The position numbers and the translations under genes were made by a program. From assembly GCA_029246505.1 (NCBI GenBank), contig JAQWNC010000007.1, positions 1 to 64,000 on the forward strand: 64,000 nucleotides of DNA, given 5' to 3'. The notes below the pieces were generated by a model, which did not search any database, had not been told where the DNA came from, and saw nothing but the letters and a program-made list of their open reading frames with translations. The first letter of the stretch is position 1, and every line of letters begins with the position of its first letter. Source of the stretch: Arenicellaceae bacterium (GTDB lineage: Bacteria > Pseudomonadota > Gammaproteobacteria > Arenicellales > Arenicellaceae). Positions 1-64,000 of this stretch are shown in pieces.

Positions 1-36
1 GCCCATGCGGTCGGTACGTTGCTCAAGTGTGGCCAT
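1..36 (-). CDS. Start of a leftward gene, truncated by the window edge
   Basis: Only the first 12 codons are inside the window, reading MATLEQRTDRMG on the minus strand. An AGGAG ribosome binding site lies at 44-48, 7 bases before the ATG, so the start is well supported. Twelve residues cannot fix the family. Two readings are possible: the N-terminus of a tyrosine integrase, many of which open in a similar way and sit next to a tRNA gene, or the start of a short coiled-coil protein. The neighbouring tRNA and the paired GTGGGACA repeats favour the integrase reading, but this is inference. Confidence 0.6.
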   Translation of the reverse strand, partial: MATLEQRTDRMG

Positions 37-169
37 AGATAAACTCCTAATTGCTACCTATGAAAGACTACCAAACACCACAATAAATGGTAACACGGAT
101 GTATACTCCGCAATCCTAATGCATTTTAATACTTTATATACAATAGCTTATAAATATCCGTTTATATGT

Positions 170-223
170 GTGGGACACTAGTGGGACAGTAAAGTTTATT
201 TTAGTGTCCCATGAGTGTCCCAC
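170..223. repeat. Long inverted repeat built from four TGGGACA-type units
   Basis: The arms 170-193 and 200-223 are inverted copies that match at 21 of 24 positions, with a 6-base spacer. Each arm holds two TGGGACA units, so the motif occurs four times within 54 bases. The element lies between the tRNA-Gln terminator and the leftward gene at the edge. It has no T-run and does not look like a terminator. Repeated short motifs in this position would suit arm-type recombinase binding sites or an operator; both are inference. Confidence 0.75.
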
Positions 224-242
224 AGACATAATTTTAGGCATT

Positions 243-273
243 AAAAAAGGCCCCTCATCTCTGCGAAGCCTTT
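243..273 (-). terminator. Rho-independent terminator of tRNA-Gln
   Basis: Read on the minus strand, AAAGGCTTC pairs with GAGGGGCCTTT around an 8-base loop, with a two-G bulge, and runs into six T residues. It starts 8 bases after the CCA end of the tRNA, which fits termination of a single-gene transcript. Confidence 0.7.
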
Positions 274-281
274 GTTTATAA

Positions 282-355
282 TGGCTGGGGAAGAGGGATT
301 TGAACCCCCGTTGGCGGAGTCAGAGTCCGCAGTCCTACCACTAGACGATTCCCCA
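282..355 (-). tRNA. tRNA-Gln (anticodon CTG)
   Basis: This is a 74-base cloverleaf with encoded CCA. The acceptor strands are TGGGGAA and TTCCCCA, followed by the discriminator G and CCA. The anticodon stem GCGGA/TCCGC encloses the loop CTCTGAC, giving anticodon CTG, which reads CAG codons. The T arm GGGGG-TTCAAAT-CCCTC is standard with one wobble. The gene follows the rpsI terminator on the same strand and has its own terminator at 243-273. Confidence 0.95.
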
Positions 356-401
356 ATGTACGATCGTTTTTGTGTCTAACTGGGCACCGTAACAGTCAGA
401 C

Positions 402-427
402 AAAAAAGCCGGAGACTCGCTCCGGCT
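402..427 (-). terminator. Rho-independent terminator of the rplM-rpsI operon
   Basis: On the minus strand an 8-bp perfect stem, AGCCGGAG/CTCCGGCT at 407-414 and 420-427, encloses a 5-base loop and is followed by a run of T. It begins 26 bases after the rpsI stop codon. Confidence 0.9.
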
Positions 428-452
428 CTAAGGCTAAACAGTCGAAACGTAA

Positions 453-851
453 TTAACGTTTTGAGAATTGTGGTTTTTTACGTGCACCGTGCAAGCCAAC
501 TTTCTTTCGCTCAACTTCACGTGCATCACGAGTTACAAAACCCGCTTTTCGCAATTGTGGCCGTAAAGCTTCGTCGTAATCAAGTAATGCACGAGTTATA
601 CCATGGCGTATTGCGCCAGCTTGGCCACTTGGGCCTCCGCCTTTTACATTCACATTGATATCAAACCGGCCTTCCATTTCCAGTAGCACCAATGGTTGAC
701 GAACAATCATTCGTGCTGTTTCACGGCCAAAAAATTGATCCAAGGTACGTGAATTAATATTTATTTCTCCCTTGCCTGAGCTTAAACGCACTCGAGCGGT
801 AGAAGATTTACGACGGCCAGTACCGGTATAAACTTGTTCAGCAGTTGCCAT
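453..851 (-). CDS. rpsI: 30S ribosomal protein S9
   Basis: The 132-residue protein has the normal length for bacterial S9. It has the typical opening [15 protein letters not shown], the central [16 protein letters not shown] segment and the basic C-terminus [10 protein letters not shown], whose final Lys-Arg reaches the P-site tRNA in known ribosome structures. It lies 2 bases downstream of rplM, in the usual L13-S9 order, and ends before a strong terminator. Nothing unusual is seen. Confidence 0.98.
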
Positions 852-853
852 TA

Positions 854-1282
854 TTATAGTTCCAGAGCTTTAGGTTGCTGCGCTGTGTGGGAATGCTCTC
901 CACCTACATACACGTGCAGTTTTTTAAACATTGCCCGGCCAAGTGAGTTGCTCGGCAACATACCGCGAACAGCATTTTCAATAATTCGCTCCGGGGCTTT
1001 TGCACGAAGAGCACGAAGGTTGATATCTTTTATACCACCCGGAAAACCGGTGTGATGGTAATAAATTTTATCTTCCTCTTTATTGCCTGTAACGGCAACT
1101 TTTTCGGCATTCACAATAACTATATGGTCACCGGTATCAACGTGAGGAGTGTATTCTGCTTTATGTTTGCCTCGCAGGCGACGAGCAATTTCTGTGGCAA
1201 GACGACCCAGAACTTTATCTGTGGCGTCGATTACGAACCATTCACGTCGTACATCTGCTGACTTTGCTGAAAATGTTTTCAT
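854..1282 (-). CDS. rplM: 50S ribosomal protein L13
   Basis: The 142-residue protein matches L13 in length and sequence: [19 protein letters not shown] at the start, the [21 protein letters not shown] segment and the [19 protein letters not shown] segment near the end. L13 is a primary rRNA-binding protein of the large subunit. It is first in the rplM-rpsI operon, with a near-consensus promoter 44 bases upstream. Confidence 0.98.
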
Positions 1283-1325
1283 TTGCTTGGAACCAAGAAC
1301 AATCCAATGCTTTTAAGGACGCGAG

Positions 1326-1354
1326 ATCATACTGAACGGGACCAAAAGTATCAA
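1326..1354 (-). promoter_or_regulatory. Sigma-70-type promoter of rplM-rpsI
   Basis: On the minus strand TTGATA (1349-1354) and TATGAT (1326-1331) are separated by exactly 17 bases. This is close to consensus and ideally placed for a leader of about 35-40 bases ahead of rplM. Confidence 0.7.
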
Positions 1355-1526
1355 GCCTTTGTCAGCGACAAACCTAACATATTTGCTTCCTGCTTAAGGT
1401 TTTCAGGGTTGCCTGGAGCTAGCTAGAGAAAATTTGTCTCCCCTAGCTGCACAAATCGGGCTACGACGATCAATTATATTCAGCGCGTTGGGAAGACAAT
1501 TATCAGCGCATCCATGCATTAACACA

Positions 1527-1615
1527 TAAAAAAGCGCGGACAAAGTCCGCTCCCAAACCACCAAAAGAGGATGGAGAAGATAGCCACCAAAACTGCTTAT
1601 AGTATTACGCAGCCC
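1527..1615 (-). ncRNA. Candidate small RNA between rplM and coq7
   Basis: An orphan terminator sits here on the minus strand: GCGGAC (1545-1550 complement) and GTCCGC (1536-1541 complement) around a TTT loop, followed by six T at 1528-1533. No credible gene on that strand precedes it. About 70 bases upstream are TTGAGT (1640-1645) and TATATA (1618-1623) with a 16-base gap. Together they outline a transcript of about 85-90 bases with a pyrimidine-rich stretch. The remainder of the 474-base gap 1283-1756 shows only the rplM promoter and no convincing gene; an 80-codon minus frame at 1403-1645 has no recognisable family and runs through the terminator hairpin. Confidence 0.35.
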
Positions 1616-1756
1616 TGTATATATGATTTCTAAATACGAACTCAATATCTGTCATAGCTCGGTAACGGCCAACGAGTATGCAGTGCAATAATTAATATGT
1701 AATATCCTAACGTTAACATTAGAGATCCGATACACAGTTAACGATATAATCCGCTC

Positions 1757-2392
1757 ATGCCTGCTAAACTCTCATTCATTGACCGAATTATCTGCGACCT
1801 TGACCAGGGCTTGCGTACGTTATTCACACGCAACCATGCTGCGCGCAAGATCCCATCCGATGGCCTTGCCGACAACCTGGGAGAATCTGGCAAGATCTTG
1901 TCAGCCTCGTTGATGCGAGTTAACCACACAGGCGAAGTCTGTGCCCAAGCACTCTACCAAGGACAAGGCCTGAGCAGCAAAAAAAGGCGCGTTAAAAACA
2001 AAATGCAACAAGCTGCCGAGGAAGAGATCGACCACTTGGCTTGGTGCCGGCAACGCATTGATGAGTTAGAGGGCCACACAAGCCGTTTAGACCCACTTTG
2101 GTATACTGCTTCACTTGGAGTGGGTTTTCTCGTCGGATTAGCCGGCGATCGCTGGAGCCTGGGATTTCTTGCCGAGACCGAGAGACAAGTAGTTGACCAT
2201 TTAAATTCACATTTAGAACGATTACCCTCTGACGATACCTGCAGCAGAGCAATTGTAGAAAAAATGATTGAAGATGAGGCTAACCACGCAACGATGGCTT
2301 TAGATCAGGGAGCGAGCGAACTTCCGACTCCGATTAAGAAGTTGATGCGTTCCACCGCTAAAATTATGACTAATATCGCAGAGCGTATTTAG
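1757..2392 (+). CDS. coq7: Coq7-type demethoxyubiquinone hydroxylase
   Basis: This 211-residue protein is a ferritin-like diiron monooxygenase that adds the C6 hydroxyl in ubiquinone synthesis, at the inner face of the membrane. The diiron ligands are visible: E60 in VNHTGEVCAQ, E90 and H93 in EEEIDHLAWC, E142 in TERQVVDHL, and E174 with H177 in EDEANHA. The ending ALDQGASELPTPIKKLM is typical of the family. The gene is alone on this strand and converges on the MipA-like gene with 17 bases between the stops. A TATAAT hexamer lies at 1745-1750, but no matching -35 was seen. Confidence 0.95.
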   Translation: MPAKLSFIDRIICDLDQGLRTLFTRNHAARKIPSDGLADNLGESGKILSASLMRVNHTGEVCAQALYQGQGLSSKKRRVKNKMQQAAEEEIDHLAWCRQRIDELEGHTSRLDPLWYTASLGVGFLVGLAGDRWSLGFLAETERQVVDHLNSHLERLPSDDTCSRAIVEKMIEDEANHATMALDQGASELPTPIKKLMRSTAKIMTNIAERI

Positions 2393-2409
2393 CAGTAAAT
2401 AATTACGTT

Positions 2410-3291
2410 TTACCGCTTGGCATTGACCAATGTCTTCGATCGAAATAAAAATCTCGAATAAACAAAGCCAACGGTAAATCCATCCGAGGCGCGTAAAAGA
2501 TCACTATCTTCGTAACTTGCGCCAGAATAATTTTCATAGCGCGCAAAAAATGCTATCCAGCTTGTTGGGCTTCTGGAAACCAAAGTAGCTATTCCGCGAA
2601 AGCCACTAAAGCCTGCACCAGCATCGAACTGACGACGCTCGGCTGTAATAAACTCAGGATCCACTTGATAGTAAAAATCATGGTATTTTTCAGAGCCAAA
2701 TAACAATCCACCGGTCACCCCAAAACGCCAATCACGCTGCCATGCATCAAAACCTCTATACCAAGTAATCTGTGGATTGGTAGTAAAGCCGGTATCGTTA
2801 ATATCGACACCGTCAACCGCAAATGCAGCTCGCAAACCTAGTTTAAACAGCCATTCGTCGTTGTCGTATTTTTTCAACACCCACTCTAATGACGGGCCAA
2901 CTTGAACAACATTATTAAGATCTGGCATCCCTAATCGCTCCTCAACATCATCGCTATCTACCGCTATATTGAAATCGACGCTAAAATCGAGATCGAACCG
3001 GTCTGAATCGTAAAGCTCACCCCGCAAACCGTCATCGTCCAATTTTAAGTATTTGCCGCGATAAAGGGGGATCACTGCAGGAAATACAAAAGCGCGTGAA
3101 CTAGCTGAACCAGGATAGAAAGGCAAACTAACAGCGCCTGCGCCTAAGGCCAACTCCCATTTTGGCAACTGCTGAGCAGTATCACCTGCATTCACTTTAG
3201 CCTGGTTTGATTCCTGCGCATATACCGAGAAATAACTACCTATTAATAATAGTAAAAAAGTGCCCGAAGTTTTGCTAGCTAACTTAAGCAT
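2410..3291 (-). CDS. MipA/OmpV family outer-membrane protein
   Basis: The 293-residue precursor has a signal peptide over about residues 1-25, cleaved near SVYA-QES. The mature chain begins with the family pattern WELALGAGAVSLPFYPGS, continues with FPAVIPLYRGKYLKLDDDGLR and ends in alternating amphipathic strands finishing in aromatic and basic residues. This fits an outer-membrane beta-barrel. MipA-type members are associated with murein-synthesis complexes and OmpV-type members with transport, so the exact role is open. The gene is monocistronic and faces coq7. Confidence 0.85.
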   Translation of the reverse strand: MLKLASKTSGTFLLLLIGSYFSVYAQESNQAKVNAGDTAQQLPKWELALGAGAVSLPFYPGSASSRAFVFPAVIPLYRGKYLKLDDDGLRGELYDSDRFDLDFSVDFNIAVDSDDVEERLGMPDLNNVVQVGPSLEWVLKKYDNDEWLFKLGLRAAFAVDGVDINDTGFTTNPQITWYRGFDAWQRDWRFGVTGGLLFGSEKYHDFYYQVDPEFITAERRQFDAGAGFSGFRGIATLVSRSPTSWIAFFARYENYSGASYEDSDLLRASDGFTVGFVYSRFLFRSKTLVNAKR

Positions 3292-3423
3292 TATATAACT
3301 CCTTTGCTATGACTTATGTAACTCTCATGCGGTTGGTCAAACCTGATTATCAAGACGTGTGGGTACCTCTTCCTGATTCCTTTTAACTGCACATTTAAAT
3401 CATTCACTAATCTACACTATTGA

Positions 3424-4494
3424 CTAACTAGCCACCTCTGCAGTTTGCAAAACGGGCTGTCGACGTACGGCATGCGCCATATATATTGATGCCGCTAATA
3501 CAAATAAGGCACCGGCCTGATGGGTCGCGCCAAGAGAAATCGGAACGCTATTTAGCAAGGCCGCTATACCGAGAACGATCTGTATCAGCACTGTTGCAAT
3601 AACCAATTCGGTACCAAGGCTCGAGTTATCTGGTGCTATTTTTAGTACTTTGCTAACCGCTATTGCGGCCACTAGCAAAACTAATATCGCCATGCAACGA
3701 TGTACAAACTGAATAGTTACTACATTTTCAAATAAATTTCTCCAACCGGGCGTCATCGCCCATATTCCGCTAGGCAGCCACTCTCCATTCATGGTCGGAA
3801 AAGTATTAATAATAAACCCAGCTTTAGTTCCAGCCACGAAACCACCGCTAGCAATCATGATTAAAACGACAATAGGCAATAACGCACTCCAAATGCCAGC
3901 AGCACTAAACTCGGACTGTCGGCTTTCGAACAAAAAATCGAATGCATACCAAAGCATCACTGCATAAATTACAACAGCCAATATTAAGTGCGCAACTAAG
4001 CGATACTGACTTACGTGTGGATTGTCCACTAATCCACTAACGACCATATACCAGCCCATCACACCCTGCAGCCCGCCGAGCACCAGCAAACATACAAAAC
4101 GTAAGGTCCATTGCTTGTTCAACCAACCCTTAAACAGAAAAAACAAGAATGGCACAAAGAACATTAGCCCTATAAACCGACCTAATACTCGATGGCTAAA
4201 TTCCCACCAGAAAATTAACTTAAAATCCTCTAGCGACATTCCGAAATTTATTTTCTGGTATTCAGGAAACTGCTGATATTTTTCAAAAACAGCCTCCCAG
4301 GCATCAACACCTATTGGCGGTAAAATTCCAAACAAAGGGGCCCATTCGACCATCGATAAACCAGATTGAGTTAGGCGGGTAATTCCACCTACTACAACCA
4401 TTGCGAAAATAACCATTGCCGACAGTAATAACCAACTGCCGATCGCTCGACGGTTTAAACCTAGCGCAGGATTCTCAGAACAAAACCTAAACAT
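3424..4494 (-). CDS. ctaA: Heme A synthase (CtaA/Cox15 family)
   Basis: The 356-residue polytopic protein has about eight membrane helices. It oxidises the C8 methyl of heme O to the formyl group of heme A for aa3-type cytochrome oxidase. The opening VVVGGITRLTQSGLSMVEW is the family signature. Candidate heme-ligand histidines occur in four helices: EFSHRVLGR, RLVAHLILAV, QFVHRCMAIL and GATHQAGALF. It lies 32 bases after fabB on the same strand and may be transcribed with fabA-fabB. No oxidase or ctaB gene is present here. Confidence 0.93.
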   Translation of the reverse strand: MFRFCSENPALGLNRRAIGSWLLLSAMVIFAMVVVGGITRLTQSGLSMVEWAPLFGILPPIGVDAWEAVFEKYQQFPEYQKINFGMSLEDFKLIFWWEFSHRVLGRFIGLMFFVPFLFFLFKGWLNKQWTLRFVCLLVLGGLQGVMGWYMVVSGLVDNPHVSQYRLVAHLILAVVIYAVMLWYAFDFLFESRQSEFSAAGIWSALLPIVVLIMIASGGFVAGTKAGFIINTFPTMNGEWLPSGIWAMTPGWRNLFENVVTIQFVHRCMAILVLLVAAIAVSKVLKIAPDNSSLGTELVIATVLIQIVLGIAALLNSVPISLGATHQAGALFVLAASIYMAHAVRRQPVLQTAEVAS

Positions 4495-4526
4495 GTTATT
4501 TTCTTACGAATGCAACTTAATGTCGG

Positions 4527-5735
4527 TCAAACCTTTGAAAATACCAGCGTGGCATTAGTCCCACCAAAACCAAAGCTATTCGACATGACGGTATTAATTT
4601 TCGCGTCGCGCGTCTGCTTCACGATATCAAACCCTTCTGCCGCCGGGTCCAGATCCTGTACGTTAGCAGAACCGGCAATAAAACCATCTCGCATCATCAT
4701 CATTGAATATATAGCTTCATTCACACCTGCCGCACCAAGTGCATGCCCGGTGAGCGATTTTGTAGCACTAATTGGGGGCACATTTTCATCGAACACGTTT
4801 TTAAGTGCACCTAATTCTTTCACATCACCAACCACAGTAGCGGTACCGTGAGTATTAATATAGTCAATTGGCGCATCAACAGCTGCTAATGCCTGTCGCA
4901 TACAGCGCTCCGCACCCTCGCCTGAAGGCGCAACCATATCGAAACCATCAGAGGTAGCACCATAGCCCACCAACTCACAATAAATATTAGCACCACGTTT
5001 CTCCGCGCGCTCCATCTCTTCGAGCACTAACATGCCACCACCACCAGATATAACAAAACCATCTCGATTCGCGTCGTACGGTCGCGAAGCTTGTTCCGGT
5101 GTATCGTTATATTTTGAAGACATTGCGCCCATCGCGTCGAATAACACAGACATGGTCCAATGCACTTCTTCACCACCACCGGCAAACACCGTGTGATGAC
5201 TTCCATTTTTAATCAAATCAGCGGCATGGCCTATACAATGAGCACTGGTCGCGCACGCAGAGCTAATCGAATAGCTTGTTCCCTGCACGCCAAACAGAGT
5301 TGCCAAAACCGCAGACGTGGTACTACACATAGTGCGCGGCACCATGTAAGGCCCAACTCGGCGCACCCCACGATCGCGCAATATATCGGCGGCGTTAACA
5401 ATATGTTCAGTAGATCCGCCACCAGAGCCAGTAATTAACCCGACTTCAGGGTTCTTAATCTGTTCCGGCTCCAACCCAGCATCAGCTATTGCTTCTTGCA
5501 TGGCCAAGTAGCTAAAAGCCGCAGCATCGCCCATAAAGCGATAGTGTTTTCGCTCAATATTAGCCGCCAAATCCAGATTAATTTCGCCAGACACCTGACT
5601 GCGCATAGCCATTTCCTGGTAAGTGGCATTTGCAGTTATGCCAGAAGCCATATTGCGTAGGCTTTTGGTAACCTCTTCTTTACCATTACCAATACTTGAA
5701 AGTATGCCAACGCCAGTGACCACTACTCTGCGCAT
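4527..5735 (-). CDS. fabB: 3-oxoacyl-ACP synthase I
   Basis: The enzyme is a 402-residue condensing enzyme that elongates unsaturated acyl chains in type II fatty acid synthesis. The catalytic triad is visible: C161 in [12 protein letters not shown]296 in [11 protein letters not shown] and H331 in [11 protein letters not shown], with K326 nearby. The start at 5735 is preferred over an in-frame extension to 5786, because family members begin at RRVVVTGVG, an AGGA site lies just before this ATG, and the extension would overlap fabA. It starts 1 base after the fabA stop, the classical fabA-fabB pair. Confidence 0.96.
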
Positions 5736-5736
5736 A

Positions 5737-6258
5737 TTAATTTTCCTGTTGTTCTGTGGGGGCAAATAGCCCCACACGTAAGTCATTTGCCACGTATATC
5801 ACTTCACCATCGGCCAACACCCGACTATCTGCAATACCCATAAACAATCGGCGAGAAATTACTCGTTTAAGGTTTACCTCATAGCGCACCAGTTTTACGT
5901 CCGGTAAAATCTGCCCCGTAAACTTGACTTCACCAGCCCCCAGCGCGCGACCACGGCCAGGGGCCCCTAACCAACCTAAGTAAAAACCAACCATTTGCCA
6001 TACAGCGTCAAGACCAAGGCAGCCAGGCATGACCGGGTCATTTTGGAAGTGACACTCAAAAAACCACAAATCGGGGTTCACATCCAGTTCCGCAACCATC
6101 GCACCTTTACCATAATCCCCACCATCTTCATTAATCGTCACTATACGATCAAACATAAGCATTGGTGGTTTCGGCAACTGAGCATTACCCGGACCAAATA
6201 ATTCGCCGCGCCCACAGGCCAGTAACTCTTTATAATTATAACTATTTTGTTTTTGCAT
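5737..6258 (-). CDS. fabA: 3-hydroxydecanoyl-ACP dehydratase/isomerase
   Basis: The 173-residue hot-dog-fold enzyme dehydrates 3-hydroxydecanoyl-ACP and isomerises the product to cis-3-decenoyl-ACP, the branch point to unsaturated fatty acids. Catalytic H70 ([14 protein letters not shown]) and D84 (GLDAVWQM) are both present and the length is normal. It is first in a fabA-fabB-ctaA run. The 194-base gap upstream (6259-6452) probably holds its promoter, but no FabR or FadR operator could be assigned by eye. Confidence 0.96.
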
Positions 6259-6452
6259 AAAAGCTCGTCGACATAGACGTAAATGCGAACCGCCAGACTA
6301 GCGCCTGGCCCTAAAAAATCAAGTTAAGTTTAGCTAACCAAACGCCCAAGCTGTGGCATATATTTTGCTTGAGCAGACTTTAGCGTGCTTCTGCTTACGA
6401 ATACCCCGATCACACTCACTATGTGTTTACAAATATAAGGCTAATTTTGAGT

Positions 6453-7841
6453 TTAGTGATTGATAGTTCCTAATGTTGATACCTGGTCCGCTACGACATC
6501 GAAATATTTAAATGCACCTGCAGGAGTACCAAGATACACATCAATACCCAACGATCGGCCTCCTTCTAAATCGGTATTCGAAAAATTTTCGTTGTCATAG
6601 CGAGGATCGGGACCCGCATGAGTATGATAAGTCGCTCGGCGGGTAGTCCCCTCAGGAATCAAAAATCTTGGCGCGGGAATACTAACCCTAGCGACCTCAC
6701 CAATAACTGGCTCTGTCCACGCGTAACTCCCATCTGCTGCTTGATAAATATAGCCGCCGTATTCACGATTAATAGTAACTGATTGTGGGTTAAATACATT
6801 AAGTACAGTTCTGGCAGCCGTGTGCTGTGCCTCTTTTTCATTTACCACTACACGTTCTGTAGTATCTTGTGCTCGGCTACCAGAACTTGCCACTAATGCA
6901 GCTGCGGCAACCCCCGCGCCTATCATTAATCCTCGCCCCATGCCGATACCGCGATTATCCTCAGCCTCTCCAGCAGTTTCCCCCCCAATATCAGTTGCGT
7001 AATTTATTAACTGACGTACACCGAGCGTGCGTTGCCAACTAAACATAACAACGGTATCAGTGTACTCATTTACTAATGCATTTTTATGTATGCTTAAATC
7101 TAGCCAATACCGATCGCGGATAGATTTATTCCAATTGAAACGAATGCGACGGGTTGAAACATCCGTTCGGGTAGACAACTCCTGATACCCTACATCTAGG
7201 CGACCAACACGCATCCCTGCCTCAATACCGTAACCCGCTGTATCTTCACCTCGCTCTACATGCGTATACCGCGCATAGATGTATTCGTTAGAGAAATCAA
7301 GATATGAAGATCGACGTGTTTCCAGACGATCTGCTTCCACCGTAACTTGTCCAAACTGCATATGGCCATTACGGCCAACATCTAAACCCAGAGCGGCACC
7401 AGAATACGAGAAATCAGAAAAATTTCCTCCATGATATGCATACGGATCCATCCCTGAATAGTCAGACGTATTACGAGCGTAAGATTCCCCACTTCCTACA
7501 TTGACATATAAAGATAACTTACCAAGATCTATACCCATTGCAGCATTCTTTTCGCTTTCAGAATAAGTAGTGGAAAATGCCATCAAACTCGACCCTAAAT
7601 TAGTTGCAGCGTAGCCACTAATAACTTCATCTCTAAAAAGCAAATGATCCGAACGATCCGAAATTTTTCGCACCCATTGGGTCGTAACAGATAGCTTATC
7701 GCTACCAGAGGTGTTCTGTATTTTCTGACTAGACGGAGTTAACCAATAATCTGAAAAGCCATTGTTAGCAGCCACTGAACTTTGCGAGGCGATCAATCCG
7801 GAGAACACCGCAACACAAATAAGCTGAGTATTTATTTTCAA
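6453..7841 (-). CDS. Exported protein with C-terminal DUF4329/JAMM-like domain
   Basis: The 462-residue precursor has a signal peptide over about residues 1-25. Residues 45-285 are rich in alternating aromatic and polar beta strands. A glycine/alanine-rich hydrophobic segment follows at about 298-320. Residues 330-462 resemble DUF4329, a domain seen at the ends of Rhs and other exported proteins. It carries a JAMM-like metal pattern: E360, H406 and H408 in TYHTHAG, then S421 and D424 in FSNTD. JAMM metal sites occur in isopeptidases, so a zinc hydrolase is possible but not shown. No immunity gene or secretion system lies beside it. It is monocistronic, on the opposite strand to the TRAP genes. 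Confidence 0.7.
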   Translation of the reverse strand: MKINTQLICVAVFSGLIASQSSVAANNGFSDYWLTPSSQKIQNTSGSDKLSVTTQWVRKISDRSDHLLFRDEVISGYAATNLGSSLMAFSTTYSESEKNAAMGIDLGKLSLYVNVGSGESYARNTSDYSGMDPYAYHGGNFSDFSYSGAALGLDVGRNGHMQFGQVTVEADRLETRRSSYLDFSNEYIYARYTHVERGEDTAGYGIEAGMRVGRLDVGYQELSTRTDVSTRRIRFNWNKSIRDRYWLDLSIHKNALVNEYTDTVVMFSWQRTLGVRQLINYATDIGGETAGEAEDNRGIGMGRGLMIGAGVAAAALVASSGSRAQDTTERVVVNEKEAQHTAARTVLNVFNPQSVTINREYGGYIYQAADGSYAWTEPVIGEVARVSIPAPRFLIPEGTTRRATYHTHAGPDPRYDNENFSNTDLEGGRSLGIDVYLGTPAGAFKYFDVVADQVSTLGTINH

Positions 7842-8104
7842 AATAATGTCCTTTGCTTAAAATACTATTTAGAGTATTGACCAACAATTAAGTATAGCGC
7901 GATTATTAAACTTGCTGATTGCACTATAAAGTTGAAAGGCTAATTAATACTATGCCCAGGCCATTGAAACAAACCTTACTAAATATTCTATTCACACGCC
8001 ATGCCGAGCCGTATCAAGTGGCTCTCATCTACCGGTCAAAAACTGATATGCTCATTAATCAATTAAACAGGATGGCCGTCACGGTCTAAAATAGAGGGTA
8101 GGCT

Positions 8105-8605
8105 TTGTTAGGACGTGTAGCGCAATTGTGCCATGTTGTATCGGCTTTCTGGGTTGTAGTGTTGGCGCTAATAATATTCGTCGATGTTAGCGGCCGGTAT
8201 TTGTTTAATGCGCCCTTATTGGGCGCGGTTGAAGTTATCAAGAACTCGGTTGTCTCCATCACGTTCCTGCAGATACCTCTGGCTGTTTATCGAGGCGGCA
8301 TGATTCGAACCACGCTGATTTATGATGCCGTGGGACCATTTTTTCAAAAGAATATACGATCCTTTACAAATATTCTTGGGTTACTATTTTTTCTGGGCAC
8401 CTCTTTCAGCTCCTGGGGGCCGTTTGTTGAAGCCTGGAATATTGGCGAATACGAAGGTGAGGGTGCACTTCGTGTCCCTACTTATCCAGTACGATTTCTC
8501 GTTACTTTAACATCGGCATTTACCGCATTCATATATTTATATTTGTTGTATCTCGATTGGACCAACCAACTGCTGCCAGAGAGCGAAAAGGTAACCAATG
8601 CTTGA
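8105..8605 (+). CDS. dctQ: TRAP transporter small permease (DctQ type)
   Basis: The 166-residue protein has four predicted membrane helices (about residues 8-28, 45-65, 90-110 and 130-152) and the DctQ features VDVSGRYLFNAPLLGAVEV and LQIPLAVYRGGMIRTT. The start is a TTG preceded by a GAGGGTAGG stretch; an in-frame stop just upstream excludes an earlier start. It lies 39 bases before the large permease gene. TRAP systems import organic acids using ion gradients. The matching binding protein is probably the gene at 15845-16930. Confidence 0.88.
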   Translation: MLGRVAQLCHVVSAFWVVVLALIIFVDVSGRYLFNAPLLGAVEVIKNSVVSITFLQIPLAVYRGGMIRTTLIYDAVGPFFQKNIRSFTNILGLLFFLGTSFSSWGPFVEAWNIGEYEGEGALRVPTYPVRFLVTLTSAFTAFIYLYLLYLDWTNQLLPESEKVTNA

Positions 8606-8644
8606 CCGGAGTTATAAGCACCACCAACCGAAGAGATTTAACTA

Positions 8645-9964
8645 ATGGGTCCCGAGGTAATCTTTTATTCGCTGGCGATTTTAATCGCTTTAGTATTGAT
8701 TGGTGTACACATTGGTATAGCGCTCGGCGTATCCAGCGTTCTCGGTGTTTATCTCATTACCAACAACCTGGAAATCGCCTTATCTACACTCGGCACAACC
8801 GCATATGAATCAATTAGAAGCCATACGCTGGCGGTAATCCCATTATTTGTATTAATGGGAGAACTCATTAGTCGATCCGGAGCTGCAACTGATTTATACA
8901 TGCTGTGTGAGCGCGCACTGCGCAGGCTACCTGGTCGTTTAGCTGTTGCGACTGTCATCGGTAATACTGCTTTTGCAGCGGTGTCTGGGGTCGCGATCGC
9001 TTCGGCAGCAACTTTCAGCCGTATTGCCTACCCTGAAATGCAAAAATTGGGGTACAACAGACCCTATTCCTTAGGAGTAATCACCGGCAGCGCTTGCCTC
9101 GGGATGTTAATACCACCAAGCATACTCATGATCATATGGGCCATTCTGACTGAAGGATCGGTGGGCGCACTTTTTATAGCCGGGATTATACCCGGCATTC
9201 TTCTCGGGTTTACCTTCATAAGTTACTGCGTTATCTCTGCCATGCTGAATCCGTCTATTGCGCCGAATGCAGTTGCATCACAAGACGCACAAGTAGAAAA
9301 GGCCGCGGTCAGATCGGAAATCTTCGGCTCATTAGGCGTTCTAACTCTAATCATCATTGTACTAGGCGGCCTATGGGGAGGAGTTTTTACACCCACAGAA
9401 GCAGCAGGGTTTGGTGTACTTAGTAGTATCCTGATCGGTGCGGTGAAGGGAATGCGCCGTAAAGATTTTATGGATGCGATTTATAGCGCAGGCCGGTCAA
9501 CAGCACCGATCATGTTTTTATTAATCGCTGGTTCGTTATACGCGAGATTGTTGGCCATGAGTGGTGGTATCAACCTGGTCCAGGATATGTTTGTCGGATC
9601 CGGCCTATCTGTTATTGGCATGATGCTTATCATGACCGTTGTCTGGCTATTATTGGGTGTACTTATCGATTCCATCTCTGTTGCCCTAATAACCGCACCA
9701 ATCTTTTTTCCAATTGCCGCCGCCGCAGGCTTCGACCAAATTGCATTCGCAATCTATGCGATTCTAGTCATAGAGGCCGGACTATTGACCCCCCCAGTCG
9801 GATTATTAGTGTTTACCGTCAAAGCGGCCATACCCGACCCCACGATAACACTTGGGGAAATATTCAAGGGTGCTATCCCTTATTGGATAATGCTGCTAAC
9901 CGTTGCGATGTTAATTCTGGCTTTTCCTGAGCTAGCCTCCTGGTTACCCAGCAAGGTATTCTAA
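8645..9964 (+). CDS. dctM: TRAP transporter large permease (DctM type)
   Basis: The 439-residue polytopic protein has about 12 membrane helices. Family features include GVHIGIALGVSSVLGVYL near the start, SGVAIASAATFSRIAYPEM, LGMLIPPSILMIIWAILTEGSVG, FTPTEAAGFGV, and the closing LLTPPVGLLVFTVK. It follows dctQ and converges with the dikinase-like gene, with only 5 bases between stops. The substrate cannot be read from the sequence; the neighbouring enzymes suggest an organic acid degraded in the same island. Confidence 0.95.
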   Translation: MGPEVIFYSLAILIALVLIGVHIGIALGVSSVLGVYLITNNLEIALSTLGTTAYESIRSHTLAVIPLFVLMGELISRSGAATDLYMLCERALRRLPGRLAVATVIGNTAFAAVSGVAIASAATFSRIAYPEMQKLGYNRPYSLGVITGSACLGMLIPPSILMIIWAILTEGSVGALFIAGIIPGILLGFTFISYCVISAMLNPSIAPNAVASQDAQVEKAAVRSEIFGSLGVLTLIIIVLGGLWGGVFTPTEAAGFGVLSSILIGAVKGMRRKDFMDAIYSAGRSTAPIMFLLIAGSLYARLLAMSGGINLVQDMFVGSGLSVIGMMLIMTVVWLLLGVLIDSISVALITAPIFFPIAAAAGFDQIAFAIYAILVIEAGLLTPPVGLLVFTVKAAIPDPTITLGEIFKGAIPYWIMLLTVAMLILAFPELASWLPSKVF

Positions 9965-9969
9965 AGGCA

Positions 9970-11253
9970 TTATTTATACCAGCGCACCACACCCATAACC
10001 CCATCGACGCCGACCTGCGCACCATCGGGTATTGTTTCTGTAGCATCAAGGACACCAAGAACCATAGGAATACCACGCTCGCGTGCAAGCGATGCAAGGT
10101 GTGAAGTGCTACCGCCCAACTCTGCTACCACACCTGCAACACGCGGTAGAACCTGACTTAGCGCCGGGCCGGCGACTTTAGTAACCAGAACATCACCAGC
10201 CGCAACTCTCCCTAATTCACATTCACAATTAATTACGCATGCTCTACCACTGCCCCAACCGATGCCGGATGGATGCCCCTTTATCCCAGGGTGTCTTAAC
10301 CAAATCTCCTCCGGAACCACTGCAGCCTCCATTTGCAGCGGTCGTGCTTGAAGCATCTTAAAACCGGTGTCGTCTAACGACCATTCAATTTCTACAGAAG
10401 AACCAAGCAAACCTTCCGCCTTTAGCATCAACTCAGCAAGCACTTTTATTTGGCTTTTATCAAGACATGGTTCAGTTGATAGCTGCTTGGATATCGCCTC
10501 TGCACTTGGCTCCGCATGGTGTTGGCAAGACACACTGTGATCTTTACGACCAGCAGCTACCTCAGATAATTCGCCCTCACGGGTCACCTCGTAGCGGTCA
10601 GGCACAATTTCGCCTTGAGCGATAGCAGAACCGAGCCCCCAAGTCGCTGTTACAGCCATACTTCCGTCAGCCGTAAGACTCATTCCACCACCCGAAACAC
10701 TTGCTTGCACTAACGGTTGAATCACCAATGCCATAGCTGTTTCCGCTGGAGACATGTCATGGGTATCCATATATTGGCGCGCTCTCGATGACCAAAGGGC
10801 AGCCCAGCAGGCACGCACAGCGGTAAGAAAATCCTCCTCGCTTTGCAAACCAAGAAAACTTTCAAATTGCCCGGCAAATAATGAACCCGCGCTGTCTTCC
10901 AATAATGATGATGAACGGACTACTACCGGGATATCGGTATTTTCAGTCAATTCCCTATACGCAGCCAACAATTGCGTACGTACTGGCTCTACGATTGACG
11001 CATCAAAAAGACCGATTCTCACATCAGAGATGTTGCTACGCGCCTCAATAGGGTCTAGTTCCGCTATTTTGCGTGCAAGGTCGTCAAAACCCAATGAAGC
11101 CAACTGCATGCGGTAGGCTTCGGCATCAACCCCGAAACCACCAGCAATCGGTAAACCCGCTTGTCCAAGTAGCGCTTGATTCGCAGCTTTCGGCCCAAAA
11201 CGACTGTCATCGACAGCCGCCGGATCGCTAAGTTTAATTACCAATTGTGTCAT
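9970..11253 (-). CDS. Compact dikinase-like protein: ATP-grasp plus swivelling His domain
   Basis: The 427-residue protein combines a PEP/pyruvate-dikinase ATP-binding domain (FGPKAANQALLGQAGLPIAGG at the start, then PVVVRSSSLLEDSAGSLFAG and WGLGSAIAQGEIVPDRYEV) with a C-terminal phosphohistidine domain, GGSTSHLASLARERGIPM, catalytic His at 385. The PEP-binding TIM barrel of PEP synthase and PpdK is absent, and so is the large substrate domain of rifampicin phosphotransferase. Family knowledge says ATP phosphorylates the His, which then swings to an acceptor; here the acceptor and its domain are unknown. The start at 11253 is chosen because homology begins there; an in-frame start exists at 11322. 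It lies downstream of the M24-like gene on the same strand, 204 bases away. Confidence 0.8.
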   Translation of the reverse strand: MTQLVIKLSDPAAVDDSRFGPKAANQALLGQAGLPIAGGFGVDAEAYRMQLASLGFDDLARKIAELDPIEARSNISDVRIGLFDASIVEPVRTQLLAAYRELTENTDIPVVVRSSSLLEDSAGSLFAGQFESFLGLQSEEDFLTAVRACWAALWSSRARQYMDTHDMSPAETAMALVIQPLVQASVSGGGMSLTADGSMAVTATWGLGSAIAQGEIVPDRYEVTREGELSEVAAGRKDHSVSCQHHAEPSAEAISKQLSTEPCLDKSQIKVLAELMLKAEGLLGSSVEIEWSLDDTGFKMLQARPLQMEAAVVPEEIWLRHPGIKGHPSGIGWGSGRACVINCECELGRVAAGDVLVTKVAGPALSQVLPRVAGVVAELGGSTSHLASLARERGIPMVLGVLDATETIPDGAQVGVDGVMGVVRWYK

Positions 11254-11457
11254 TTTCGATTGATCTCTGAGAAGTTTGCCCACGAACGGGGCACTGTAAA
11301 CAAATACGCTCCAAGCAAACAATGAAATGACACCTTGGTCAATTCATTGCCTACCCGGAGCATCTACATGCAGATCAAGCCAAGCCTGATATTCACTCCC
11401 TACTTCACTCCTTTCAAAAATAAAAAGAGTAATAAGGGTTAGGCTAAAACGGTATTG

Positions 11458-12711
11458 CTATCTATAGCCAGTAATAGGATCAACAACCGTAATCTCTTTA
11501 ACCGGAAAGTTAGAAACAATCTCGACTCTGTCTTCATGTACGATAAGCATCTCTTCAATTCGCACACCAAACTCCAGTGGTTTGCCGTGCTGAGTTTCCA
11601 ACGCGAACACCATACCAGCTTTAATTTCGACCGGGTGATCGAGAGACCAGATGCGCGAAATAACCGGAATATCGTACTGGGCAAGCCCGAGACCATGGCC
11701 CCAAAGATTTGCCGCAGCCTGATCTTCTTCTTCATAACCCCAAATTTTCTTGGCCGATGGCCATTTTTCAGCAATTTCACGTGTTGTAGTGCCAACCTTA
11801 ACCGCATCAATGGAATCATATAGCCATTCCAGCGCCGTAGAGTAATAGTCCTTCATCTCCTGGGTTGGTTCTTTGCCTACACAGTAAGTTCGGTAGTAAC
11901 AAGACTTATAGCCATTCCAGGTAAGAGCGGCCAAATCCATAAACGTAATATCACCTGGCTTAATAATACGATCCGAAAAGTTACGCCAGTTTGGCCAAGT
12001 GTTTGGGCCGGATGAAACGATGACGTCTTCAACATCTTCCATACCAGGAAATGAATACAGGTATTTCATGATGTGGGCAGTCACCTGATTTTCAGTAATA
12101 CCAGGTCGAAGAAACTTCATTGTTTCCCAATGCGCAGCGTCACCGATGGTGCCAACCATACGCATACATTCTTGCTCGTCCTCATTTTTAATGGCACGAG
12201 CCTCCATCATTGGAGTCATACCATCTGTCCAGGTGATACCTGCGTCCTCAAAACCACGGATCATATTAATATCAGTAAAGTCGACGCCAAGCTTCTCACC
12301 TTCAACACCATACCGCTTCATTTCATACAAGATAGCATCGGTAAACTTCTTAACCTGATCTTTAGCCGCACCACCTGCCGCCCCCTTGATCCAACAATAA
12401 GAATAACGAATATTTTCTTCGGGAATCCATGGGCAATGTCGCTTGATCTGAACGCCGATGTCGCCTTGCTCAAACAAGATAGGCGCGCCATCACCACATA
12501 ACAGTGCGTAGCGAAGCCCAGGTTTTAGTCGGCACCAGCCGGGTGTGATCGTGGCAGTGATGTAGCGAATGTTCTCGTCATACATACACAGCATGGCACC
12601 AAGTCCATGCGCCTTCATTCTGGCTCGGGCACTCTCTAATCGATATGTACGCAGTCGTTCCCAGTTAATGCGTTCTTGCCAGTCAACACCAGCCATACCA
12701 AAATCACTCAT
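11458..12711 (-). CDS. M24-family (creatinase/aminopeptidase P-like) protein with an altered metal site
   Basis: The 417-residue protein has a creatinase N-terminal domain (about 15-170) and a pita-bread M24 domain (about 180-405). Of the five canonical metal ligands, four have counterparts: D259 in TFMDLAAL, H339 in WGHGLGLA, E372 in ALETQHG and E386 in VRIEEML. The second Asp is replaced: the usual GY-x-S-D-x-x-RT reads GYKSCYYRT, with C271 at that place. Creatinase also departs from the metal-binding pattern here, so a non-peptidase C-N or other hydrolase is plausible. DddP-type DMSP lyases are also M24 proteins, but their extra motifs were not recognised. The gene is probably in the island operon with the dikinase-like gene. 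Confidence 0.82.
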   Translation of the reverse strand: MSDFGMAGVDWQERINWERLRTYRLESARARMKAHGLGAMLCMYDENIRYITATITPGWCRLKPGLRYALLCGDGAPILFEQGDIGVQIKRHCPWIPEENIRYSYCWIKGAAGGAAKDQVKKFTDAILYEMKRYGVEGEKLGVDFTDINMIRGFEDAGITWTDGMTPMMEARAIKNEDEQECMRMVGTIGDAAHWETMKFLRPGITENQVTAHIMKYLYSFPGMEDVEDVIVSSGPNTWPNWRNFSDRIIKPGDITFMDLAALTWNGYKSCYYRTYCVGKEPTQEMKDYYSTALEWLYDSIDAVKVGTTTREIAEKWPSAKKIWGYEEEDQAAANLWGHGLGLAQYDIPVISRIWSLDHPVEIKAGMVFALETQHGKPLEFGVRIEEMLIVHEDRVEIVSNFPVKEITVVDPITGYR

Positions 12712-13111
12712 ATAAATCTCCTGTCTCTAATTAGGACTATTGGTTAAAACGATTTCTAACCATTTTATATCTGTAACAAAATCTATAACGAGGCCTTGAA
12801 AGCCAACCATGATAGATGCGATCTCACCGGAAAAATGGACCCCGCTCAAGAAGAGCGAAGTTATTATACCTAAGAACTAGATTAGAATGAATGATTTTAA
12901 ACTCCCTGAGCTTAAGCTTTTACATTTTGTTTAAAAACTTCCCAAAGCTAAGCAGTATGCTAGTATCGTTTTTTTACAAGGGGGATCTTTTAGATGGGGC
13001 ATCAAGATTCATTGGGTGGCTCTCTGCAACTTTAGTGGGGCGCATCAAAAATCAACCAGTAAGCAGCGCGTATGCGCGGCAATTAATTTTATTTTAAGAG
13101 GAGTAAGTAGC
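12712..13111. other. Divergent control region between the M24-like and DRE-TIM genes
   Basis: This 400-base AT-rich gap separates two divergent genes and should hold promoters for both. A small GCTC-aagaa-GAGC hairpin lies near 12843-12856. A 68-codon frame at 12891-13097 shows no family features and is not called. No clear operator was identified. The end of the gap contains the AAGAGGAG ribosome binding site of the DRE-TIM gene. Confidence 0.4.
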
Positions 13112-14338
13112 ATGAGTGATACACCGTGGAAAACTGACGACTGTTTTGTAAGCCCTTGGAACTTCGCCCCAGAGGTATTAGAGAACCTCAATTTCCCAAA
13201 GCAGATTAAAATCCATGATGTGACCCTGCGCGATGGAGAGCAACAGACAGGCGTCGCTTTTGATTTTGATGACAAGATTCGTATCGCAGAAGGTCTGGCA
13301 GAAGCCGGTGTACATCGTATTGAGGCAGGTATGCCCGTTGTTTCACCCCAAGATGCTGCAGCAATTACAGAGATTGTAAAACGTGATCTTGGGCCACAAA
13401 TCTTTGCCTTCTCACGTTGCATGATAGACGACGTTAAACGTGCCATCGATACCGGCGTAAAAGGTATTGTAATGGAAGTTCCGTCAAGTGAGCACATCAT
13501 CAAGTATGGCTATCAATGGCCAATGGAAAAAGCCGTAGATTTATCTATCGAATCAACGGCCTTTGCACATGAGCAGGGTCTGGAAGTTGTATTCTTTCCT
13601 ATCGATTTTACTCGTGCAGATATGACCTGGGTATTGAATCTTATTACCAGAGTAGCTGACGAAGGCCACATGGATTCGCTCGCACTGGTTGACACCTTTG
13701 GTGCAACATCTCCTCATGCGATGCAATATTTTGTACGGCAGGTAAAATCAAGGTTTCCGGACACCCCACTTGAAGCCCATTTCCATATGGACTTCGGTAT
13801 GGGTGTTGCCAATACCATAATGGCCTTGGCGGAAGGTGTAGAAGTAGTCCAGTCCACCGTACTAGGTATTGGTGAACGCGCTGGTAACACACCATGGGAA
13901 GAAACAGTACTAGCACTGCTAACACTTTATGGTATCGATGTTGGCGTTAATTATGACAAGCTATACAAACTTGCATTGATGGTCTCGGAAATAGCTAATC
14001 ATCCTATCCCGGCTAGCAGACCAGTAGTTGGTGAACATGCATTCAATGTCGAGTCCGGTATCATTGCAACCTGGCTATTAAACTGTGGTGATGAACGCAT
14101 CACCGAGGTGTTCCCGTATCGACCTTCGCTCATAGGCCGAGATGACCCACAGGTTGTTATGGGTAAAGGGAGTGGTATCGATTCAGTTAAACACTGGCTG
14201 CAACGTGCCAGCATCGAAGCGACAGAAGAGCAGGCAATGGAAGTTTTAGGCGCTGTTAAGTCATGGGGGCTTGAACGCAAATGCCTTATGACACAGGAAG
14301 AGTTTAATGCTTTGGCGAAAGGCGTTTTATCTGCATAA
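13112..14338 (+). CDS. DRE-TIM metallolyase (isopropylmalate/homocitrate synthase-like)
   Basis: The 408-residue protein has the DRE-TIM barrel signature: HDVTLRDGEQQTG with R40 and D41, the HxH metal pair H223/H225 in EAHFHMDFGMG, and the GIGERAGNTPWEE loop typical of 2-isopropylmalate and homocitrate synthases. These enzymes condense acetyl-CoA with a 2-oxoacid, or run the related retro-Claisen cleavage. It lacks the LeuA regulatory domain, and no leuBCD genes are nearby, so a catabolic or specialised role is more likely than leucine synthesis. The ATG at 13112 is chosen for its AAGAGGAG site; an upstream in-frame start at 13016 lacks support. The gene ends before a bidirectional terminator. 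Confidence 0.85.
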   Translation: MSDTPWKTDDCFVSPWNFAPEVLENLNFPKQIKIHDVTLRDGEQQTGVAFDFDDKIRIAEGLAEAGVHRIEAGMPVVSPQDAAAITEIVKRDLGPQIFAFSRCMIDDVKRAIDTGVKGIVMEVPSSEHIIKYGYQWPMEKAVDLSIESTAFAHEQGLEVVFFPIDFTRADMTWVLNLITRVADEGHMDSLALVDTFGATSPHAMQYFVRQVKSRFPDTPLEAHFHMDFGMGVANTIMALAEGVEVVQSTVLGIGERAGNTPWEETVLALLTLYGIDVGVNYDKLYKLALMVSEIANHPIPASRPVVGEHAFNVESGIIATWLLNCGDERITEVFPYRPSLIGRDDPQVVMGKGSGIDSVKHWLQRASIEATEEQAMEVLGAVKSWGLERKCLMTQEEFNALAKGVLSA

Positions 14339-14353
14339 GCTTCTGGCAAGATG

Positions 14354-14387
14354 AAAAAGCCCGGGGATATTTTGCCGGGCTTTTTTT
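14354..14387. terminator. Bidirectional Rho-independent terminator
   Basis: AGCCCGG (14358-14364) and CCGGGCT (14375-14381) form a 7-bp perfect stem with a 10-base loop, with A-tract on the left and a seven-T tract on the right. It can serve both the rightward DRE-TIM gene and the leftward carboxymuconolactone decarboxylase-family gene, which converge on it. Confidence 0.9.
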
Positions 14388-14403
14388 GGCATCCAATTTA
14401 CTT

Positions 14404-14991
14404 CTAAGACGTGGAGGATGCCTTCTCGGCATTTGCTGCAGTCTGCGGATTTAGTTCGCAGGCTTGCTCCCAAGTAATAATATTAAGGGTGCGAACAAAA
14501 CTTCCAGCACCTACATTCTCCGCACACCATAAACCAAGCTCTACAATTTCGGTTTCGGTGAAGTGTTCCTTTAATTCTGCATAAAAAGCGTCGTCATCGG
14601 CTTTGGCAATATCGTGTTTCAAATAATCAGCGAATTGTAAAGCTAGTTTTTCGCGCACACTAAATACATCGCTATTCTGGTAATCCCACACCTGTTGAAT
14701 TTTATCTTCCAGTAATCCAGCGTCTTTGGCAACAGTCGAGCGCACCGTGCTGCAATAACCACAAGTATGTTCAAATGCAATTTTCACTCGGCAAAGTTCC
14801 TTTAAGTCCGCTGGCAATTCGCCCTCAATAACGAACGCGCGCCAATATCGATACCATGCCAAACCGGCGGGACTTTTGAACAACACACGCAGCACGCGAG
14901 CGTCCGGAGAACCGGCTTCCTCAGCTAATTTCAAAAATTCTTTTGCTTCAGCCGTCAGCACTTCGTCGCTAATATATTCTAAACGTGGCAT
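14404..14991 (-). CDS. Carboxymuconolactone decarboxylase/AhpD-family protein
   Basis: The 195-residue helical protein carries the family core LCRVKIAFEHTCGYCSTVRS. The CxxC pair C77/C80 is preceded by E74-H75, as in AhpD-type thiol peroxidase partners. The trailing His of full AhpD motifs is replaced by Arg-Ser, so peroxidase-partner activity is uncertain. Such proteins often accompany catabolic clusters, either as decarboxylases or as redox helpers. It is last in a leftward series with the TRAP binding protein and the small membrane protein. Confidence 0.85.
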   Translation of the reverse strand: MPRLEYISDEVLTAEAKEFLKLAEEAGSPDARVLRVLFKSPAGLAWYRYWRAFVIEGELPADLKELCRVKIAFEHTCGYCSTVRSTVAKDAGLLEDKIQQVWDYQNSDVFSVREKLALQFADYLKHDIAKADDDAFYAELKEHFTETEIVELGLWCAENVGAGSFVRTLNIITWEQACELNPQTAANAEKASSTS

Positions 14992-15081
14992 TACATTCTC
15001 CTAAACAAATCCATTATGGATGGAATTTGTTAACCCTTACTTCGTACGACTAGACCTGAGTCTCGTAATAAGAATTTCCGG

Positions 15082-15567
15082 CTATTGGTAATCAAATTTA
15101 GTGTGCACCTCGGCCGGGAGTACTTCATTTTCATAGTAGCTTCTAAAGTCTTCACTAAATAAGAACTTTCTATCCCGCCAAAATACCTGGAAACCCGATA
15201 AATCTTTGAGGAAATAAAACTGTTCAGTCATTCCATGCCAATGCCTTGGTTCCAGCCCACCCGCACTTTTTAGATAGTACGCGTTCTCATAGAGACGGAA
15301 AAAATTATGCACAATCAGAGTAAAACGAAACTTATCGGCGACATTAATGTTCTCTATATCATGCATGCCGCTGCGAAAAATACCCGAGAGCTCCTCATCT
15401 TGCATCATTAATGTATACAAACTCCGAAATTCTTCCATCAGCTTGTGAGCTACACTTTCCCTTGCCACATCCACATATCCTCTTATCTGCATACCTATAC
15501 AGACAAGTCCCAATATGACGGCAACAACAGCGACCGACACAATAAAATAATATACCTGCTCAGACAT
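15082..15567 (-). CDS. Small membrane-anchored protein of unknown function
   Basis: The 161-residue protein has one N-terminal membrane helix at about residues 5-28 (YYFIVSVAVVAVILGLVCIG) and a soluble part rich in aromatic residues, including RFTLIVHNFFRLYENAYYL and FQVFWRDRKFLF. No family was recognised with certainty. The start at 15567 is preferred over 15630, because the upstream extension would lie inside the terminator hairpin at 15610-15640. It sits between the TRAP binding protein and the AhpD-like gene. No catalytic motif is visible. Confidence 0.7.
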   Translation of the reverse strand: MSEQVYYFIVSVAVVAVILGLVCIGMQIRGYVDVARESVAHKLMEEFRSLYTLMMQDEELSGIFRSGMHDIENINVADKFRFTLIVHNFFRLYENAYYLKSAGGLEPRHWHGMTEQFYFLKDLSGFQVFWRDRKFLFSEDFRSYYENEVLPAEVHTKFDYQ

Positions 15568-15609
15568 GATGCTTGTCCCAACTTGGTTGCGAATCAAAAA
15601 CTTCAGTAT

Positions 15610-15640
15610 AAAAAACCGACACCCATTCATAGGTGCCGGT
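15610..15640 (-). terminator. Rho-independent terminator after the 35-residue reading frame
   Basis: On the minus strand ACCGGCACC and GGTGTCGGT pair with one G-T wobble around an 8-base loop, followed by five to six T. It lies 23 bases after the stop of the small frame at 15664-15771 and 43 bases before the start of the membrane protein, so it separates the two transcription units at least partly. Confidence 0.8.
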
Positions 15641-15663
15641 TCTATTTTAAATGAAAAGCCAGA

Positions 15664-15771
15664 CTAAAAGCGTTTAGTTGCCTCAAGGCCATAGGTGCGT
15701 AGTTTACCACTGGAATGGGCGGTTCCTTCAAACACAATGTTGAAGGTCTTAACATTTGTTGTTTCCTGCAT
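15664..15771 (-). CDS. Possible 35-residue small protein
   Basis: The frame reads MQETTNVKTFNIVFEGTAHS and continues to LRTYGLEATKRF. It lies 73 bases after the TRAP binding-protein gene and is followed directly by a Rho-independent terminator, so it sits in the transcript. A GGTAGAG stretch precedes the ATG. It has no signal peptide or recognised family. It may be a real small protein, or the tail of a decayed gene. Confidence 0.4.
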   Translation of the reverse strand: MQETTNVKTFNIVFEGTAHSSGKLRTYGLEATKRF

Positions 15772-15844
15772 AGATCACTCTACCTATTTAGGTCAGTTAT
15801 TACGTTTTACTCGTGATTCTTAGATGCCAAGACCAACCTAAAAC

Positions 15845-16930
15845 TCAATCTATTACATAGTTAACTGGCCATTGGTATCCACCTTCCGCGACTTCATCTA
15901 TATAGCCACGCATGATTTCTGTACCTGGCATGCCACGTCCATTTGCGTCTTGAGCCATCTGATTAGGAAAATCTGCCAAGGAATTACCCCAGCCTTGCCT
16001 AACTTCCTCCGGCAATACACTGATGGTAGCACTAGAGCTTTCTAAACTGTCCAGTCCAGCGGTCTGAGCTATCTCCAATGCCTCTGCTGCTACTACTTCA
16101 TATTCCTGCGAAACCTCTATAACGATTGCTCGTACTTCGGCGGGTAAATTCTGCAAAGAATCATTATTCATAGTCATAATCACTGCACCGCCAATGGCAC
16201 CGAATCCTATTAAGGTATAGTACGGGGCAGGCTCATAGAATTTATAGCTATAATAAGCTGAGGGAAACATTAGCCAGCCGTCATATACGCCTGTTTGCAT
16301 TGCTAAGTAACCGTCAGGCAAAGTAGATTGCACAGGAATCACTCCAGCAAACTCTAGCCACGGAAGATTAGGACCCGCACCCCCAATTTTGACTCCTATT
16401 AGGTCATCGATACTGCTCCAGGGCATGGTGGTTCCGAGGTGGTAATTATCATAGCCGTTTATGGCCAGCAACTGCTGCCCGTAAAGATCAGTCAACTGAT
16501 TCTCAAGCCATGGGTACTTATCATAGACCTTTCGAGCGACCTGTATTGCTTGAACCGCGTCCTGAGGACCAAAAGGCGCGTAATAAGCAAAATTATGAAG
16601 AAAAAGTTTTGCTGGCTCGAAACATACGCAATATGCGCCAATATCTAAGATACCGTTTTGTACCGCTTCAAGAGTTTCCGCAACCTGCGCGATCGAACCA
16701 CCGTAACCTTCAACAAAATTAATCGTGTATTCGGTTTCTGCCGCCACTCGGCGCTTAACCTCTGGCACGAAGAAATCTCGCATTTGCGTAGCATAAACGG
16801 ATGGCCCGGCAGGATGGCCGGCACCAATTCTTACCGTTAATGAACTAGACTCTGAACAACCGTACAGAAAAATCGTCCCGATCAAGGCCGTTAACAGGGC
16901 CGCGGGTTTTAACAGGCCTTTATGCATCAT
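15845..16930 (-). CDS. dctP: TRAP transporter substrate-binding lipoprotein (DctP/TAXI class)
   Basis: The 361-residue precursor has a lipoprotein signal with lipobox LYGC at residues 22-25, so it is anchored by C25. The mature part has the binding-protein pattern: VRIGAGHPAGPSVYATQM at the start, VEGYGGSIAQVAETLEAVQNGILDIG, and DLIGVKIGGAGPNLPWLE. It binds the substrate for a TRAP permease. The only permease genes in the window are dctQ-dctM at 8105-9964, about 6 kb away across the same island, so the three probably form one transporter split by catabolic genes. Confidence 0.9.
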   Translation of the reverse strand: MMHKGLLKPAALLTALIGTIFLYGCSESSSLTVRIGAGHPAGPSVYATQMRDFFVPEVKRRVAAETEYTINFVEGYGGSIAQVAETLEAVQNGILDIGAYCVCFEPAKLFLHNFAYYAPFGPQDAVQAIQVARKVYDKYPWLENQLTDLYGQQLLAINGYDNYHLGTTMPWSSIDDLIGVKIGGAGPNLPWLEFAGVIPVQSTLPDGYLAMQTGVYDGWLMFPSAYYSYKFYEPAPYYTLIGFGAIGGAVIMTMNNDSLQNLPAEVRAIVIEVSQEYEVVAAEALEIAQTAGLDSLESSSATISVLPEEVRQGWGNSLADFPNQMAQDANGRGMPGTEIMRGYIDEVAEGGYQWPVNYVID

Positions 16931-17148
16931 TACTCACTCCTACATTTATTTATATTAAAATTATATGCGTCTTGCAGTTAAACCATAGCCACTTCATTGA
17001 GCGCAGTTTTTATTACACCAACATAATTATCGCGCAAAACAGTATCACGAATACTATCTATGCTCACTGATATAATAAATCTTGAATAGTAATAATCCTT
17101 AGCAATAAACTGTCTCTTTGACCTTGTGCCTACATGAGGAACGACACT

Positions 17149-17883
17149 ATGGGTAATAACAAACAAACACTCCCCTACCTTAATCCGCGTTTTAAGATAA
17201 AACAGTACGATTGGGACGTTTTTGTCGGCCCTGCTGCTGGTGAGCCCGCCGTAGATTTTACGGTCACTGATTTCAGTGGAAAAGAGTACACACTTTTGGA
17301 TTTTCTAGGCAAATGGGTTGTGCTGGAGACAGGGTCATCTACCTGTTCTCAATATACAAAAAATATTGACCAAATGAGGGGGCTTAGAGGTGAATTTCCT
17401 GATGTCGAATTTCTGCTTATCTATGTACGCGAAGCTCACCCTGGCGAACGCCTATCACAGCACAAGCGGTTTTCGGACAAGCTAAATGCGGCAAGGTTGT
17501 TACCCGAAAAGTATCATGAAGATCGTAGAATACTAATCGATACGCTAAATGGTGATATGCATCGCGTGTATGGTGCAATGCCAAACGTAATTTATGTTAT
17601 CAATCCCGAAGGCAGCGTGCACTATCGCTGCGATTGGGCGCATGTTAATGGTTTACGAACCGCCTTAAGCAAGCGTGATCACGTACATACCATCGAACAC
17701 GCGAGTTTGAAAGATATCAGCGCTAGTCGCACTCTCTGGGTTGCAATAAAAACTATGTGGACCGGCGGGTTCCTGGCGCTTTGGGACTTTATCGCCGCGA
17801 CACCCGCCTTATACCGTCATCATAAATTGATTGATGCGTACTACGACAAGCACGGAAAATTCAAGCAACATTCAAATAAATAA
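17149..17883 (+). CDS. Iodothyronine deiodinase-like thioredoxin-fold protein, Cys form
   Basis: The 244-residue protein has a thioredoxin-like core with the deiodinase-type pattern. GSSTCSQY places C66 where animal deiodinases have selenocysteine (GSCTU), and IYVREAHPGE (91-100) matches their YIxEAH element. The neighbouring Cys of deiodinases is S64 here. The C-terminal 60 residues carry a tryptophan-rich segment, FLALWDFIAATPALYRHH. Bacterial members are poorly characterised and may be peroxiredoxin-like rather than dehalogenases. ATG 17149 is chosen because a GAGGA site precedes it; ATG 17134 lacks one. It diverges from dctP and leads two dehydrogenase genes. Confidence 0.78.
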   Translation: MGNNKQTLPYLNPRFKIKQYDWDVFVGPAAGEPAVDFTVTDFSGKEYTLLDFLGKWVVLETGSSTCSQYTKNIDQMRGLRGEFPDVEFLLIYVREAHPGERLSQHKRFSDKLNAARLLPEKYHEDRRILIDTLNGDMHRVYGAMPNVIYVINPEGSVHYRCDWAHVNGLRTALSKRDHVHTIEHASLKDISASRTLWVAIKTMWTGGFLALWDFIAATPALYRHHKLIDAYYDKHGKFKQHSNK

Positions 17884-18131
17884 TACTAAAGTAGAGCCCA
17901 AGCATTTCCGTTAAATTGCTGTGCTTAATTTATTTTGATAGTCTCCGCCAAACGGTGAAAAGTTACCGAAATTTTTCGCCGGAAATTAAAGGAGCAGCGG
18001 TAATTATTAGCAACTTAGCGGCCCTTAAATAAACGCTTCATACCGATTAATGATTTTGCCCCTGGTGGGCATTTAACGAACTCTGCACGTTTTTAAAGTT
18101 TAAAATACAGAGTTAAAAGAGGATCCGAGCT

Positions 18132-19094
18132 TTGAGAAAAACATTGATTGCTGTTGCAGATTCGCCATTCGTAAACTTGCAACCTACAGAAAAAGTACTA
18201 GTCAGTTTGGACGCTGATATTCAAATTGCCAAACAAACAACACCAGAAGCGATTCTCGAAGTCGCCCGCGAAGCCGATGGACTTATGGTTACCTTTGCCA
18301 ATATCAGCAAGGAAATTATTCAAGGGCTCGAACGTTGTAAGGTTATTGGCCGGTACGGCATTGGTGTGGACAATATTGATTTGGATGCGGCAACAGAAGC
18401 CGGTATTCAGGTCTGTTATGTGCCCGATTATTGTCAGGATGAAGTGTCGGACCACGCAATGACCCTGCTGGTCGGCCTCGCTCGCAAAATCACCTATAGC
18501 AACTCGCTAGTCCAACAAGGCCGATGGGATGCAAAAGCTGTAGCACCAATATATCGCTTGCGCGGTCGCACCCTCGGATTAGTAGGGCTGGGACAGATTC
18601 CACAGTCGGTGGTACCAAAGGCGCAAGCCTTCGGTTTGAATGTAATTGCTTCTGATCCTTTTGTGCCCGAAGAAGTAGCGAAAAACTTCGATGTTGAACT
18701 GGTTGATTTTGATTCTTTACTTGAGCGCTCAGATTATATTTCTGTACATGCACCGTTAACCGACAAAACCCATCATTTATTTAGTAAAGATGCGTTCCAA
18801 AAAATGAAATCTGAGGCATTACTAATTAATACCGCTAGAGGGCCGCTGGTGGATGATCAGGCACTAGCCGACGCACTGGACGGTGGACAAATCGGTGGCG
18901 CAGCTCTCGACGTACTGCCGATTGAACCACCGGTTGATTCGCCGCTATTGAACCGCGATAACGTTATAATAACTCCACACACTGCTTTTTATTCAGTAGA
19001 AGCACTGGTTGACCTGCAAACCAAGGCTGCGGAAGATGTAGTAAGCGTCTTAAATGGGCAGACACCTCGCTATCCCGTAAATAAATTAGGCTGA
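18132..19094 (+). CDS. CtBP-like D-2-hydroxyacid dehydrogenase
   Basis: The 320-residue protein belongs to the D-isomer-specific 2-hydroxyacid dehydrogenases and most resembles the C-terminal-binding-protein branch. GRYGIGVDNIDLDAATEAGI, the nucleotide loop GLVGLGQIPQSV (third Gly of the usual GxGxxG is Pro), the catalytic Arg in NTARGPLVDD, Glu in DVLPIEPP and His in ITPHTAFYS are visible. It should interconvert a 2-oxoacid and a D-2-hydroxyacid with NAD(P)H. The start is TTG with AGAGGA upstream. It is 35 bases before the zinc alcohol dehydrogenase gene, suggesting two consecutive oxidations. Confidence 0.9.
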   Translation: MRKTLIAVADSPFVNLQPTEKVLVSLDADIQIAKQTTPEAILEVAREADGLMVTFANISKEIIQGLERCKVIGRYGIGVDNIDLDAATEAGIQVCYVPDYCQDEVSDHAMTLLVGLARKITYSNSLVQQGRWDAKAVAPIYRLRGRTLGLVGLGQIPQSVVPKAQAFGLNVIASDPFVPEEVAKNFDVELVDFDSLLERSDYISVHAPLTDKTHHLFSKDAFQKMKSEALLINTARGPLVDDQALADALDGGQIGGAALDVLPIEPPVDSPLLNRDNVIITPHTAFYSVEALVDLQTKAAEDVVSVLNGQTPRYPVNKLG

Positions 19095-19129
19095 TAGCAC
19101 AGAAAACATACGTACTAGGAGCACAACTA

Positions 19130-20146
19130 ATGAAAGCAATGGTCTTGCAATCCCCTGAATCATTGGTTCAGGGGGAAATTGAAAACCCTACTGTTGAAGC
19201 TGGCAATACACTTATAAAAATCACCCACTCCGGCGTGTGCGGCACTGACCTTAAAATCTATCAGGGCGGTATTCCGGTTGACTATCCACGTATTATGGGA
19301 CATGAAATGATCGGTGAAATAGCCGAGGTCGGTGGTGCAGAAGGGGTTGAAGTTGGCTCCAGAGTCATTATAGATCCAGTTGTCTATTGCGGCCATTGCT
19401 ATCAATGCCGTCGCGGGCAAACACAATTGTGCCCAACAGGGGCAATATATGGCAGAGACCGTGATGGCGGCTTTACCGAATATATGCAGACCGCGGCCGA
19501 TGCGATTTTTCCTTTACCCGATAATATTAGCGGCAATACTGCACCACTGCTTCAAGTCATGACCACCTGTTTGCATGCGCAACGCCTTGCAGATATCTTT
19601 CCTGGGGATTCGGTTGTAGTCCTTGGACTCGGCGTTGGCGGGCTACTGCACGTGCAGCTAGCAAAGGCCCGAGGTGCTTATCCAGTAATCGGTATTACCC
19701 GTAGCCCGGAGCGGCGCGCCCTTGCAGAACAACTAGGCGCCGACTTTACCTTTGCGCCGGATGACGACGTTGATAAGAAAGTACTCGAATTGACTGGTGG
19801 TGTTGGTGCAGATCTCGTTATCGAATCTGTCGGTGCAGTTGCGGTGTTGGAAGAGGCAATTAATCTGGCGCGTATCGGTGGGAAACTATTATTGTTCGGT
19901 ATCTACACCAGCACGGAACTCAAATTATCCCTGTATCAATTGTATTTCAAGGAACTTGCTGTCATTAATGCGCGAGCAGCAAAACGAGAGGACTTCCCTG
20001 CCTGTATCGATCTCGTAAGCCGGGGCGCTGTCCAGCTTGAGCCAATAGTCAGTCACGTTCTACCGTTTAGTGAGCTTGAAAGGGCAATCACTATGCTGGG
20101 TGAAAGGGATAATAAGCGTATGAAAGTTATTCTGGACCACACCTGA
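19130..20146 (+). CDS. Zinc-dependent alcohol dehydrogenase (MDR family)
   Basis: The 338-residue medium-chain dehydrogenase has catalytic-zinc residues C37 (VCGTD), H58 and E59 (MGHEMIGE). It also has the structural-zinc cysteines C87, C90, C93 and C101 and a GLGVGGLLHVQLAKARGA nucleotide fold. The order resembles polyol and threonine dehydrogenases; the substrate is not evident. It is the last gene of the rightward part of the island. Confidence 0.92.
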   Translation: MKAMVLQSPESLVQGEIENPTVEAGNTLIKITHSGVCGTDLKIYQGGIPVDYPRIMGHEMIGEIAEVGGAEGVEVGSRVIIDPVVYCGHCYQCRRGQTQLCPTGAIYGRDRDGGFTEYMQTAADAIFPLPDNISGNTAPLLQVMTTCLHAQRLADIFPGDSVVVLGLGVGGLLHVQLAKARGAYPVIGITRSPERRALAEQLGADFTFAPDDDVDKKVLELTGGVGADLVIESVGAVAVLEEAINLARIGGKLLLFGIYTSTELKLSLYQLYFKELAVINARAAKREDFPACIDLVSRGAVQLEPIVSHVLPFSELERAITMLGERDNKRMKVILDHT

Positions 20147-20321
20147 GCCAATACCTGACAATAATTTTTACAGCGCCTGACTTATTAGCGGTGGTCAATT
20201 TGTATGCTAAAACTTATAGAGATTTGCTGGTTTCACGATATTAGAGATTTACTGAGCACTGCTGACTGAAACTAACTTTGCGTCGATTTAGGGGCTGATA
20301 GATAACGCAAATGGCAAGAAC

Positions 20322-21047
20322 GTGAAAAAAACCGATACTGTTTTCCAGGGTCCCGTCGAAGCAATAGTGGATTTCAGCTTCGATGCAGCAGTTGTCGATG
20401 TTTTCGAAGATATGGTTAATCGATCCGTACCAGGCTACGGCCTGTTGATCGCGTTAACTCGAACAGTCACCCGCCAGTTTGCACAAGAAAACACTTATCT
20501 ATATGACCTAGGATGTTCACTAGGTGCGTGTGCTCTATCTATGCACGACGGAAGCATTAACATTCCTAACTGCAACATAGTCGGCATAGACACATCTGAA
20601 GATATGCTGCGCCGCGCGCACAAACTATGTAAAAAGCTCGACCGTATAGAATTTATCTGCGGGGACATAAGAAGCACACCGTTAAGTAATGCGTCGGTTG
20701 TAGTTTTAAACCTGACGCTACAATTTCTACCACGGGAAGATCGTGATCAAATGATAAAAAAAGTATATGACGCACTAGCTCCAGGTGGCGTCTTGATGGT
20801 TTCTGAAAAAACTCTCTCTGCGGATGATGCTAATCAAGAATTACTCACCAACCTTTATCATGGATTTAAATCTGACCAAGGCTATAGCGACCTAGAAATT
20901 AGCCAGAAACGAGATGCTCTTGAGGCTGTATTAATACCAGAAACCGTAGCTAACCACTTAGCACGTCTCAAAGCCGCAGGCTTCGAACAAGTACTGCCGT
21001 GGTACCAGGCATTTTCATTTGTATCTCTGCTCGCAATTAAAAAATAG
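20322..21047 (+). CDS. cmoA: Carboxy-S-adenosyl-L-methionine synthase
   Basis: The 241-residue class I methyltransferase-fold protein converts SAM and prephenate to carboxy-SAM, used for wobble uridine modification. Its SAM loop reads YDLGCSLGACALSM, followed by GIDTSEDMLRRA and LNLTLQFL, all typical of CmoA. The start is a GTG. It is 12 bases ahead of cmoB, the usual pair. Confidence 0.96.
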   Translation: MKKTDTVFQGPVEAIVDFSFDAAVVDVFEDMVNRSVPGYGLLIALTRTVTRQFAQENTYLYDLGCSLGACALSMHDGSINIPNCNIVGIDTSEDMLRRAHKLCKKLDRIEFICGDIRSTPLSNASVVVLNLTLQFLPREDRDQMIKKVYDALAPGGVLMVSEKTLSADDANQELLTNLYHGFKSDQGYSDLEISQKRDALEAVLIPETVANHLARLKAAGFEQVLPWYQAFSFVSLLAIKK

Positions 21048-21059
21048 AGCCGTCAACCC

Positions 21060-22046
21060 ATGCGGCGAAACGCTACAAAAATAAACGAATTTAAACAGTT
21101 TCTCGGCCGTCAAGAATTTGCGAAGTGGTGCGACCAATTATTAGCACAAGCGCTATATAATATTCGCCCAGAGCGTCACGGTGATCTCTCTCGCTGGCAG
21201 GCGGCTGTAGATAATTTGCCAGCACTGAGTACCGATTATAAAATATACGATGGCAGCAGGATATCTATTGGAGAAGTCTCGGAAATTCTTCCCGCAGATA
21301 AGCAGCAACTAAAGAAATCACTAATGGAGCTGCACCCTTGGCGCAAGGGTCCGTACGAGCTGTTCGGATTACATGTTGATTCGGAATGGCGATCTGACTG
21401 GAAATGGGATCGACTAGCCGCTCACTTGCCGGATATGAACGGACAAAACGTGCTAGATGTTGGCTGTGGAAACGGTTACCACTGCTGGCGCATGCTCGGT
21501 TGTGGAGCAAACTATGTGTTGGGAATCGACCCATCAGTAAAGTTTCTTATTCAACACCAGGCAATTAATCAATATGCCCGTGAAACCCGATTCGACTTTC
21601 TTCCTTTGGCCTCTGAACATTTACCAGAAGACTTAGCATATTTCGATACGGTCTTCTCAATGGGTGTTATATATCATCGCCGAACACCACAAAACCACTT
21701 GGTAGAACTGCGTAATGCAATGGTTACTGGAGGTACCCTGATTCTAGAAACCTTGATTGTAGATGAAGCGGCAAATGGCCTGCTGATGCCTGCATCTCGC
21801 TATGCCCAAATGAGCAATGTTTGGTTTATACCTACTGTATCGAAGCTGACCGAAGAATTAACTAAAGCAAAGTTTATCAATATTCGATGTGTGGATATAA
21901 ATGAAACTTCGATGAACGAGCAACGTAGTACCGACTGGATGAAATTTTACTCTTTAAAGAATCACCTTAACGCAACTAACCCGGCAATAACTATTGAAGG
22001 ATACCCGCGCCCCAAACGTGCAATCTTAATAGCTAACGGGGCATGA
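21060..22046 (+). CDS. cmoB: tRNA U34 carboxymethyltransferase
   Basis: The 328-residue protein transfers the carboxymethyl group of carboxy-SAM to 5-hydroxyuridine at tRNA position 34. Diagnostic segments include HPWRKGPYELFGLHVDSEWR, the SAM loop VLDVGCGNGYHCWRML, FSMGVIYHRRTP and MSNVWFIPTV. Length is normal. It ends 9 bases from the convergent dCTP deaminase gene. Confidence 0.97.
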   Translation: MRRNATKINEFKQFLGRQEFAKWCDQLLAQALYNIRPERHGDLSRWQAAVDNLPALSTDYKIYDGSRISIGEVSEILPADKQQLKKSLMELHPWRKGPYELFGLHVDSEWRSDWKWDRLAAHLPDMNGQNVLDVGCGNGYHCWRMLGCGANYVLGIDPSVKFLIQHQAINQYARETRFDFLPLASEHLPEDLAYFDTVFSMGVIYHRRTPQNHLVELRNAMVTGGTLILETLIVDEAANGLLMPASRYAQMSNVWFIPTVSKLTEELTKAKFINIRCVDINETSMNEQRSTDWMKFYSLKNHLNATNPAITIEGYPRPKRAILIANGA

Positions 22047-22055
22047 GCCCGCGAC

Positions 22056-23174
22056 TCAAGATTTAAAGTGCTTACTCAACTTCAGACCCTGAGCCTGATA
22101 ATTCGAGTTTAAATCCTGACCATATACTAATTCTGGAGACTCAATCATGGGCTCATACCGCAAGCGCCCCACACGTTGACCATGCTCAAGCAAAAACGGC
22201 ACTTCAAATGAACGCACCTCCAACACGGCCCGAGCGCCCCCGCCTCTAGCTTCAACCACCCCAAAACCGGGGTCAAAAAACCCTGCATAATGTACCCTGA
22301 ATTCACCTACCAATGTATCGTAAGCAACCATCTCTGCAGCATAATCTGCTGGAATCTGAACAGATTCTTTAGAGACCAAAATATAGAACTCACCCGGGTC
22401 CAGAATCAACCCGTGACTATGGTGGCAATCCATTGGCGCCCAAAACTCTTCAATATCGTAAAAATTCACTTTATCAACATCAATCAAACCAGCATGTCGC
22501 TTGGCTCTATACCCAACCAAACCTTCGCTGCTATGCCCTTCCAGATCGACTGAAACCGGCACTCCATTACGGATATCTCGTTCATTTAGCACTACATCAA
22601 CGAGCTTGTGTGACCTATGCAAACTCACGTGTAATTCATCACCCCAATTCCGTTGCCCACAACGTATTCTCAGCTGAGATAAACGTGACCCGGTTCGAAC
22701 AAGAACACTAAATGTTCGCGGGGAAATTTCGGCGTAAAGTGGCCCCGAATAACCATCTGCTACCTGATCAAACTCAACCGCACCATCGGTAATTAAACGA
22801 GTAAAAACATCCAACCGGCCAGTAGAACTTTTTGGATTGGCCGTAGCCCGCAGATTCTTAGGTAGATCCAAGGACTCTAATAACGGAACAATATACACAC
22901 AATCGCGCTCTAACACCGCACCATCGCCTAGCTCCATTCGATGCATTCCGAGCCGATCTATGCAGTCTTCGACCGTAGCACCTTTACCTGGCAAAAAAGA
23001 TGCCCGCACCCGCCACGCCACATCCCCTAACCGTAGATCGATGCTCGCTGGCTGCACCTGATTTTCAGCGATTGGTACCGACGTACGGATAATATTCCGA
23101 TCTAAAAGCTGGCCTACCAACTGTGACGGTAATGCACCGCCAATTGAATTGTCTAATTGGTCTAAAAAGGACAT
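22056..23174 (-). CDS. dcd: Two-domain 2'-deoxycytidine 5'-triphosphate deaminase
   Basis: The 372-residue protein is about twice as long as E. coli Dcd. It has tandem dUTPase-like folds, matching the long DCD class common in alphaproteobacteria. The first half contains VQPASIDLRLGDVAWRVR and ANPKSSTGRLDVFTR; the second contains DPGEFYILVSKESVQIP, and YAGFFDPGFG. It should deaminate dCTP to dUTP for thymidylate synthesis. Whether the two halves both keep active sites needs an alignment. Confidence 0.88.
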   Translation of the reverse strand: MSFLDQLDNSIGGALPSQLVGQLLDRNIIRTSVPIAENQVQPASIDLRLGDVAWRVRASFLPGKGATVEDCIDRLGMHRMELGDGAVLERDCVYIVPLLESLDLPKNLRATANPKSSTGRLDVFTRLITDGAVEFDQVADGYSGPLYAEISPRTFSVLVRTGSRLSQLRIRCGQRNWGDELHVSLHRSHKLVDVVLNERDIRNGVPVSVDLEGHSSEGLVGYRAKRHAGLIDVDKVNFYDIEEFWAPMDCHHSHGLILDPGEFYILVSKESVQIPADYAAEMVAYDTLVGEFRVHYAGFFDPGFGVVEARGGGARAVLEVRSFEVPFLLEHGQRVGRLRYEPMIESPELVYGQDLNSNYQAQGLKLSKHFKS

Positions 23175-23466
23175 TCGTAAGATTTAACTTCCCGGATATT
23201 GTGAATACCACGACTTTGCAGCTGGCATTTTACTTTGCTCTAAAAGAACGAAGGTTAAATAACTAACGGTGGGGGCGCAAAACCAATACGTTCTTTACCC
23301 TACCATAACGACTCAGATTCAAGCTCTGATACACTCAAATCATCACTCAGCCTTCCTGAAACTAGTATTGTAGCCGATATAAAAATATATACTGACTAGC
23401 AATATGATTTATTAGATCTTGGTACTGCAAACATAAGCAATAAAATCGCTACTCTCAACGACACAA

Positions 23467-24648
23467 CTATCGCTCTACTGCGAGCGCCACGCCCATGCCA
23501 CCGCCAATACAAAGAGTGGCCAGACCCTTGGATGCATCGCGTCGTTTCATTTCGTGCAAAAGGGAAACCAGTACCCGCGCCCCTGAGGCACCGATTGGAT
23601 GGCCAAGCGCAATCGCTCCGCCATTAACATTGACCTTTTTTAGATCCCAACCAATATCCTGGTTAACGGACATCGCCTGCGCTGCAAAAGCCTCGTTCGC
23701 CTCAACCAAGTCAAGGTCTGCCACCTCCCACCCGGCTTTTGCTAAACACTGTTGCGTGGCCGGTATCGGCCCAGTACCCATAATGGCCGGATCGACACCG
23801 GCATTAGAGTAAGCAACAATAGTAGCAAGGGGCTTTAAACTTAACTTTTCTGCCATTGATTTAGACATAACCAAAACTGCTGCAGCGCCATCGTTAATAC
23901 CAGATGCGTTGCCCGCAGTGACCGATCCCTCACTATTAAATGCAGGCCTTAACTTACTCAGACTTTTTACAGTTGTTCCGTGTCGGGGAAACTCATCAAT
24001 ATCAAATACAATAGGATCGCCTTTACGTTGTGGCACTTCTACTGGAACAATTTGGTCAACAAAATATCCGGCCTTCTGCGCAGCTTCCGCTTTTTGTTGA
24101 GAAGCCGCGGCAAACTCATCTTGTTGTTTACGCGTAAAACCATATTTCCCGGCAATATTTTCTGCGGTCACGCCCATGTGGTAACCCGCAAAAGCATCGG
24201 TTAAACCTTCGGATAGCATGGTATCTACCATTTTCCAATCACCCATCTCGGTACCGATTCTTGAATTATTTAACACGTGTGGTGCAGCACTCATATTCTC
24301 CTGACCACCGGCAATCACGATAGCCGCATCGCCGCACTTAATTGCTTGAGCAGCAAGATGTACAGCCTTTAAGCCGCTGCCACATACTTTATTAATTGTC
24401 ATCGCAGGCACACTATCCGCTAGACCCGCCTTTATCACAGATTGACGGGCCGGATTTTGACCAACTCCTGCGGTTAAAACCTGGCCCAAAATAACTTCGT
24501 CTATCTGCTCTGATGAAAGATCATTTCTCTCAACAAGCGACTTAACCATTGTTGCACCCAAATCAACCGCGGAAACACCCCGTAAAGAACCGCTAAAGTT
24601 GCCTATAGCGGTACGAACAGCATCTACGATAACTACATTTTCTGTCAT
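23467..24648 (-). CDS. Acetyl-CoA C-acetyltransferase (thiolase)
   Basis: The 393-residue thiolase has nucleophile C89 in [16 protein letters not shown]350 in [14 protein letters not shown] and acid/base C380 in [11 protein letters not shown], so it is fully active by motif. This is the AtoB/PhaA-type biosynthetic class that condenses two acetyl-CoA to acetoacetyl-CoA or cleaves it. No phaB, phaC or beta-oxidation partner is adjacent. The 292-base gap downstream (23175-23466) shows no gene. Confidence 0.94.
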
Positions 24649-24854
24649 TTTTTATTATTTCAACCTTCACTTTTCGATTACTCTACCAATGCTAATGCCT
24701 CTGACTTACAAAGCGAAATAACAGTATCCGATAAACGTACCAATGCTTTGCGTTTTGGAATATAAGCAATCATAGATAGCGGCTTATAATCTCAGCAAGC
24801 AATTGGCTCGCACGCCCATTTTGATACAATGCTTACGAACATATCGCCAAAAAC

Positions 24855-24885
24855 TTGCAAGCGTTGAAAGAAGCTCAGTTATAAT
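24855..24885 (+). promoter_or_regulatory. Possible promoter ahead of the transaldolase operon
   Basis: TTGCAA (24855-24860) and TATAAT (24880-24885) are separated by 19 bases, slightly longer than ideal. A weak hairpin, CTCAA with TTGAG at 24898-24922, follows in the leader. The remainder of the 380-base divergent gap 24649-25028 between thiolase and transaldolase genes shows no coding sequence. Confidence 0.35.
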
Positions 24886-25028
24886 TACAGAAGATAACTC
24901 AACGAACCCCGCAGGGCTTGAGTTTTATTGCTACGTAATAACCACCTAACTTACTTTAAATAGCCAAACTGTTAGCAGTGTCATGAAAAACCAATCTGTA
25001 GCTCTCTTCTTCAGCCCTCGTAATACCG

Positions 25029-26012
25029 ATGACAAATAAATTAGAACAACTTAGATCTATGACAGATGTTGTCGCTGACACCGGTGACCTACAGGCTATC
25101 GAAAAATATAAACCGCAGGACGCGACAACCAACCCATCTTTGTTGCTGCAAGCAGCGGGAATGGGAGATTGGCACACCACATTGAGTACCGTCTCCTCAC
25201 TAACAAAAACATCAGATACGCAGCAATCAATCAAGGCGGCCTGTGAAGCCTTTTCCGTAGCTGTCGGCATAAAAATCATTCAACTCATTCCTGGCCGTGT
25301 TTCCACCGAAGTCGATGCACGCTTATCCTTTGATACTCAGGCAACAATTCGCACGGCTCAACAAATAATTGAAAAGTACGATAATGTAGGAGTATCTAGC
25401 GACCGCATTTTGATTAAGATTGCCGCCACATGGGAAGGCATCAAAGCCGCCGAGCAATTGGAAAAAGAAGGGATTAACTGCAATTTGACCTTACTCTTCA
25501 ATTTCGCCCAAGCGGCTGCATGCGCTGATAGTGGCGTATTTTTAATTTCTCCGTTTGTAGGACGAATACTTGATTGGTATATGGCGCGCGGTGAAACACC
25601 TAAATCTGCTGCACGCGACCCTGGAGTAATGTCAGTCAGTCGCATCTATCGCTACTACAAATCCAATAGTTATTCGACTGTCGTGATGGGCGCGAGCTTC
25701 CGAAATACCCAGCAAATTGAAGAACTCGCTGGCTGCGATCGATTAACTATTAGCCCCTCTCTACTTGAAAGTCTTGCCGGCGATGATTCTCTGCTCGAAC
25801 AAAAATTAGGTGTCGGCTCCCACGATACAGAAACAAAAGCCTCATACCCTCACGAAACGTTTCTCTGGGACATGAACAATGATGCCATGGCACACGAAAA
25901 ACTTGCTGATGGCATACGAAAATTTACTGCTGACCAGATCAAGTTAGAACAAGTCATGGCTAACCATCTGCGCACTGACCAACACATTACTCCTAATGCA
26001 AATAGATCATGA
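25029..26012 (+). CDS. tal: Transaldolase
   Basis: The 327-residue (beta/alpha)8 enzyme of the pentose phosphate pathway moves dihydroxyacetone units between sugar phosphates. Schiff-base K130 lies in [12 protein letters not shown], and D17 and E94 match the E. coli TalB D17 and E96. [13 protein letters not shown] is the family opening. Its stop overlaps the start of the ABC ATPase gene by 4 bases, so the two are translationally coupled. Confidence 0.96.
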
Positions 26013-26800
26013 ACAATAATCTACCTTGGTTGCATATAAAAAATGCGACGGTATACCGAGCGGACTATAAGGTATTTGATCGGCTAAACCTTAGCGTAAA
26101 AAATGGTCAACACACGGCCATACTCGGCCCCAATGGCGCAGGGAAAAGCACCCTGCTCAAACTTATAACCAGAGAGCTGTACCCGAGAGTTGAAGAAGAT
26201 TCAATGATCAGCATAATGGGTTCAACCCGACCATTGCTAAGCGACATTCGCACCCATATCGGCATGGTTTCTCAAGATCTACAAAATAATTATTTACATC
26301 ACGTTACTGGACTGGATATCGTTATTTCTGGTTTGCACGGGTCTATAGGCTTATGGAAGCACCAAACTATAACGGCTGAGCAGTCCGCAAAGGCAACGAC
26401 TGTTCTAGACCAGCTAGGTATTCTACACCTCGCAGATCGTAGGTTTATCGAAATGTCTACTGGGCAGCAGCGCTTTTGTTTATTGGGCCGAGCGATCGTC
26501 CACGAACCCGATCACTACATTCTCGACGAACCAACGAGCGGTCTGGATTTACGCGCCACATTTGAGTATTTAGATCGTATTCGAGAATTAGCACAACGCG
26601 GTAAAACCTTACTTTTAGTCACCCACCATATTCACGAGATTCCGCCTGAAGTTGAAAGAGTGGTTTTTCTAAAAGAAGGGCAATTAATTAAAGACGATGC
26701 GAAAGACGCTCTACTAAACAATAATGAACTAAGCCAATTATTTGACACACCTATTGAAATCGAACAGCGAAATGGCTTTTATCAAGCTTTTCCATCATAA
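26009..26800 (+). CDS. Stand-alone ABC ATPase (ModF-like)
   Basis: The 263-residue single ABC domain has Walker [10 protein letters not shown] (K46), a signature variant MSTGQQRF in place of LSGGQ, Walker [12 protein letters not shown] and the H-loop [13 protein letters not shown]. The [14 protein letters not shown] ending resembles ModF and related cytosolic ATPases. No membrane subunit is adjacent. It overlaps transaldolase by 4 bases and precedes a GcvR-like gene by 15, an unusual operon. Confidence 0.85.
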
Positions 26801-26815
26801 CCAGCCTTAATAGCA

Positions 26816-27328
26816 ATGAGCCAACAATTAGTTATTACCATCTCTGCTGATGATCGCCCTGGCATTATTCGAAATATTTCAAAGATTATCCTAGAACATC
26901 AAGGCAATTGGCTGGACAGCAGCTTTTCCAAACTCGCAGGGAAATTTGCAGGCATATTGCTAGTTAGCACGAGCAATAAAAATGCGGCTAGCCTTAAGCA
27001 AGATTTACTCGAGCTTTCAACTGAAAGCTTTACATTACGAGTTGACAGTACCTCAACTACAGAACACCAACCATTAGAGCATATTGCCGTTAGCATCGTC
27101 GGTAATGATCGCCCTGGAATTGTCGATGAAATTGCAGGATTACTAACTGCAAGTAAAGTTAATGTGATTAAACTTGATAGTCGAACCGAAAATAGCCCAA
27201 TGGCATCCGGACTCTTGTTCGTCGCGAATCTGGAAATCGAATTAGCGGATTCAGAAGATTTCGCGGAACTACAAAGCAAACTGGAATCCTTGTCAGCGGA
27301 ACTAATGGTCGAAATTTGCGCCGCCTAA
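26816..27328 (+). CDS. GcvR-like protein with two ACT domains
   Basis: The 170-residue protein has two ACT domains, about residues 3-75 and 88-168. Each opens with a DDRPGI- or NDRPGI-type ligand-binding loop followed by a helix. This matches GcvR, which modulates GcvA control of the glycine cleavage genes. It has no DNA-binding domain, and no gcv gene is present in the window. It is third in an operon with transaldolase and the ABC ATPase. Confidence 0.85.
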   Translation: MSQQLVITISADDRPGIIRNISKIILEHQGNWLDSSFSKLAGKFAGILLVSTSNKNAASLKQDLLELSTESFTLRVDSTSTTEHQPLEHIAVSIVGNDRPGIVDEIAGLLTASKVNVIKLDSRTENSPMASGLLFVANLEIELADSEDFAELQSKLESLSAELMVEICAA

Positions 27329-27373
27329 ATATAATGATTTAACTAGGGGGCATACGAAACACCTCGTGGGCAA

Positions 27374-28444
27374 TTAGCTAGGCAGTTTGTGGTCATCCCT
27401 TGCGGTACCCAGCCAAACTGCTAACCATCGCATTTCTTCGCTGCGCTCCAAACCAATCTTAATCGTTACTGTAATAGGCACAGAAAGAAACATACCAACG
27501 GGCCCCAATAGCCACCCCCAAAAGACCAACGACAGGAACACCACAAGTGTAGATAAACCAAGACTCCTGCCAAGCACTTTTGGCTCAATAATATTACCTA
27601 CAACATTATTGACCACCAAATAGGTAAGCAATACCCACAAGGCCGTTACGTAGCCCAGGTCCACCAATGCCAACAAAATAGGTGGTACTGCAGCGATCAA
27701 AGAGCCTATATTTGGGACAAAATTCAATAGAAATACGAGTAGTCCCCAGAGTAAAGGGTAGTCAACTTCCAGCAAAAACAGTACGAGAGTAATTGGGACT
27801 GCAGTAATCAAGCTCAGCAACGACTTTACAGCGAAATACCGATTCATCGTGGCTAGAACTTTCTCAAAGTATGCAAAGTGCTCAACAGGAGTCTCCGAAA
27901 CATAAGCCAGTTTCGATTGCACACTGGACAATTCAATCAAAATAAAAGCAACCAACAACAATATAAAAACCGTATTGGTTAGTACGCCTAATAAACTATT
28001 GAATGCCGTACCAACAAAACCCATGATTGCTGACGGGTCTGCAATTTGAGCCAAATCTTCTGCCTCGACCGATAAACCCCATGATTGCCCTTGCACAACC
28101 AAATCAGTAAACATTGTTTGCAAGCGCAATTGGTATTGCGGCAAGGTCTCTGAAAAGCCACCTAACGACGAGCTTACCAATGAGGTAACAGAGCCTCCGA
28201 TAAATACGATAGCAAAAATGACGCATAGTAAAGCAGCGACTACCGGCAAGCGCTTATTCAGCAACCACGTATAGAGTGGAGCGCTTATCGCCGCGATAAA
28301 CAATGCGAGTAACAGGGGATTAACTATGCTTTCGGCTGACTTTACCCCGGCAAGCACTGCAACCAAAGCACCTAATGTCAGCAAACTATTGCATGATCGT
28401 GGAAAACCAGATACCGCCTCGAATCGTGCTGATTTAATGCTCAT
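27374..28444 (-). CDS. AI-2E family (PerM-like) membrane transporter
   Basis: The 356-residue protein has about eight helices, arranged as two blocks around a periplasmic segment. The family hallmarks PLLWGLLVFLLNFVPNIGS and VVNNVVGNIIEPKVLGRSLG are present. Members export varied small molecules or ions, and the substrate is not inferable here. It converges on the GcvR-like gene with 45 bases between the stops. Confidence 0.9.
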   Translation of the reverse strand: MSIKSARFEAVSGFPRSCNSLLTLGALVAVLAGVKSAESIVNPLLLALFIAAISAPLYTWLLNKRLPVVAALLCVIFAIVFIGGSVTSLVSSSLGGFSETLPQYQLRLQTMFTDLVVQGQSWGLSVEAEDLAQIADPSAIMGFVGTAFNSLLGVLTNTVFILLLVAFILIELSSVQSKLAYVSETPVEHFAYFEKVLATMNRYFAVKSLLSLITAVPITLVLFLLEVDYPLLWGLLVFLLNFVPNIGSLIAAVPPILLALVDLGYVTALWVLLTYLVVNNVVGNIIEPKVLGRSLGLSTLVVFLSLVFWGWLLGPVGMFLSVPITVTIKIGLERSEEMRWLAVWLGTARDDHKLPS

Positions 28445-28739
28445 CGATACCCTTGTAGTGATTAACCTGCAAAATGCACCCCTTAGCGATCACCTCAAAC
28501 GGGCCAAATACATTACGCTCTGTCTTTGTTTAACCGCGTAAATACGGTTGCCGAAATTAGTTCAATGTTGGAAATCAGATATCCTGAGGCGTTTAAATTT
28601 GTACAAATGTTAGCGGCTAAGCATTCAGACTTATAAATTCAAAATTACATTAGAACTATTAGAAAGCATATGTTTTAAATAATCAATAAGGTGTTAAATA
28701 TAACGGTAGCGCCAAGTTGATCCCTTTTGAAAAAGAACC
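28445..28739. other. Gap without a recognised gene
   Basis: This stretch of about 295 bases lies upstream of the AI-2E gene and downstream of the aldo/keto reductase terminator. It is AT-rich and gives only short frames with no family features. The left part probably holds the promoter of the AI-2E gene; no clear hexamer pair was seen. Confidence 0.3.
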
Positions 28740-28766
28740 GGAGCTGGACTGTCATAGTCCAGCTCC
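28726..28766 (-). terminator. Strong Rho-independent terminator of the aldo/keto reductase gene
   Basis: An 11-bp perfect stem (GGAGCTGGACT with AGTCCAGCTCC at 28740-28750 and 28756-28766) with a 5-base loop is followed on the minus strand by GGTTCTTTTTC. It lies 26 bases beyond the stop codon. Confidence 0.9.
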
Positions 28767-28792
28767 TATCCAATAAATTACAACTCTCAAAC

Positions 28793-29749
28793 TTAGGCCG
28801 ACGGCAAAGCATCCACAAACTCAGCCATTCGGGTTTGCATTGCCGAATCTGGCAAAGGCCCAACTCCACCTCCCAAATTATCAAGCATATTTTTAGGGTT
28901 GGTGGTGGCCGGAGTCACAACAGTAACCGCTGGATGGGCGAGAACAAATTTTATGAAAAACTGTGCCCATGAATTCACTCCGATTTCAGCTGCCCACTCG
29001 GGTAAATCAACCCCTTTTACTCTACTCCATAAACGAGTACGGCCAAACGGTGCATAAACAAATACGCCAATACCTCGTTCCTGAGCTAGCGGTAACAACT
29101 CGTCTTCTGCAAGTCGATTATCGATAGCGTAATCGAGGCCAATAAAATCAAGTTCTTCATTTCGCATTACTTCCAGAAGTTGACCGACACGACGCGGCTG
29201 CGTATTGGTTGTGCCGGTATATCTCACTCTACCATCCTGCTTAAGCTCGGCAACTATCGGTAATTGAGTTTTAAGATCACCCAAATTATGCACCTGCATA
29301 CAATCAATAGGGGTTTTACCAAAAATCTCAAACGAGGCCTCTATTTGCGCCCTCGCTTCTTCAACGTCAGCAGTTCCACCATCGTTACCAGCCACGTTCA
29401 TCTTGGTCGCCCAAAAAATTTTATCTCGCGCGCCCAACTCACCAACCAATTGGCCAGCCACTTCTTCAGCAGCACCACCACCATAACGTGGAGCGGTATC
29501 AAAAACTGTGCCTGCATTATCAAGAAGCGTAGTTAGAACGTTTTTCAACCCTGTGGCGTCATCACTTTGGGCCACACTAGAAAATGTTGCCGAACTTCCA
29601 AGGCCAACCGCTGGTAATTCTTCACCTGTAGAGGGAATCATGCGTTTAAGCATCTCCCCACTTTCAATCGCTGAAAGCATACTAGGATTCAAAGTCAAAG
29701 CAGATGCAGATAAGGCTGAATACTTAATAAAATCGCGACGTGAGCTCAT
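28793..29749 (-). CDS. Tat-exported aldo/keto reductase
   Basis: The 318-residue protein has a twin-arginine signal (SRRDFIKYSALSASALTL), so it should fold in the cytoplasm and be exported. The AKR tetrad is visible: Asp and Tyr in VFDTAPRYGGG, Lys in FWATKMNV and His in CMQVHNLGD. Soluble AKRs use NADPH, which is not free in the periplasm, so the true donor or a tightly bound cofactor is an open question. It is divergent from the exported VOC gene and shares a control region with a palindrome. Confidence 0.87.
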   Translation of the reverse strand: MSSRRDFIKYSALSASALTLNPSMLSAIESGEMLKRMIPSTGEELPAVGLGSSATFSSVAQSDDATGLKNVLTTLLDNAGTVFDTAPRYGGGAAEEVAGQLVGELGARDKIFWATKMNVAGNDGGTADVEEARAQIEASFEIFGKTPIDCMQVHNLGDLKTQLPIVAELKQDGRVRYTGTTNTQPRRVGQLLEVMRNEELDFIGLDYAIDNRLAEDELLPLAQERGIGVFVYAPFGRTRLWSRVKGVDLPEWAAEIGVNSWAQFFIKFVLAHPAVTVVTPATTNPKNMLDNLGGGVGPLPDSAMQTRMAEFVDALPSA

Positions 29750-29810
29750 TTTTTACTCCAAAAGATATAGTGATTTATGTAGTTAATCTAAATTTAATTC
29801 GCTAGAGTAT

Positions 29811-29856
29811 GCTAATTCTATAGCTAATTCTATAGCTGTAGAATTAGCTATAGAAT
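29811..29856. repeat. Palindrome with an internal tandem repeat in a divergent promoter region
   Basis: A 16-bp perfect inverted repeat (29815-29830 and 29841-29856) has a 10-base spacer. The 12-base unit GCTAATTCTATA is also repeated in tandem at 29811-29822 and 29823-29834. It lies in the 242-base gap between the divergent aldo/keto reductase and VOC genes. No T-run follows. This placement suits an operator for a dimeric regulator, which is inference. Confidence 0.75.
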
Positions 29857-29991
29857 CACAATAACCCCACCCGTTTATTTGTGCACTAAATTTTATGTAT
29901 GTTTCTGTAACATTTTTTAAAAACACTTCGGTGCACCATTAGAATTGGCAACAAGAAAAAATAAGCTCAAGTAATTATCAGGACGGCCGTA

Positions 29992-30798
29992 ATGTCATTA
30001 AAAAAATCATCATCCATGGTGCGCATCATTGGAAGCTTTAATCTAATCTGGTTAGTCTTTTCGGCCTCAGCCATTGCCGAACCAGTATTCTCGCACGTAC
30101 ATATGAGGGTGCCCGATACCGAAAAGGCCGCCGCATGGCATGAAGAACTGCTCGGTGGCGAAATTCGTCCCGGCGGACCTGGGCCATTCATTCATCATAA
30201 CAATGGCTGGGTTGGCACAATGTCTAACGACGGTGAAATCGCCCCACAAAGTGACAAAGGCGTAATCGATCATTTTGGGATTGCAGTAGCTGAAGTACAC
30301 GCAACTGTCGAAAAAGCACGCGCAATGGGCGCTGAGATTAAGACTGAACCCTACCCGGGAATTACTGCCCCAATTGTCGCGTTTATAGTCGATCCCTGGG
30401 GTGTGCAAGTCGAGCTAATGAACGACCCCGAATACCTCGGTATTAATCATATCCACATCTTTGCAACCGACGCTGATTCAGTGAAAGATTGGTTTATGGA
30501 AGTTTTTGGCGGCGAACTTGTGGAGGAACGAGGTCAAGGTAAGTTTCATACCATACTGTACGGTGGAGACACCTGGGTACAAGTGACGCAGTCGCCTGAT
30601 GGACAACGGAGCCCTAGTAGGGGCCGCGCAATTGACCATATGGGATTCACAGTAGATTCGCTCGACGAATTCCGCCCCATATTAGCTACGTCTGGCTACG
30701 AACCTTATCTCGAGCGCGCCAACCCACCAGGTTCTGATCTAATGTTCTTTGAAGGCCCGGAGGGTATCCACTTCGAAATTCAGGAAGTGGTTGACTAA
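29992..30798 (+). CDS. Exported two-domain VOC (glyoxalase/dioxygenase-fold) protein
   Basis: The 268-residue precursor has an N-terminal hydrophobic signal, cleaved near SAIAEP (about residue 27). Two VOC modules follow: about 30-143, from FSHVHMRVPDTEKAAAWH to WGVQVELMND, and about 147-266, from INHIHIFATDADSVKDWF to EGIHFEIQE. His and Glu at family metal positions occur in both (H near the module starts, E in VQVELM and HFEIQE). Extradiol dioxygenases and glyoxalases share this fold; the reaction is unknown. It is divergent from the exported aldo/keto reductase. Confidence 0.82.
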   Translation: MSLKKSSSMVRIIGSFNLIWLVFSASAIAEPVFSHVHMRVPDTEKAAAWHEELLGGEIRPGGPGPFIHHNNGWVGTMSNDGEIAPQSDKGVIDHFGIAVAEVHATVEKARAMGAEIKTEPYPGITAPIVAFIVDPWGVQVELMNDPEYLGINHIHIFATDADSVKDWFMEVFGGELVEERGQGKFHTILYGGDTWVQVTQSPDGQRSPSRGRAIDHMGFTVDSLDEFRPILATSGYEPYLERANPPGSDLMFFEGPEGIHFEIQEVVD

Positions 30799-30957
30799 CT
30801 GACAGCTTATAATTGTAACGGTAGCAATAAAGTTTTAAAATTCTAACTATTAGTGATAACTATTCTACTGATGAGGAAGCTAGGGTGATCACCCTGGAAA
30901 ATTTTGGGTGATTATACCATCACAGTGTCGCCACCGAAGGCACTAACAGCCTTGCAG

Positions 30958-31680
30958 TCAAAGTAAATCTAATGCTAGCGGTAAGTCTTTGGCTTGATCC
31001 ACAGTAGTATAATTCAATTTATATGCGCTCAGCCCTGCAACCAAAATTATGTATGCTTTAGCCAGTCCTTTACTAGAGTATTGGTTCCAATAAACACAAC
31101 CAGCTGTTAGATGCGAAAAAACACTGGCAACATCCAGAGCCTTGATTCCTGATTCCACACCCGAATCGTACTTCGGAAATACTAAGGCTTTGGCATCGCA
31201 GGGAGTCGTCAAGACTTGAGAATCTCCAGATGGAGCAAAGAGTTACATCGAGCCTACTCAGTTTCGAAATCCCCCTTAATCCTTTACATTTTTCCAATAC
31301 CGACCTGACTACCATCTACCATCTTAGGCCCAAAATATCTATGGATTGTTGATCCAACTTGGCGGATGCTGGAATCGAGATCCACTATCAAACTATCATC
31401 ACCAAGACTGTCGTTGCCGTTCAAGGCAAGAAATACTGACAAAGTCGACTTACCAAAACCTGAGGGCGCAGAAAAAAGCAGAGCCTTGTTGTCACTAGTG
31501 AGCACTGCTGCTGCATGTATCCCAATTGAATACTGGTACTGCGCCGCAATTTTTTCCAACATAAGTGTACGCATGTGCCCAACCATCATCAGTGCCAAAC
31601 ACTTTCACATCAACTGGAATGTTTTCGTCTAGGCAAGAAATACATAAAGGCAAATTGTGCTTCGCAGAATCAAGATACCG
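30958..31680 (-). pseudogene. Decayed HPr-kinase-like (HprK-related) gene
   Basis: Three minus-strand pieces in different frames look like one gene. The first (from about 31680) reads RYLDSAKHNLPLCISCLDE and continues to FGTDDGWAH. The second (31598-31284) reads GIHAAAV followed by the Walker A segment FSAPSGFGKSTLSVFLAL and LGDDS. The third reads FAPSGDSQVLTTPCDAKAL, VFPKY and on to the stop at 30958. At least two frame changes and internal stops separate them. Intact HprK-related kinases have the Walker A, the LGDD element and a VFPKY-type tail in this order. The gene is therefore inactive, unless sequencing errors explain the frame changes. Confidence 0.75.
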
Positions 31681-31716
31681 CTAGACTTGAACATAAGATG
31701 CTGAACTCCAAGCCAC

Positions 31717-31983
31717 CTAGACGATATGAGGTTTTTCCCCGTCGGTAAGCTTAGGGGCCTTATCAATTAACCTTGAAGAATTGAATTCTTCCCGATGACC
31801 TGCCTCGCTCCTACTTAACGAGCTATACTCCGCCATCATATTCTTGTGCGCCTGAGTGTTCCCTGGATAGACCCGCGCAATAATCGTGAATGTACTATCA
31901 TGCTCCATATTTTTTAATACGTCACGACCGCAAATGTTCCAACTAGCATCATCAGATGTGTCGCCATCGAAAATTTTAGTCAC
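31717..31983 (-). CDS. Possible 88-residue hypothetical protein
   Basis: The frame opens with a GTG and reads MTKIFDGDTSDDASWNICG at its start. It is polar, has no signal peptide or membrane segment, and no family was recognised. The ribosome binding site is weak. It lies directly upstream of the decayed HprK-like gene on the same strand, so it may be part of the same abandoned locus. Two residues of evidence favour coding: its uninterrupted length and its normal amino-acid composition. Confidence 0.35.
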   Translation of the reverse strand: MTKIFDGDTSDDASWNICGRDVLKNMEHDSTFTIIARVYPGNTQAHKNMMAEYSSLSRSEAGHREEFNSSRLIDKAPKLTDGEKPHIV

Positions 31984-32094
31984 TTACTTATTCTTATAGG
32001 GGCTTGCAATGTAATTTTTAGTATATAAATTTTCTCATCCAACTACAGCCCCATCCACAACTTCCCATCGCAGGAACACAACCAGAATAAATAA

Positions 32095-33600
32095 TTAAAC
32101 CGCAAATAAATCCGAGTATTTTTCCCGTAACCCCGCTTTTCCTACCTTACCCATAGAGTTACGCGGCAATTCATCGATAACCATAAAGCGCTTTGGTCGT
32201 TTAAAATTTGCCAGGTTTTCTTTTAGCGACACTGCGATAGCATGCTCGTCAAATTCGCCCGCCGTCTCCAGCACCACAACGGCCACAACCGCTTCTCCAA
32301 AATCGGCATGTGGCACTCCGATAACAGCAGATTCAACCACTCCCGGCCATTTATCTACCAACAGCTCTATCTCTTTAGGATAAACATTTAAACCGCCCGA
32401 GATAATCATATCCTTCTCGCGCCCAACAATACTCACGTAACCGTCTGAATCAATCAACGCTTTATCACCAGTATCGAAGTAGCCATCTTCAGTAAACGCC
32501 TCGGCAGTTTTGTCCGGTAGCTGCCAGTATTTCTGAAATACATTGTCACCTTTAACTTGTAAATTACCGATATCGCCAGTCTCCAAACTCTCTCCGCGCG
32601 CGTCAACGACCCGAATACTAACCCCCGGTAATGGAGGCCCAACAGTTCCCGGCCTGCGCTCGCCAACCAAGAGATTTGAGGTATTCATGTTTGTTTCGGT
32701 CATGCCGTAGCGCTCCAGAATTCGATGTCCGGTACGCAATTCGAACTGCTCAAACGTTTCGGCCAATAGCGGTGCAGAGCCTGAAATAAAGACACGAATC
32801 GATTGCACATCTTTCTCACCAAATTCTGGGTCTGCAAGCAAACGGACGTAGTAGGTTGGCACCCCCATCATAACCGTTGATTTAGGCAATAATTTTCGGG
32901 CTTCAGCAGGATCGTACGCAGCTAACCACTGCATACTCGCCCCAGCCATAAAAACGCACCCCAAGGCGACAAATAAACCATGCACATGAAAAATCGGCAG
33001 CGCGTGCAGCAACACATCGCTTGATTCAAAACCCCAAGCGTCGACTAACACAGCTGAGTTGGTTTCCAGATTACGATGACTCAGCACAATACCTTTAGGA
33101 GTTCCTGTCGTACCTGATGAATACAACAACGCGGCGGCATCATCTTGATCGCAATCCACAGTTTCAAAATCCACATCTACCTGCAACCCCTCAAGCAATG
33201 AACCGTCTTGGCTGGCTCCCAAAGTTACGCCCGGTATGTTCAACTCGGTGATCAACCCCGACAACTCGGCTTCAGTCTCTAGTCGACAAACAACCAGATC
33301 CGGCGAAGCATCAACTAGAAAGAAGCGTAGCTCCGATAAAGTGTACGCGGGATTGAGTGGGTGAAACACAGCGCCTAATCTAAGACAGGCTAAATACAGT
33401 GCGACCGCCTCAACCGACTTGCCTACCTGAACTGAAACCCGCCCACCTTTTTGCACACCCAATTCACATAGTTTGTGCGCGAGTGCTCCCGACTTATTGT
33501 GCAAATCAAGATATGTCCAGTTGCCGCCACTAGTTGGTTCGATCGCAATCTTATATAGATCATCGCTAAACCGTTGATAATACTCAGTATATAAATTCAT
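32095..33600 (-). CDS. matB: Malonyl-CoA synthetase (MatB-like acyl-CoA ligase)
   Basis: The 501-residue ANL-family ligase has the AMP motif LLYSSGTTGTPKGIVLSHRN, then HALPIFHVHGLFVA, RYGMTETNMNTSN and the C-terminal FKRPKRFMVIDELPRNSMGK with the adenylation Lys. These segments, especially MTETNMNTSN and HALPIFHVHGL, are characteristic of MatB/ACSF3, which makes malonyl-CoA from malonate, CoA and ATP. It is 14 bases downstream of a TSUP permease gene, itself overlapping panC. Methylmalonate is an alternative substrate. Confidence 0.85.
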   Translation of the reverse strand: MNLYTEYYQRFSDDLYKIAIEPTSGGNWTYLDLHNKSGALAHKLCELGVQKGGRVSVQVGKSVEAVALYLACLRLGAVFHPLNPAYTLSELRFFLVDASPDLVVCRLETEAELSGLITELNIPGVTLGASQDGSLLEGLQVDVDFETVDCDQDDAAALLYSSGTTGTPKGIVLSHRNLETNSAVLVDAWGFESSDVLLHALPIFHVHGLFVALGCVFMAGASMQWLAAYDPAEARKLLPKSTVMMGVPTYYVRLLADPEFGEKDVQSIRVFISGSAPLLAETFEQFELRTGHRILERYGMTETNMNTSNLLVGERRPGTVGPPLPGVSIRVVDARGESLETGDIGNLQVKGDNVFQKYWQLPDKTAEAFTEDGYFDTGDKALIDSDGYVSIVGREKDMIISGGLNVYPKEIELLVDKWPGVVESAVIGVPHADFGEAVVAVVVLETAGEFDEHAIAVSLKENLANFKRPKRFMVIDELPRNSMGKVGKAGLREKYSDLFAV

Positions 33601-33614
33601 TGGCTATCCCCAAA

Positions 33615-34376
33615 TTAGCCCAAAAGCCAAAGTGCATTCGAGCCAGTGTACAACAGTCGAAATCCCATAAATATCAAAGCGATATACGACAATAAATAAA
33701 ACCATCGATCCGAAACTTTTTTATGTAAATATACGCCTAGAAAAAACCCGACAGGCACCCAAGGTAGTAAAGCCGCTGATTCCAACCAACGGCCAGTCGA
33801 CAGCTGCCCAATGGACCCGTAAATCCCTAGCTTTAGATAATTCATGGTTGCAAAAAGCGTTACTGAAGTCGCATGCAGAAGTGTTTTTTGCATGCGCATT
33901 GGCAGCAAATACATTTGTATTGGGGGCGATCCTGCATGCGTAATAAAGCTAGTGAAACCACCGCCAGCTCCTGCTAGAAAACCAACCCACCGAGGTAAAA
34001 CTTTTCCCTTGGAGGTATGTAAGTATTGCCACAAGCCACGTCCACCAAAAAAAAGTGCAATCATGCCAAGCAATACACGCATGGCATCTGCATTCATAGT
34101 AGTAAACGTTAAGGCTCCCAAACCCAAACCAATACAAGACCCAGCCAACAATAGTTTATATAAACCGAAATCGGCCTTTTTGCCATACGTCCAAATGGCA
34201 AATAGATCGATCACGCACATTACCGGTAACATTATTACTGCCGCATGAACCGGGTCTGTCGCTAGCGCCAACATTGGCATTACAACCATATTAAAGCTAG
34301 CAGCAAAACCACCTTTGGAGACGCCAATAAGCACTGCCGCCATAACAGCGACAAAATAATAATCTGGCAGGCTCAT
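33615..34376 (-). CDS. TSUP family (TauE/SafE) permease
   Basis: The 253-residue protein has about eight helices in two homologous halves with the motifs GVSKGGFAASFNM and GGGFTSFITHAGSPP. These are the repeated TSUP signatures. Members move sulfite, sulfonates or small organic anions. Its start overlaps the panC stop by 4 bases, and it precedes the malonyl-CoA synthetase gene, so malonate or another acid is a possible substrate (inference). Confidence 0.9.
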   Translation of the reverse strand: MSLPDYYFVAVMAAVLIGVSKGGFAASFNMVVMPMLALATDPVHAAVIMLPVMCVIDLFAIWTYGKKADFGLYKLLLAGSCIGLGLGALTFTTMNADAMRVLLGMIALFFGGRGLWQYLHTSKGKVLPRWVGFLAGAGGGFTSFITHAGSPPIQMYLLPMRMQKTLLHATSVTLFATMNYLKLGIYGSIGQLSTGRWLESAALLPWVPVGFFLGVYLHKKVSDRWFYLLSYIALIFMGFRLLYTGSNALWLLG

Positions 34377-35224
34377 ACGGGTTGTACTCCTATGTTATCA
34401 ATTAACCGAGTATTACTAGCGTAGATTGCACCTAAAATACGCAAATCCTTGTCGACCGCCGTCGCTGGCTCCAGATCCTCGGCATGTACAACTGCCAAAT
34501 AATCTAATCGAAACTTGGCGGCCTCAATCCGCTCGCCTGCCTGCTTCTGCAGTTTCAAATAATCTCTGTCTCCCGTAGCAATGGCTTTCGCCATCCCCAG
34601 CATAGTCTCATACAGCAGGTTAGCTTTAGAGCGCTCCTGCTTGGTTAAAAATCTATTTCGTGAACTTAGTGCCAAACCATCGGTATCCCTAGCCACAGGT
34701 GCCCCGATAACCTCAATACTGACACATAAATCAGCCGCCATACGACGTATTACCGCGAGTTGCTGCCAATCTTTTTCACCAAATACAGCAATATTCGGCT
34801 GCACAATATTTAATAACTTTGTAACGACCGTAGTCACCCCTTCAAAGTGACCGGGGCGACTTGCACCGCACCAGACGTCGGTCATCGTCGAACAAAACAC
34901 CCGGGTTTGCTCTGCCATACCATTGGGATACATTTCTCGCTCATCTGGATGGAGCAAATAATCACAACCTTCTGAAATAAGCTTGGCACAGTCTTCATCA
35001 AACGTTCTAGGATACTGTTCCCAATTTTCGTTCAAACCAAACTGCAGTGGATTAACGAAAATACTCGCAACCACAATATCTGCTCGCTGTTTCGCCAAAC
35101 GGATTAACGCCAAGTGGCCTTCATGAAGATTTCCCATGGTTGCAACGAGCGCAATTCGTTGGCCATTCGTTCGCTGTGCCTCGAGAGTGGTACGCAATTT
35201 TACGATATTTTGGTAAACATCCAT
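34373..35224 (-). CDS. panC: Pantoate-beta-alanine ligase
   Basis: The 283-residue enzyme joins pantoate to beta-alanine with ATP, the last step of pantothenate synthesis. Key segments are MGNLHEGHLALI (the HxGH-type nucleotide motif), VFVNPLQFG, VFGEKDWQQLAVIRRM and DTDGLALSSRNRFL. The start at 35224 is favoured because homology begins there; an in-frame GTG at 35257 would add 11 residues. No panB or panD is adjacent. It overlaps the TSUP permease gene. Confidence 0.95.
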   Translation of the reverse strand: MDVYQNIVKLRTTLEAQRTNGQRIALVATMGNLHEGHLALIRLAKQRADIVVASIFVNPLQFGLNENWEQYPRTFDEDCAKLISEGCDYLLHPDEREMYPNGMAEQTRVFCSTMTDVWCGASRPGHFEGVTTVVTKLLNIVQPNIAVFGEKDWQQLAVIRRMAADLCVSIEVIGAPVARDTDGLALSSRNRFLTKQERSKANLLYETMLGMAKAIATGDRDYLKLQKQAGERIEAAKFRLDYLAVVHAEDLEPATAVDKDLRILGAIYASNTRLIDNIGVQPV

Positions 35225-35437
35225 TACAACAAAGTTCTCTTCGGTAACAACAACCACGATTTTATTCGATATGCTTTGCAGATGAAACTGTTTCCAAGCT
35301 GATAAATTTGTGAAATGATTATTAGAAGCATTCTTTTTGCAAGATTATTGACAAGTAAGGCAAAGCATAGTCAGCGGCTTGGTTTATAATAACGAAAGAA
35401 TATATGGTGCGTTAGCCGAAAATTAAGAGTTAAGAAA

Positions 35438-36493
35438 ATGCATATGCCCGTATCATCAGAGCTGGCCAAACAAGTCAGTGAAATGTCATTACCCGAACAT
35501 CTTGGTTTTGGGCGAATTAAAGCTCCTGTTATGTTTCGTGCGCGCTGTACTGACAGTGTCTGGGACTCCGGCGAATTACTCCCTTACGGGCTAATTCAGC
35601 TGGACCCCGCATCAAAAACCTTACATTACGCTCAACAGATTTTTGAAGGCCTAAAAGCCTATTGGGTATCTTCTGATGAACCCCAATTATTTCGCCCAAG
35701 GGTTAACGCCCGCCGCTTAAATCATTCGGCAGATAGATTGTGTATGACGAATGTACCGGAAGAGATTTTTATGGCTGGTGTTGAAGAACTCACTCGCGTA
35801 TGCAAACCCATTATCCCTCGCCATCAAGGCTCGGCTCTTTATTTGCGCCCATTCTTGATCGGTGTCGATCATGACCTTGGCTTGGCAGCTTCCAAAAATT
35901 ACGAGTTCTACGTTCTGGCTAGCCCATCCGAAGTTTTTCACGCCGGTACAATGCGGGTAAAAGTAGAGCGTGATGCTTGTCGATCTGCTGTGGGTGGCAC
36001 CGGCGACGCAAAGACAGGTGGTAATTACGCCGCTTCTCTACTTGCCACTAACACCGCCGAAAGCGAAGGACATGATCAAGTGCTTTGGCTGAATCCAGAA
36101 AAGCGAAAGCTCATCGACGAGCTTTCGGGAATGAACTTTTTTGCGGCTATTAACGGTAAATTATATACACCGTCACTCAACGGTTGCATGCTCGAAGGTG
36201 TTACCAGAGACAGTATCATCGAACTCGCCCAATCTACGGGAATAGAAGTATTCGAGGGAGATCTTGTTATTGATGATGTTCTTAATGCTGTTTCTGACGG
36301 CTCATGTACCGAAGCTTTTGCTTGCGGAACCGCAGCAATCGTCAGCCCTATTTCGCGCTTTCATGATCGTGGTAAAAATTACGTACCAAAGTACCCTGAG
36401 GGTCAGATCGCTCAACAAATACGCGATAAACTGCTAGATCTTCAGGAAGGCCGCAGCAAAGATACCTTTGGCTGGATAGAAGTAGTTAAATAG
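35438..36493 (+). CDS. ilvE: Branched-chain amino acid aminotransferase
   Basis: The 351-residue fold-type IV PLP enzyme is of the long BCAT class. The Lys in GGTGDAKTGGNYAAS is the probable PLP anchor region, with QIFEGLKAYW, NARRLNHSAD, EGVTRDSII and EAFACGTAAIVSPI as further family segments. It transaminates leucine, isoleucine and valine; 2-oxoisovalerate is also the pantoate precursor, which fits the divergent panC. A gap of 213 bases separates the two starts. Confidence 0.94.
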   Translation: MHMPVSSELAKQVSEMSLPEHLGFGRIKAPVMFRARCTDSVWDSGELLPYGLIQLDPASKTLHYAQQIFEGLKAYWVSSDEPQLFRPRVNARRLNHSADRLCMTNVPEEIFMAGVEELTRVCKPIIPRHQGSALYLRPFLIGVDHDLGLAASKNYEFYVLASPSEVFHAGTMRVKVERDACRSAVGGTGDAKTGGNYAASLLATNTAESEGHDQVLWLNPEKRKLIDELSGMNFFAAINGKLYTPSLNGCMLEGVTRDSIIELAQSTGIEVFEGDLVIDDVLNAVSDGSCTEAFACGTAAIVSPISRFHDRGKNYVPKYPEGQIAQQIRDKLLDLQEGRSKDTFGWIEVVK

Positions 36494-36577
36494 TCGACAC
36501 CTGCGAGGTAGGCCAAAGTCGACTAAAAAATTCTGGCGCTTTGTCGCCGATTAAATTCCACCTAAGTTCAGAAACTA

Positions 36578-38353
36578 ATGCCACAAAACGCACGTGATAT
36601 CGATCGGCCGAAAGGTAAAAGCCTAGCCGAACTTAAGCCAATCTTTGCCTTTGTTAAACCTTACAAAAAGCAGGTTTTTCTTGCTCTTACGTTCCTGATA
36701 ATAGCGGCAGGAACAACGCTAGTGCTAGGCCGTGGAATTCAGTATTTGGTCGATAACGGTTTTACTGCAAGAAACAGTTCTTTACTGACACAAGCTCTGG
36801 GTGCTTTGGGGATAATAATTGTTATCAGTGCAATATCCACTGCGTTACGCTTTTACTATGTCTCGTGGATTGGCGAGCGGGTTAATGCCGATATTCGCGA
36901 TGCCGTATTTAGCCATGTACTTGACTTAAGCCCTGGATTCTTCGAAACAACCCGGACCGGTGAAGTGCTATCCAGAATAACCGCTGATACCACCGTATTA
37001 GAATCAATGATTGGCTCTTCTATTTCGATTGCCCTGCGCAACATAGTAATTATGATTGGCGGACTGATATTACTGGCCGTTACCAGTTTAAAACTAACCG
37101 GTATGATCTTATTAGTTGTCCCACTGGTGATCGGGCCAATCGTATTCTTTGGCCGACGGGTTAGACAGTTTTCACGCGATAGCCAAGACCGAATTGCTGA
37201 TATTGGCGCTTACGCAGATGAAGCATTGCATGGAATACGAACAGTTCAGGCCTTTGGACACGAAAATAAAGATCGAATTCATTTTAGTAAAGAAATCGAA
37301 CGGTCTTTTTTAGCGGCGAAACGGCGAATCAGCCAGCGAGCAATCTTAACCGCCATCGTAATTCTACTCGTATTTACTGCTATCGGCGGCATCCTGTGGG
37401 TCGGCGGGAATGACGTAATACGGGGCCAAATGAGCGCGGGAGAACTCTCAGCATTCGTATTCTATTCAATATTGGTTGCTGGCTCTGTAGGAGCGCTTAG
37501 TGAAGTGATGACTGCGCTACAAAGAGCTGCCGGTGCCGCAGAACGATTGATGGAACTGTTAGCTACCGAGGCTGATATCAAAGCACCCACAAACCCTATC
37601 AGCCTGCCAGAACCAGCTAGCGGTGATATTAACTTCAACAACGTAACGTTTTTTTATCCTTCGAGGCCCGCGCACGCGGCCCTGGAAAATCTAAATCTGC
37701 AAATTAAGGCAGGCGAGCAAGTTGCCATTGTGGGCCCGTCAGGCGCGGGTAAAACCACGTTATATCAGTTGTTACTGCGTTTTTACGATCCTAACGACGG
37801 TAGCATTAGTATTGATGGTGTTGAACTGACCCAGGCTGATCCACGAAAAGTTCGTGACCGACTGGGTATGGTATCCCAAGAGCCGGTTGTTTTTGGAACC
37901 AGTGCGATAGAGAATATCCGCTATGGCAAGCCAAATGCCCCTGATGAAGATGTTAGAGCAGCAGCTGAAGCATCACACGCGCTAGAATTTATCCAGAAAC
38001 TACCTAATGGTTTCGATAGTAACCTTGGAGAACGAGGAGTTTTACTATCTAGCGGACAAAAGCAACGTATAGCGATCGCCAGGGCTATTCTACGGGACCC
38101 GTCTATCTTACTATTAGACGAAGCAACGAGTGCTCTGGATGCCGAAAGTGAACGACTAGTGCAGCAAGCGCTTGAAAGACTCATGAAAAATAGGACGACC
38201 TTGGTCATCGCCCACCGATTAGCCACGGTTAAAAAGGCCGATCGCATTGTGGTAATTGACGGCGGCACTATTATTGATTCGGGTACGCATAATGAGCTGA
38301 TTAACAAACATGGCTTATACGCCCAATTAGCGCAATTACAATTCTTAGCTTAA
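36578..38353 (+). CDS. MsbA-like ABC exporter (fused membrane and ATPase domains)
   Basis: The 591-residue half-transporter has about six helices (residues 35-325) and an ABC domain (about 345-590). Walker A GPSGAGKTT, Q-loop SQEPVVFGTSAIENIRYG, signature LLSSGQKQRIAIARA (SSGQ in place of SGGQ) and Walker B LLLDEATSALD are all present. Such proteins export lipids or hydrophobic compounds as dimers. It is monocistronic, 84 bases after ilvE. Confidence 0.93.
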   Translation: MPQNARDIDRPKGKSLAELKPIFAFVKPYKKQVFLALTFLIIAAGTTLVLGRGIQYLVDNGFTARNSSLLTQALGALGIIIVISAISTALRFYYVSWIGERVNADIRDAVFSHVLDLSPGFFETTRTGEVLSRITADTTVLESMIGSSISIALRNIVIMIGGLILLAVTSLKLTGMILLVVPLVIGPIVFFGRRVRQFSRDSQDRIADIGAYADEALHGIRTVQAFGHENKDRIHFSKEIERSFLAAKRRISQRAILTAIVILLVFTAIGGILWVGGNDVIRGQMSAGELSAFVFYSILVAGSVGALSEVMTALQRAAGAAERLMELLATEADIKAPTNPISLPEPASGDINFNNVTFFYPSRPAHAALENLNLQIKAGEQVAIVGPSGAGKTTLYQLLLRFYDPNDGSISIDGVELTQADPRKVRDRLGMVSQEPVVFGTSAIENIRYGKPNAPDEDVRAAAEASHALEFIQKLPNGFDSNLGERGVLLSSGQKQRIAIARAILRDPSILLLDEATSALDAESERLVQQALERLMKNRTTLVIAHRLATVKKADRIVVIDGGTIIDSGTHNELINKHGLYAQLAQLQFLA

Positions 38354-38561
38354 GGCCTCAATAAATCGCCGTTAAATAATAAAGGTGTTCCGACTCGACA
38401 ACTAACATCAAACTAATTCAGTCAGCGCCCCCCAAATTAATCCTAACCAAAAGATTACTTTTAATTCAAGGATTGAGCATATACCCCAATTTATTCGTTA
38501 TCCTTGCGAACCTAAGTTGAGCTATACAAATTAGGGTAAATAATTAGAGGAGAATTTTATC

Positions 38562-39518
38562 TTGAAAAGCGATTTTGAAGGCTTGTCTACCTGGCTATCT
38601 AGCCAAATAGTTGGACAGAAAATTTTGGTAGAACGGCTACTAATTGCACTGTTAGCAGATGGTCATATACTGGTTGAAGGCGCACCTGGTTTAGCTAAAA
38701 CCAAAGCAATAAAAACATTGTCTGATGGCATTGATGGAGATTTTCAGCGCATTCAGTTTACTCCAGACCTTCTACCCGCGGATATTACCGGTACTGAAAT
38801 CTACAGACCCGAGACGGCCAGTTTTGCTTTTCAGCAAGGGCCAATATTTCACAATCTCGTATTGGCTGATGAAATCAATCGAGCACCAGCGAAAGTACAG
38901 TCAGCCCTGCTTGAAGCGATGGCAGAGCGCCAGGTTAGTGTTGGTCGTAAAACTATGAAGTTACCTGATCTGTTTCTGGTTATGGCAACCCAAAATCCAA
39001 TTGAGCAGGAAGGCACTTATCCGTTACCGGAGGCACAACTAGATCGGTTCCTCATGCACATTAAAATCGACTACCCCGACACCAGCGCCGAACGTCAGAT
39101 TCTCGCACTTGCGCGCGGCGAAGCTGTATCTTCAACTCCTCCAGTACCCGATCAGTTAGTTGCGCAAAATGTAATTTTTGCTGCGCGAAAAGAGGCACTA
39201 AATATTCATATGGCTGAATCTGTGGAGGAATATTTAGTGCAATTAATTCTAGCCACCCGAAACCCAAAGCCCTACAGTGCCGAGCTTACCGAATGGATTG
39301 AATATGGTGCCAGCCCGCGCGCTACGATCGCAATTGATCGCTGCGCCCGAGCCAATGCATGGTTACACAATAGAGACTACGTCTCTCCCGATGATATCCA
39401 GTCGGTTGCTCACGACTGTCTGCGACACCGTCTAATATTAAACTTTGAGGCAGAAGCCAACGGCAAAGATGTTGATAATGTTATTGACGAGATTCTTAAG
39501 CTAGTACCTAGCGCTTAA
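38562..39518 (+). CDS. MoxR-family AAA+ ATPase
   Basis: The 318-residue ATPase has a Walker A variant EGAPGLAKTK, Walker B LVLADEINRAPAKVQSALLEAM, sensor-1 LVMATQNPIEQEGTYPLPEAQLDRF and a helical lid. The start is TTG with a strong AGAGGAG site. It is first in a moxR-bat operon of six genes, where MoxR-type chaperones act on von Willebrand A proteins. No gene follows at once; 48 bases separate it from the DUF58 gene. Confidence 0.95.
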   Translation: MKSDFEGLSTWLSSQIVGQKILVERLLIALLADGHILVEGAPGLAKTKAIKTLSDGIDGDFQRIQFTPDLLPADITGTEIYRPETASFAFQQGPIFHNLVLADEINRAPAKVQSALLEAMAERQVSVGRKTMKLPDLFLVMATQNPIEQEGTYPLPEAQLDRFLMHIKIDYPDTSAERQILALARGEAVSSTPPVPDQLVAQNVIFAARKEALNIHMAESVEEYLVQLILATRNPKPYSAELTEWIEYGASPRATIAIDRCARANAWLHNRDYVSPDDIQSVAHDCLRHRLILNFEAEANGKDVDNVIDEILKLVPSA

Positions 39519-39566
39519 ATCAAAATAAATAAACCGATATAACACTAGCTTTAAGCCGCCATAATC

Positions 39567-40520
39567 ATGTCTGCCACCGCACCCAAACCCAATGTATCAG
39601 GTGTTTACGTCGACCTCGGTACCTTGCTTTCCAGCCGGGGCTGGGCACGCGAACTAAAACTGTTCGCAAGACAAGCCGCCCGTTCAATGCTTCTCGGTGA
39701 AACACGTTCTCGATTTCGTGGCCGAGGTATGGAATTCGAAGAGGTCCGCCCTTACCAACCAGGTGACGACATTCGCAATATCGACTGGAAGGTATCAGCC
39801 CGCGCCGGTGGCACCTATACAAAGTTATTTTGCGAGGAACGTGAACGTCCAATCCACATTATTGTGGACCAACGTAATAGTATGTTTTTCGGTTCTTCGC
39901 AGCGGTTTAAGTCAGTACTTGCTGCCGAAATCGCCAGCGCTCTCGCCTGGGCAGCCTTGGCTGGTAGCGATCGCATCGGTGGCCAAGTTGTCGGTGACTA
40001 TAGTGAAAGCGATATTCGTGCCAAACGCACCAAAGAAGCTGTATTGCGATTAGTGCGCGATCTAGTAGCGTACAACCAACAATTACCACAAACTGATCCC
40101 GATCACGCTCCCAATCAAACGCAGCAAGAATCTAAAAAGACCATTACACAAGTCCTAGAAGAATGCCGCAGGCTAACCCGACCAGGAACTGCAATTTTTA
40201 TCATTAGCGACTTTCATGACTTCGGCCCGGCAGCCGCAAAAGCACTAAGTATGCTCGGACGCCATACAGACATTAGCTTAATTCAAATTATCGATGCATT
40301 GGAAAAGCAATTACCATTCTCAGGTCAAGTAGCTATTAGCGATGGCAATAACCGTTCGTCGGTACAGCTATCGGCAAGAGTTAGGGCCTCGTTCGAAGAG
40401 CAGTACCAAACTCGCCAAGCAGCATTATTAAAAGCTGCAACCAGATCGCGAGCTTTATATACACAAGTTGCTACTGATGCCAACCCGCGACGTACGCTAA
40501 CTCAATTGTTTCGTAAATAA
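39567..40520 (+). CDS. DUF58 family protein
   Basis: The 317-residue soluble protein carries the DUF58 hallmark MEFEEVRPYQPGDDIRNIDW followed by a von Willebrand-like strand HIIVDQRNSMFFGSS and IIDALEKQLPF. DUF58 proteins accompany MoxR ATPases and BatA/B in many genomes, and are thought to be partners or substrates of the ATPase. It is second in the operon. Confidence 0.92.
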   Translation: MSATAPKPNVSGVYVDLGTLLSSRGWARELKLFARQAARSMLLGETRSRFRGRGMEFEEVRPYQPGDDIRNIDWKVSARAGGTYTKLFCEERERPIHIIVDQRNSMFFGSSQRFKSVLAAEIASALAWAALAGSDRIGGQVVGDYSESDIRAKRTKEAVLRLVRDLVAYNQQLPQTDPDHAPNQTQQESKKTITQVLEECRRLTRPGTAIFIISDFHDFGPAAAKALSMLGRHTDISLIQIIDALEKQLPFSGQVAISDGNNRSSVQLSARVRASFEEQYQTRQAALLKAATRSRALYTQVATDANPRRTLTQLFRK

Positions 40521-40537
40521 TCGTTTATCGACTATAA

Positions 40538-41029
40538 ATGAACCCGGATTTACAAAGCATTCTTGCAGAACAATTAAGGGACATAGCAATGCCCTCAGCG
40601 ATTCAATGGTGGCCACTAGCCATGGGTTGGTGGATCGTTATCACTCTGACGGTAATTGCCCTCAGTAGTTTGGTTTTCTGGCTGATTAGGCGACATCGCC
40701 GAAACCGCTATAGAGTTATAGCGCTTGAACAATTTCAATTGGCCATCCAGACATGGCGCAAAAACCCAGAACCGGATGTCTATTTAAAACAAAGCAATCA
40801 AACACTAAAACGTGTTTTTGTTAGTCTCGGCGAACAGCACGTTGCAGCAGATTACGGTACGCAGTGGATCAAAGGCCTAACGGAGCGCGCAAAGCACCCA
40901 TTATCACAAAGTACTGTCGAAGCATTGACGACCGAATGCTATAAGCCCAGGCCAAAGGTAGCTATCGAGCAATTGCATCAGGAATTAACTCTTTGGATAC
41001 GTTCACATAAAGGATACGCTAATGTTTAG
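40538..41029 (+). CDS. DUF4381 membrane protein
   Basis: The 163-residue protein begins with DIAMPSAIQWWPLAMGWW, the characteristic DUF4381 opening, then one membrane helix (about 29-50) and a basic cytoplasmic part ending in LHQELTLWIRSH. It is a usual member of moxR-bat operons. Its end overlaps the BatA gene by 8 bases. Confidence 0.92.
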   Translation: MNPDLQSILAEQLRDIAMPSAIQWWPLAMGWWIVITLTVIALSSLVFWLIRRHRRNRYRVIALEQFQLAIQTWRKNPEPDVYLKQSNQTLKRVFVSLGEQHVAADYGTQWIKGLTERAKHPLSQSTVEALTTECYKPRPKVAIEQLHQELTLWIRSHKGYANV

Positions 41030-42017
41030 CTGGGAATGGCCTTGGTTATTTGCGTTGGTGCCACTACCCCTATTGTTACGTATATTCCTGTCTACTCGAG
41101 AACGCGCACCACAGGCAGTTCGAGTGCCGTTTTATAATGAACTACAAGCCATAAGCGATGCTGAAATTCGTAGTAAAACGCCCACATGGGTAATGGGGCT
41201 GTTGGCGGGGTTGGTATGGGTCGCATTGGTAACAGCCGCAGCTCGACCAATGTGGACCGGAGAACCTATGCCACTGCCGCAAGAAGGTCGCGACTTGATG
41301 CTAGCCGTTGATATTTCGCGCTCTATGAGCGAGAAAGATATGCAAGTTAGCAATGGATATGTTGACCGCATTACTGCCGTCAAGGCAGTTGTTGGTGACT
41401 TTATACAACAGCGAATCGGTGATCGAATTGGACTAATTCTATTTGGCCAGCAAGGTTACTTACAAACACCTCTCACTTTCGACAGTCAAACGGTTCAAGT
41501 ACAACTTTCAGAAGCTCAGTTAGGCTTTGCCGGTAACGCGACAGCGATCGGCGATGCCATCGGCTTGTCCATCAAACGGTTACGCGATCGCCCTGCAGAA
41601 AGCCGAATATTAATTTTGCTTACTGACGGCGCGAACACTGCAGGTACCGATCCGCGCGCTGCGGCAGATATTGCCGCAGAAGCTAATATTCGAATCCATA
41701 CCGTTGGTGTCGGTTCTGATTCACGTGTGGTTAGCGGCTTATTCGGACAACGCAGAACCGTTAATCCGTCAGCCGACCTAGACGAAGACACGTTGCAATA
41801 CATCGCTGACAAAACTGGCGGACAATATTTTCGTGCACGCAACCCAAATGAACTCATCAATATCTATGCACAACTCGATGCATTAGAACCGGTGCCTGAA
41901 GAACAAACTTTTCGGCCCACCAGAAGCCTGTTTCACTGGCCTCTAGTGTTGGCAATTCTTTTAAGCGCCATATTAGTGGGCGCGCGCCTTCTTAATAATT
42001 GGCGATTGGCAAGATGA
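41022..42017 (+). CDS. batA: BatA-type von Willebrand A membrane protein
   Basis: The 331-residue protein has two N-terminal helices (about 8-24 and 55-75), a VWA domain with MIDAS D97, S99 and S101 in AVDISRSMSEKD and a C-terminal helix (about 305-325). The FLLTDG-type strand is ILILLTDGANTAG. BatA-type proteins are linked to stress tolerance in Bacteroides and others, probably in envelope protein complexes. It ends in a 4-base overlap with the next VWA gene. Confidence 0.94.
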   Translation: MFSWEWPWLFALVPLPLLLRIFLSTRERAPQAVRVPFYNELQAISDAEIRSKTPTWVMGLLAGLVWVALVTAAARPMWTGEPMPLPQEGRDLMLAVDISRSMSEKDMQVSNGYVDRITAVKAVVGDFIQQRIGDRIGLILFGQQGYLQTPLTFDSQTVQVQLSEAQLGFAGNATAIGDAIGLSIKRLRDRPAESRILILLTDGANTAGTDPRAAADIAAEANIRIHTVGVGSDSRVVSGLFGQRRTVNPSADLDEDTLQYIADKTGGQYFRARNPNELINIYAQLDALEPVPEEQTFRPTRSLFHWPLVLAILLSAILVGARLLNNWRLAR

Positions 42018-43855
42018 TCTGGCCTGATTTTAGCCAACTGCATTTTATCCGACCCCTGTGGTTGTTTGGCATACCAGTGTTGTTTGCTCTATGGATGTTA
42101 CTGTTACGGATGCGCAACGTCACTCTGTGGGAGGAGTTTATTCCTAAGGATAAACTCAAAGTGCTACAAGTTAATCGCGGCCGCTATAGTAAAAGTTGGC
42201 GGCAATTATTAATGCTAGGGTGGTTACTTGCTGTCATCGGAGCATCAGGGCCTAGTTGGAGGCAAGTGAAAGTTCCCACTGTGCGAAATGAAAGCGCCAT
42301 GGTGATCGTCCTCGATCTCTCACAATCTATGTTAGCGCAAGATCTGACACCTGACCGCTTAAGCCGAGCAAAATATAAATTAATTGACCTTTTACGTAGT
42401 CGCGCTGATGGACAAACTGCGCTAGTAGTCTATGCTGGCGATGCCCACACGGTAGCCCCGCTTACCGATGATGCATCGACCATAGAAGTGCTTCTGCCCG
42501 CTATACATCCCACTATTATGCCAATTGCCGGTAGTAATGCTGAAGCTGCTATAGCACTCGCTGAGCAGCTAATGCGTGACGCGGGTATTACGGGCGGGAA
42601 AATTATTATGCTCACGGACGGAATTACCGAGCAAGCAAGGGATACTATTACCGCCGAGCTTAATCCGGCTTATCCACTTTCAATTCTTGGGGTAGGAACA
42701 TCCGACCCTGTACCTATACCTGATGAGCGTGGTGGATTTGTGCGCGATTCACGTGGGGAAATAGTACTGGTCGGTGTGGACCGCCTAGCCCTAAGTAACC
42801 TCGCGCAAACACAGGGAGGCCGCTATGTGGACATTCAAACCGACAATACAGACGTGCTAGCGCTTACCAACAGCTCGTATATTATCAGTGATACAAGTGA
42901 ATCACGTCTTGTTTACGATAGTTGGGAAGATGTTGGTTACTGGCTCATACTGCTAATGTTGCCGTTTGCAGCATTTAGTTTTCGTAAAGGAGTGTTCTTT
43001 ATGGTCCCACTAAGTGTAATAGTTCTAGCCGCTAGCCTATCACCGCAGCTAGTCCATGCACAGGATCGAGATGCGCCTGGCGGGAGGAGTTTTTCCGAAA
43101 GTCTTTGGAAGACACCGGATCAACGCGGTGCAGAATTACTCGAACAAGGCGCAGCGCAGGCCGCCGCTAACACCTTTGAGCGTCCCGATTGGACTGCAGT
43201 CGCTAATTATCGCGCCGGTGACTTTGAAAAATCTGCAGAATTGTTCAACCAACTTGATGGAGCTACAGCCCAATATAATTTGGGGAATTCACTCGCATTT
43301 GCCGGCAAACTCGAACAGGCAATAGAAGCTTATGACAAAGCATTAGAAGCCGTTCCAGAGATGGAAAATGCGCTACACAATAAAACGGTTGTTGAGCAGC
43401 TTCTTGAACAACAGGAATCTCAAGAGCAACAGGATCAAAATCAATCAGAACAGGACCCCTCTGATGAAAACTCCAACGGAGAACAAAATCAGGATCAGGA
43501 TTCACAGGACCAAACTGATCCCAACGACGATTCTGAAAGTAGCCCAATGGAAAATGACGATCCACAGGGTCAAGACTCTGAACAACAAGAGTCTCCCAAG
43601 GACGATGCTAGTGAGCCTTCTGATCAAGAAACCGAGCAGCCAGAACCGGAGGACCCCCAGGAGGAGCAACAAGAACCGATGACTGCTGAAGCAACACCTG
43701 ATGAGCTAGAAGACTCTAGCGAACGCTGGTTGCGTGGAATTCCAGATGACCCTAGTGGATTTTTGCGACGTAAGTTCGAGTATGAAAGTGCGCGGGTACG
43801 ACAAGAACAGCGCCTCACTCCCAACAATCAAACACTCGGCGATGAGCGCTATTGA
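42014..43855 (+). CDS. BatB-BatC fusion: VWA domain plus TPR and acidic tail
   Basis: The 613-residue protein joins an N-terminal BatB module (helices, MIDAS in VLDLSQSMLAQD, third and fourth helices near 310-345) to a BatC module. BatC provides a TPR (ATAQYNLGNSLAFAGKLEQA) and a roughly 95-residue segment, encoded at about 43380-43680, that is almost only E, Q, D, S, N and P. It ends in the typical WLRGIPDDPSGFLRRKFEYE. BatB and BatC are often separate genes. The ATG at 42014 overlaps the batA stop by 4 bases and is preferred over a TTG at 41999. Confidence 0.92.
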   Translation: MIWPDFSQLHFIRPLWLFGIPVLFALWMLLLRMRNVTLWEEFIPKDKLKVLQVNRGRYSKSWRQLLMLGWLLAVIGASGPSWRQVKVPTVRNESAMVIVLDLSQSMLAQDLTPDRLSRAKYKLIDLLRSRADGQTALVVYAGDAHTVAPLTDDASTIEVLLPAIHPTIMPIAGSNAEAAIALAEQLMRDAGITGGKIIMLTDGITEQARDTITAELNPAYPLSILGVGTSDPVPIPDERGGFVRDSRGEIVLVGVDRLALSNLAQTQGGRYVDIQTDNTDVLALTNSSYIISDTSESRLVYDSWEDVGYWLILLMLPFAAFSFRKGVFFMVPLSVIVLAASLSPQLVHAQDRDAPGGRSFSESLWKTPDQRGAELLEQGAAQAAANTFERPDWTAVANYRAGDFEKSAELFNQLDGATAQYNLGNSLAFAGKLEQAIEAYDKALEAVPEMENALHNKTVVEQLLEQQESQEQQDQNQSEQDPSDENSNGEQNQDQDSQDQTDPNDDSESSPMENDDPQGQDSEQQESPKDDASEPSDQETEQPEPEDPQEEQQEPMTAEATPDELEDSSERWLRGIPDDPSGFLRRKFEYESARVRQEQRLTPNNQTLGDERY

Positions 43856-45594
43856 GCCAGAAAATGACAATTAACTTTCAACATCCTTACTATCTGCCTA
43901 TCAAATATTTGCTGCTAATCATGGTTTTAGTACCAAACCTCGCATGGCCGGCCACCTTACGTGGCAGTGTTGATCGAAACCAAATTACCAGCAACGACAT
44001 GTTGCAACTTCAACTGCAGTACGATGGCCGCGCGGCGTCTGATCAGCTTGATCTATCAGGGCTGCAAGCAGATTGGGAGGTGTTGGATATCCGGCCACAG
44101 TCCAGTAGCAGCATAAGAATCGTTAACGGTATTCAAACTCAAGAGACTTATACAATCTGGTCCATAACCCTGGCGCCACGCAGGGAAGGAACCCTACTTA
44201 TCCCACCAATTAGCGTAGATGGAACAGATAGTAATTCAATCAGCATTCAGGTAAGTGAACAAAGTAGCGACGCAGCCGCCCAACAACCCATAAAGGTTGT
44301 AATTTCTGCAGAACCAGAAAACCCTATACTTGACCAACAGATAATCGTTACGGTTGAACTCTCACTATTAAGCAGCACACAAATCTCAAATATAAACGGT
44401 ACACCATTGGAGATTGATAATGCATATGTAGAACAGCTTGCTCAAGAAGACCTTTCAAAAATAGACAACGGAATTGAGTACCAGATAGTACGTTGGATAT
44501 ACGCCGTATTTCCAACACAAGTAGGAGAGCTGACCATTCCACGACAAACGTTTTCAGGCCTAATACCTGCGCGTCAGCGACGTGGCCCGTTTGACGTGTT
44601 CGGGCAGCGAGGACAACAAGTTAATGCTCGAAGTGAAAGCGTCACCGTAAACGTGGTGGCTGCAGAAGAAAAACCGGGGGCTATTTGGTTTCCTGCCGAA
44701 GCGGTCAAAATCGAGGCATTCTGGAGTGATCCTGCCCGCGAATTGCGGGTCGGTGAACCACTCACCAGAACGATTAAAATAACCGCCCTTGGGCAAAGAG
44801 CGGAGCTTATTCCCCCACTACCTGCAAACGATCCGACTCACTCATACAAGGCATATCAAGATCAGCCACAGCTAGACACTCAAATAGCGGCGAGCTCGCT
44901 TATCGGTGTTCGCAATGAATCACAAGCTATCGTGCCAACTGTCGCAGGGCCACTTAGCTTGCCCGCGCAAACTATCAATTGGTGGAGCACCAACACGCAG
45001 AGTTGGGAAGTAGCTTACTTGGAAAGCTCGATAGTTGAAGTGCTGCCCGCAGCCGTTTCAGAAACTACACCAATAATCGAATTAACAGACAGCACAGCGA
45101 TAACTACTGAGTCGAATAACACTGTATTCGGAACCCAAGATCGAGGTAATTTAGTATGGAAAATTGCTGCATTAGCTCTATTAGGGGTTACTCTAGTTCA
45201 GGCTTGGTTCCTTTATCGACGCCCCACTATCACTATTTCCACTAAACGTTTAAACGAAGTAGCCATTTCGCAAACCGAGAGGCAAGCCTGGAATAAATTG
45301 ACCAAAATTATCGGCTCTGCGAATGCCAAACAGATTCGGAGAGCTATTTTAAATTGGAGCCTAGCTGCCTACCCAAACCAGCCTCGCCATAGCATTGATC
45401 AACTAGCAGAAAAGGCCAAGTCGATAGAGTTTACCCAAGCTTTGCAGCAGCTTGATCGGAGCATATATTCGGGTGGGGGTGCCGCACTGGACAGAAATGC
45501 GATCAATCGAGGCCTGCAGGGATTACGTAAGCATGCAAAAACCATCCAGCCCGAACGAGGCAGCGCGCTTCCCGAACTGTACCCGACCAGCTAA
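43852..45594 (+). CDS. batD: BatD protein (oxygen-tolerance family)
   Basis: The 580-residue precursor has an N-terminal signal helix (KYLLLIMVLVPNLAWPA), repeated beta-sandwich domains with ATLRGSVDRNQITSNDMLQL at the start, and one membrane helix at about 437-456 (IAALALLGVTLVQAWFLY). A TTG start overlaps the previous stop by 4 bases; the next ATG at 43864 is an alternative. It closes the moxR-bat operon and converges with the arylsulfotransferase-like gene, 5 bases apart. Confidence 0.93.
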   Translation: MSQKMTINFQHPYYLPIKYLLLIMVLVPNLAWPATLRGSVDRNQITSNDMLQLQLQYDGRAASDQLDLSGLQADWEVLDIRPQSSSSIRIVNGIQTQETYTIWSITLAPRREGTLLIPPISVDGTDSNSISIQVSEQSSDAAAQQPIKVVISAEPENPILDQQIIVTVELSLLSSTQISNINGTPLEIDNAYVEQLAQEDLSKIDNGIEYQIVRWIYAVFPTQVGELTIPRQTFSGLIPARQRRGPFDVFGQRGQQVNARSESVTVNVVAAEEKPGAIWFPAEAVKIEAFWSDPARELRVGEPLTRTIKITALGQRAELIPPLPANDPTHSYKAYQDQPQLDTQIAASSLIGVRNESQAIVPTVAGPLSLPAQTINWWSTNTQSWEVAYLESSIVEVLPAAVSETTPIIELTDSTAITTESNNTVFGTQDRGNLVWKIAALALLGVTLVQAWFLYRRPTITISTKRLNEVAISQTERQAWNKLTKIIGSANAKQIRRAILNWSLAAYPNQPRHSIDQLAEKAKSIEFTQALQQLDRSIYSGGGAALDRNAINRGLQGLRKHAKTIQPERGSALPELYPTS

Positions 45595-45599
45595 CCAAG

Positions 45600-47111
45600 C
45601 TAGTCGTTCAATATATCGGTGATCTTTCCTTTTGGTGAAAGATCTTTACCGACCAAACCAGGATGATATGGAGAGATCCAATGCGCGGTAAAAACAGAAT
45701 TATCATCTGTATCCGACATTCTGGTTTTATAGATATCATCCAATTGTGGGTCTTCCGGCAGGGTTGCCATTACCGGAACGATATACTCCCATACTACCTC
45801 ACCGGCAGGTGTAACCTGGATCACATGCCCTTGCCTACCTGCTGTTGCCAACGTGTTACCGTTAGGCAAACGTTGTAAACCAGAAATATTGTGACTAGTA
45901 AAGCTATTGGCATAGCGCGCCTTGAAGCTCCATACCACCTGATCGGCGGGGTCATCTGCATCAAGCTCCGATAAATACTCGATATCAGGATAGGTCCCTA
46001 CATAAGGATCAACTTCCAACAACTGTGACTGGTGCGGCCCCGGATGTCTTGAGCCATTCTGAAAAATGAGGATATTGCCCGCGCCCGGCAAGCCATCTTT
46101 AATCCATTGAGAATCATGGTGGTGAAATAGTCGTTGATCACCATCTGATGTAACATTTCCACTAGGATTGTAGCTTGGCGCCTCACCGGAGCTATACAGG
46201 CTAGGATTTCCCCAGCGATACAGAATATCCCCTTTAGGCCCTGCTGCCAGAGCCTTACTCGCCTCGAAATCTCCTCGTACAAATGTGCCACCATGATCAA
46301 CAATAAGGACTTCACCCATCGAGTCGTTATTTACAATAATCTGGTCTAACTCTTGATTGTAGTCGAGTGCATTTTGGTGGATAAAATCACCACTTAGCCC
46401 CTTACCCCAATTCAGATTAATCTTTCCCGGGTTCTCCGCAAGTTCGCCATAATTTGGCCAAGCCCGATTTTTGTCCTGCACAACATGATCAAGCGACCAC
46501 CATTGCCAGACTATATTACCGCTCATATCAACCTCTACAACCCCATCAGGTGCGGCATCCCATTCAACAGCCGGATCGGCACCAGCCGCAATTGCCTGCT
46601 CCTGAGTCATTGGCATTTGTGAGGTAAAAATGACCGTCCATTCGTTCAGCTGATTATTCCAAATCCGCTTGAAATTATGATGGTAGCGATACCCTTCACG
46701 GGGATCAGTAAAATCCCATACCAGATTTCCATCCCAGTCGAGTTCCTGCAACGCTCGCTCGCCCTGGTAGGTATGTCTGGCAGTGCTTAATCCTTGAATA
46801 ATGCTCCCGGTCTCGGTCAAGCGAGCTGTCTTTTCCATTGTAAAGCCACGCCCCTCATAGTCAGATACGATTGTTTTCCATTTGTGAACTACATTGCCAT
46901 CTATATCAACGAGGTAAGTATATTGATGCTCTTCCAGTGGAATGTAAGGCGAGAATAACAGATACCCGCTAGCCGCCTTAGCAGGGTCAGAATAAATTAA
47001 CTCGGTAGGCCCATGAAAAGACTCATAAGCAGAAACCGAACCCATCGTCACCACAAAACTTGCAGCCAACAGGACTATACCGTTTTTGATTTTTGCTTTG
47101 TTAAACATAAA
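45600..47111 (-). CDS. Exported arylsulfotransferase-like (ASST family) protein
   Basis: The 503-residue precursor has a signal peptide (about 1-28, ending near SVSA-YES) and a beta-propeller of the ASST type. Segments include GYLLFSPYIPLEEHQYTYLV, LVDIDGNVVHKWK, VEVDMSGNIVWQWW and the strand NGNTLATAGRQGHVIQV. ASST enzymes move sulfate between phenols in the periplasm without PAPS. Catalytic residues were not verified by alignment. The start at 47111 is chosen because an AGGGGATAG site precedes it. It lies near two sulfatases and a ring-cleavage dioxygenase pair. Confidence 0.85.
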   Translation of the reverse strand, partial: FMFNKAKIKNGIVLLAASFVVTMGSVSAYESFHGPTELIYSDPAKAASGYLLFSPYIPLEEHQYTYLVDIDGNVVHKWKTIVSDYEGRGFTMEKTARLTETGSIIQGLSTARHTYQGERALQELDWDGNLVWDFTDPREGYRYHHNFKRIWNNQLNEWTVIFTSQMPMTQEQAIAAGADPAVEWDAAPDGVVEVDMSGNIVWQWWSLDHVVQDKNRAWPNYGELAENPGKINLNWGKGLSGDFIHQNALDYNQELDQIIVNNDSMGEVLIVDHGGTFVRGDFEASKALAAGPKGDILYRWGNPSLYSSGEAPSYNPSGNVTSDGDQRLFHHHDSQWIKDGLPGAGNILIFQNGSRHPGPHQSQLLEVDPYVGTYPDIEYLSELDADDPADQVVWSFKARYANSFTSHNISGLQRLPNGNTLATAGRQGHVIQVTPAGEVVWEYIVPVMATLPEDPQLDDIYKTRMSDTDDNSVFTAHWISPYHPGLVGKDLSPKGKITDILND

Positions 47112-47330
47112 TCTATCCCCTAATGGTGAATTCATAGCATACTACGATTTTAACATCGGGGGCAGAGTGTGCCCCACTAAACTTGAAATATTAAGAGGGT
47201 GCTCCATAGCTATTTTTCCGCATAATCACTTAGGAAGTATGCACAATTTCTAATTTTTACATTTTTATATACGCTGGAGCGAGTCGGTTATAACAACCCA
47301 ATTCAACTAGGGGAAACAGCACTATAATAA

Positions 47331-47757
47331 TTGATCACCTATATAGCGAAAAAGGGAAATGAAGTCTGTAGCATCGAACCTGAAGCCACGGTATTTGAAG
47401 CACTTCAAAAATTGGATGAAAAAAACGTCGGTACTCTACTAGTATTGCACGAGGATAAAGTCGCCGGAATAATTTCTGAGCGAGATTACATCCGTAAAAT
47501 AATATTGAAAAACCGCTCTTCTATAGGCACCTCAATTACAGACATAATGACTAAAGATGTGTGCTAGGTAACTTAAAAATAAGAGGCCAGTAACTGTATG
47601 GCTTTGATGATTGAAAAACGTATTCGTCATATACCGGTCATTGGAAGAAGAAAAGATTTTGAAAATAATCAGTCTATGAGGAGTAGTTAAATCCATAATC
47701 GATGCGCAAGACCATGAAATAAATGATTATGAACAGTCTATCCGTGGCTGGTATTAG
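47331..47757 (+). pseudogene. Frameshifted CBS-domain protein
   Basis: The first 78 residues form an intact CBS domain (VGTLLVLHEDKVAGIISERD), from a TTG start to a stop at 47567. Beyond it, other frames carry the expected second half: MALMIEKRIRHIPVI, then VVKSIIDAQDHEINDYEQ and a stop at 47757. These are typical of the two-CBS family of about 140 residues. At least two frame changes break it. It may be a recent pseudogene, or a sequencing error. Confidence 0.8.
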
Positions 47758-48074
47758 CTACCAAATCGATACGCAAACTCAGTTTAGTAGCGCAGGTAAG
47801 ATTGTTGATAAATGAGGAAATCTAAGTAATGGATTACGAGGCTGATAAGATCTAGCTATCATGAAAAATCCTGATACTGTTATCACCTTTCATTACATGC
47901 TTGCCCATCTACTAATAATCTACCCAACGGCTATGTTCACGATCAGGTTAACAATTCCAAATACTAAAAGTATTACGTCTAACACATCATTAAAACTGCG
48001 AATCAAGTCTATAATCTATACGATACCTCGAATAAAACGCGCGCACGAAAGGCGCAGGATAGTGAGTAACTAAA
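47758..48074. other. Gap without a recognised gene
   Basis: These 317 bases follow the broken CBS gene and precede the RND adaptor gene. The longest frame (47861-48073) is 70 codons and rich in Ile, Thr and Lys without family features, so it is not called. The region probably carries the adaptor promoter. Confidence 0.3.
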
Positions 48075-49175
48075 GTGTCTATTAAAAAATGGGGGCTAGC
48101 GATAGGTGGTTGCCTTGTTATTGCACTCGCCCTATTCGCTGTTAAGGCGTTACAAATATCAGCTGCAATGAAGCAAGCTGTAGCATACCCAGAGCCGATG
48201 GAAACGGTGGAGTTTGCTGTCGCCACACCGGACGTATGGATACCTTCAATCGAAGTGATCGCCGAAACACTGGCGACGCAATCAATTGAGTTAAGAAATG
48301 AATTGGCCGGTGTAATCGCACAGGTTCATGTACGCGCCGGTGAAACGATAAAAAAAAAACAGCTATTCTTAAGCCTTGAAACCAGTGAAGAGCAAGCAAA
48401 ACTGGCAGCTATACAGGCTAATCTAAAACTTGCTGAAACAGATTATCGACGAATGGTTTCTGTGGTAGAAAAGGGGGCAGCTTCTGAGTCCACCAAAGAT
48501 CAGGCCGAGGCTATTCGAGACTCGCTAGTTGCTGCCGCAGATGAACTCGAAGCAACCATCAACAAAATGAATATTCGTTCTCCATTTGATGCTATAGCAG
48601 GCCTACACTCACTAGAAGTTGGTCAATATTTGATGCCAGGAGAGCTGTTAACCACGTTAGTAGGTGTTAGCGACGTTCTATGGGTAAATTTTAGCCTTCC
48701 ACAACAATTAGCAAAATTAAATATTGGTGATCTGGTTCAAGTTTCAGCCGATGGGTTTTATACCGGCGCTCGTGAGGCCTACATTATCGCGAAAGCTCCA
48801 GTAGCAGACACTTCGTCAAGGAATGTCCGCTTTAGGGCGGAAATTACGAATAGTGACGGCCTGCTTATTTCCGGAATGGCACTGGTTGCCAATGTGCCAA
48901 CCGATGCAGCACAAAATGGACAAGTATTACCGGTAACAGCCATTCGATACGATAGCAATGGCCCATATGTATACCGACTAGAACCATTGGAGTCTGGATC
49001 CCAACGCGGCACGCACCGGGCCAGGAAGTCCTACGTTGAACTTGGCGGAGAGCGCAGTCAGCAAGCGCTAGTTGTCGATGGGCTAGCAGCAGACGATATT
49101 ATCGCCTCCGTTGGTTCCTTCAAACTTCGCGAAGGCATATTGGTCAATGCCCTATTACCCACGCCGTCACTATAG
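48075..49175 (+). CDS. RND efflux periplasmic adaptor (membrane fusion protein)
   Basis: The 366-residue protein has an N-terminal membrane helix (about 5-27), a lipoyl-like half ELAGVIAQVHVRAGETIKKK, a helical hairpin with LETSEEQAKLAAIQANLKLAE, then MNIRSPFDAIAGLHSLEVGQ and barrel segments. The start is GTG. It links the inner-membrane pump to an outer-membrane channel. The pump gene follows 22 bases later. No outer-membrane factor gene is adjacent. Confidence 0.93.
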   Translation: MSIKKWGLAIGGCLVIALALFAVKALQISAAMKQAVAYPEPMETVEFAVATPDVWIPSIEVIAETLATQSIELRNELAGVIAQVHVRAGETIKKKQLFLSLETSEEQAKLAAIQANLKLAETDYRRMVSVVEKGAASESTKDQAEAIRDSLVAAADELEATINKMNIRSPFDAIAGLHSLEVGQYLMPGELLTTLVGVSDVLWVNFSLPQQLAKLNIGDLVQVSADGFYTGAREAYIIAKAPVADTSSRNVRFRAEITNSDGLLISGMALVANVPTDAAQNGQVLPVTAIRYDSNGPYVYRLEPLESGSQRGTHRARKSYVELGGERSQQALVVDGLAADDIIASVGSFKLREGILVNALLPTPSL

Positions 49176-49197
49176 TAAGAACTCTGACTGCTCGCCA

Positions 49198-52100
49198 ATG
49201 GACAAATTAAATATCCAAGCCGAGTCTAGAAAACGCTGGACCGATCTTTTTATACACCGGCCGATAATCGCAGTTGTGATGTGCATCGCTATAGTGTTAA
49301 TCGGTGCCAAAGCGGCAACTTCAATGCCGATAATAAACTTCCCAGCCATCGAAAGCTCAAACCTGGTTATTAAAACACCGTATGTAGGCGCTTCCGCTGA
49401 AGTGGTTCAGGGCTTTGTTACCGAGCCGATCGAAGGCGTTGCCCGCTCAACGCCCGGTGTGGACTACGTAGACTCGACCTCGGCGGCAGGAATGAGCACG
49501 GTAACAGTATGGTTAAGTATTAATGGGAACAGCACTACTGCATTAGCAGAACTCTCCGCAGGCCTGGAGCAGATCAAATTTATACTCCCAGAAGCTGCAG
49601 AGGACCCGTCCATATCGATTATTCGCGCAGACAGTCCAAATTCTGCTTTCTACCTCGATGTTAAATCCGTAAATGGCAGCTCTCACTCAGAGCTATCAGA
49701 CTACATTACACGCGATATTTTACCGATTCTAAGTACGATTGATGATGTGAAGTCACTGGATCTATGGGGTGGTCGCTTACCCGCCATGCGAGTCTGGCTG
49801 GACCCTGTCAAAATGGTCAGCATGAATGTCAGCGCTCAAGATGTTCAAAGATCCTTAACGCAAAATAATGTTATCGCCACCATTGGACGAAGCGAAAATA
49901 ATAACCAACAGATTAATCTGCAGATTAATACATCTCTGGATTCAGTCGAGGACTTTCAAAAAGTCGTTATTAGAGACGACAATGGAATCTTGATACGAAT
50001 GCAAGATGTCGCGCGCGTGGAACTCGGGCAAGAGGAGGGCGATAATATTGCTCGTCAAGACTACGATAGTAATGTATTCATTGGCATAAATACCACGCCG
50101 GGCTCCAATGTTATTGCTGTAGGGAATCAGTTATATAAAACACTGGACTATATTGACGACGTGTATGGAGACGATATTAGAATTAGCGCTGCTAACGACA
50201 GAACCCAATACATGCGTGAGGCACTTACCGAAATATTCATCACTTTAGCTGAAACCATATTACTTGTAGGACTGGTTGTATTCTTATTCGTCGGTTCAAT
50301 TCGTACGGCATTGGTCCCACTGGTGACCATTCCAGTTTCCCTGTTAGGCGCAATCGCTGCAACTTCTGTAATGGGGTTTTCACTGAATATCCTAACAATA
50401 CTAGCCATTGTTCTGTCCGTAGGCCTAGTCGTCGATGATGCCATTGTTGTAGTCGAAAACGTCTCTCGAAAAATGCGAGAGGGACTTAACCGAAAACAGG
50501 CAGCACTTGAAAGCTCTCGACAGCTGCTTTCGCCAATAATCGCAATGACGCTTACCCTAGCGACGGTCTACGCGCCTATAGGGTTCTTAACGGGACTTAC
50601 TGGCGCGCTTTTTAAGGAATTTGCCTTTACACTCGCTATTGCAGTAGTGATTTCTGGCTTTATGGCGTTAACGCTTTCGCCAGTCATGAGTGCCTACGTA
50701 TGTGCTGAGGGTGGCAAAGAGGGTCCGTTTACCTTAAAAGTAAATCAGTCACTGCTAAAACTAGAATCTCTTTACGGACGCTTGCTGGATCGAACTCTAA
50801 ACAGTAGCCCACAAATCCTTTTCATAGCATTGTTTTTTACTTTGCTGCTGGTGCCACTATATATGTTTTCTGAGCAGGAACTTGCGCCTACAGAAGATCA
50901 GGGAACCATACAATTCGTGGTGAATGCATCACCTGAGTCTTCGCTAGCATCCACTAATAATGCCATCGATCAACTTGTACAAATCGGCGCTGAACTTCCA
51001 GGTGCGCGCAGTATGTGGCAAATAATTACCCCAGGTGGAGCCTTCGCTGGTCAACTATTTAAGCATTTTGATGATCGCCCCTATTCAGTGCACGAGATGG
51101 TTCCTGGACTATACCAACAGGTCTCGGGAATAGCGGCGCTGCAAGTATTTCCTATACTCACTGCCCCGCTGCCGACATCCGGTAATTTCCCGGTAGAACT
51201 GGTTGTTCAATCTGGCGATTCCCCAATAGATATGCTGCCGTTCGCGGAGCAGCTAAGAGACAAGGCTATTAGCAGCGGCCTATTCATAACTGCAGACAAA
51301 GACCTGCAAGTTGACCTTCAGCAGGGTGAGTTTATTTTAAATCGTGACCGAGTAGCAGATCTCGGCATGAGTATGTCCGACGTAAGTCAGCAGATCAGTT
51401 TGCTAATGTCCGGTAACTACGTAAATCGATTCGAGCTCGGTGGTAAAGCGTATAAAGTAATACCAATGCTCGAACTTAACGGCCGGCCCGATCCCGACGC
51501 ACTCTTGGACCTAGAAATACAAACCCCAGATGGCAACAGCGTACCGCTATCTGGTATTGCCACACTAAAGAAACAAGCGGCGCCAAGATTTCTACGCAAG
51601 TTCGAGCAAAAAAATGCCTTTAGAGTATATGGAATCGTACGTCCCGGAATCAGCCAGGAACAAGCTTTGTCATTTCTGGAGCGATCGGCACAAGAAATTT
51701 TACCCGGCAGTTACACACTAGATCACGCAGGTGAATCCAGACAGTTACGCCAAGAAGGCAATACCTTATTTGGCGTTCTCGGTTTAGCATTAATTTTTGT
51801 CTTTCTGGTCCTGGCAGTGCAGTTCAACAGCTTTCGCGACCCAATTGTAATTCTTGCTGGCTCTGTACCTCTTGCGCTCAGCGGCGCAATGATCCTCACA
51901 TTTATTGGCTGGACGAGTATCAACATATACTCTCAAATTGGGTTTATTACGCTGGTAGGCCTCATTGCTAAAAATGCGATACTAATCGTTGAATTCGCCA
52001 AGCAATTGCAGATGGCAGGCCTCAGTAAGTATGAGGCAATAAGGCAAGCTGCAACTATTCGGCTGCGCCCGGTACTGATGACAACCGGCGCTACTGTAAT

Positions 52101-52317
52101 GGGACACTTCCCTTTAGTTCTGGTTTCTGGAGCGGGTGCTGAGGCACGAAATAGTATCGGAATAATACTCGTCGCAGGTATGCTTATCGGGAGTACTTTT
52201 ACCTTGGTAGTGTTACCTAATATCTACTTACTGTTTGCCTCAACTCACAAAAAAAGTGAGCGGGGCACTGATAAAAACAGAGACACACATCCCCCAGAGC
52301 TTGTCACGCAAGGTTAA
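49198..52317 (+). CDS. RND efflux pump (AcrB/MexF-like permease)
   Basis: The 1039-residue pump has 12 expected helices and two large periplasmic loops. The proton-relay region is VGLVVDDAIVVVENVSR, with two Asp. The opening FIHRPIIAVVMCIAIVLIGAKAA and QFNSFRDPIVILAGSVPLAL are typical of the hydrophobe/amphiphile family. The ATG at 49198 is chosen because the standard N-terminus begins shortly after it; an in-frame start at 49111 overlaps the adaptor gene. The substrate is not inferable. Confidence 0.95.
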   Translation: MDKLNIQAESRKRWTDLFIHRPIIAVVMCIAIVLIGAKAATSMPIINFPAIESSNLVIKTPYVGASAEVVQGFVTEPIEGVARSTPGVDYVDSTSAAGMSTVTVWLSINGNSTTALAELSAGLEQIKFILPEAAEDPSISIIRADSPNSAFYLDVKSVNGSSHSELSDYITRDILPILSTIDDVKSLDLWGGRLPAMRVWLDPVKMVSMNVSAQDVQRSLTQNNVIATIGRSENNNQQINLQINTSLDSVEDFQKVVIRDDNGILIRMQDVARVELGQEEGDNIARQDYDSNVFIGINTTPGSNVIAVGNQLYKTLDYIDDVYGDDIRISAANDRTQYMREALTEIFITLAETILLVGLVVFLFVGSIRTALVPLVTIPVSLLGAIAATSVMGFSLNILTILAIVLSVGLVVDDAIVVVENVSRKMREGLNRKQAALESSRQLLSPIIAMTLTLATVYAPIGFLTGLTGALFKEFAFTLAIAVVISGFMALTLSPVMSAYVCAEGGKEGPFTLKVNQSLLKLESLYGRLLDRTLNSSPQILFIALFFTLLLVPLYMFSEQELAPTEDQGTIQFVVNASPESSLASTNNAIDQLVQIGAELPGARSMWQIITPGGAFAGQLFKHFDDRPYSVHEMVPGLYQQVSGIAALQVFPILTAPLPTSGNFPVELVVQSGDSPIDMLPFAEQLRDKAISSGLFITADKDLQVDLQQGEFILNRDRVADLGMSMSDVSQQISLLMSGNYVNRFELGGKAYKVIPMLELNGRPDPDALLDLEIQTPDGNSVPLSGIATLKKQAAPRFLRKFEQKNAFRVYGIVRPGISQEQALSFLERSAQEILPGSYTLDHAGESRQLRQEGNTLFGVLGLALIFVFLVLAVQFNSFRDPIVILAGSVPLALSGAMILTFIGWTSINIYSQIGFITLVGLIAKNAILIVEFAKQLQMAGLSKYEAIRQAATIRLRPVLMTTGATVMGHFPLVLVSGAGAEARNSIGIILVAGMLIGSTFTLVVLPNIYLLFASTHKKSERGTDKNRDTHPPELVTQG

Positions 52318-52419
52318 TCCTCAGCAAACGCAACCTGCTACTTAACGGTAATATGTGGTGATCTGCCCTAACTCTCTTTACACTGGTCACTAACTTAATA
52401 GAATAAAGGGACAGATTAC

Positions 52420-53589
52420 ATGTCGATTAATCGAGTTTTATTTGCAGTTCTTGGGACATCACTACTGTTTGGTGGGTGCGCATCCGGCCAGTCAAACAGT
52501 TCCTCTGGCAATATTATTACGGGCAAAGGGTTTCCGAACCATAATCCTGTGGTGTCTAACCAATGGGGAGAGTTACCTGAAGGTCGCACCTGGGGCCATA
52601 CTGCTGGCATTGATATCGATCCTACCGATGGCAATATCTGGGCTTATGAGCGCTGTGCTGCTGGCGGTGGTGGCGCGCCCCGTACGCCTATTGTTGGCAG
52701 CGGTGCTACCGGTGGCTCAGTCAATTGCGACAGCAACTTGGTGGGTCCGATATTCAAGTTCGACCGTAACACAGGCGAAGTGCTAGCCAATTTTGGTGCC
52801 GGAGTATTCACAACCCCCCACGGTATTCATGCAGATAACCAAGGAAACGTTTGGGTTACAGACTTTGCCACTAATACAGACGGCACCAAGGGTCAGCAGG
52901 TGCATAAATTTAGCCCTGATGGCGAGCTATTGATGAGTTTGGGTATGGCTGGGCAGGCTGGCAATGACAGCTCACATTTCAACCAACCAAACGATGTGAT
53001 CGTTGCAGTGGACGGTAGTATTTTTGTGTCTGACGGGCATACAGGACAGGGCATGACAACGCTTGATGCCATAGAAGAAGGTAAGCAGGCGGGTCGGACA
53101 GCACGTATTATGAAGTTTGCTTCCGATGGCACCTTTATAAAAGAATGGGGACAGCTTGGTACGGCTCACGGTGAATTTCGTACCCCCCATGCTATGGAAA
53201 TTGACTCGCAAAACCGTCTTTGGGTAGCGGATCGTGGCAATCATCGCTTGGAAATATTTGATCTGGAAGGGAATTATCTGGAATCGCGTTACAGCTTTAG
53301 CCGTGTCAGCGGAATATTTATAACTGACGACGATATGGTTTATGCCATTGATTCAGAGTCCAGCCAGATCAACCATATCAATTGGATTGCCGGGGTTCGT
53401 ATTGGCCCACTAAACGAAGATCGACTGATTGCCTTTATTCCAGGATACCCAACTGAGAGTCGTGGCTACCAATCTACCGCTGGCGAAGGCGTAGCGGTCG
53501 ATGCCGATGGTACTGTTTTTGTTGCCGAAGGACCCGCCTCAATTCCTATTGCTAAAGGTTCTTTTACTCGGTACTCCAAAAGTAATTAG
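52420..53589 (+). CDS. NHL-propeller lipoprotein (peptidyl-hydroxyglycine lyase-like)
   Basis: The 389-residue lipoprotein has lipobox FGGC with C20. The mature part is an NHL-type six-bladed beta-propeller, with repeats such as TTPHGIHADNQGNVWVTDF, FNQPNDVIVAVDGSIFVSDG and TPHAMEIDSQNRLWVADRGN. The fold and repeats match the peptidyl-alpha-hydroxyglycine alpha-amidating lyase superfamily, but many such bacterial proteins have other or unknown roles. It precedes the first sulfatase by 89 bases and may be in the same operon. Confidence 0.85.
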   Translation: MSINRVLFAVLGTSLLFGGCASGQSNSSSGNIITGKGFPNHNPVVSNQWGELPEGRTWGHTAGIDIDPTDGNIWAYERCAAGGGGAPRTPIVGSGATGGSVNCDSNLVGPIFKFDRNTGEVLANFGAGVFTTPHGIHADNQGNVWVTDFATNTDGTKGQQVHKFSPDGELLMSLGMAGQAGNDSSHFNQPNDVIVAVDGSIFVSDGHTGQGMTTLDAIEEGKQAGRTARIMKFASDGTFIKEWGQLGTAHGEFRTPHAMEIDSQNRLWVADRGNHRLEIFDLEGNYLESRYSFSRVSGIFITDDDMVYAIDSESSQINHINWIAGVRIGPLNEDRLIAFIPGYPTESRGYQSTAGEGVAVDADGTVFVAEGPASIPIAKGSFTRYSKSN

Positions 53590-53678
53590 CTACCAAACTG
53601 GACTCCACAGGGTTTGCTAGACTATTATTTCATCTGGAGACACTAGGTTGCCCCCAAGACATAACATTAGGATATATA

Positions 53679-55367
53679 ATGAGTTTCAGTAAATACTTGG
53701 TATATGCGGCCACATTGATTTTGGTTACTGCCTGCTCCAAAGTTCCGGACTCAGCTGAGCCTATGCAACAAGCCTCTATGGCCATGCCAGAAAGTACATC
53801 GGCCGCAGATACGCGCCCGAATATCCTTTTTATTGTCGCTGACGATCTCGGGTTCACCGATATAGGCGCTTTTGGTAGTGAAATCTCCACTCCCGTTTTA
53901 GACGAATTAGCACATGAGGGATTGCGTATAAATAACCTGCACGCAGGTTCAGCTTGCCAACAGACTCGCACGATGTTGATGGCAAGTACTGGTCACGCAA
54001 GAGGAGTTCAGAATCGTCCAGCAAAATTTAAAAATCCAATCGGCTTCGAAGGCGGAGCAAGAGATAACCTGCTGAAACTTGATTTTGCGACTATTCCCGA
54101 GTTACTTCAGGACGCTGGTTACGCAACCTACATGACAGGTAAATGGGACCTTGGATGGGATGAGGGATACACGCCCGCCACTCGCGGCTTTGACCATTCC
54201 TTTGTACAGCTAAATGGCGCATCGAGCTACTTTGCTGAAGAGTTTGAAACAGGAAGTGTAACCGGCTTCGAAGATGATGGTAATACTCTAGCTTTTAGTG
54301 ATCTTTCGGAAGATTTCTATGTCACTGACCACTACACCAATAAGATGCTCGAATATCTAGAAGCGACCGAAGAAGGTCAACCCTGGTTTGCCTACATGCC
54401 TTACACAGCGCCTCACTGGCCGTTGCAACTCCCTGAAGAGTGGCTCGACCTTTATGCCGGGCAATACGAAATGGGATACGACGTATTACGTAAGCAAAGA
54501 TTCGCGAGTGCGATGGAAGCCGGAGTACTACCGGCAAATTCCAGCCTAGAAAACTTTAAGCCTCAAGCCGAACCCTGGGATGATCTTAGCGCTGAAGAAC
54601 AACGCAAATATTCTCGTGCAATGGAAATATACGCTGCCATGATTACTCACTTGGATATGAGCATAGGCCGCATTATTAGCCATCTTAAAGAAACCGGTCA
54701 GATGAATAATACTGTTATTGTATTTGCCTCAGATCATGGCGCGTCATCTGCCGAGCACGGTGTACACACCGGCCGCGGGCCACATCAAGTTCGCCCAACC
54801 ATTCCTGAATGGACCGACAATAGTTTCGAAAACTTTGGCCATATCAATTCCTATATCGATCACGGTCGTGGCTTTGGTGAAGCAGCATCCGCTCCCTTTA
54901 GATATCTCAAAGGTTCAATTACCGAGGGCGGCCTGCGAGCAGCAAGCTTTATCCGTTACCCCGCAAAAATTGAAGCAGGTGGAGTTACTAGCACCTATAT
55001 GACCATGATGGATATCCTACCAACCTTTATGGATATAGCGGGCACCGAACATCCTGGTGCAGGAAGCTTTCGTGGTCGCGAAGTTGTAGATATTTTGGGC
55101 ACATCCGCTTGGCCTCTTCTAACCGGTCAGGCTGATGTTGTTCATGGCCCTATGGATACGGCTGGTTGGTCATCTCACGACGGCGGCGGAGCTTTGATTC
55201 GCGGTGACTACAAGCTTATTAATGCTGCAGCTCCAGGTGAGCAAGACCCCACCGAATGGCGGCTCTACAACTTGGTAGATGACCCGGGCGAGCATTTTGA
55301 ATTATCGATAACGCACCCCGAGTTAGTAGCGGAGCTTGTCGAAGAATGGGAAACCAACTGGCGCTAA
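53679..55367 (+). CDS. Lipoprotein sulfatase with atypical active-site motif (copy 1)
   Basis: The 562-residue protein has lipobox LVTAC (C19). The alkaline-phosphatase fold opens with NILFIVADDLGFTDIGAFG (metal Asp55, Asp56). The catalytic motif reads C93-Q-Q-T-R97 (SACQQTRTML) where active sulfatases have C-x-P-x-R; the Pro that formylglycine-generating enzyme recognises is Gln. Other elements are normal: YMTGKWDLG, SDHGASSAEHG. It is a paralogue of the gene at 59492. No FGE gene is present in the window. Confidence 0.9.
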   Translation: MSFSKYLVYAATLILVTACSKVPDSAEPMQQASMAMPESTSAADTRPNILFIVADDLGFTDIGAFGSEISTPVLDELAHEGLRINNLHAGSACQQTRTMLMASTGHARGVQNRPAKFKNPIGFEGGARDNLLKLDFATIPELLQDAGYATYMTGKWDLGWDEGYTPATRGFDHSFVQLNGASSYFAEEFETGSVTGFEDDGNTLAFSDLSEDFYVTDHYTNKMLEYLEATEEGQPWFAYMPYTAPHWPLQLPEEWLDLYAGQYEMGYDVLRKQRFASAMEAGVLPANSSLENFKPQAEPWDDLSAEEQRKYSRAMEIYAAMITHLDMSIGRIISHLKETGQMNNTVIVFASDHGASSAEHGVHTGRGPHQVRPTIPEWTDNSFENFGHINSYIDHGRGFGEAASAPFRYLKGSITEGGLRAASFIRYPAKIEAGGVTSTYMTMMDILPTFMDIAGTEHPGAGSFRGREVVDILGTSAWPLLTGQADVVHGPMDTAGWSSHDGGGALIRGDYKLINAAAPGEQDPTEWRLYNLVDDPGEHFELSITHPELVAELVEEWETNWR

Positions 55368-55540
55368 TGCGCTAACAACGTTTTTAAATTCTTTTCAAAA
55401 CTCGACGAGATAAAGCAAGGTCTGGTTGCGCTATTGCCCAAGCATGATGAGCCAATCGATGAGTCAGCTGCCCGTAATCGGGACTAGAAAGGCTCAGTAT
55501 AATTCGGAGTATGTAAGTGACTGTTAGGATGGGGGTTTTT

Positions 55541-56908
55541 ATGTTTAGACGAATCACTGCGGCGGCTGTTGCTTGCGTGATCACACTACCCACTTTCGCT
55601 CAATCGATTGAAGACGAAGCCTTGGCTTGGCTACAGCACTACATCCGCGTCGATACGATAAATCCTCCCGGCAACGAAACTCGCGCTGTCGAGTTTATCG
55701 GAAACATTCTGGATAAGGAGGGGATTGCTTACCAAACCGCGGAGAGTGCACCAGGACGCGGAAATTTGTGGGCGCGTCTCGAAGGTGGTGATAAACCTGC
55801 ACTGATTCTTATGCAACACACAGATGTTGTACCTGCCGATTCTGCTTATTGGACTACCGACCCACTTTCCGGTGAAATAAAAGACGGGTACGTGTGGGGA
55901 CGGGGCGCGATCGATATGAAAGGCACCGGTATGTCGCAGCTGGCGACCTTTATTAGCCTGCATCGTGCCGGCGTGGCATTAAACCGCGATGTTGTGTTGG
56001 TTGCCACCGCTGACGAGGAAGCCGGTGGTTTTTTTGGTGCCGGTTGGCTTACGGAACATCATCCGGAAATATTCAAAGGTGCCGGCCTGTTGATCAACGA
56101 AGGTGGTGGCGGTAAGGATACTGACAAAGAACGTGTGTTCAGCGTTGAAGTTACCCAGAAGGTGCCGGTCTGGCTACGATTAACGGCTGTCGATGCGCCA
56201 GGACATGGCTCAAGGCCTAACGTAACTTCGTCCGTCACTCGAATTATCGATGCCCTCAGCCTGGTCAAAGGAAACCCGTTTCTACCTCGCATAGTTCCGG
56301 CGGTTGATGCCATGTTTCAGGCTCTTTCGGATAGTGAGACCGAAGAATGGGCCGATGCCTACGCTAATATGGGTGCAGCCGTTAAAGACCCCGCGTTTAT
56401 GAGAAAGTTTCAGGTGTACTCTGCTTCTCTTCATGCGTTAACCCGCGATACCTGTTCAATCACACGCTTTGAAGCCTCAAACAAGATCAACGTTGTACCG
56501 TCGGAAGCCTGGGCCGAAATTGACTGTCGTATTCTCCCTGACCGGCCAGCGGATATTTTCGTCAATGAAATGCGAGAATTGATCAAAGACACGGGTGTGG
56601 GAATCTCTGTGATCATGGCATTTACACCTGCCGTATCGTCCACTGACTCTCGGCTATTCCGCGCCATAGAAGCTGTTACCAGCGAGCGCCATCCGGGCTC
56701 ACGCGTTATACCTTCCGTCCTCTCAGGATTTACCGACAGTCACTTCACGCGAGATTTAGGTATTATGAGTTATGGCTTTAACCCAATCGTTATGCCGGAA
56801 TCAGAGTTTTCGAGAATTCACGGCAATGATGAGCGGGTTAACGTGCAAGCCTTCAAGCGCGGTGTTAATGACCATTTCGCGATTATTGGGGCCGTAGTTT
56901 ACGACTGA
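55541..56908 (+). CDS. Exported M20 family zinc metallo-hydrolase
   Basis: The 455-residue protein has a signal peptide (about 1-20, FRRITAAAVACVITLPTFAQ). All metal ligands of the M20 family are visible: His and Asp in LMQHTDVVP, Asp in RGAIDMKGTG, the Glu pair in ATADEEAGG, Asp in AEIDCRILPD, and His in SRIHGND. Such enzymes remove amino acids or acyl groups from small peptides and conjugates. The ATG at 55541 is chosen because GGGGG precedes it; in-frame alternatives exist at 55517 and 55529. It lies between the two sulfatase copies. Confidence 0.9.
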   Translation: MFRRITAAAVACVITLPTFAQSIEDEALAWLQHYIRVDTINPPGNETRAVEFIGNILDKEGIAYQTAESAPGRGNLWARLEGGDKPALILMQHTDVVPADSAYWTTDPLSGEIKDGYVWGRGAIDMKGTGMSQLATFISLHRAGVALNRDVVLVATADEEAGGFFGAGWLTEHHPEIFKGAGLLINEGGGGKDTDKERVFSVEVTQKVPVWLRLTAVDAPGHGSRPNVTSSVTRIIDALSLVKGNPFLPRIVPAVDAMFQALSDSETEEWADAYANMGAAVKDPAFMRKFQVYSASLHALTRDTCSITRFEASNKINVVPSEAWAEIDCRILPDRPADIFVNEMRELIKDTGVGISVIMAFTPAVSSTDSRLFRAIEAVTSERHPGSRVIPSVLSGFTDSHFTRDLGIMSYGFNPIVMPESEFSRIHGNDERVNVQAFKRGVNDHFAIIGAVVYD

Positions 56909-56957
56909 CAGGAATGTGTTATTGGGAAGTAAATAAATATCAGTCTAGGTTAATGAC

Positions 56958-59279
56958 TTGCTCGAACGACAGAAATATTTCATTGTGCAACGCTCTCATC
57001 CTTGTAAAAGCTACATGTGTTATACAAGTGCCGCAAAATTGAAAATTTTGTTTGCAGTTGTTCTCCTGTTTTCTTTAGTGTTTGATCTTGCGCAGGCAGC
57101 TGATGATGGAACCGAATATGTTGGTTCTTTGAGTTGCGGCAGTTGCCATCAGCAGCAGGTTAAGGATTGGCAGGTTTCTGATCACTACCATGCTATGCAG
57201 CTGGTATCTGCAGAATCTGTATTAGGTAATTTCTCTGGAAGTGCGCTAACGTTTAATAATCTGACAACCCGCTTCTATCGTGATGCCGACAAATACCGGG
57301 TAGACATCGAACAGAGCGCGGGGCAAATAGAATCGTTCGAAATCAAATATACTTTTGGATACGATCCGCTTCAGCAATATTTGGTGGAGCTTGATGACGG
57401 ACTTATCCAAGCCCTCAACATTGCGTGGGACTCTCGCACCGAAGCAGAGGGTGGCCAACGTTGGTTTGATTTACGCGCAGCGGAAGAAATTACTCCAGAC
57501 CATCCTTTCTACTGGAAAAATCATTTCCAGAACTGGAATGCCCGTTGCGCAGATTGTCATTCTACAAACATAGTCAAAAATTATGACACTGGCGCCCATT
57601 CATATGCGACCACATGGTCTGAAATCAACGTAGCTTGTGAGTCTTGCCATGGCCCGGCTTCGCGACATTTGGCGCTGGTGGATAACAATGAGTTGACCAA
57701 GTTAGACACGGGGTTTGGCTTATCTTCGCTCGAAAACATCCAGTGGATATACAGCGAGGGAGACTCAGTCGCTAATCCGGTTGGAGAGAAATCGGACCGC
57801 CATATTGATATGTGCGGCGCATGTCATTCCTTAAGAACACAGCTTGCCAGTGATTCTTCATCTGAGAATTATCACAACGGCCATCGAATACAATTGTTAA
57901 GTAGCCCTTCGTACTTTTCTGATGGACAAATTCAGGAAGAGGTTTTTGTGCTGGGCTCGTTTATGCAAAGTAAAATGTATGAACAGGGAGTCACCTGCAC
58001 TAACTGCCACAATCCGCACAGTGGAGAACTGGTAGCCACAGGAAATAGCCTATGCGCACAATGCCATCAACCAGCTGTTTACGACTTATCCGAGCATCAT
58101 CATCACCAGGCCGGCTCTGAAGGTGCGCAGTGCGTCAATTGTCATATGCCTGAGCGAACTTATATGCAAGTTGATAACCGTCGGGATCATAGTTTCACCA
58201 TTCCAAGCCCAGCGCTTTCGCAAGATCTGGATGTGCCTAACGCTTGCACACAGTGTCATATAGGGCGCAATAATAATTGGGTTGCCGACACCATGGATCA
58301 ATGGAATGTTAAATCAACGGATGGGCATTGGGCATATTTATCTAATGCGGTACAAGATGGTGACATCCTGGTAACCCGGCCGTTGACTGATTTGCTAAAG
58401 CAACAAACACTCCCCGCCTTAGTGCAGGCCAGTTTAATGGAAAAACTGGCTCGGATGCCTTCCAGGGTCAGTGCGGAAACCGCAGTACAGCAACTCACAA
58501 ATGAAAACCCGATGGTTAGGCGTGCCGGAGCAAGTGCGATGCAAAATATGCCTAGCGAACTGAGATGGCAGGTTTTGTCGCCATACCTTAATGACCCGAG
58601 CAGCAGCGTTCGTTTTGAAATTGCTTCTGTGCTCGTCAGTAGGTATTCGGAACTTCTTCCTAACCAACAAGCGCAGCTTTTACCTTTAATCGACGAATAC
58701 CGCCAGATGCTAGAAGTATCAAGTGATTTTCCATCGACTCAAATAGCCATTGCTAACCTTGAGCTTGGCATGCGCAATTTGGTTGCGGTGGAAGCCGCCT
58801 ATCGTCAAGCCCTGCGTATCGAGCCTAATCTGGTACCAGCACTACTTAATTTAGCAGATTACTACCGCTCAATTGGAGAGGAAGCTCAAGGGCAGCCATT
58901 ATTACAAAAAGCACTCACAGTGGCGCCTGAAAGCGGGGCTGCTAATCACATCTATGGCCTGTACCTTGTTCGGGAGAAAAATTTACCGGCGGCATTAGAA
59001 TATCTTAAAACAGCAGTTGATGCCGAGGATGCTGAGCCTCGATACGCATATGTATATGCTATTGCTCTGGAGCATAGTGGCCAAATCAATCAGGCTGTTA
59101 AGGCATTGGCTGCTGCTAATGATCGCTGGCCAAACCAATACGATTTACTGCTGACTCAGGTTACCTTTATGGATAGAACGGGCGACACCAAATCGATCTA
59201 CCGGTATATTTCAAGGTTAACTGCAGTCGCGCCAAACTCCGCTGAAGTTAAAAGGTTCTTGCACAAGTACACCAATTGA
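56958..59279 (+). CDS. Octaheme cytochrome c with HEAT and TPR domains
   Basis: The 773-residue precursor has a signal helix at about 28-47 (LKILFAVVLLFSLVFDLAQA). Eight CxxCH sites begin at residues 60, 197, 227, 286, 347, 366, 392 and 430. Residues about 475-570 contain HEAT-like repeats, and residues 590-770 TPRs (YRQALRIEPNLVPALLNLA). It is likely a periplasmic electron-transfer or oxidoreductase protein that docks a partner. The start is TTG with a modest site; ATG at 57015 is possible. It lies between the M20 gene and the second sulfatase. Confidence 0.85.
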   Translation: MLERQKYFIVQRSHPCKSYMCYTSAAKLKILFAVVLLFSLVFDLAQAADDGTEYVGSLSCGSCHQQQVKDWQVSDHYHAMQLVSAESVLGNFSGSALTFNNLTTRFYRDADKYRVDIEQSAGQIESFEIKYTFGYDPLQQYLVELDDGLIQALNIAWDSRTEAEGGQRWFDLRAAEEITPDHPFYWKNHFQNWNARCADCHSTNIVKNYDTGAHSYATTWSEINVACESCHGPASRHLALVDNNELTKLDTGFGLSSLENIQWIYSEGDSVANPVGEKSDRHIDMCGACHSLRTQLASDSSSENYHNGHRIQLLSSPSYFSDGQIQEEVFVLGSFMQSKMYEQGVTCTNCHNPHSGELVATGNSLCAQCHQPAVYDLSEHHHHQAGSEGAQCVNCHMPERTYMQVDNRRDHSFTIPSPALSQDLDVPNACTQCHIGRNNNWVADTMDQWNVKSTDGHWAYLSNAVQDGDILVTRPLTDLLKQQTLPALVQASLMEKLARMPSRVSAETAVQQLTNENPMVRRAGASAMQNMPSELRWQVLSPYLNDPSSSVRFEIASVLVSRYSELLPNQQAQLLPLIDEYRQMLEVSSDFPSTQIAIANLELGMRNLVAVEAAYRQALRIEPNLVPALLNLADYYRSIGEEAQGQPLLQKALTVAPESGAANHIYGLYLVREKNLPAALEYLKTAVDAEDAEPRYAYVYAIALEHSGQINQAVKALAAANDRWPNQYDLLLTQVTFMDRTGDTKSIYRYISRLTAVAPNSAEVKRFLHKYTN

Positions 59280-59491
59280 CTTACATCTGATATTACTGAG
59301 ATTCAATCAACAATGCCTGGCAGTAAGTCACGATTAGTCGAACATATACTTTATACTTCCTGCACTTTAGTTACCTGCCCTTTTAAATGAGCGGATTCGA
59401 ATAGGCTTATAATTGAAACAACGCGAACGGTTCAGCTGCCAAAACGTTTAGAGAGTATTTGCTGCATCAAATCACCACTGGGAGATATTAA

Positions 59492-61129
59492 ATGAAATTT
59501 TTTAAACGCCTAGGCTTACTGACCCTATTAGTTATTGCAACTGGCTGTTCAGAGATAGAACAAGCCACCCCTGAAATGGTGGAGGCTGTGGCAGATAGCC
59601 GCCCCAATATTCTTTTTATTGTCGCAGACGATCTTGGTTTTACGGACATTGGAGCGTTTGGTGGTGAGATCCCAACCCCTAATCTTGACGAACTTGCGAT
59701 GGAGGGCTTACGCTTAAACAATCTGCACACCGCTGCCGCCTGTCAATCTGTCCGCACAATGTTTATGTCGAGTAACGGTGTTTCTGTTGCGCTGGAAATG
59801 CGACCCTCACCAAATAATCAGCGGAATAATTTACTCAAACTCGAATACGCAATAATACCGGAGTTGCTTCAAGAAGCCGGTTATGCCACTTATATGACTG
59901 GCAAGTGGGATCTGGGATTGGATGAGGGTTATACCCCGGCGACAAGGGGCTTTGATCGCTCCTTTGTGATGCTGCATGGCAGTTCGAGTTACTTTGCAGA
60001 AACCTTTCTAGTTGGTGATGACCTTGGTTTTCAGGACGACGGTCGGCCAGCTAATGTTAAAGACTTGCCAGAAGATTTCTACGTCACCGAGTACTATACC
60101 GACAAGATGCTTGAATATCTTCAATCTCATGAAGATGGGCAACCATGGTTTGCCTATATGCCGTATACCTCTCCTCACTGGCCTCTACAGTTGCCAGACG
60201 ACTGGTTAGATCGCCACGAAGGCGCTTATGATATGGGCTATGATAAATTACGCGAGCAAAGGTATGCCAGCGCGATGCAAGCTGGCGTATTGCCAGTAAA
60301 TTCTAGTTTGGAAGATTTTGAGCCTTTAACGGAGCCTTGGGATAACTTGAGCAATGAAGAAAAAGCACGTTATTCAAGAGCTCAAGGATTATATGCGGGC
60401 ATGGTCGAATACTTGGATATGAGTATTGGTCGAGTAATTAGCTACCTTGAAGAGAGCGGGCAGATGGATAATACCGTTATCGTATTTATGTCGGATCACG
60501 GGGCTTCTTCGGGAGAACACGGAGTGAATACCGGTCGCGTTCCCCAAGGCGGTGGGCCACCAATGCCCGATAATGTCGATAATAGCTATGATAATTTCGG
60601 CAAAGTGAACTCTTTTGTAGATCATGGTCGGGGCTTCGGCGAGTCTGCTTCTGCACCATTTAAGAACCTAAAAGGGACAATTGATGAAGGTGGCTTGCGA
60701 GCCGCAGCATTCGTGCACTATCCTGCTGCGGTTGCAGGTGGCGGTGTAAGCAGTGCATTTATGTCGGGTCTGGATCTTCTGCCGACTTTTATGGAAATTG
60801 CCGAAACTGAACACCCGGGTGCCAGCACTTTTCGTGGACGCGAAGTTAAAGGTATTCTTGGAACTTCAGCATGGGCCCATTTAACCGGCCAAGCTGAAAC
60901 CGTACATTCCGATACGAGTAATACAGTTGGTTGGACGCGCGGAGGTGGAGGGGTGTTGATTCGCGGCGACTACAAAGCGATCAATACTGTACCTCCGGGC
61001 CAGCGAGGGACGACAGATTGGCGTCTATATAATATTGTCGCTGACCCTGGCGAACATCGAGACCTGGCGGTGGAGCAGCCTGAGCTTGTTGCTGAATTGG
61101 CAATGGAATGGGAACTCAACTGGAAATAG
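59492..61129 (+). CDS. Lipoprotein sulfatase with atypical active-site motif (copy 2)
   Basis: The 545-residue protein has lipobox IATGC (C19) and is clearly paralogous to the gene at 53679 along its whole length, including NILFIVADDLGFTDIGAFG and YMTGKWDLG. The catalytic motif reads C84-Q-S-V-R88 (AACQSVRTMF); the Pro of C-x-P-x-R is Ser. Its start has a GGGAG site at a good distance. The HDL-like SDHGASSGEHG ligand region is retained. It may be regulated separately, because 212 bases precede it. Confidence 0.9.
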   Translation: MKFFKRLGLLTLLVIATGCSEIEQATPEMVEAVADSRPNILFIVADDLGFTDIGAFGGEIPTPNLDELAMEGLRLNNLHTAAACQSVRTMFMSSNGVSVALEMRPSPNNQRNNLLKLEYAIIPELLQEAGYATYMTGKWDLGLDEGYTPATRGFDRSFVMLHGSSSYFAETFLVGDDLGFQDDGRPANVKDLPEDFYVTEYYTDKMLEYLQSHEDGQPWFAYMPYTSPHWPLQLPDDWLDRHEGAYDMGYDKLREQRYASAMQAGVLPVNSSLEDFEPLTEPWDNLSNEEKARYSRAQGLYAGMVEYLDMSIGRVISYLEESGQMDNTVIVFMSDHGASSGEHGVNTGRVPQGGGPPMPDNVDNSYDNFGKVNSFVDHGRGFGESASAPFKNLKGTIDEGGLRAAAFVHYPAAVAGGGVSSAFMSGLDLLPTFMEIAETEHPGASTFRGREVKGILGTSAWAHLTGQAETVHSDTSNTVGWTRGGGGVLIRGDYKAINTVPPGQRGTTDWRLYNIVADPGEHRDLAVEQPELVAELAMEWELNWK

Positions 61130-61136
61130 GTTGGTC

Positions 61137-61173
61137 GGGGCGAAACTCAAGAAGTTCGGCTGAAGATCGCCCC
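61137..61173 (+). terminator. Possible terminator hairpin after sulfatase copy 2
   Basis: GGGGCGA (61137-61143) and TCGCCCC (61167-61173) form a 7-bp stem with a 23-base loop, followed by TCCAGTTTCATTTTC. The stem is strong, but the T-tract is interrupted. It starts 8 bases after the stop codon. Confidence 0.4.
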
Positions 61174-61383
61174 TCCAGTTTCATTTTCACTAGCACTGAT
61201 AAAACCCTTCAATGCAGTGTTGATATCCGCAGCTTGCTCATAAAGCCCGGTTAATCGTGTAACAAAACTTACCGTGGTGGTGTATGTGAATGTTTGCTTT
61301 GGGGAATAAGCATCCATTCGATTAATGGGGCATATGCTTTATACTGCTAATAACTTGCGTATCTTCTGTTGATGGGTAATTAA

Positions 61384-62952
61384 ATGTTATTTCGATCTAT
61401 AGTTTTATTAACCGTTTTTCTAAGTCTTTTTACTGGGATGGCTTTTGCCCAGACGGTGCCGCGCACAGCTAGTGGAAAACCCGATTTTCAGGGAATTTGG
61501 CAGGTGCAGAATCGCGCATCCTATAACGTGCAGAGCCACACGGCACGGTACGATATGCTGCCGGGCATGGGTGTTGTGGTGGATGGCGAAATTCCGTACC
61601 AGCCTTGGGCGCTTGAACAGAAAAATACCAACTTCGCAAATCGGGAAACTGTTGACCCTTTGTCCAAGTGCTTTTTGCCTGGGGTACCTCGCATTATGTA
61701 CATGGAGCACCCTTTTCATATTTTTCAAGCCGATGAACACGTTGCTATCACCTTTGAATGGACCCAAGTTTTTCGGCTCATTTACACCAACGGCCAGCAA
61801 ACAATGTATCCCGGACTGAACTCATGGATGGGAAATTCACGGGGTGGTTGGGAAGGCGATGTGCTCGTCGTAGAGGTCACCGAGCATAATGATCAAACCT
61901 GGTTCGACGCGGCCGGAAATTTTCACAGTGACGCGCTGCACTTAACTGAGCGTTACCGAATGCTTGACGAGAACACCATTGATTATGAAGTGACGATCGT
62001 AGATGAAAATGTTTTTACTCGCCCCTGGGCCATTGGCATGACCTTGCACCGTCAGACTCATATGGACCGGATTCTTGAATTCCAGTGCCAGGCTGAAGTT
62101 GAGGAAGCAAACGGTGACTTCGAGCGCGATGTTCGTACCTGGTACCCAGCAGTTATCCCTGCGGATAATGAACTATTTGATGCAAACGCTGGTGCCGATT
62201 TGCCAGAGCTAGTTGTGGCCGCTGATATTCCCCGTTTGCCAGATGGCACCCCCGATATAAGCGGATACTATATGGCAGATGGTGGTGGGGCGAACTATGG
62301 TCTGGAAACCTTTGCAGGACGCTTCCTGTTACCAGATTCACGGGGAGTTGTGATTGACCCTCCTGATGGCCTGCTGCCATATCAGAATTGGGCCAGAGCC
62401 GAACGTATTGATCGTGAGGGCGCACACCGCGGCTATGAGGACCCGACGGCACACTGTTTTCTGGGTGGTGTCCCGCGCTCTCATTACGTGCCGGCGCCAT
62501 TCTTTTTTCTGCAACCGCCAGGGCATGTGGTGGTGTTACATGAGCGCATGTCGTACCGACAAATATTTTTAGATGGACGCGCCCATCTTCCAGACCACAT
62601 TCGTCTTTGGCAGGGCGACTCTGTTGGCCGCTGGGAAGGCGATACCTTAGTGGTTGAAAGTACAAACTTTAACGGAAAATCCTGGCTCAATGAGGTTGGC
62701 GATGTAGTAAGTCACGCCCAAACCGTTGTTGAGACGTTTACGCCGGTTACTGCAGATCAGATTATTTACCGTGCAACGGTCAGTGATCCTATAACCTCTA
62801 CGCGGCCGTGGACCATTGAAATACCCTTTAATCGGGAAGACCAGGAAATTCTTGAAACTGCTTGTTTAGAAGACAATAACGATCTTGGGCATTTGCGGGA
62901 TGTTCGTGACGAATACCGCGCCGCACAAAAAGCCTCATCACAGGAAAAATAA
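61384..62952 (+). CDS. Exported protein made of two tandem homologous domains
   Basis: The 522-residue precursor has a signal peptide (about 1-22, ending MAFA-QT). Residues about 25-260 and 285-510 are a tandem duplication: SGKPDFQGIW against DGTPDISGYY, CFLPGVPRIMY against CFLGGVPRSHY, and GGWEGDVLVVEVT against GRWEGDTLVVEST. One Cys is kept in each copy. No enzymatic motif was recognised; such proteins occur in environmental bacteria without assigned role. It precedes the DUF6152 gene by one base, suggesting a pair. Confidence 0.75.
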   Translation: MLFRSIVLLTVFLSLFTGMAFAQTVPRTASGKPDFQGIWQVQNRASYNVQSHTARYDMLPGMGVVVDGEIPYQPWALEQKNTNFANRETVDPLSKCFLPGVPRIMYMEHPFHIFQADEHVAITFEWTQVFRLIYTNGQQTMYPGLNSWMGNSRGGWEGDVLVVEVTEHNDQTWFDAAGNFHSDALHLTERYRMLDENTIDYEVTIVDENVFTRPWAIGMTLHRQTHMDRILEFQCQAEVEEANGDFERDVRTWYPAVIPADNELFDANAGADLPELVVAADIPRLPDGTPDISGYYMADGGGANYGLETFAGRFLLPDSRGVVIDPPDGLLPYQNWARAERIDREGAHRGYEDPTAHCFLGGVPRSHYVPAPFFFLQPPGHVVVLHERMSYRQIFLDGRAHLPDHIRLWQGDSVGRWEGDTLVVESTNFNGKSWLNEVGDVVSHAQTVVETFTPVTADQIIYRATVSDPITSTRPWTIEIPFNREDQEILETACLEDNNDLGHLRDVRDEYRAAQKASSQEK

Positions 62953-62953
62953 T

Positions 62954-63358
62954 ATGCTTAGATTGCTTACTACTTTGTTTATTCTAGCGAGTGGAACGCT
63001 CGCCGGAAATACTCTGGCACACCATTCGTTTGCCGCAGAATTCGATAATACTAAACCCGTAGAATTGACGGGCACAGTGACTGAGATGAAATGGTCCAAT
63101 CCACACGCATGGATTTATATGGATGTTGAGGATGAGTCCGGCAATGTCGTGAACTGGGCGTTGGAAAGCATATCTGGCAATGTTCTGATACGTCGTGGTT
63201 GGCGTAAAGCAGACTTACCTGCAGGCATCGTTGTGAGTGTTGTAGGTTGGCAGGCGCGCAATGCCAGCCCAACTGCGAGCATTCGATTTGTGACCTTAAG
63301 CGATGGTCGGCGATTATTCGCCGGTACTGGTACTGCAACCCCGGCAACAGAAGAGTAG
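62954..63358 (+). CDS. DUF6152 family exported protein
   Basis: The 134-residue precursor has a signal peptide (about 1-22, ending TLAHH). It then shows the DUF6152 features AHHSFAAEFDNTKPVELTGT, MKWSNPHAWIYMDVED and GVVVSVVGWQARN-type strands. The His pair near the mature start could bind metal. The ATG at 62954 has an AGGA site inside the end of the previous gene. DUF6152 genes often sit beside the duplicated-domain type at 61384. Function is unknown. Confidence 0.85.
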   Translation: MLRLLTTLFILASGTLAGNTLAHHSFAAEFDNTKPVELTGTVTEMKWSNPHAWIYMDVEDESGNVVNWALESISGNVLIRRGWRKADLPAGIVVSVVGWQARNASPTASIRFVTLSDGRRLFAGTGTATPATEE

Positions 63359-63576
63359 GAATAGCTTCTTTTGATCACAGTCTTGCTTTATGCCCAGGTA
63401 TTTCAGCGGGAATTCGAAGGTTATCTCAAGTGCAGCAGAATGGAATTAGGGTCGCCAAGAATTAAACGGTCACTGTTTTTGGCTTTAGGAAACCCCAAAT
63501 TAGAGTTACTCTCTTACTGAGGCCCGAATATCATCAATACTCCCTTACGACGTTATTGGCCCAAAGAGATGAACTA

Positions 63577-63972
63577 ATGGCAGTGTCAAAAACCTATTTA
63601 GATATTCCAGGAACCTTTGTGTTTGATGCAGAGCATTCTCGATTGGGTTATCCGCTCAATATGTTTTGTATGTCTCTTAGCAAAGAAGAGAACCGTTCTG
63701 CGTTCACAGAAGATTGTAAATCTTATATGAACAGATTCGAAATGACTGAAGCACAAAAACAGTCAATACGCGATCGCAACTGGAACATGATGCTAGAACA
63801 AGGCGGAAATATTTACTATATGTTAAAGCTCGCTGGTGCGGATGGCACACCTTACGAACAGGTTTATGCAGCTATGAGTGGAGACGAACCAAGTGATTAT
63901 AGGAGCATGATGATCGGTGGTGGGCGCCTTCCTGAAGGTAATCTTTATAAGTCAGATTGGGCGAAGAAATAG
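63577..63972 (+). CDS. LigA-like alpha subunit of an extradiol ring-cleavage dioxygenase
   Basis: The 131-residue protein shows the LigA pattern: GTFVFDAEHSRLGYPLNMFC, ENRSAFTEDCKSYMNRF, and LEQGGNIYYMLKLAGADG. LigA is the small non-catalytic subunit of protocatechuate 4,5-dioxygenase and its relatives. The ATG at 63577 is chosen for its AGAGATG site; an in-frame ATG at 63556 lacks one. It is one base before the next gene, the expected LigA-LigB order. The 218-base gap upstream (63359-63576) shows no gene. Confidence 0.85.
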   Translation: MAVSKTYLDIPGTFVFDAEHSRLGYPLNMFCMSLSKEENRSAFTEDCKSYMNRFEMTEAQKQSIRDRNWNMMLEQGGNIYYMLKLAGADGTPYEQVYAAMSGDEPSDYRSMMIGGGRLPEGNLYKSDWAKK

Positions 63973-63973
63973 T

Positions 63974-64000
63974 ATGGCTAAGATAGTAGGAGCGGCCATG
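63974..64000 (+). CDS. Start of a LigB-like catalytic dioxygenase gene, truncated by the window edge
   Basis: Nine codons are visible, reading MAKIVGAAM. LigB-type catalytic subunits open with closely similar sequences. The position directly after a LigA-like gene supports the assignment; the sequence alone is too short to prove it. Confidence 0.6.

Follow-up and report, generated by a model that had tools for sequence, protein, structure and literature searches.

A candidate catabolic module with a cysteine-substituted M24-fold enzyme and a minimal dikinase in an Arenicellaceae bacterium

On balance, the block at positions 8105–20146 of the window (the whole 64,000-nucleotide stretch of Arenicellaceae DNA that was analyzed) is probably a copy of a catabolic module, so far undescribed, that serves to break down a small dissolved organic compound. 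The genes are kept together in genomes of other phyla, as expected if they serve one pathway. The initial annotation had read the block as a catabolic island around a split TRAP transporter that imports an organic acid. The conserved catabolic neighborhood and its split transporter hold up across phyla; the import of an organic acid and the membership of a deiodinase-like gene do not. No description of this gene combination was found in the literature searched, which would be explained by every fetched copy coming from a metagenome-assembled genome. The compound is likely to be one that recurs in dissolved organic matter and that bacteria in culture do not consume by this route. The block also brings up two enzyme variants: an M24-fold enzyme whose metal site contains a cysteine, and a dikinase without an acceptor domain.

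Gene content of the block

All of the genes first named in the block are intact (Table 1). The transporter is split as described: DctP lies 5.9 kb beyond the end of DctM, with the named enzymes both between and outside the TRAP genes. Both strands carry genes of the set, which form several units rather than one operon. The start of the HMGL-like gene was set by comparison with L038 (the listed reading frame starts at 13016). The limits of the block also stand, because in G020, a second species of the same genus, other genes flank the set at both ends.

Table 1. Predicted genes of the block (window positions)
Predicted product	Position	Strand	Basis or remark
DctQ, TRAP small permease subunit	8105..8605	+	Pfam PF04290 E 6.4e-22
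DctM, TRAP large permease subunit	8645..9964	+	PF06808 E 4.5e-79
Minimal dikinase, ATP-grasp and phospho-histidine swivel domain (His408)	9970..11322	-	PF01326 E 2.6e-52, PF00391 E 1.8e-17
M24-fold enzyme, cysteine-substituted clade, module signature gene	11458..12711	-	PF00557, PF01321
DRE-TIM (HMGL-like) Claisen-type enzyme	13112..14338	+	PF00682 E 2.4e-64
CMD/AhpD-like protein, accessory	14404..14991	-	PF02627
Small ORF, hydrophobic N-terminus	15082..15630	-	Absent from the initial annotation
DctP, TRAP solute-binding lipoprotein	15845..16930	-	PF03480
Deiodinase/AhpC-TSA-like thioredoxin-fold protein	17134..17883	+	PF00837
D-isomer-specific 2-hydroxyacid dehydrogenase (HADH)	18132..19094	+	PF02826, PF00389
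Zinc-dependent medium-chain alcohol dehydrogenase (ADH), threonine-dehydrogenase/RspB-like	19130..20146	+	NCBIfam best match PRK10083

Conservation across phyla

We fetched 75 loci with M24 orthologues (69–96% identity), all of them metagenome-derived (75/75). They fall into at least seven phylum-level groups, with hosts in Pseudomonadota, Rokubacteria, Acidobacteria, SAR324, Chloroflexi/SAR202, Actinomycetota, and Dormibacterota, and are set clearly apart from paralogues at 35–40% identity. The module is carried by marine, soil, and groundwater lineages.

Near M24 in the 75 loci we found the dikinase in 54, HADH in 36, ADH in 34, and HMGL in 14 (E<=1e-6); TRAP genes are near it in 5–7. The dikinase directly follows M24 in 52 of the 59 loci able to show it. 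This count combines 46/59 by ORF picking (dikinase start at most 1.6 kb downstream of M24, same strand) with tblastn matches and the long form in L110. None of the four enzymes occurs in the 14 control loci around distant M24 paralogues (253 kb), so the grouping is far above chance and chance co-location was ruled out. Distances between M24 proteins correlate with those of their partners (r = 0.72 for the dikinase, 0.71 for HADH, 0.79 for ADH, and 0.97 for HMGL), to which common ancestry contributes too.

Some marine relatives have the genes in a one-strand, operon-like row with overlapping reading frames, the TRAP binding protein first and the membrane subunits last. One such layout is that of L047 (Woeseiaceae), a single operon in the order P-HADH-ADH-(FAH)-M24-dikinase-Q-M. 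Most of its frames overlap, by 1–4 bases at P-HADH, M24-dikinase, dikinase-Q, and Q-M.

Apart from the window, no close orthologues were found in 369 sampled genomes of the class or in 399 of the phylum, so the module is rare and patchy. A plasmid origin was rejected, as 72,556 plasmid records contain no orthologue (at best 39% identity for M24 and about 34% for the dikinase).

The M24-fold enzyme

The candidate active site of the M24 protein comprises D259, C271, H339, E372, and E386. Comparison with PepE, 5cdl, and the P. furiosus prolidase places Cys271 at the second Asp of the D, D, H, E, E set, and in the alignments it takes the position of the metal Asp in PepE, prolidase, and DddP. This cysteine is invariant across 38 aligned rows. 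Of the five classical metal ligands the protein thus keeps four, the remaining one being a cysteine, and the substitution indicates a family that is neither DddP nor prolidase.

By profile and fold, the nearest non-peptidase relatives are DddP, ectoine hydrolase, and creatinase. DddP, the DMSP lyase of the Roseobacter group, is the best match in both (closest fold 4s01). The full metal-ligand set of DddP is D295, D297, D307, H371, E406, and E421. Four of these (D295, H371, E406, and E421) correspond to D259, H339, E372, and E386, whereas the profile alignment with RlDddP places A261 at D297 and C271 at D307. Identity to DddP is 22%, the gene neighborhood differs, and the NCBIfam DddP profile gives 95.7 bits against a cut-off of 600. 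Membership in DddP was therefore rejected, given the incomplete ligand set and the low score. Ectoine hydrolase (EutD/DoeA) and creatinase are likewise non-peptidase M24-fold enzymes of catabolism, but are 18–20% identical to the M24 protein, which scores 51 bits against ectoine hydrolase TIGR02993 (cut-off 613). An ordinary prolidase was also rejected, because of Cys271 and because Tyr346 stands where the second active-site His would be.

The minimal dikinase

The gene first described as a dikinase without a PEP barrel encodes just that: Pfam assigns only PF01326 and PF00391 to its 450 amino acids. It has the ATP-grasp and catalytic phospho-histidine swivel domains of the PPDK/PpsA/RPH superfamily, and H408, R136, E313, Q325, and R327 are invariant in a 37-member alignment. 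Consisting of these two domains alone, it differs from PEP synthase, RPH, and HpeHI. The AlphaFold model (pLDDT 80) has as top Foldseek matches PEP synthase 2ols, RPH 5hv1, and HpeI 9goj. PEP synthase PpsA is closest in sequence and fold over both domains and has the GGxT(S/C)H motif in common, but its C-terminal PEP/pyruvate barrel is missing from the window protein. The match to PEP synthases of 794–817 aa ends at about their residue 480, and the score is 212 bits where the family requires 740. The swivel of the window protein carries a PEP-synthase-type motif, GGSTSH, that keeps Thr406, a residue absent from HpeH.

The closest characterized small-molecule dikinases (HpeHI, CreHI, and PpsAB) act on phenolics (PMC12167813). 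These two-component enzymes are also catabolic and share the ATP-grasp and His swivel chemistry, split over proteins (PMC12167813). In them the ATP-grasp domain stands alone and the swivel is fused to an acceptor domain (PMC12167813), whereas the window protein joins ATP-grasp and swivel in one chain without an acceptor domain. We rejected membership in this group because of the different domain arrangement.

A longer form with a middle domain occurs in Actinomycetota. Sequence comparison with solved structures gave no match to this domain, and its profile found no copy in the window or the other loci, which led us to reject a hidden acceptor domain in a neighboring gene. Seven M24 loci have no dikinase, four in Actinomycetota (HMGL-M24) and three in SAR202/Dehalococcoidia (M24-ADH). 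Phosphorylation is therefore not obligatory for the M24 step, and that reaction does not require every gene of the module.

Predicted enzymes of cleavage and oxidation

Catalytic motifs are intact in the dikinase, HMGL, HADH, and ADH. The HMGL-like enzyme retains the metal-site motifs RDGEQ, HxH, and GERxGN, and its orthologues (53–93% identity) are near M24 in 11 loci. It has the metal and catalytic motifs of the 2-isopropylmalate and homocitrate synthases (DRE-TIM) on a single catalytic domain, but differs from them by an N-to-M change after HxH, the lack of a regulatory domain, and its place in a catabolic block. It falls below the cut-off of every DRE-TIM family profile compared. A FAH-family gene is present in 14 loci and HMGL in 11, with none having both, an exclusion that is not significant alone (P = 0.085). 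The HADH proteins near M24 have about 27–72% identity across loci, and the zinc motifs of ADH are conserved. Both dehydrogenases belong to large families, and some of their matches in other lineages reach only about 30% identity.

Transport

All three TRAP subunits (P, Q, and M) are present. DctM orthologues (64–71% identity) occur in L046, L047, L050, and L053, and DctQ is retained with DctM in these loci and L115. A conserved Arg of TRAP binding proteins normally pairs with the substrate carboxylate. This residue is missing from DctP, which reads KI-G/A-GAG in 6/6 aligned orthologues, while solved relatives carry KIR, EIR, or EVR (4n6d, 4pgn, 4nap, and 4p56 compared). Other lineages have tricarboxylate-type receptors (TctC, 25 loci). 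Given the missing Arg and these receptors, there is no support for the proposal that the system imports an organic acid.

Predicted pathway and alternatives

The order first proposed, phosphorylation, cleavage, and two oxidations, is tentative. The TRAP system would import the compound, and the dikinase may transfer the beta-phosphate of ATP via His408 to the substrate or to an intermediate bound to another protein. The M24-fold enzyme would cleave a C-N, C-O, or C-S bond. Its predicted role is that of a lyase or an amidohydrolase, in line with DddP, ectoine hydrolase, and creatinase, and not that of a peptidase. HADH and the zinc ADH could turn two hydroxyls into ketones, after which a C-C cleaving enzyme (DRE-TIM here, of the fumarylacetoacetate-hydrolase type in other lineages) would free central metabolites. 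More speculatively, and with low probability, the M24 protein and the minimal dikinase may form one ATP-dependent enzyme. The pita-bread M24 pocket would be the missing acceptor site. In it the bound substrate would receive phosphate from the phospho-histidine domain, and Cys271 and the remaining metal ligands would cleave the bond. If so, this would be a third small-molecule dikinase architecture and a new M24-fold reaction.

The block could instead encode a pathway in which a phenolic or heteroaromatic compound is first phosphorylated and then degraded, comparable to the Hpe, cresol, and phenylphosphate pathways, with the dikinase phosphorylating a ring hydroxyl and later enzymes opening the product. 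The phenolic substrates of the closest characterized dikinases (PMC12167813) point this way, as do UbiD-family, HyuA/HyuB-type, amidohydrolase, molybdenum-hydroxylase, and isochorismatase-like genes close by in some lineages. We nevertheless consider this route unlikely: UbiD and Hyu genes are in just three loci each, genes for a ring-cleaving dioxygenase, a CoA ligase, or a ring hydroxylase do not recur among the loci, and the dikinase has a PEP-synthase-type swivel and lacks an acceptor domain of the HpeH or PpsA-phenylphosphate type. An onium or cyclic osmolyte-type compound is a rather unlikely substrate as well. In that case the M24 enzyme would act by beta-elimination, as DddP does, or by C-N hydrolysis, as in creatinase and ectoine hydrolase, and the dehydrogenases would process the released hydroxy acid. 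The nearest relatives of the M24 protein and the missing Arg of DctP fit such a substrate, but known onium and ectoine pathways have no place for a dikinase, the M24 scores are far under the DddP and ectoine hydrolase cut-offs (96/600 and 51/613 bits), and the module occurs in soil and groundwater lineages too.

It is very improbable that the block is a catabolic hot spot in which unrelated enzymes have collected around a transporter, with no single pathway. Accessory genes that vary greatly among lineages and the use of both strands in the window would suit this, yet it is largely refuted by linkage: the same families adjoin M24 across phyla and are in none of the control loci, and L047 has overlapping frames.

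Accessory and passenger genes

The accessory genes differ strongly between lineages and include FAH, Gfo/Idh, 3-hydroxyisobutyrate-dehydrogenase-like, CocE/S15-like, TctC, histidinol-dehydrogenase-like, molybdenum hydroxylase, and HyuAB-like families. Naming the substrate from them was rejected, since the families vary by lineage and indicate no single compound. The small ORF at 15082–15630, without a Pfam or NCBIfam match and without a homologue in L045–L124, is probably not part of the module.

The deiodinase-like gene, at first listed with the pathway enzymes, lies outside the conserved set. It has no match in 80 fetched loci and is found only in G020 (79% identity, adjoining HADH); by this distribution it is a genus-restricted passenger. 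The AhpD-like gene from the same list is present, but its matches outside the genus are weak. The protein is 92% identical in G020, and homologues with 26–30% identity adjoin the dikinase in L067, L070, L072, L075, and L117; another (28%) is 6 kb away in L060.

Gene content and limits of the block

The block at 8105-20146 comprises eleven genes (table), and Pfam and NCBIfam bear out the families named in the initial annotation. The TRAP transporter is split as described there, with 5.9 kb from the end of DctM to DctP, and the module genes are spread over both strands.

Genes of the block at 8105-20146
Gene	Coordinates	Features	Basis
DctQ			Pfam/NCBIfam
DctM			Pfam/NCBIfam
Dikinase	9970-11322 (-)	450 aa; ATP-grasp (PPDK_N) and phospho-His mobile domain, barrel absent	Pfam/NCBIfam
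M24 protein	11458-12711 (-)		Pfam/NCBIfam
HMGL-like enzyme	true start 13112		Pfam/NCBIfam; start by comparison with same-genus genome
CMD/AhpD protein			Pfam/NCBIfam
Small ORF	15082-15630	No family match, hydrophobic N-terminus; between AhpD and DctP	
DctP			Pfam/NCBIfam
Deiodinase/AhpC-TSA-like protein			Pfam/NCBIfam
D-2-hydroxyacid dehydrogenase (HADH)			Pfam/NCBIfam
Zinc alcohol dehydrogenase (ADH)			Pfam/NCBIfam

The second genome of the genus shows that the block is a unit: it has DctQ-DctM-dikinase-M24-HMGL-AhpD together on one contig and DctP-deiodinase-like-HADH-ADH on another. Both outer ends adjoin other genes than in the window (names beyond the block were assigned by eye). To the left these are DoxX- and HemN-like genes; the right end has shikimate-kinase-like and oxaloacetate-decarboxylase-like genes in place of the window's cmoA/cmoB. 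Next to DctP, that genome encodes an NHL-repeat-like and a TonB-dependent-receptor-like protein (L135:2199-3488), where the window has the small ORF and AhpD. Among 109 genomes of the order searched, a close M24 orthologue is confined to the two from this genus; three others have paralogues (33-37% identity, same threshold).

Conservation across phyla

The M24 protein was scanned once against 84,980 species genomes, giving at least 75 orthologue loci (69-96% identity) and at least five paralogue loci (35-40%). The titles of the matches listed are all metagenome-assembled genomes or bins; isolates are possible beyond them. By the initial annotation, the proposal would be refuted if no other genome kept these genes together; distant genomes do retain the grouping. 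Among the matches listed, the dikinase (mostly 52-87% identical) comes immediately 3′ of M24, in the same orientation, in the majority of loci from Proteobacteria and Acidobacteria, in SAR324 and in one Rokubacteria locus out of two. ORF picking found it in 46 of the 59 listed loci that extend 1.5 kb or more past M24; the count is 52 once tblastn matches (L063, L064, L070, L072, L089) and a long form (L110) are added. Of the other seven, four are from Actinomycetota (HMGL-M24) and three from SAR202/Dehalococcoidia (M24-ADH). The 75 listed orthologue loci include HADH in 36, ADH in 34, HMGL in 14, DctM in seven, DctQ in six and DctP in five (E ≤ 1e-6). The 14 M24-paralogue control loci (253 kb) contain no dikinase, HMGL, HADH or ADH; three have DctM, one of these with an entire TRAP system. 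No further genome in the class and phylum samples has an M24 orthologue, which makes the module rare and its distribution patchy. A literature search found no paper on this gene set.

In a Woeseiaceae MAG (L047), adjacent frames within DctP-HADH and within M24-dikinase-DctQ-DctM share 1-4 bases; ADH and a fumarylacetoacetate-hydrolase (FAH) family gene lie between the two groups. All are on one strand except a 292-aa frame called on the opposite strand between ADH and FAH. This order recurs in L046 and L050; the split TRAP is therefore a conserved layout, with the binding protein at one end and the membrane subunits at the other.

A long branch divides the module clade from two paralogues in the M24 tree. 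Acidobacteria and Rokubacteria are placed inside Pseudomonadota, and the starred branches require at least three changes; this fits inter-phylum transfer, with misbinned contigs a possible alternative. M24 and partner distances are correlated (0.71-0.97), in part because of shared ancestry.

Predicted enzymes and transport

The dikinase model (AlphaFold, pLDDT 80) aligns with PEP synthase, RPH and HpeI, and the protein has ATP-grasp and swivel domains and nothing else. H408 and Thr406 of its GGSTSH motif are invariant. The swivel motif with Thr406 is of the PEP-synthase type, whereas HpeH has Met at this position (PMC12167813). The two-component phenolic dikinases HpeHI, CreHI and PpsAB divide their domains between proteins differently. 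The acceptor must come from another protein. M24, the constant neighbor, is the obvious candidate, weakened by the seven listed loci that have M24 and no dikinase. Actinomycetota, Dormibacterota and unclassified bins have a longer dikinase with about 200 extra residues (L105, L110-L113). These form a middle domain for which sequence comparison gave no match among solved structures; it is possibly the acceptor domain absent from the window protein.

The solved proteins nearest to M24 by profile are DddP (a DMSP lyase), prolidases, creatinase and ectoine hydrolase, and its model (AlphaFold, pLDDT 84) is closest in fold to DddP (TM 0.78). Aligned to PepE, prolidase and DddP, D259, H339, E372 and E386 are at metal-ligand positions and C271 replaces the second metal Asp. 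All members of the module clade carry C271, and so does every paralogue examined; the residue therefore marks a wider clade than the module. Tyr346 occupies the position of the second active-site His of prolidases. With both replacements, peptidase is an unsuitable name; as DddP or ectoine hydrolase, the protein scores under both cut-offs. Cysteine-M24 paralogues (35-39%; L039 at G000:C3:32000-51000, L041, L125, L126 and L127) are encoded in the window's own genome and on plasmids of Haloferax, Phaeobacter and Streptomyces. They adjoin genes for 2-oxoacid dehydrogenases and TRAP or ABC transporters, often with succinate-semialdehyde-dehydrogenase genes as well: a second M24 pathway, apparently undescribed.

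In TRAP binding proteins, an Arg pairs with the ligand carboxylate. Solved DctP relatives have this Arg where all six DctP sequences, including the frame-broken L063 copy, have KI-G/A-GAG. An ordinary organic acid, the import substrate first proposed, is therefore not a safe guess. TctC-type receptors are near the module in 25 loci of other lineages among the matches listed.

Predicted pathway

The reading that uses all core genes, with substrate and step order left to inference, would combine cleavage of a bond by M24, transfer of a phosphoryl group, a pair of NAD(P)-linked oxidations and C-C cleavage. Among the matches listed, HMGL (counted at ≥250 bits) is in 11 loci, FAH in 14 and both in none (P = 0.085). 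FAH accompanies HADH in 13 of its 14 loci and ADH in 12. In view of both patterns, HMGL and FAH may stand in for one another as the final, C-C cleaving step.

Two SAR202/Dehalococcoidia loci (L099, L103) have universal-stress-like, radical-SAM-like, corrinoid-protein-like and uroporphyrinogen-decarboxylase-like genes after M24-ADH (by eye), which suggests a methyl-transfer system. In L045, L048 and L049, M24-dikinase is followed 3′ by genes for a CoA-transferase III, a GntR-type regulator, isochorismatase-like and HMG-CoA-lyase-like proteins and two HyuA/HyuB-type genes (by eye); L048 has a UbiD-family gene upstream.
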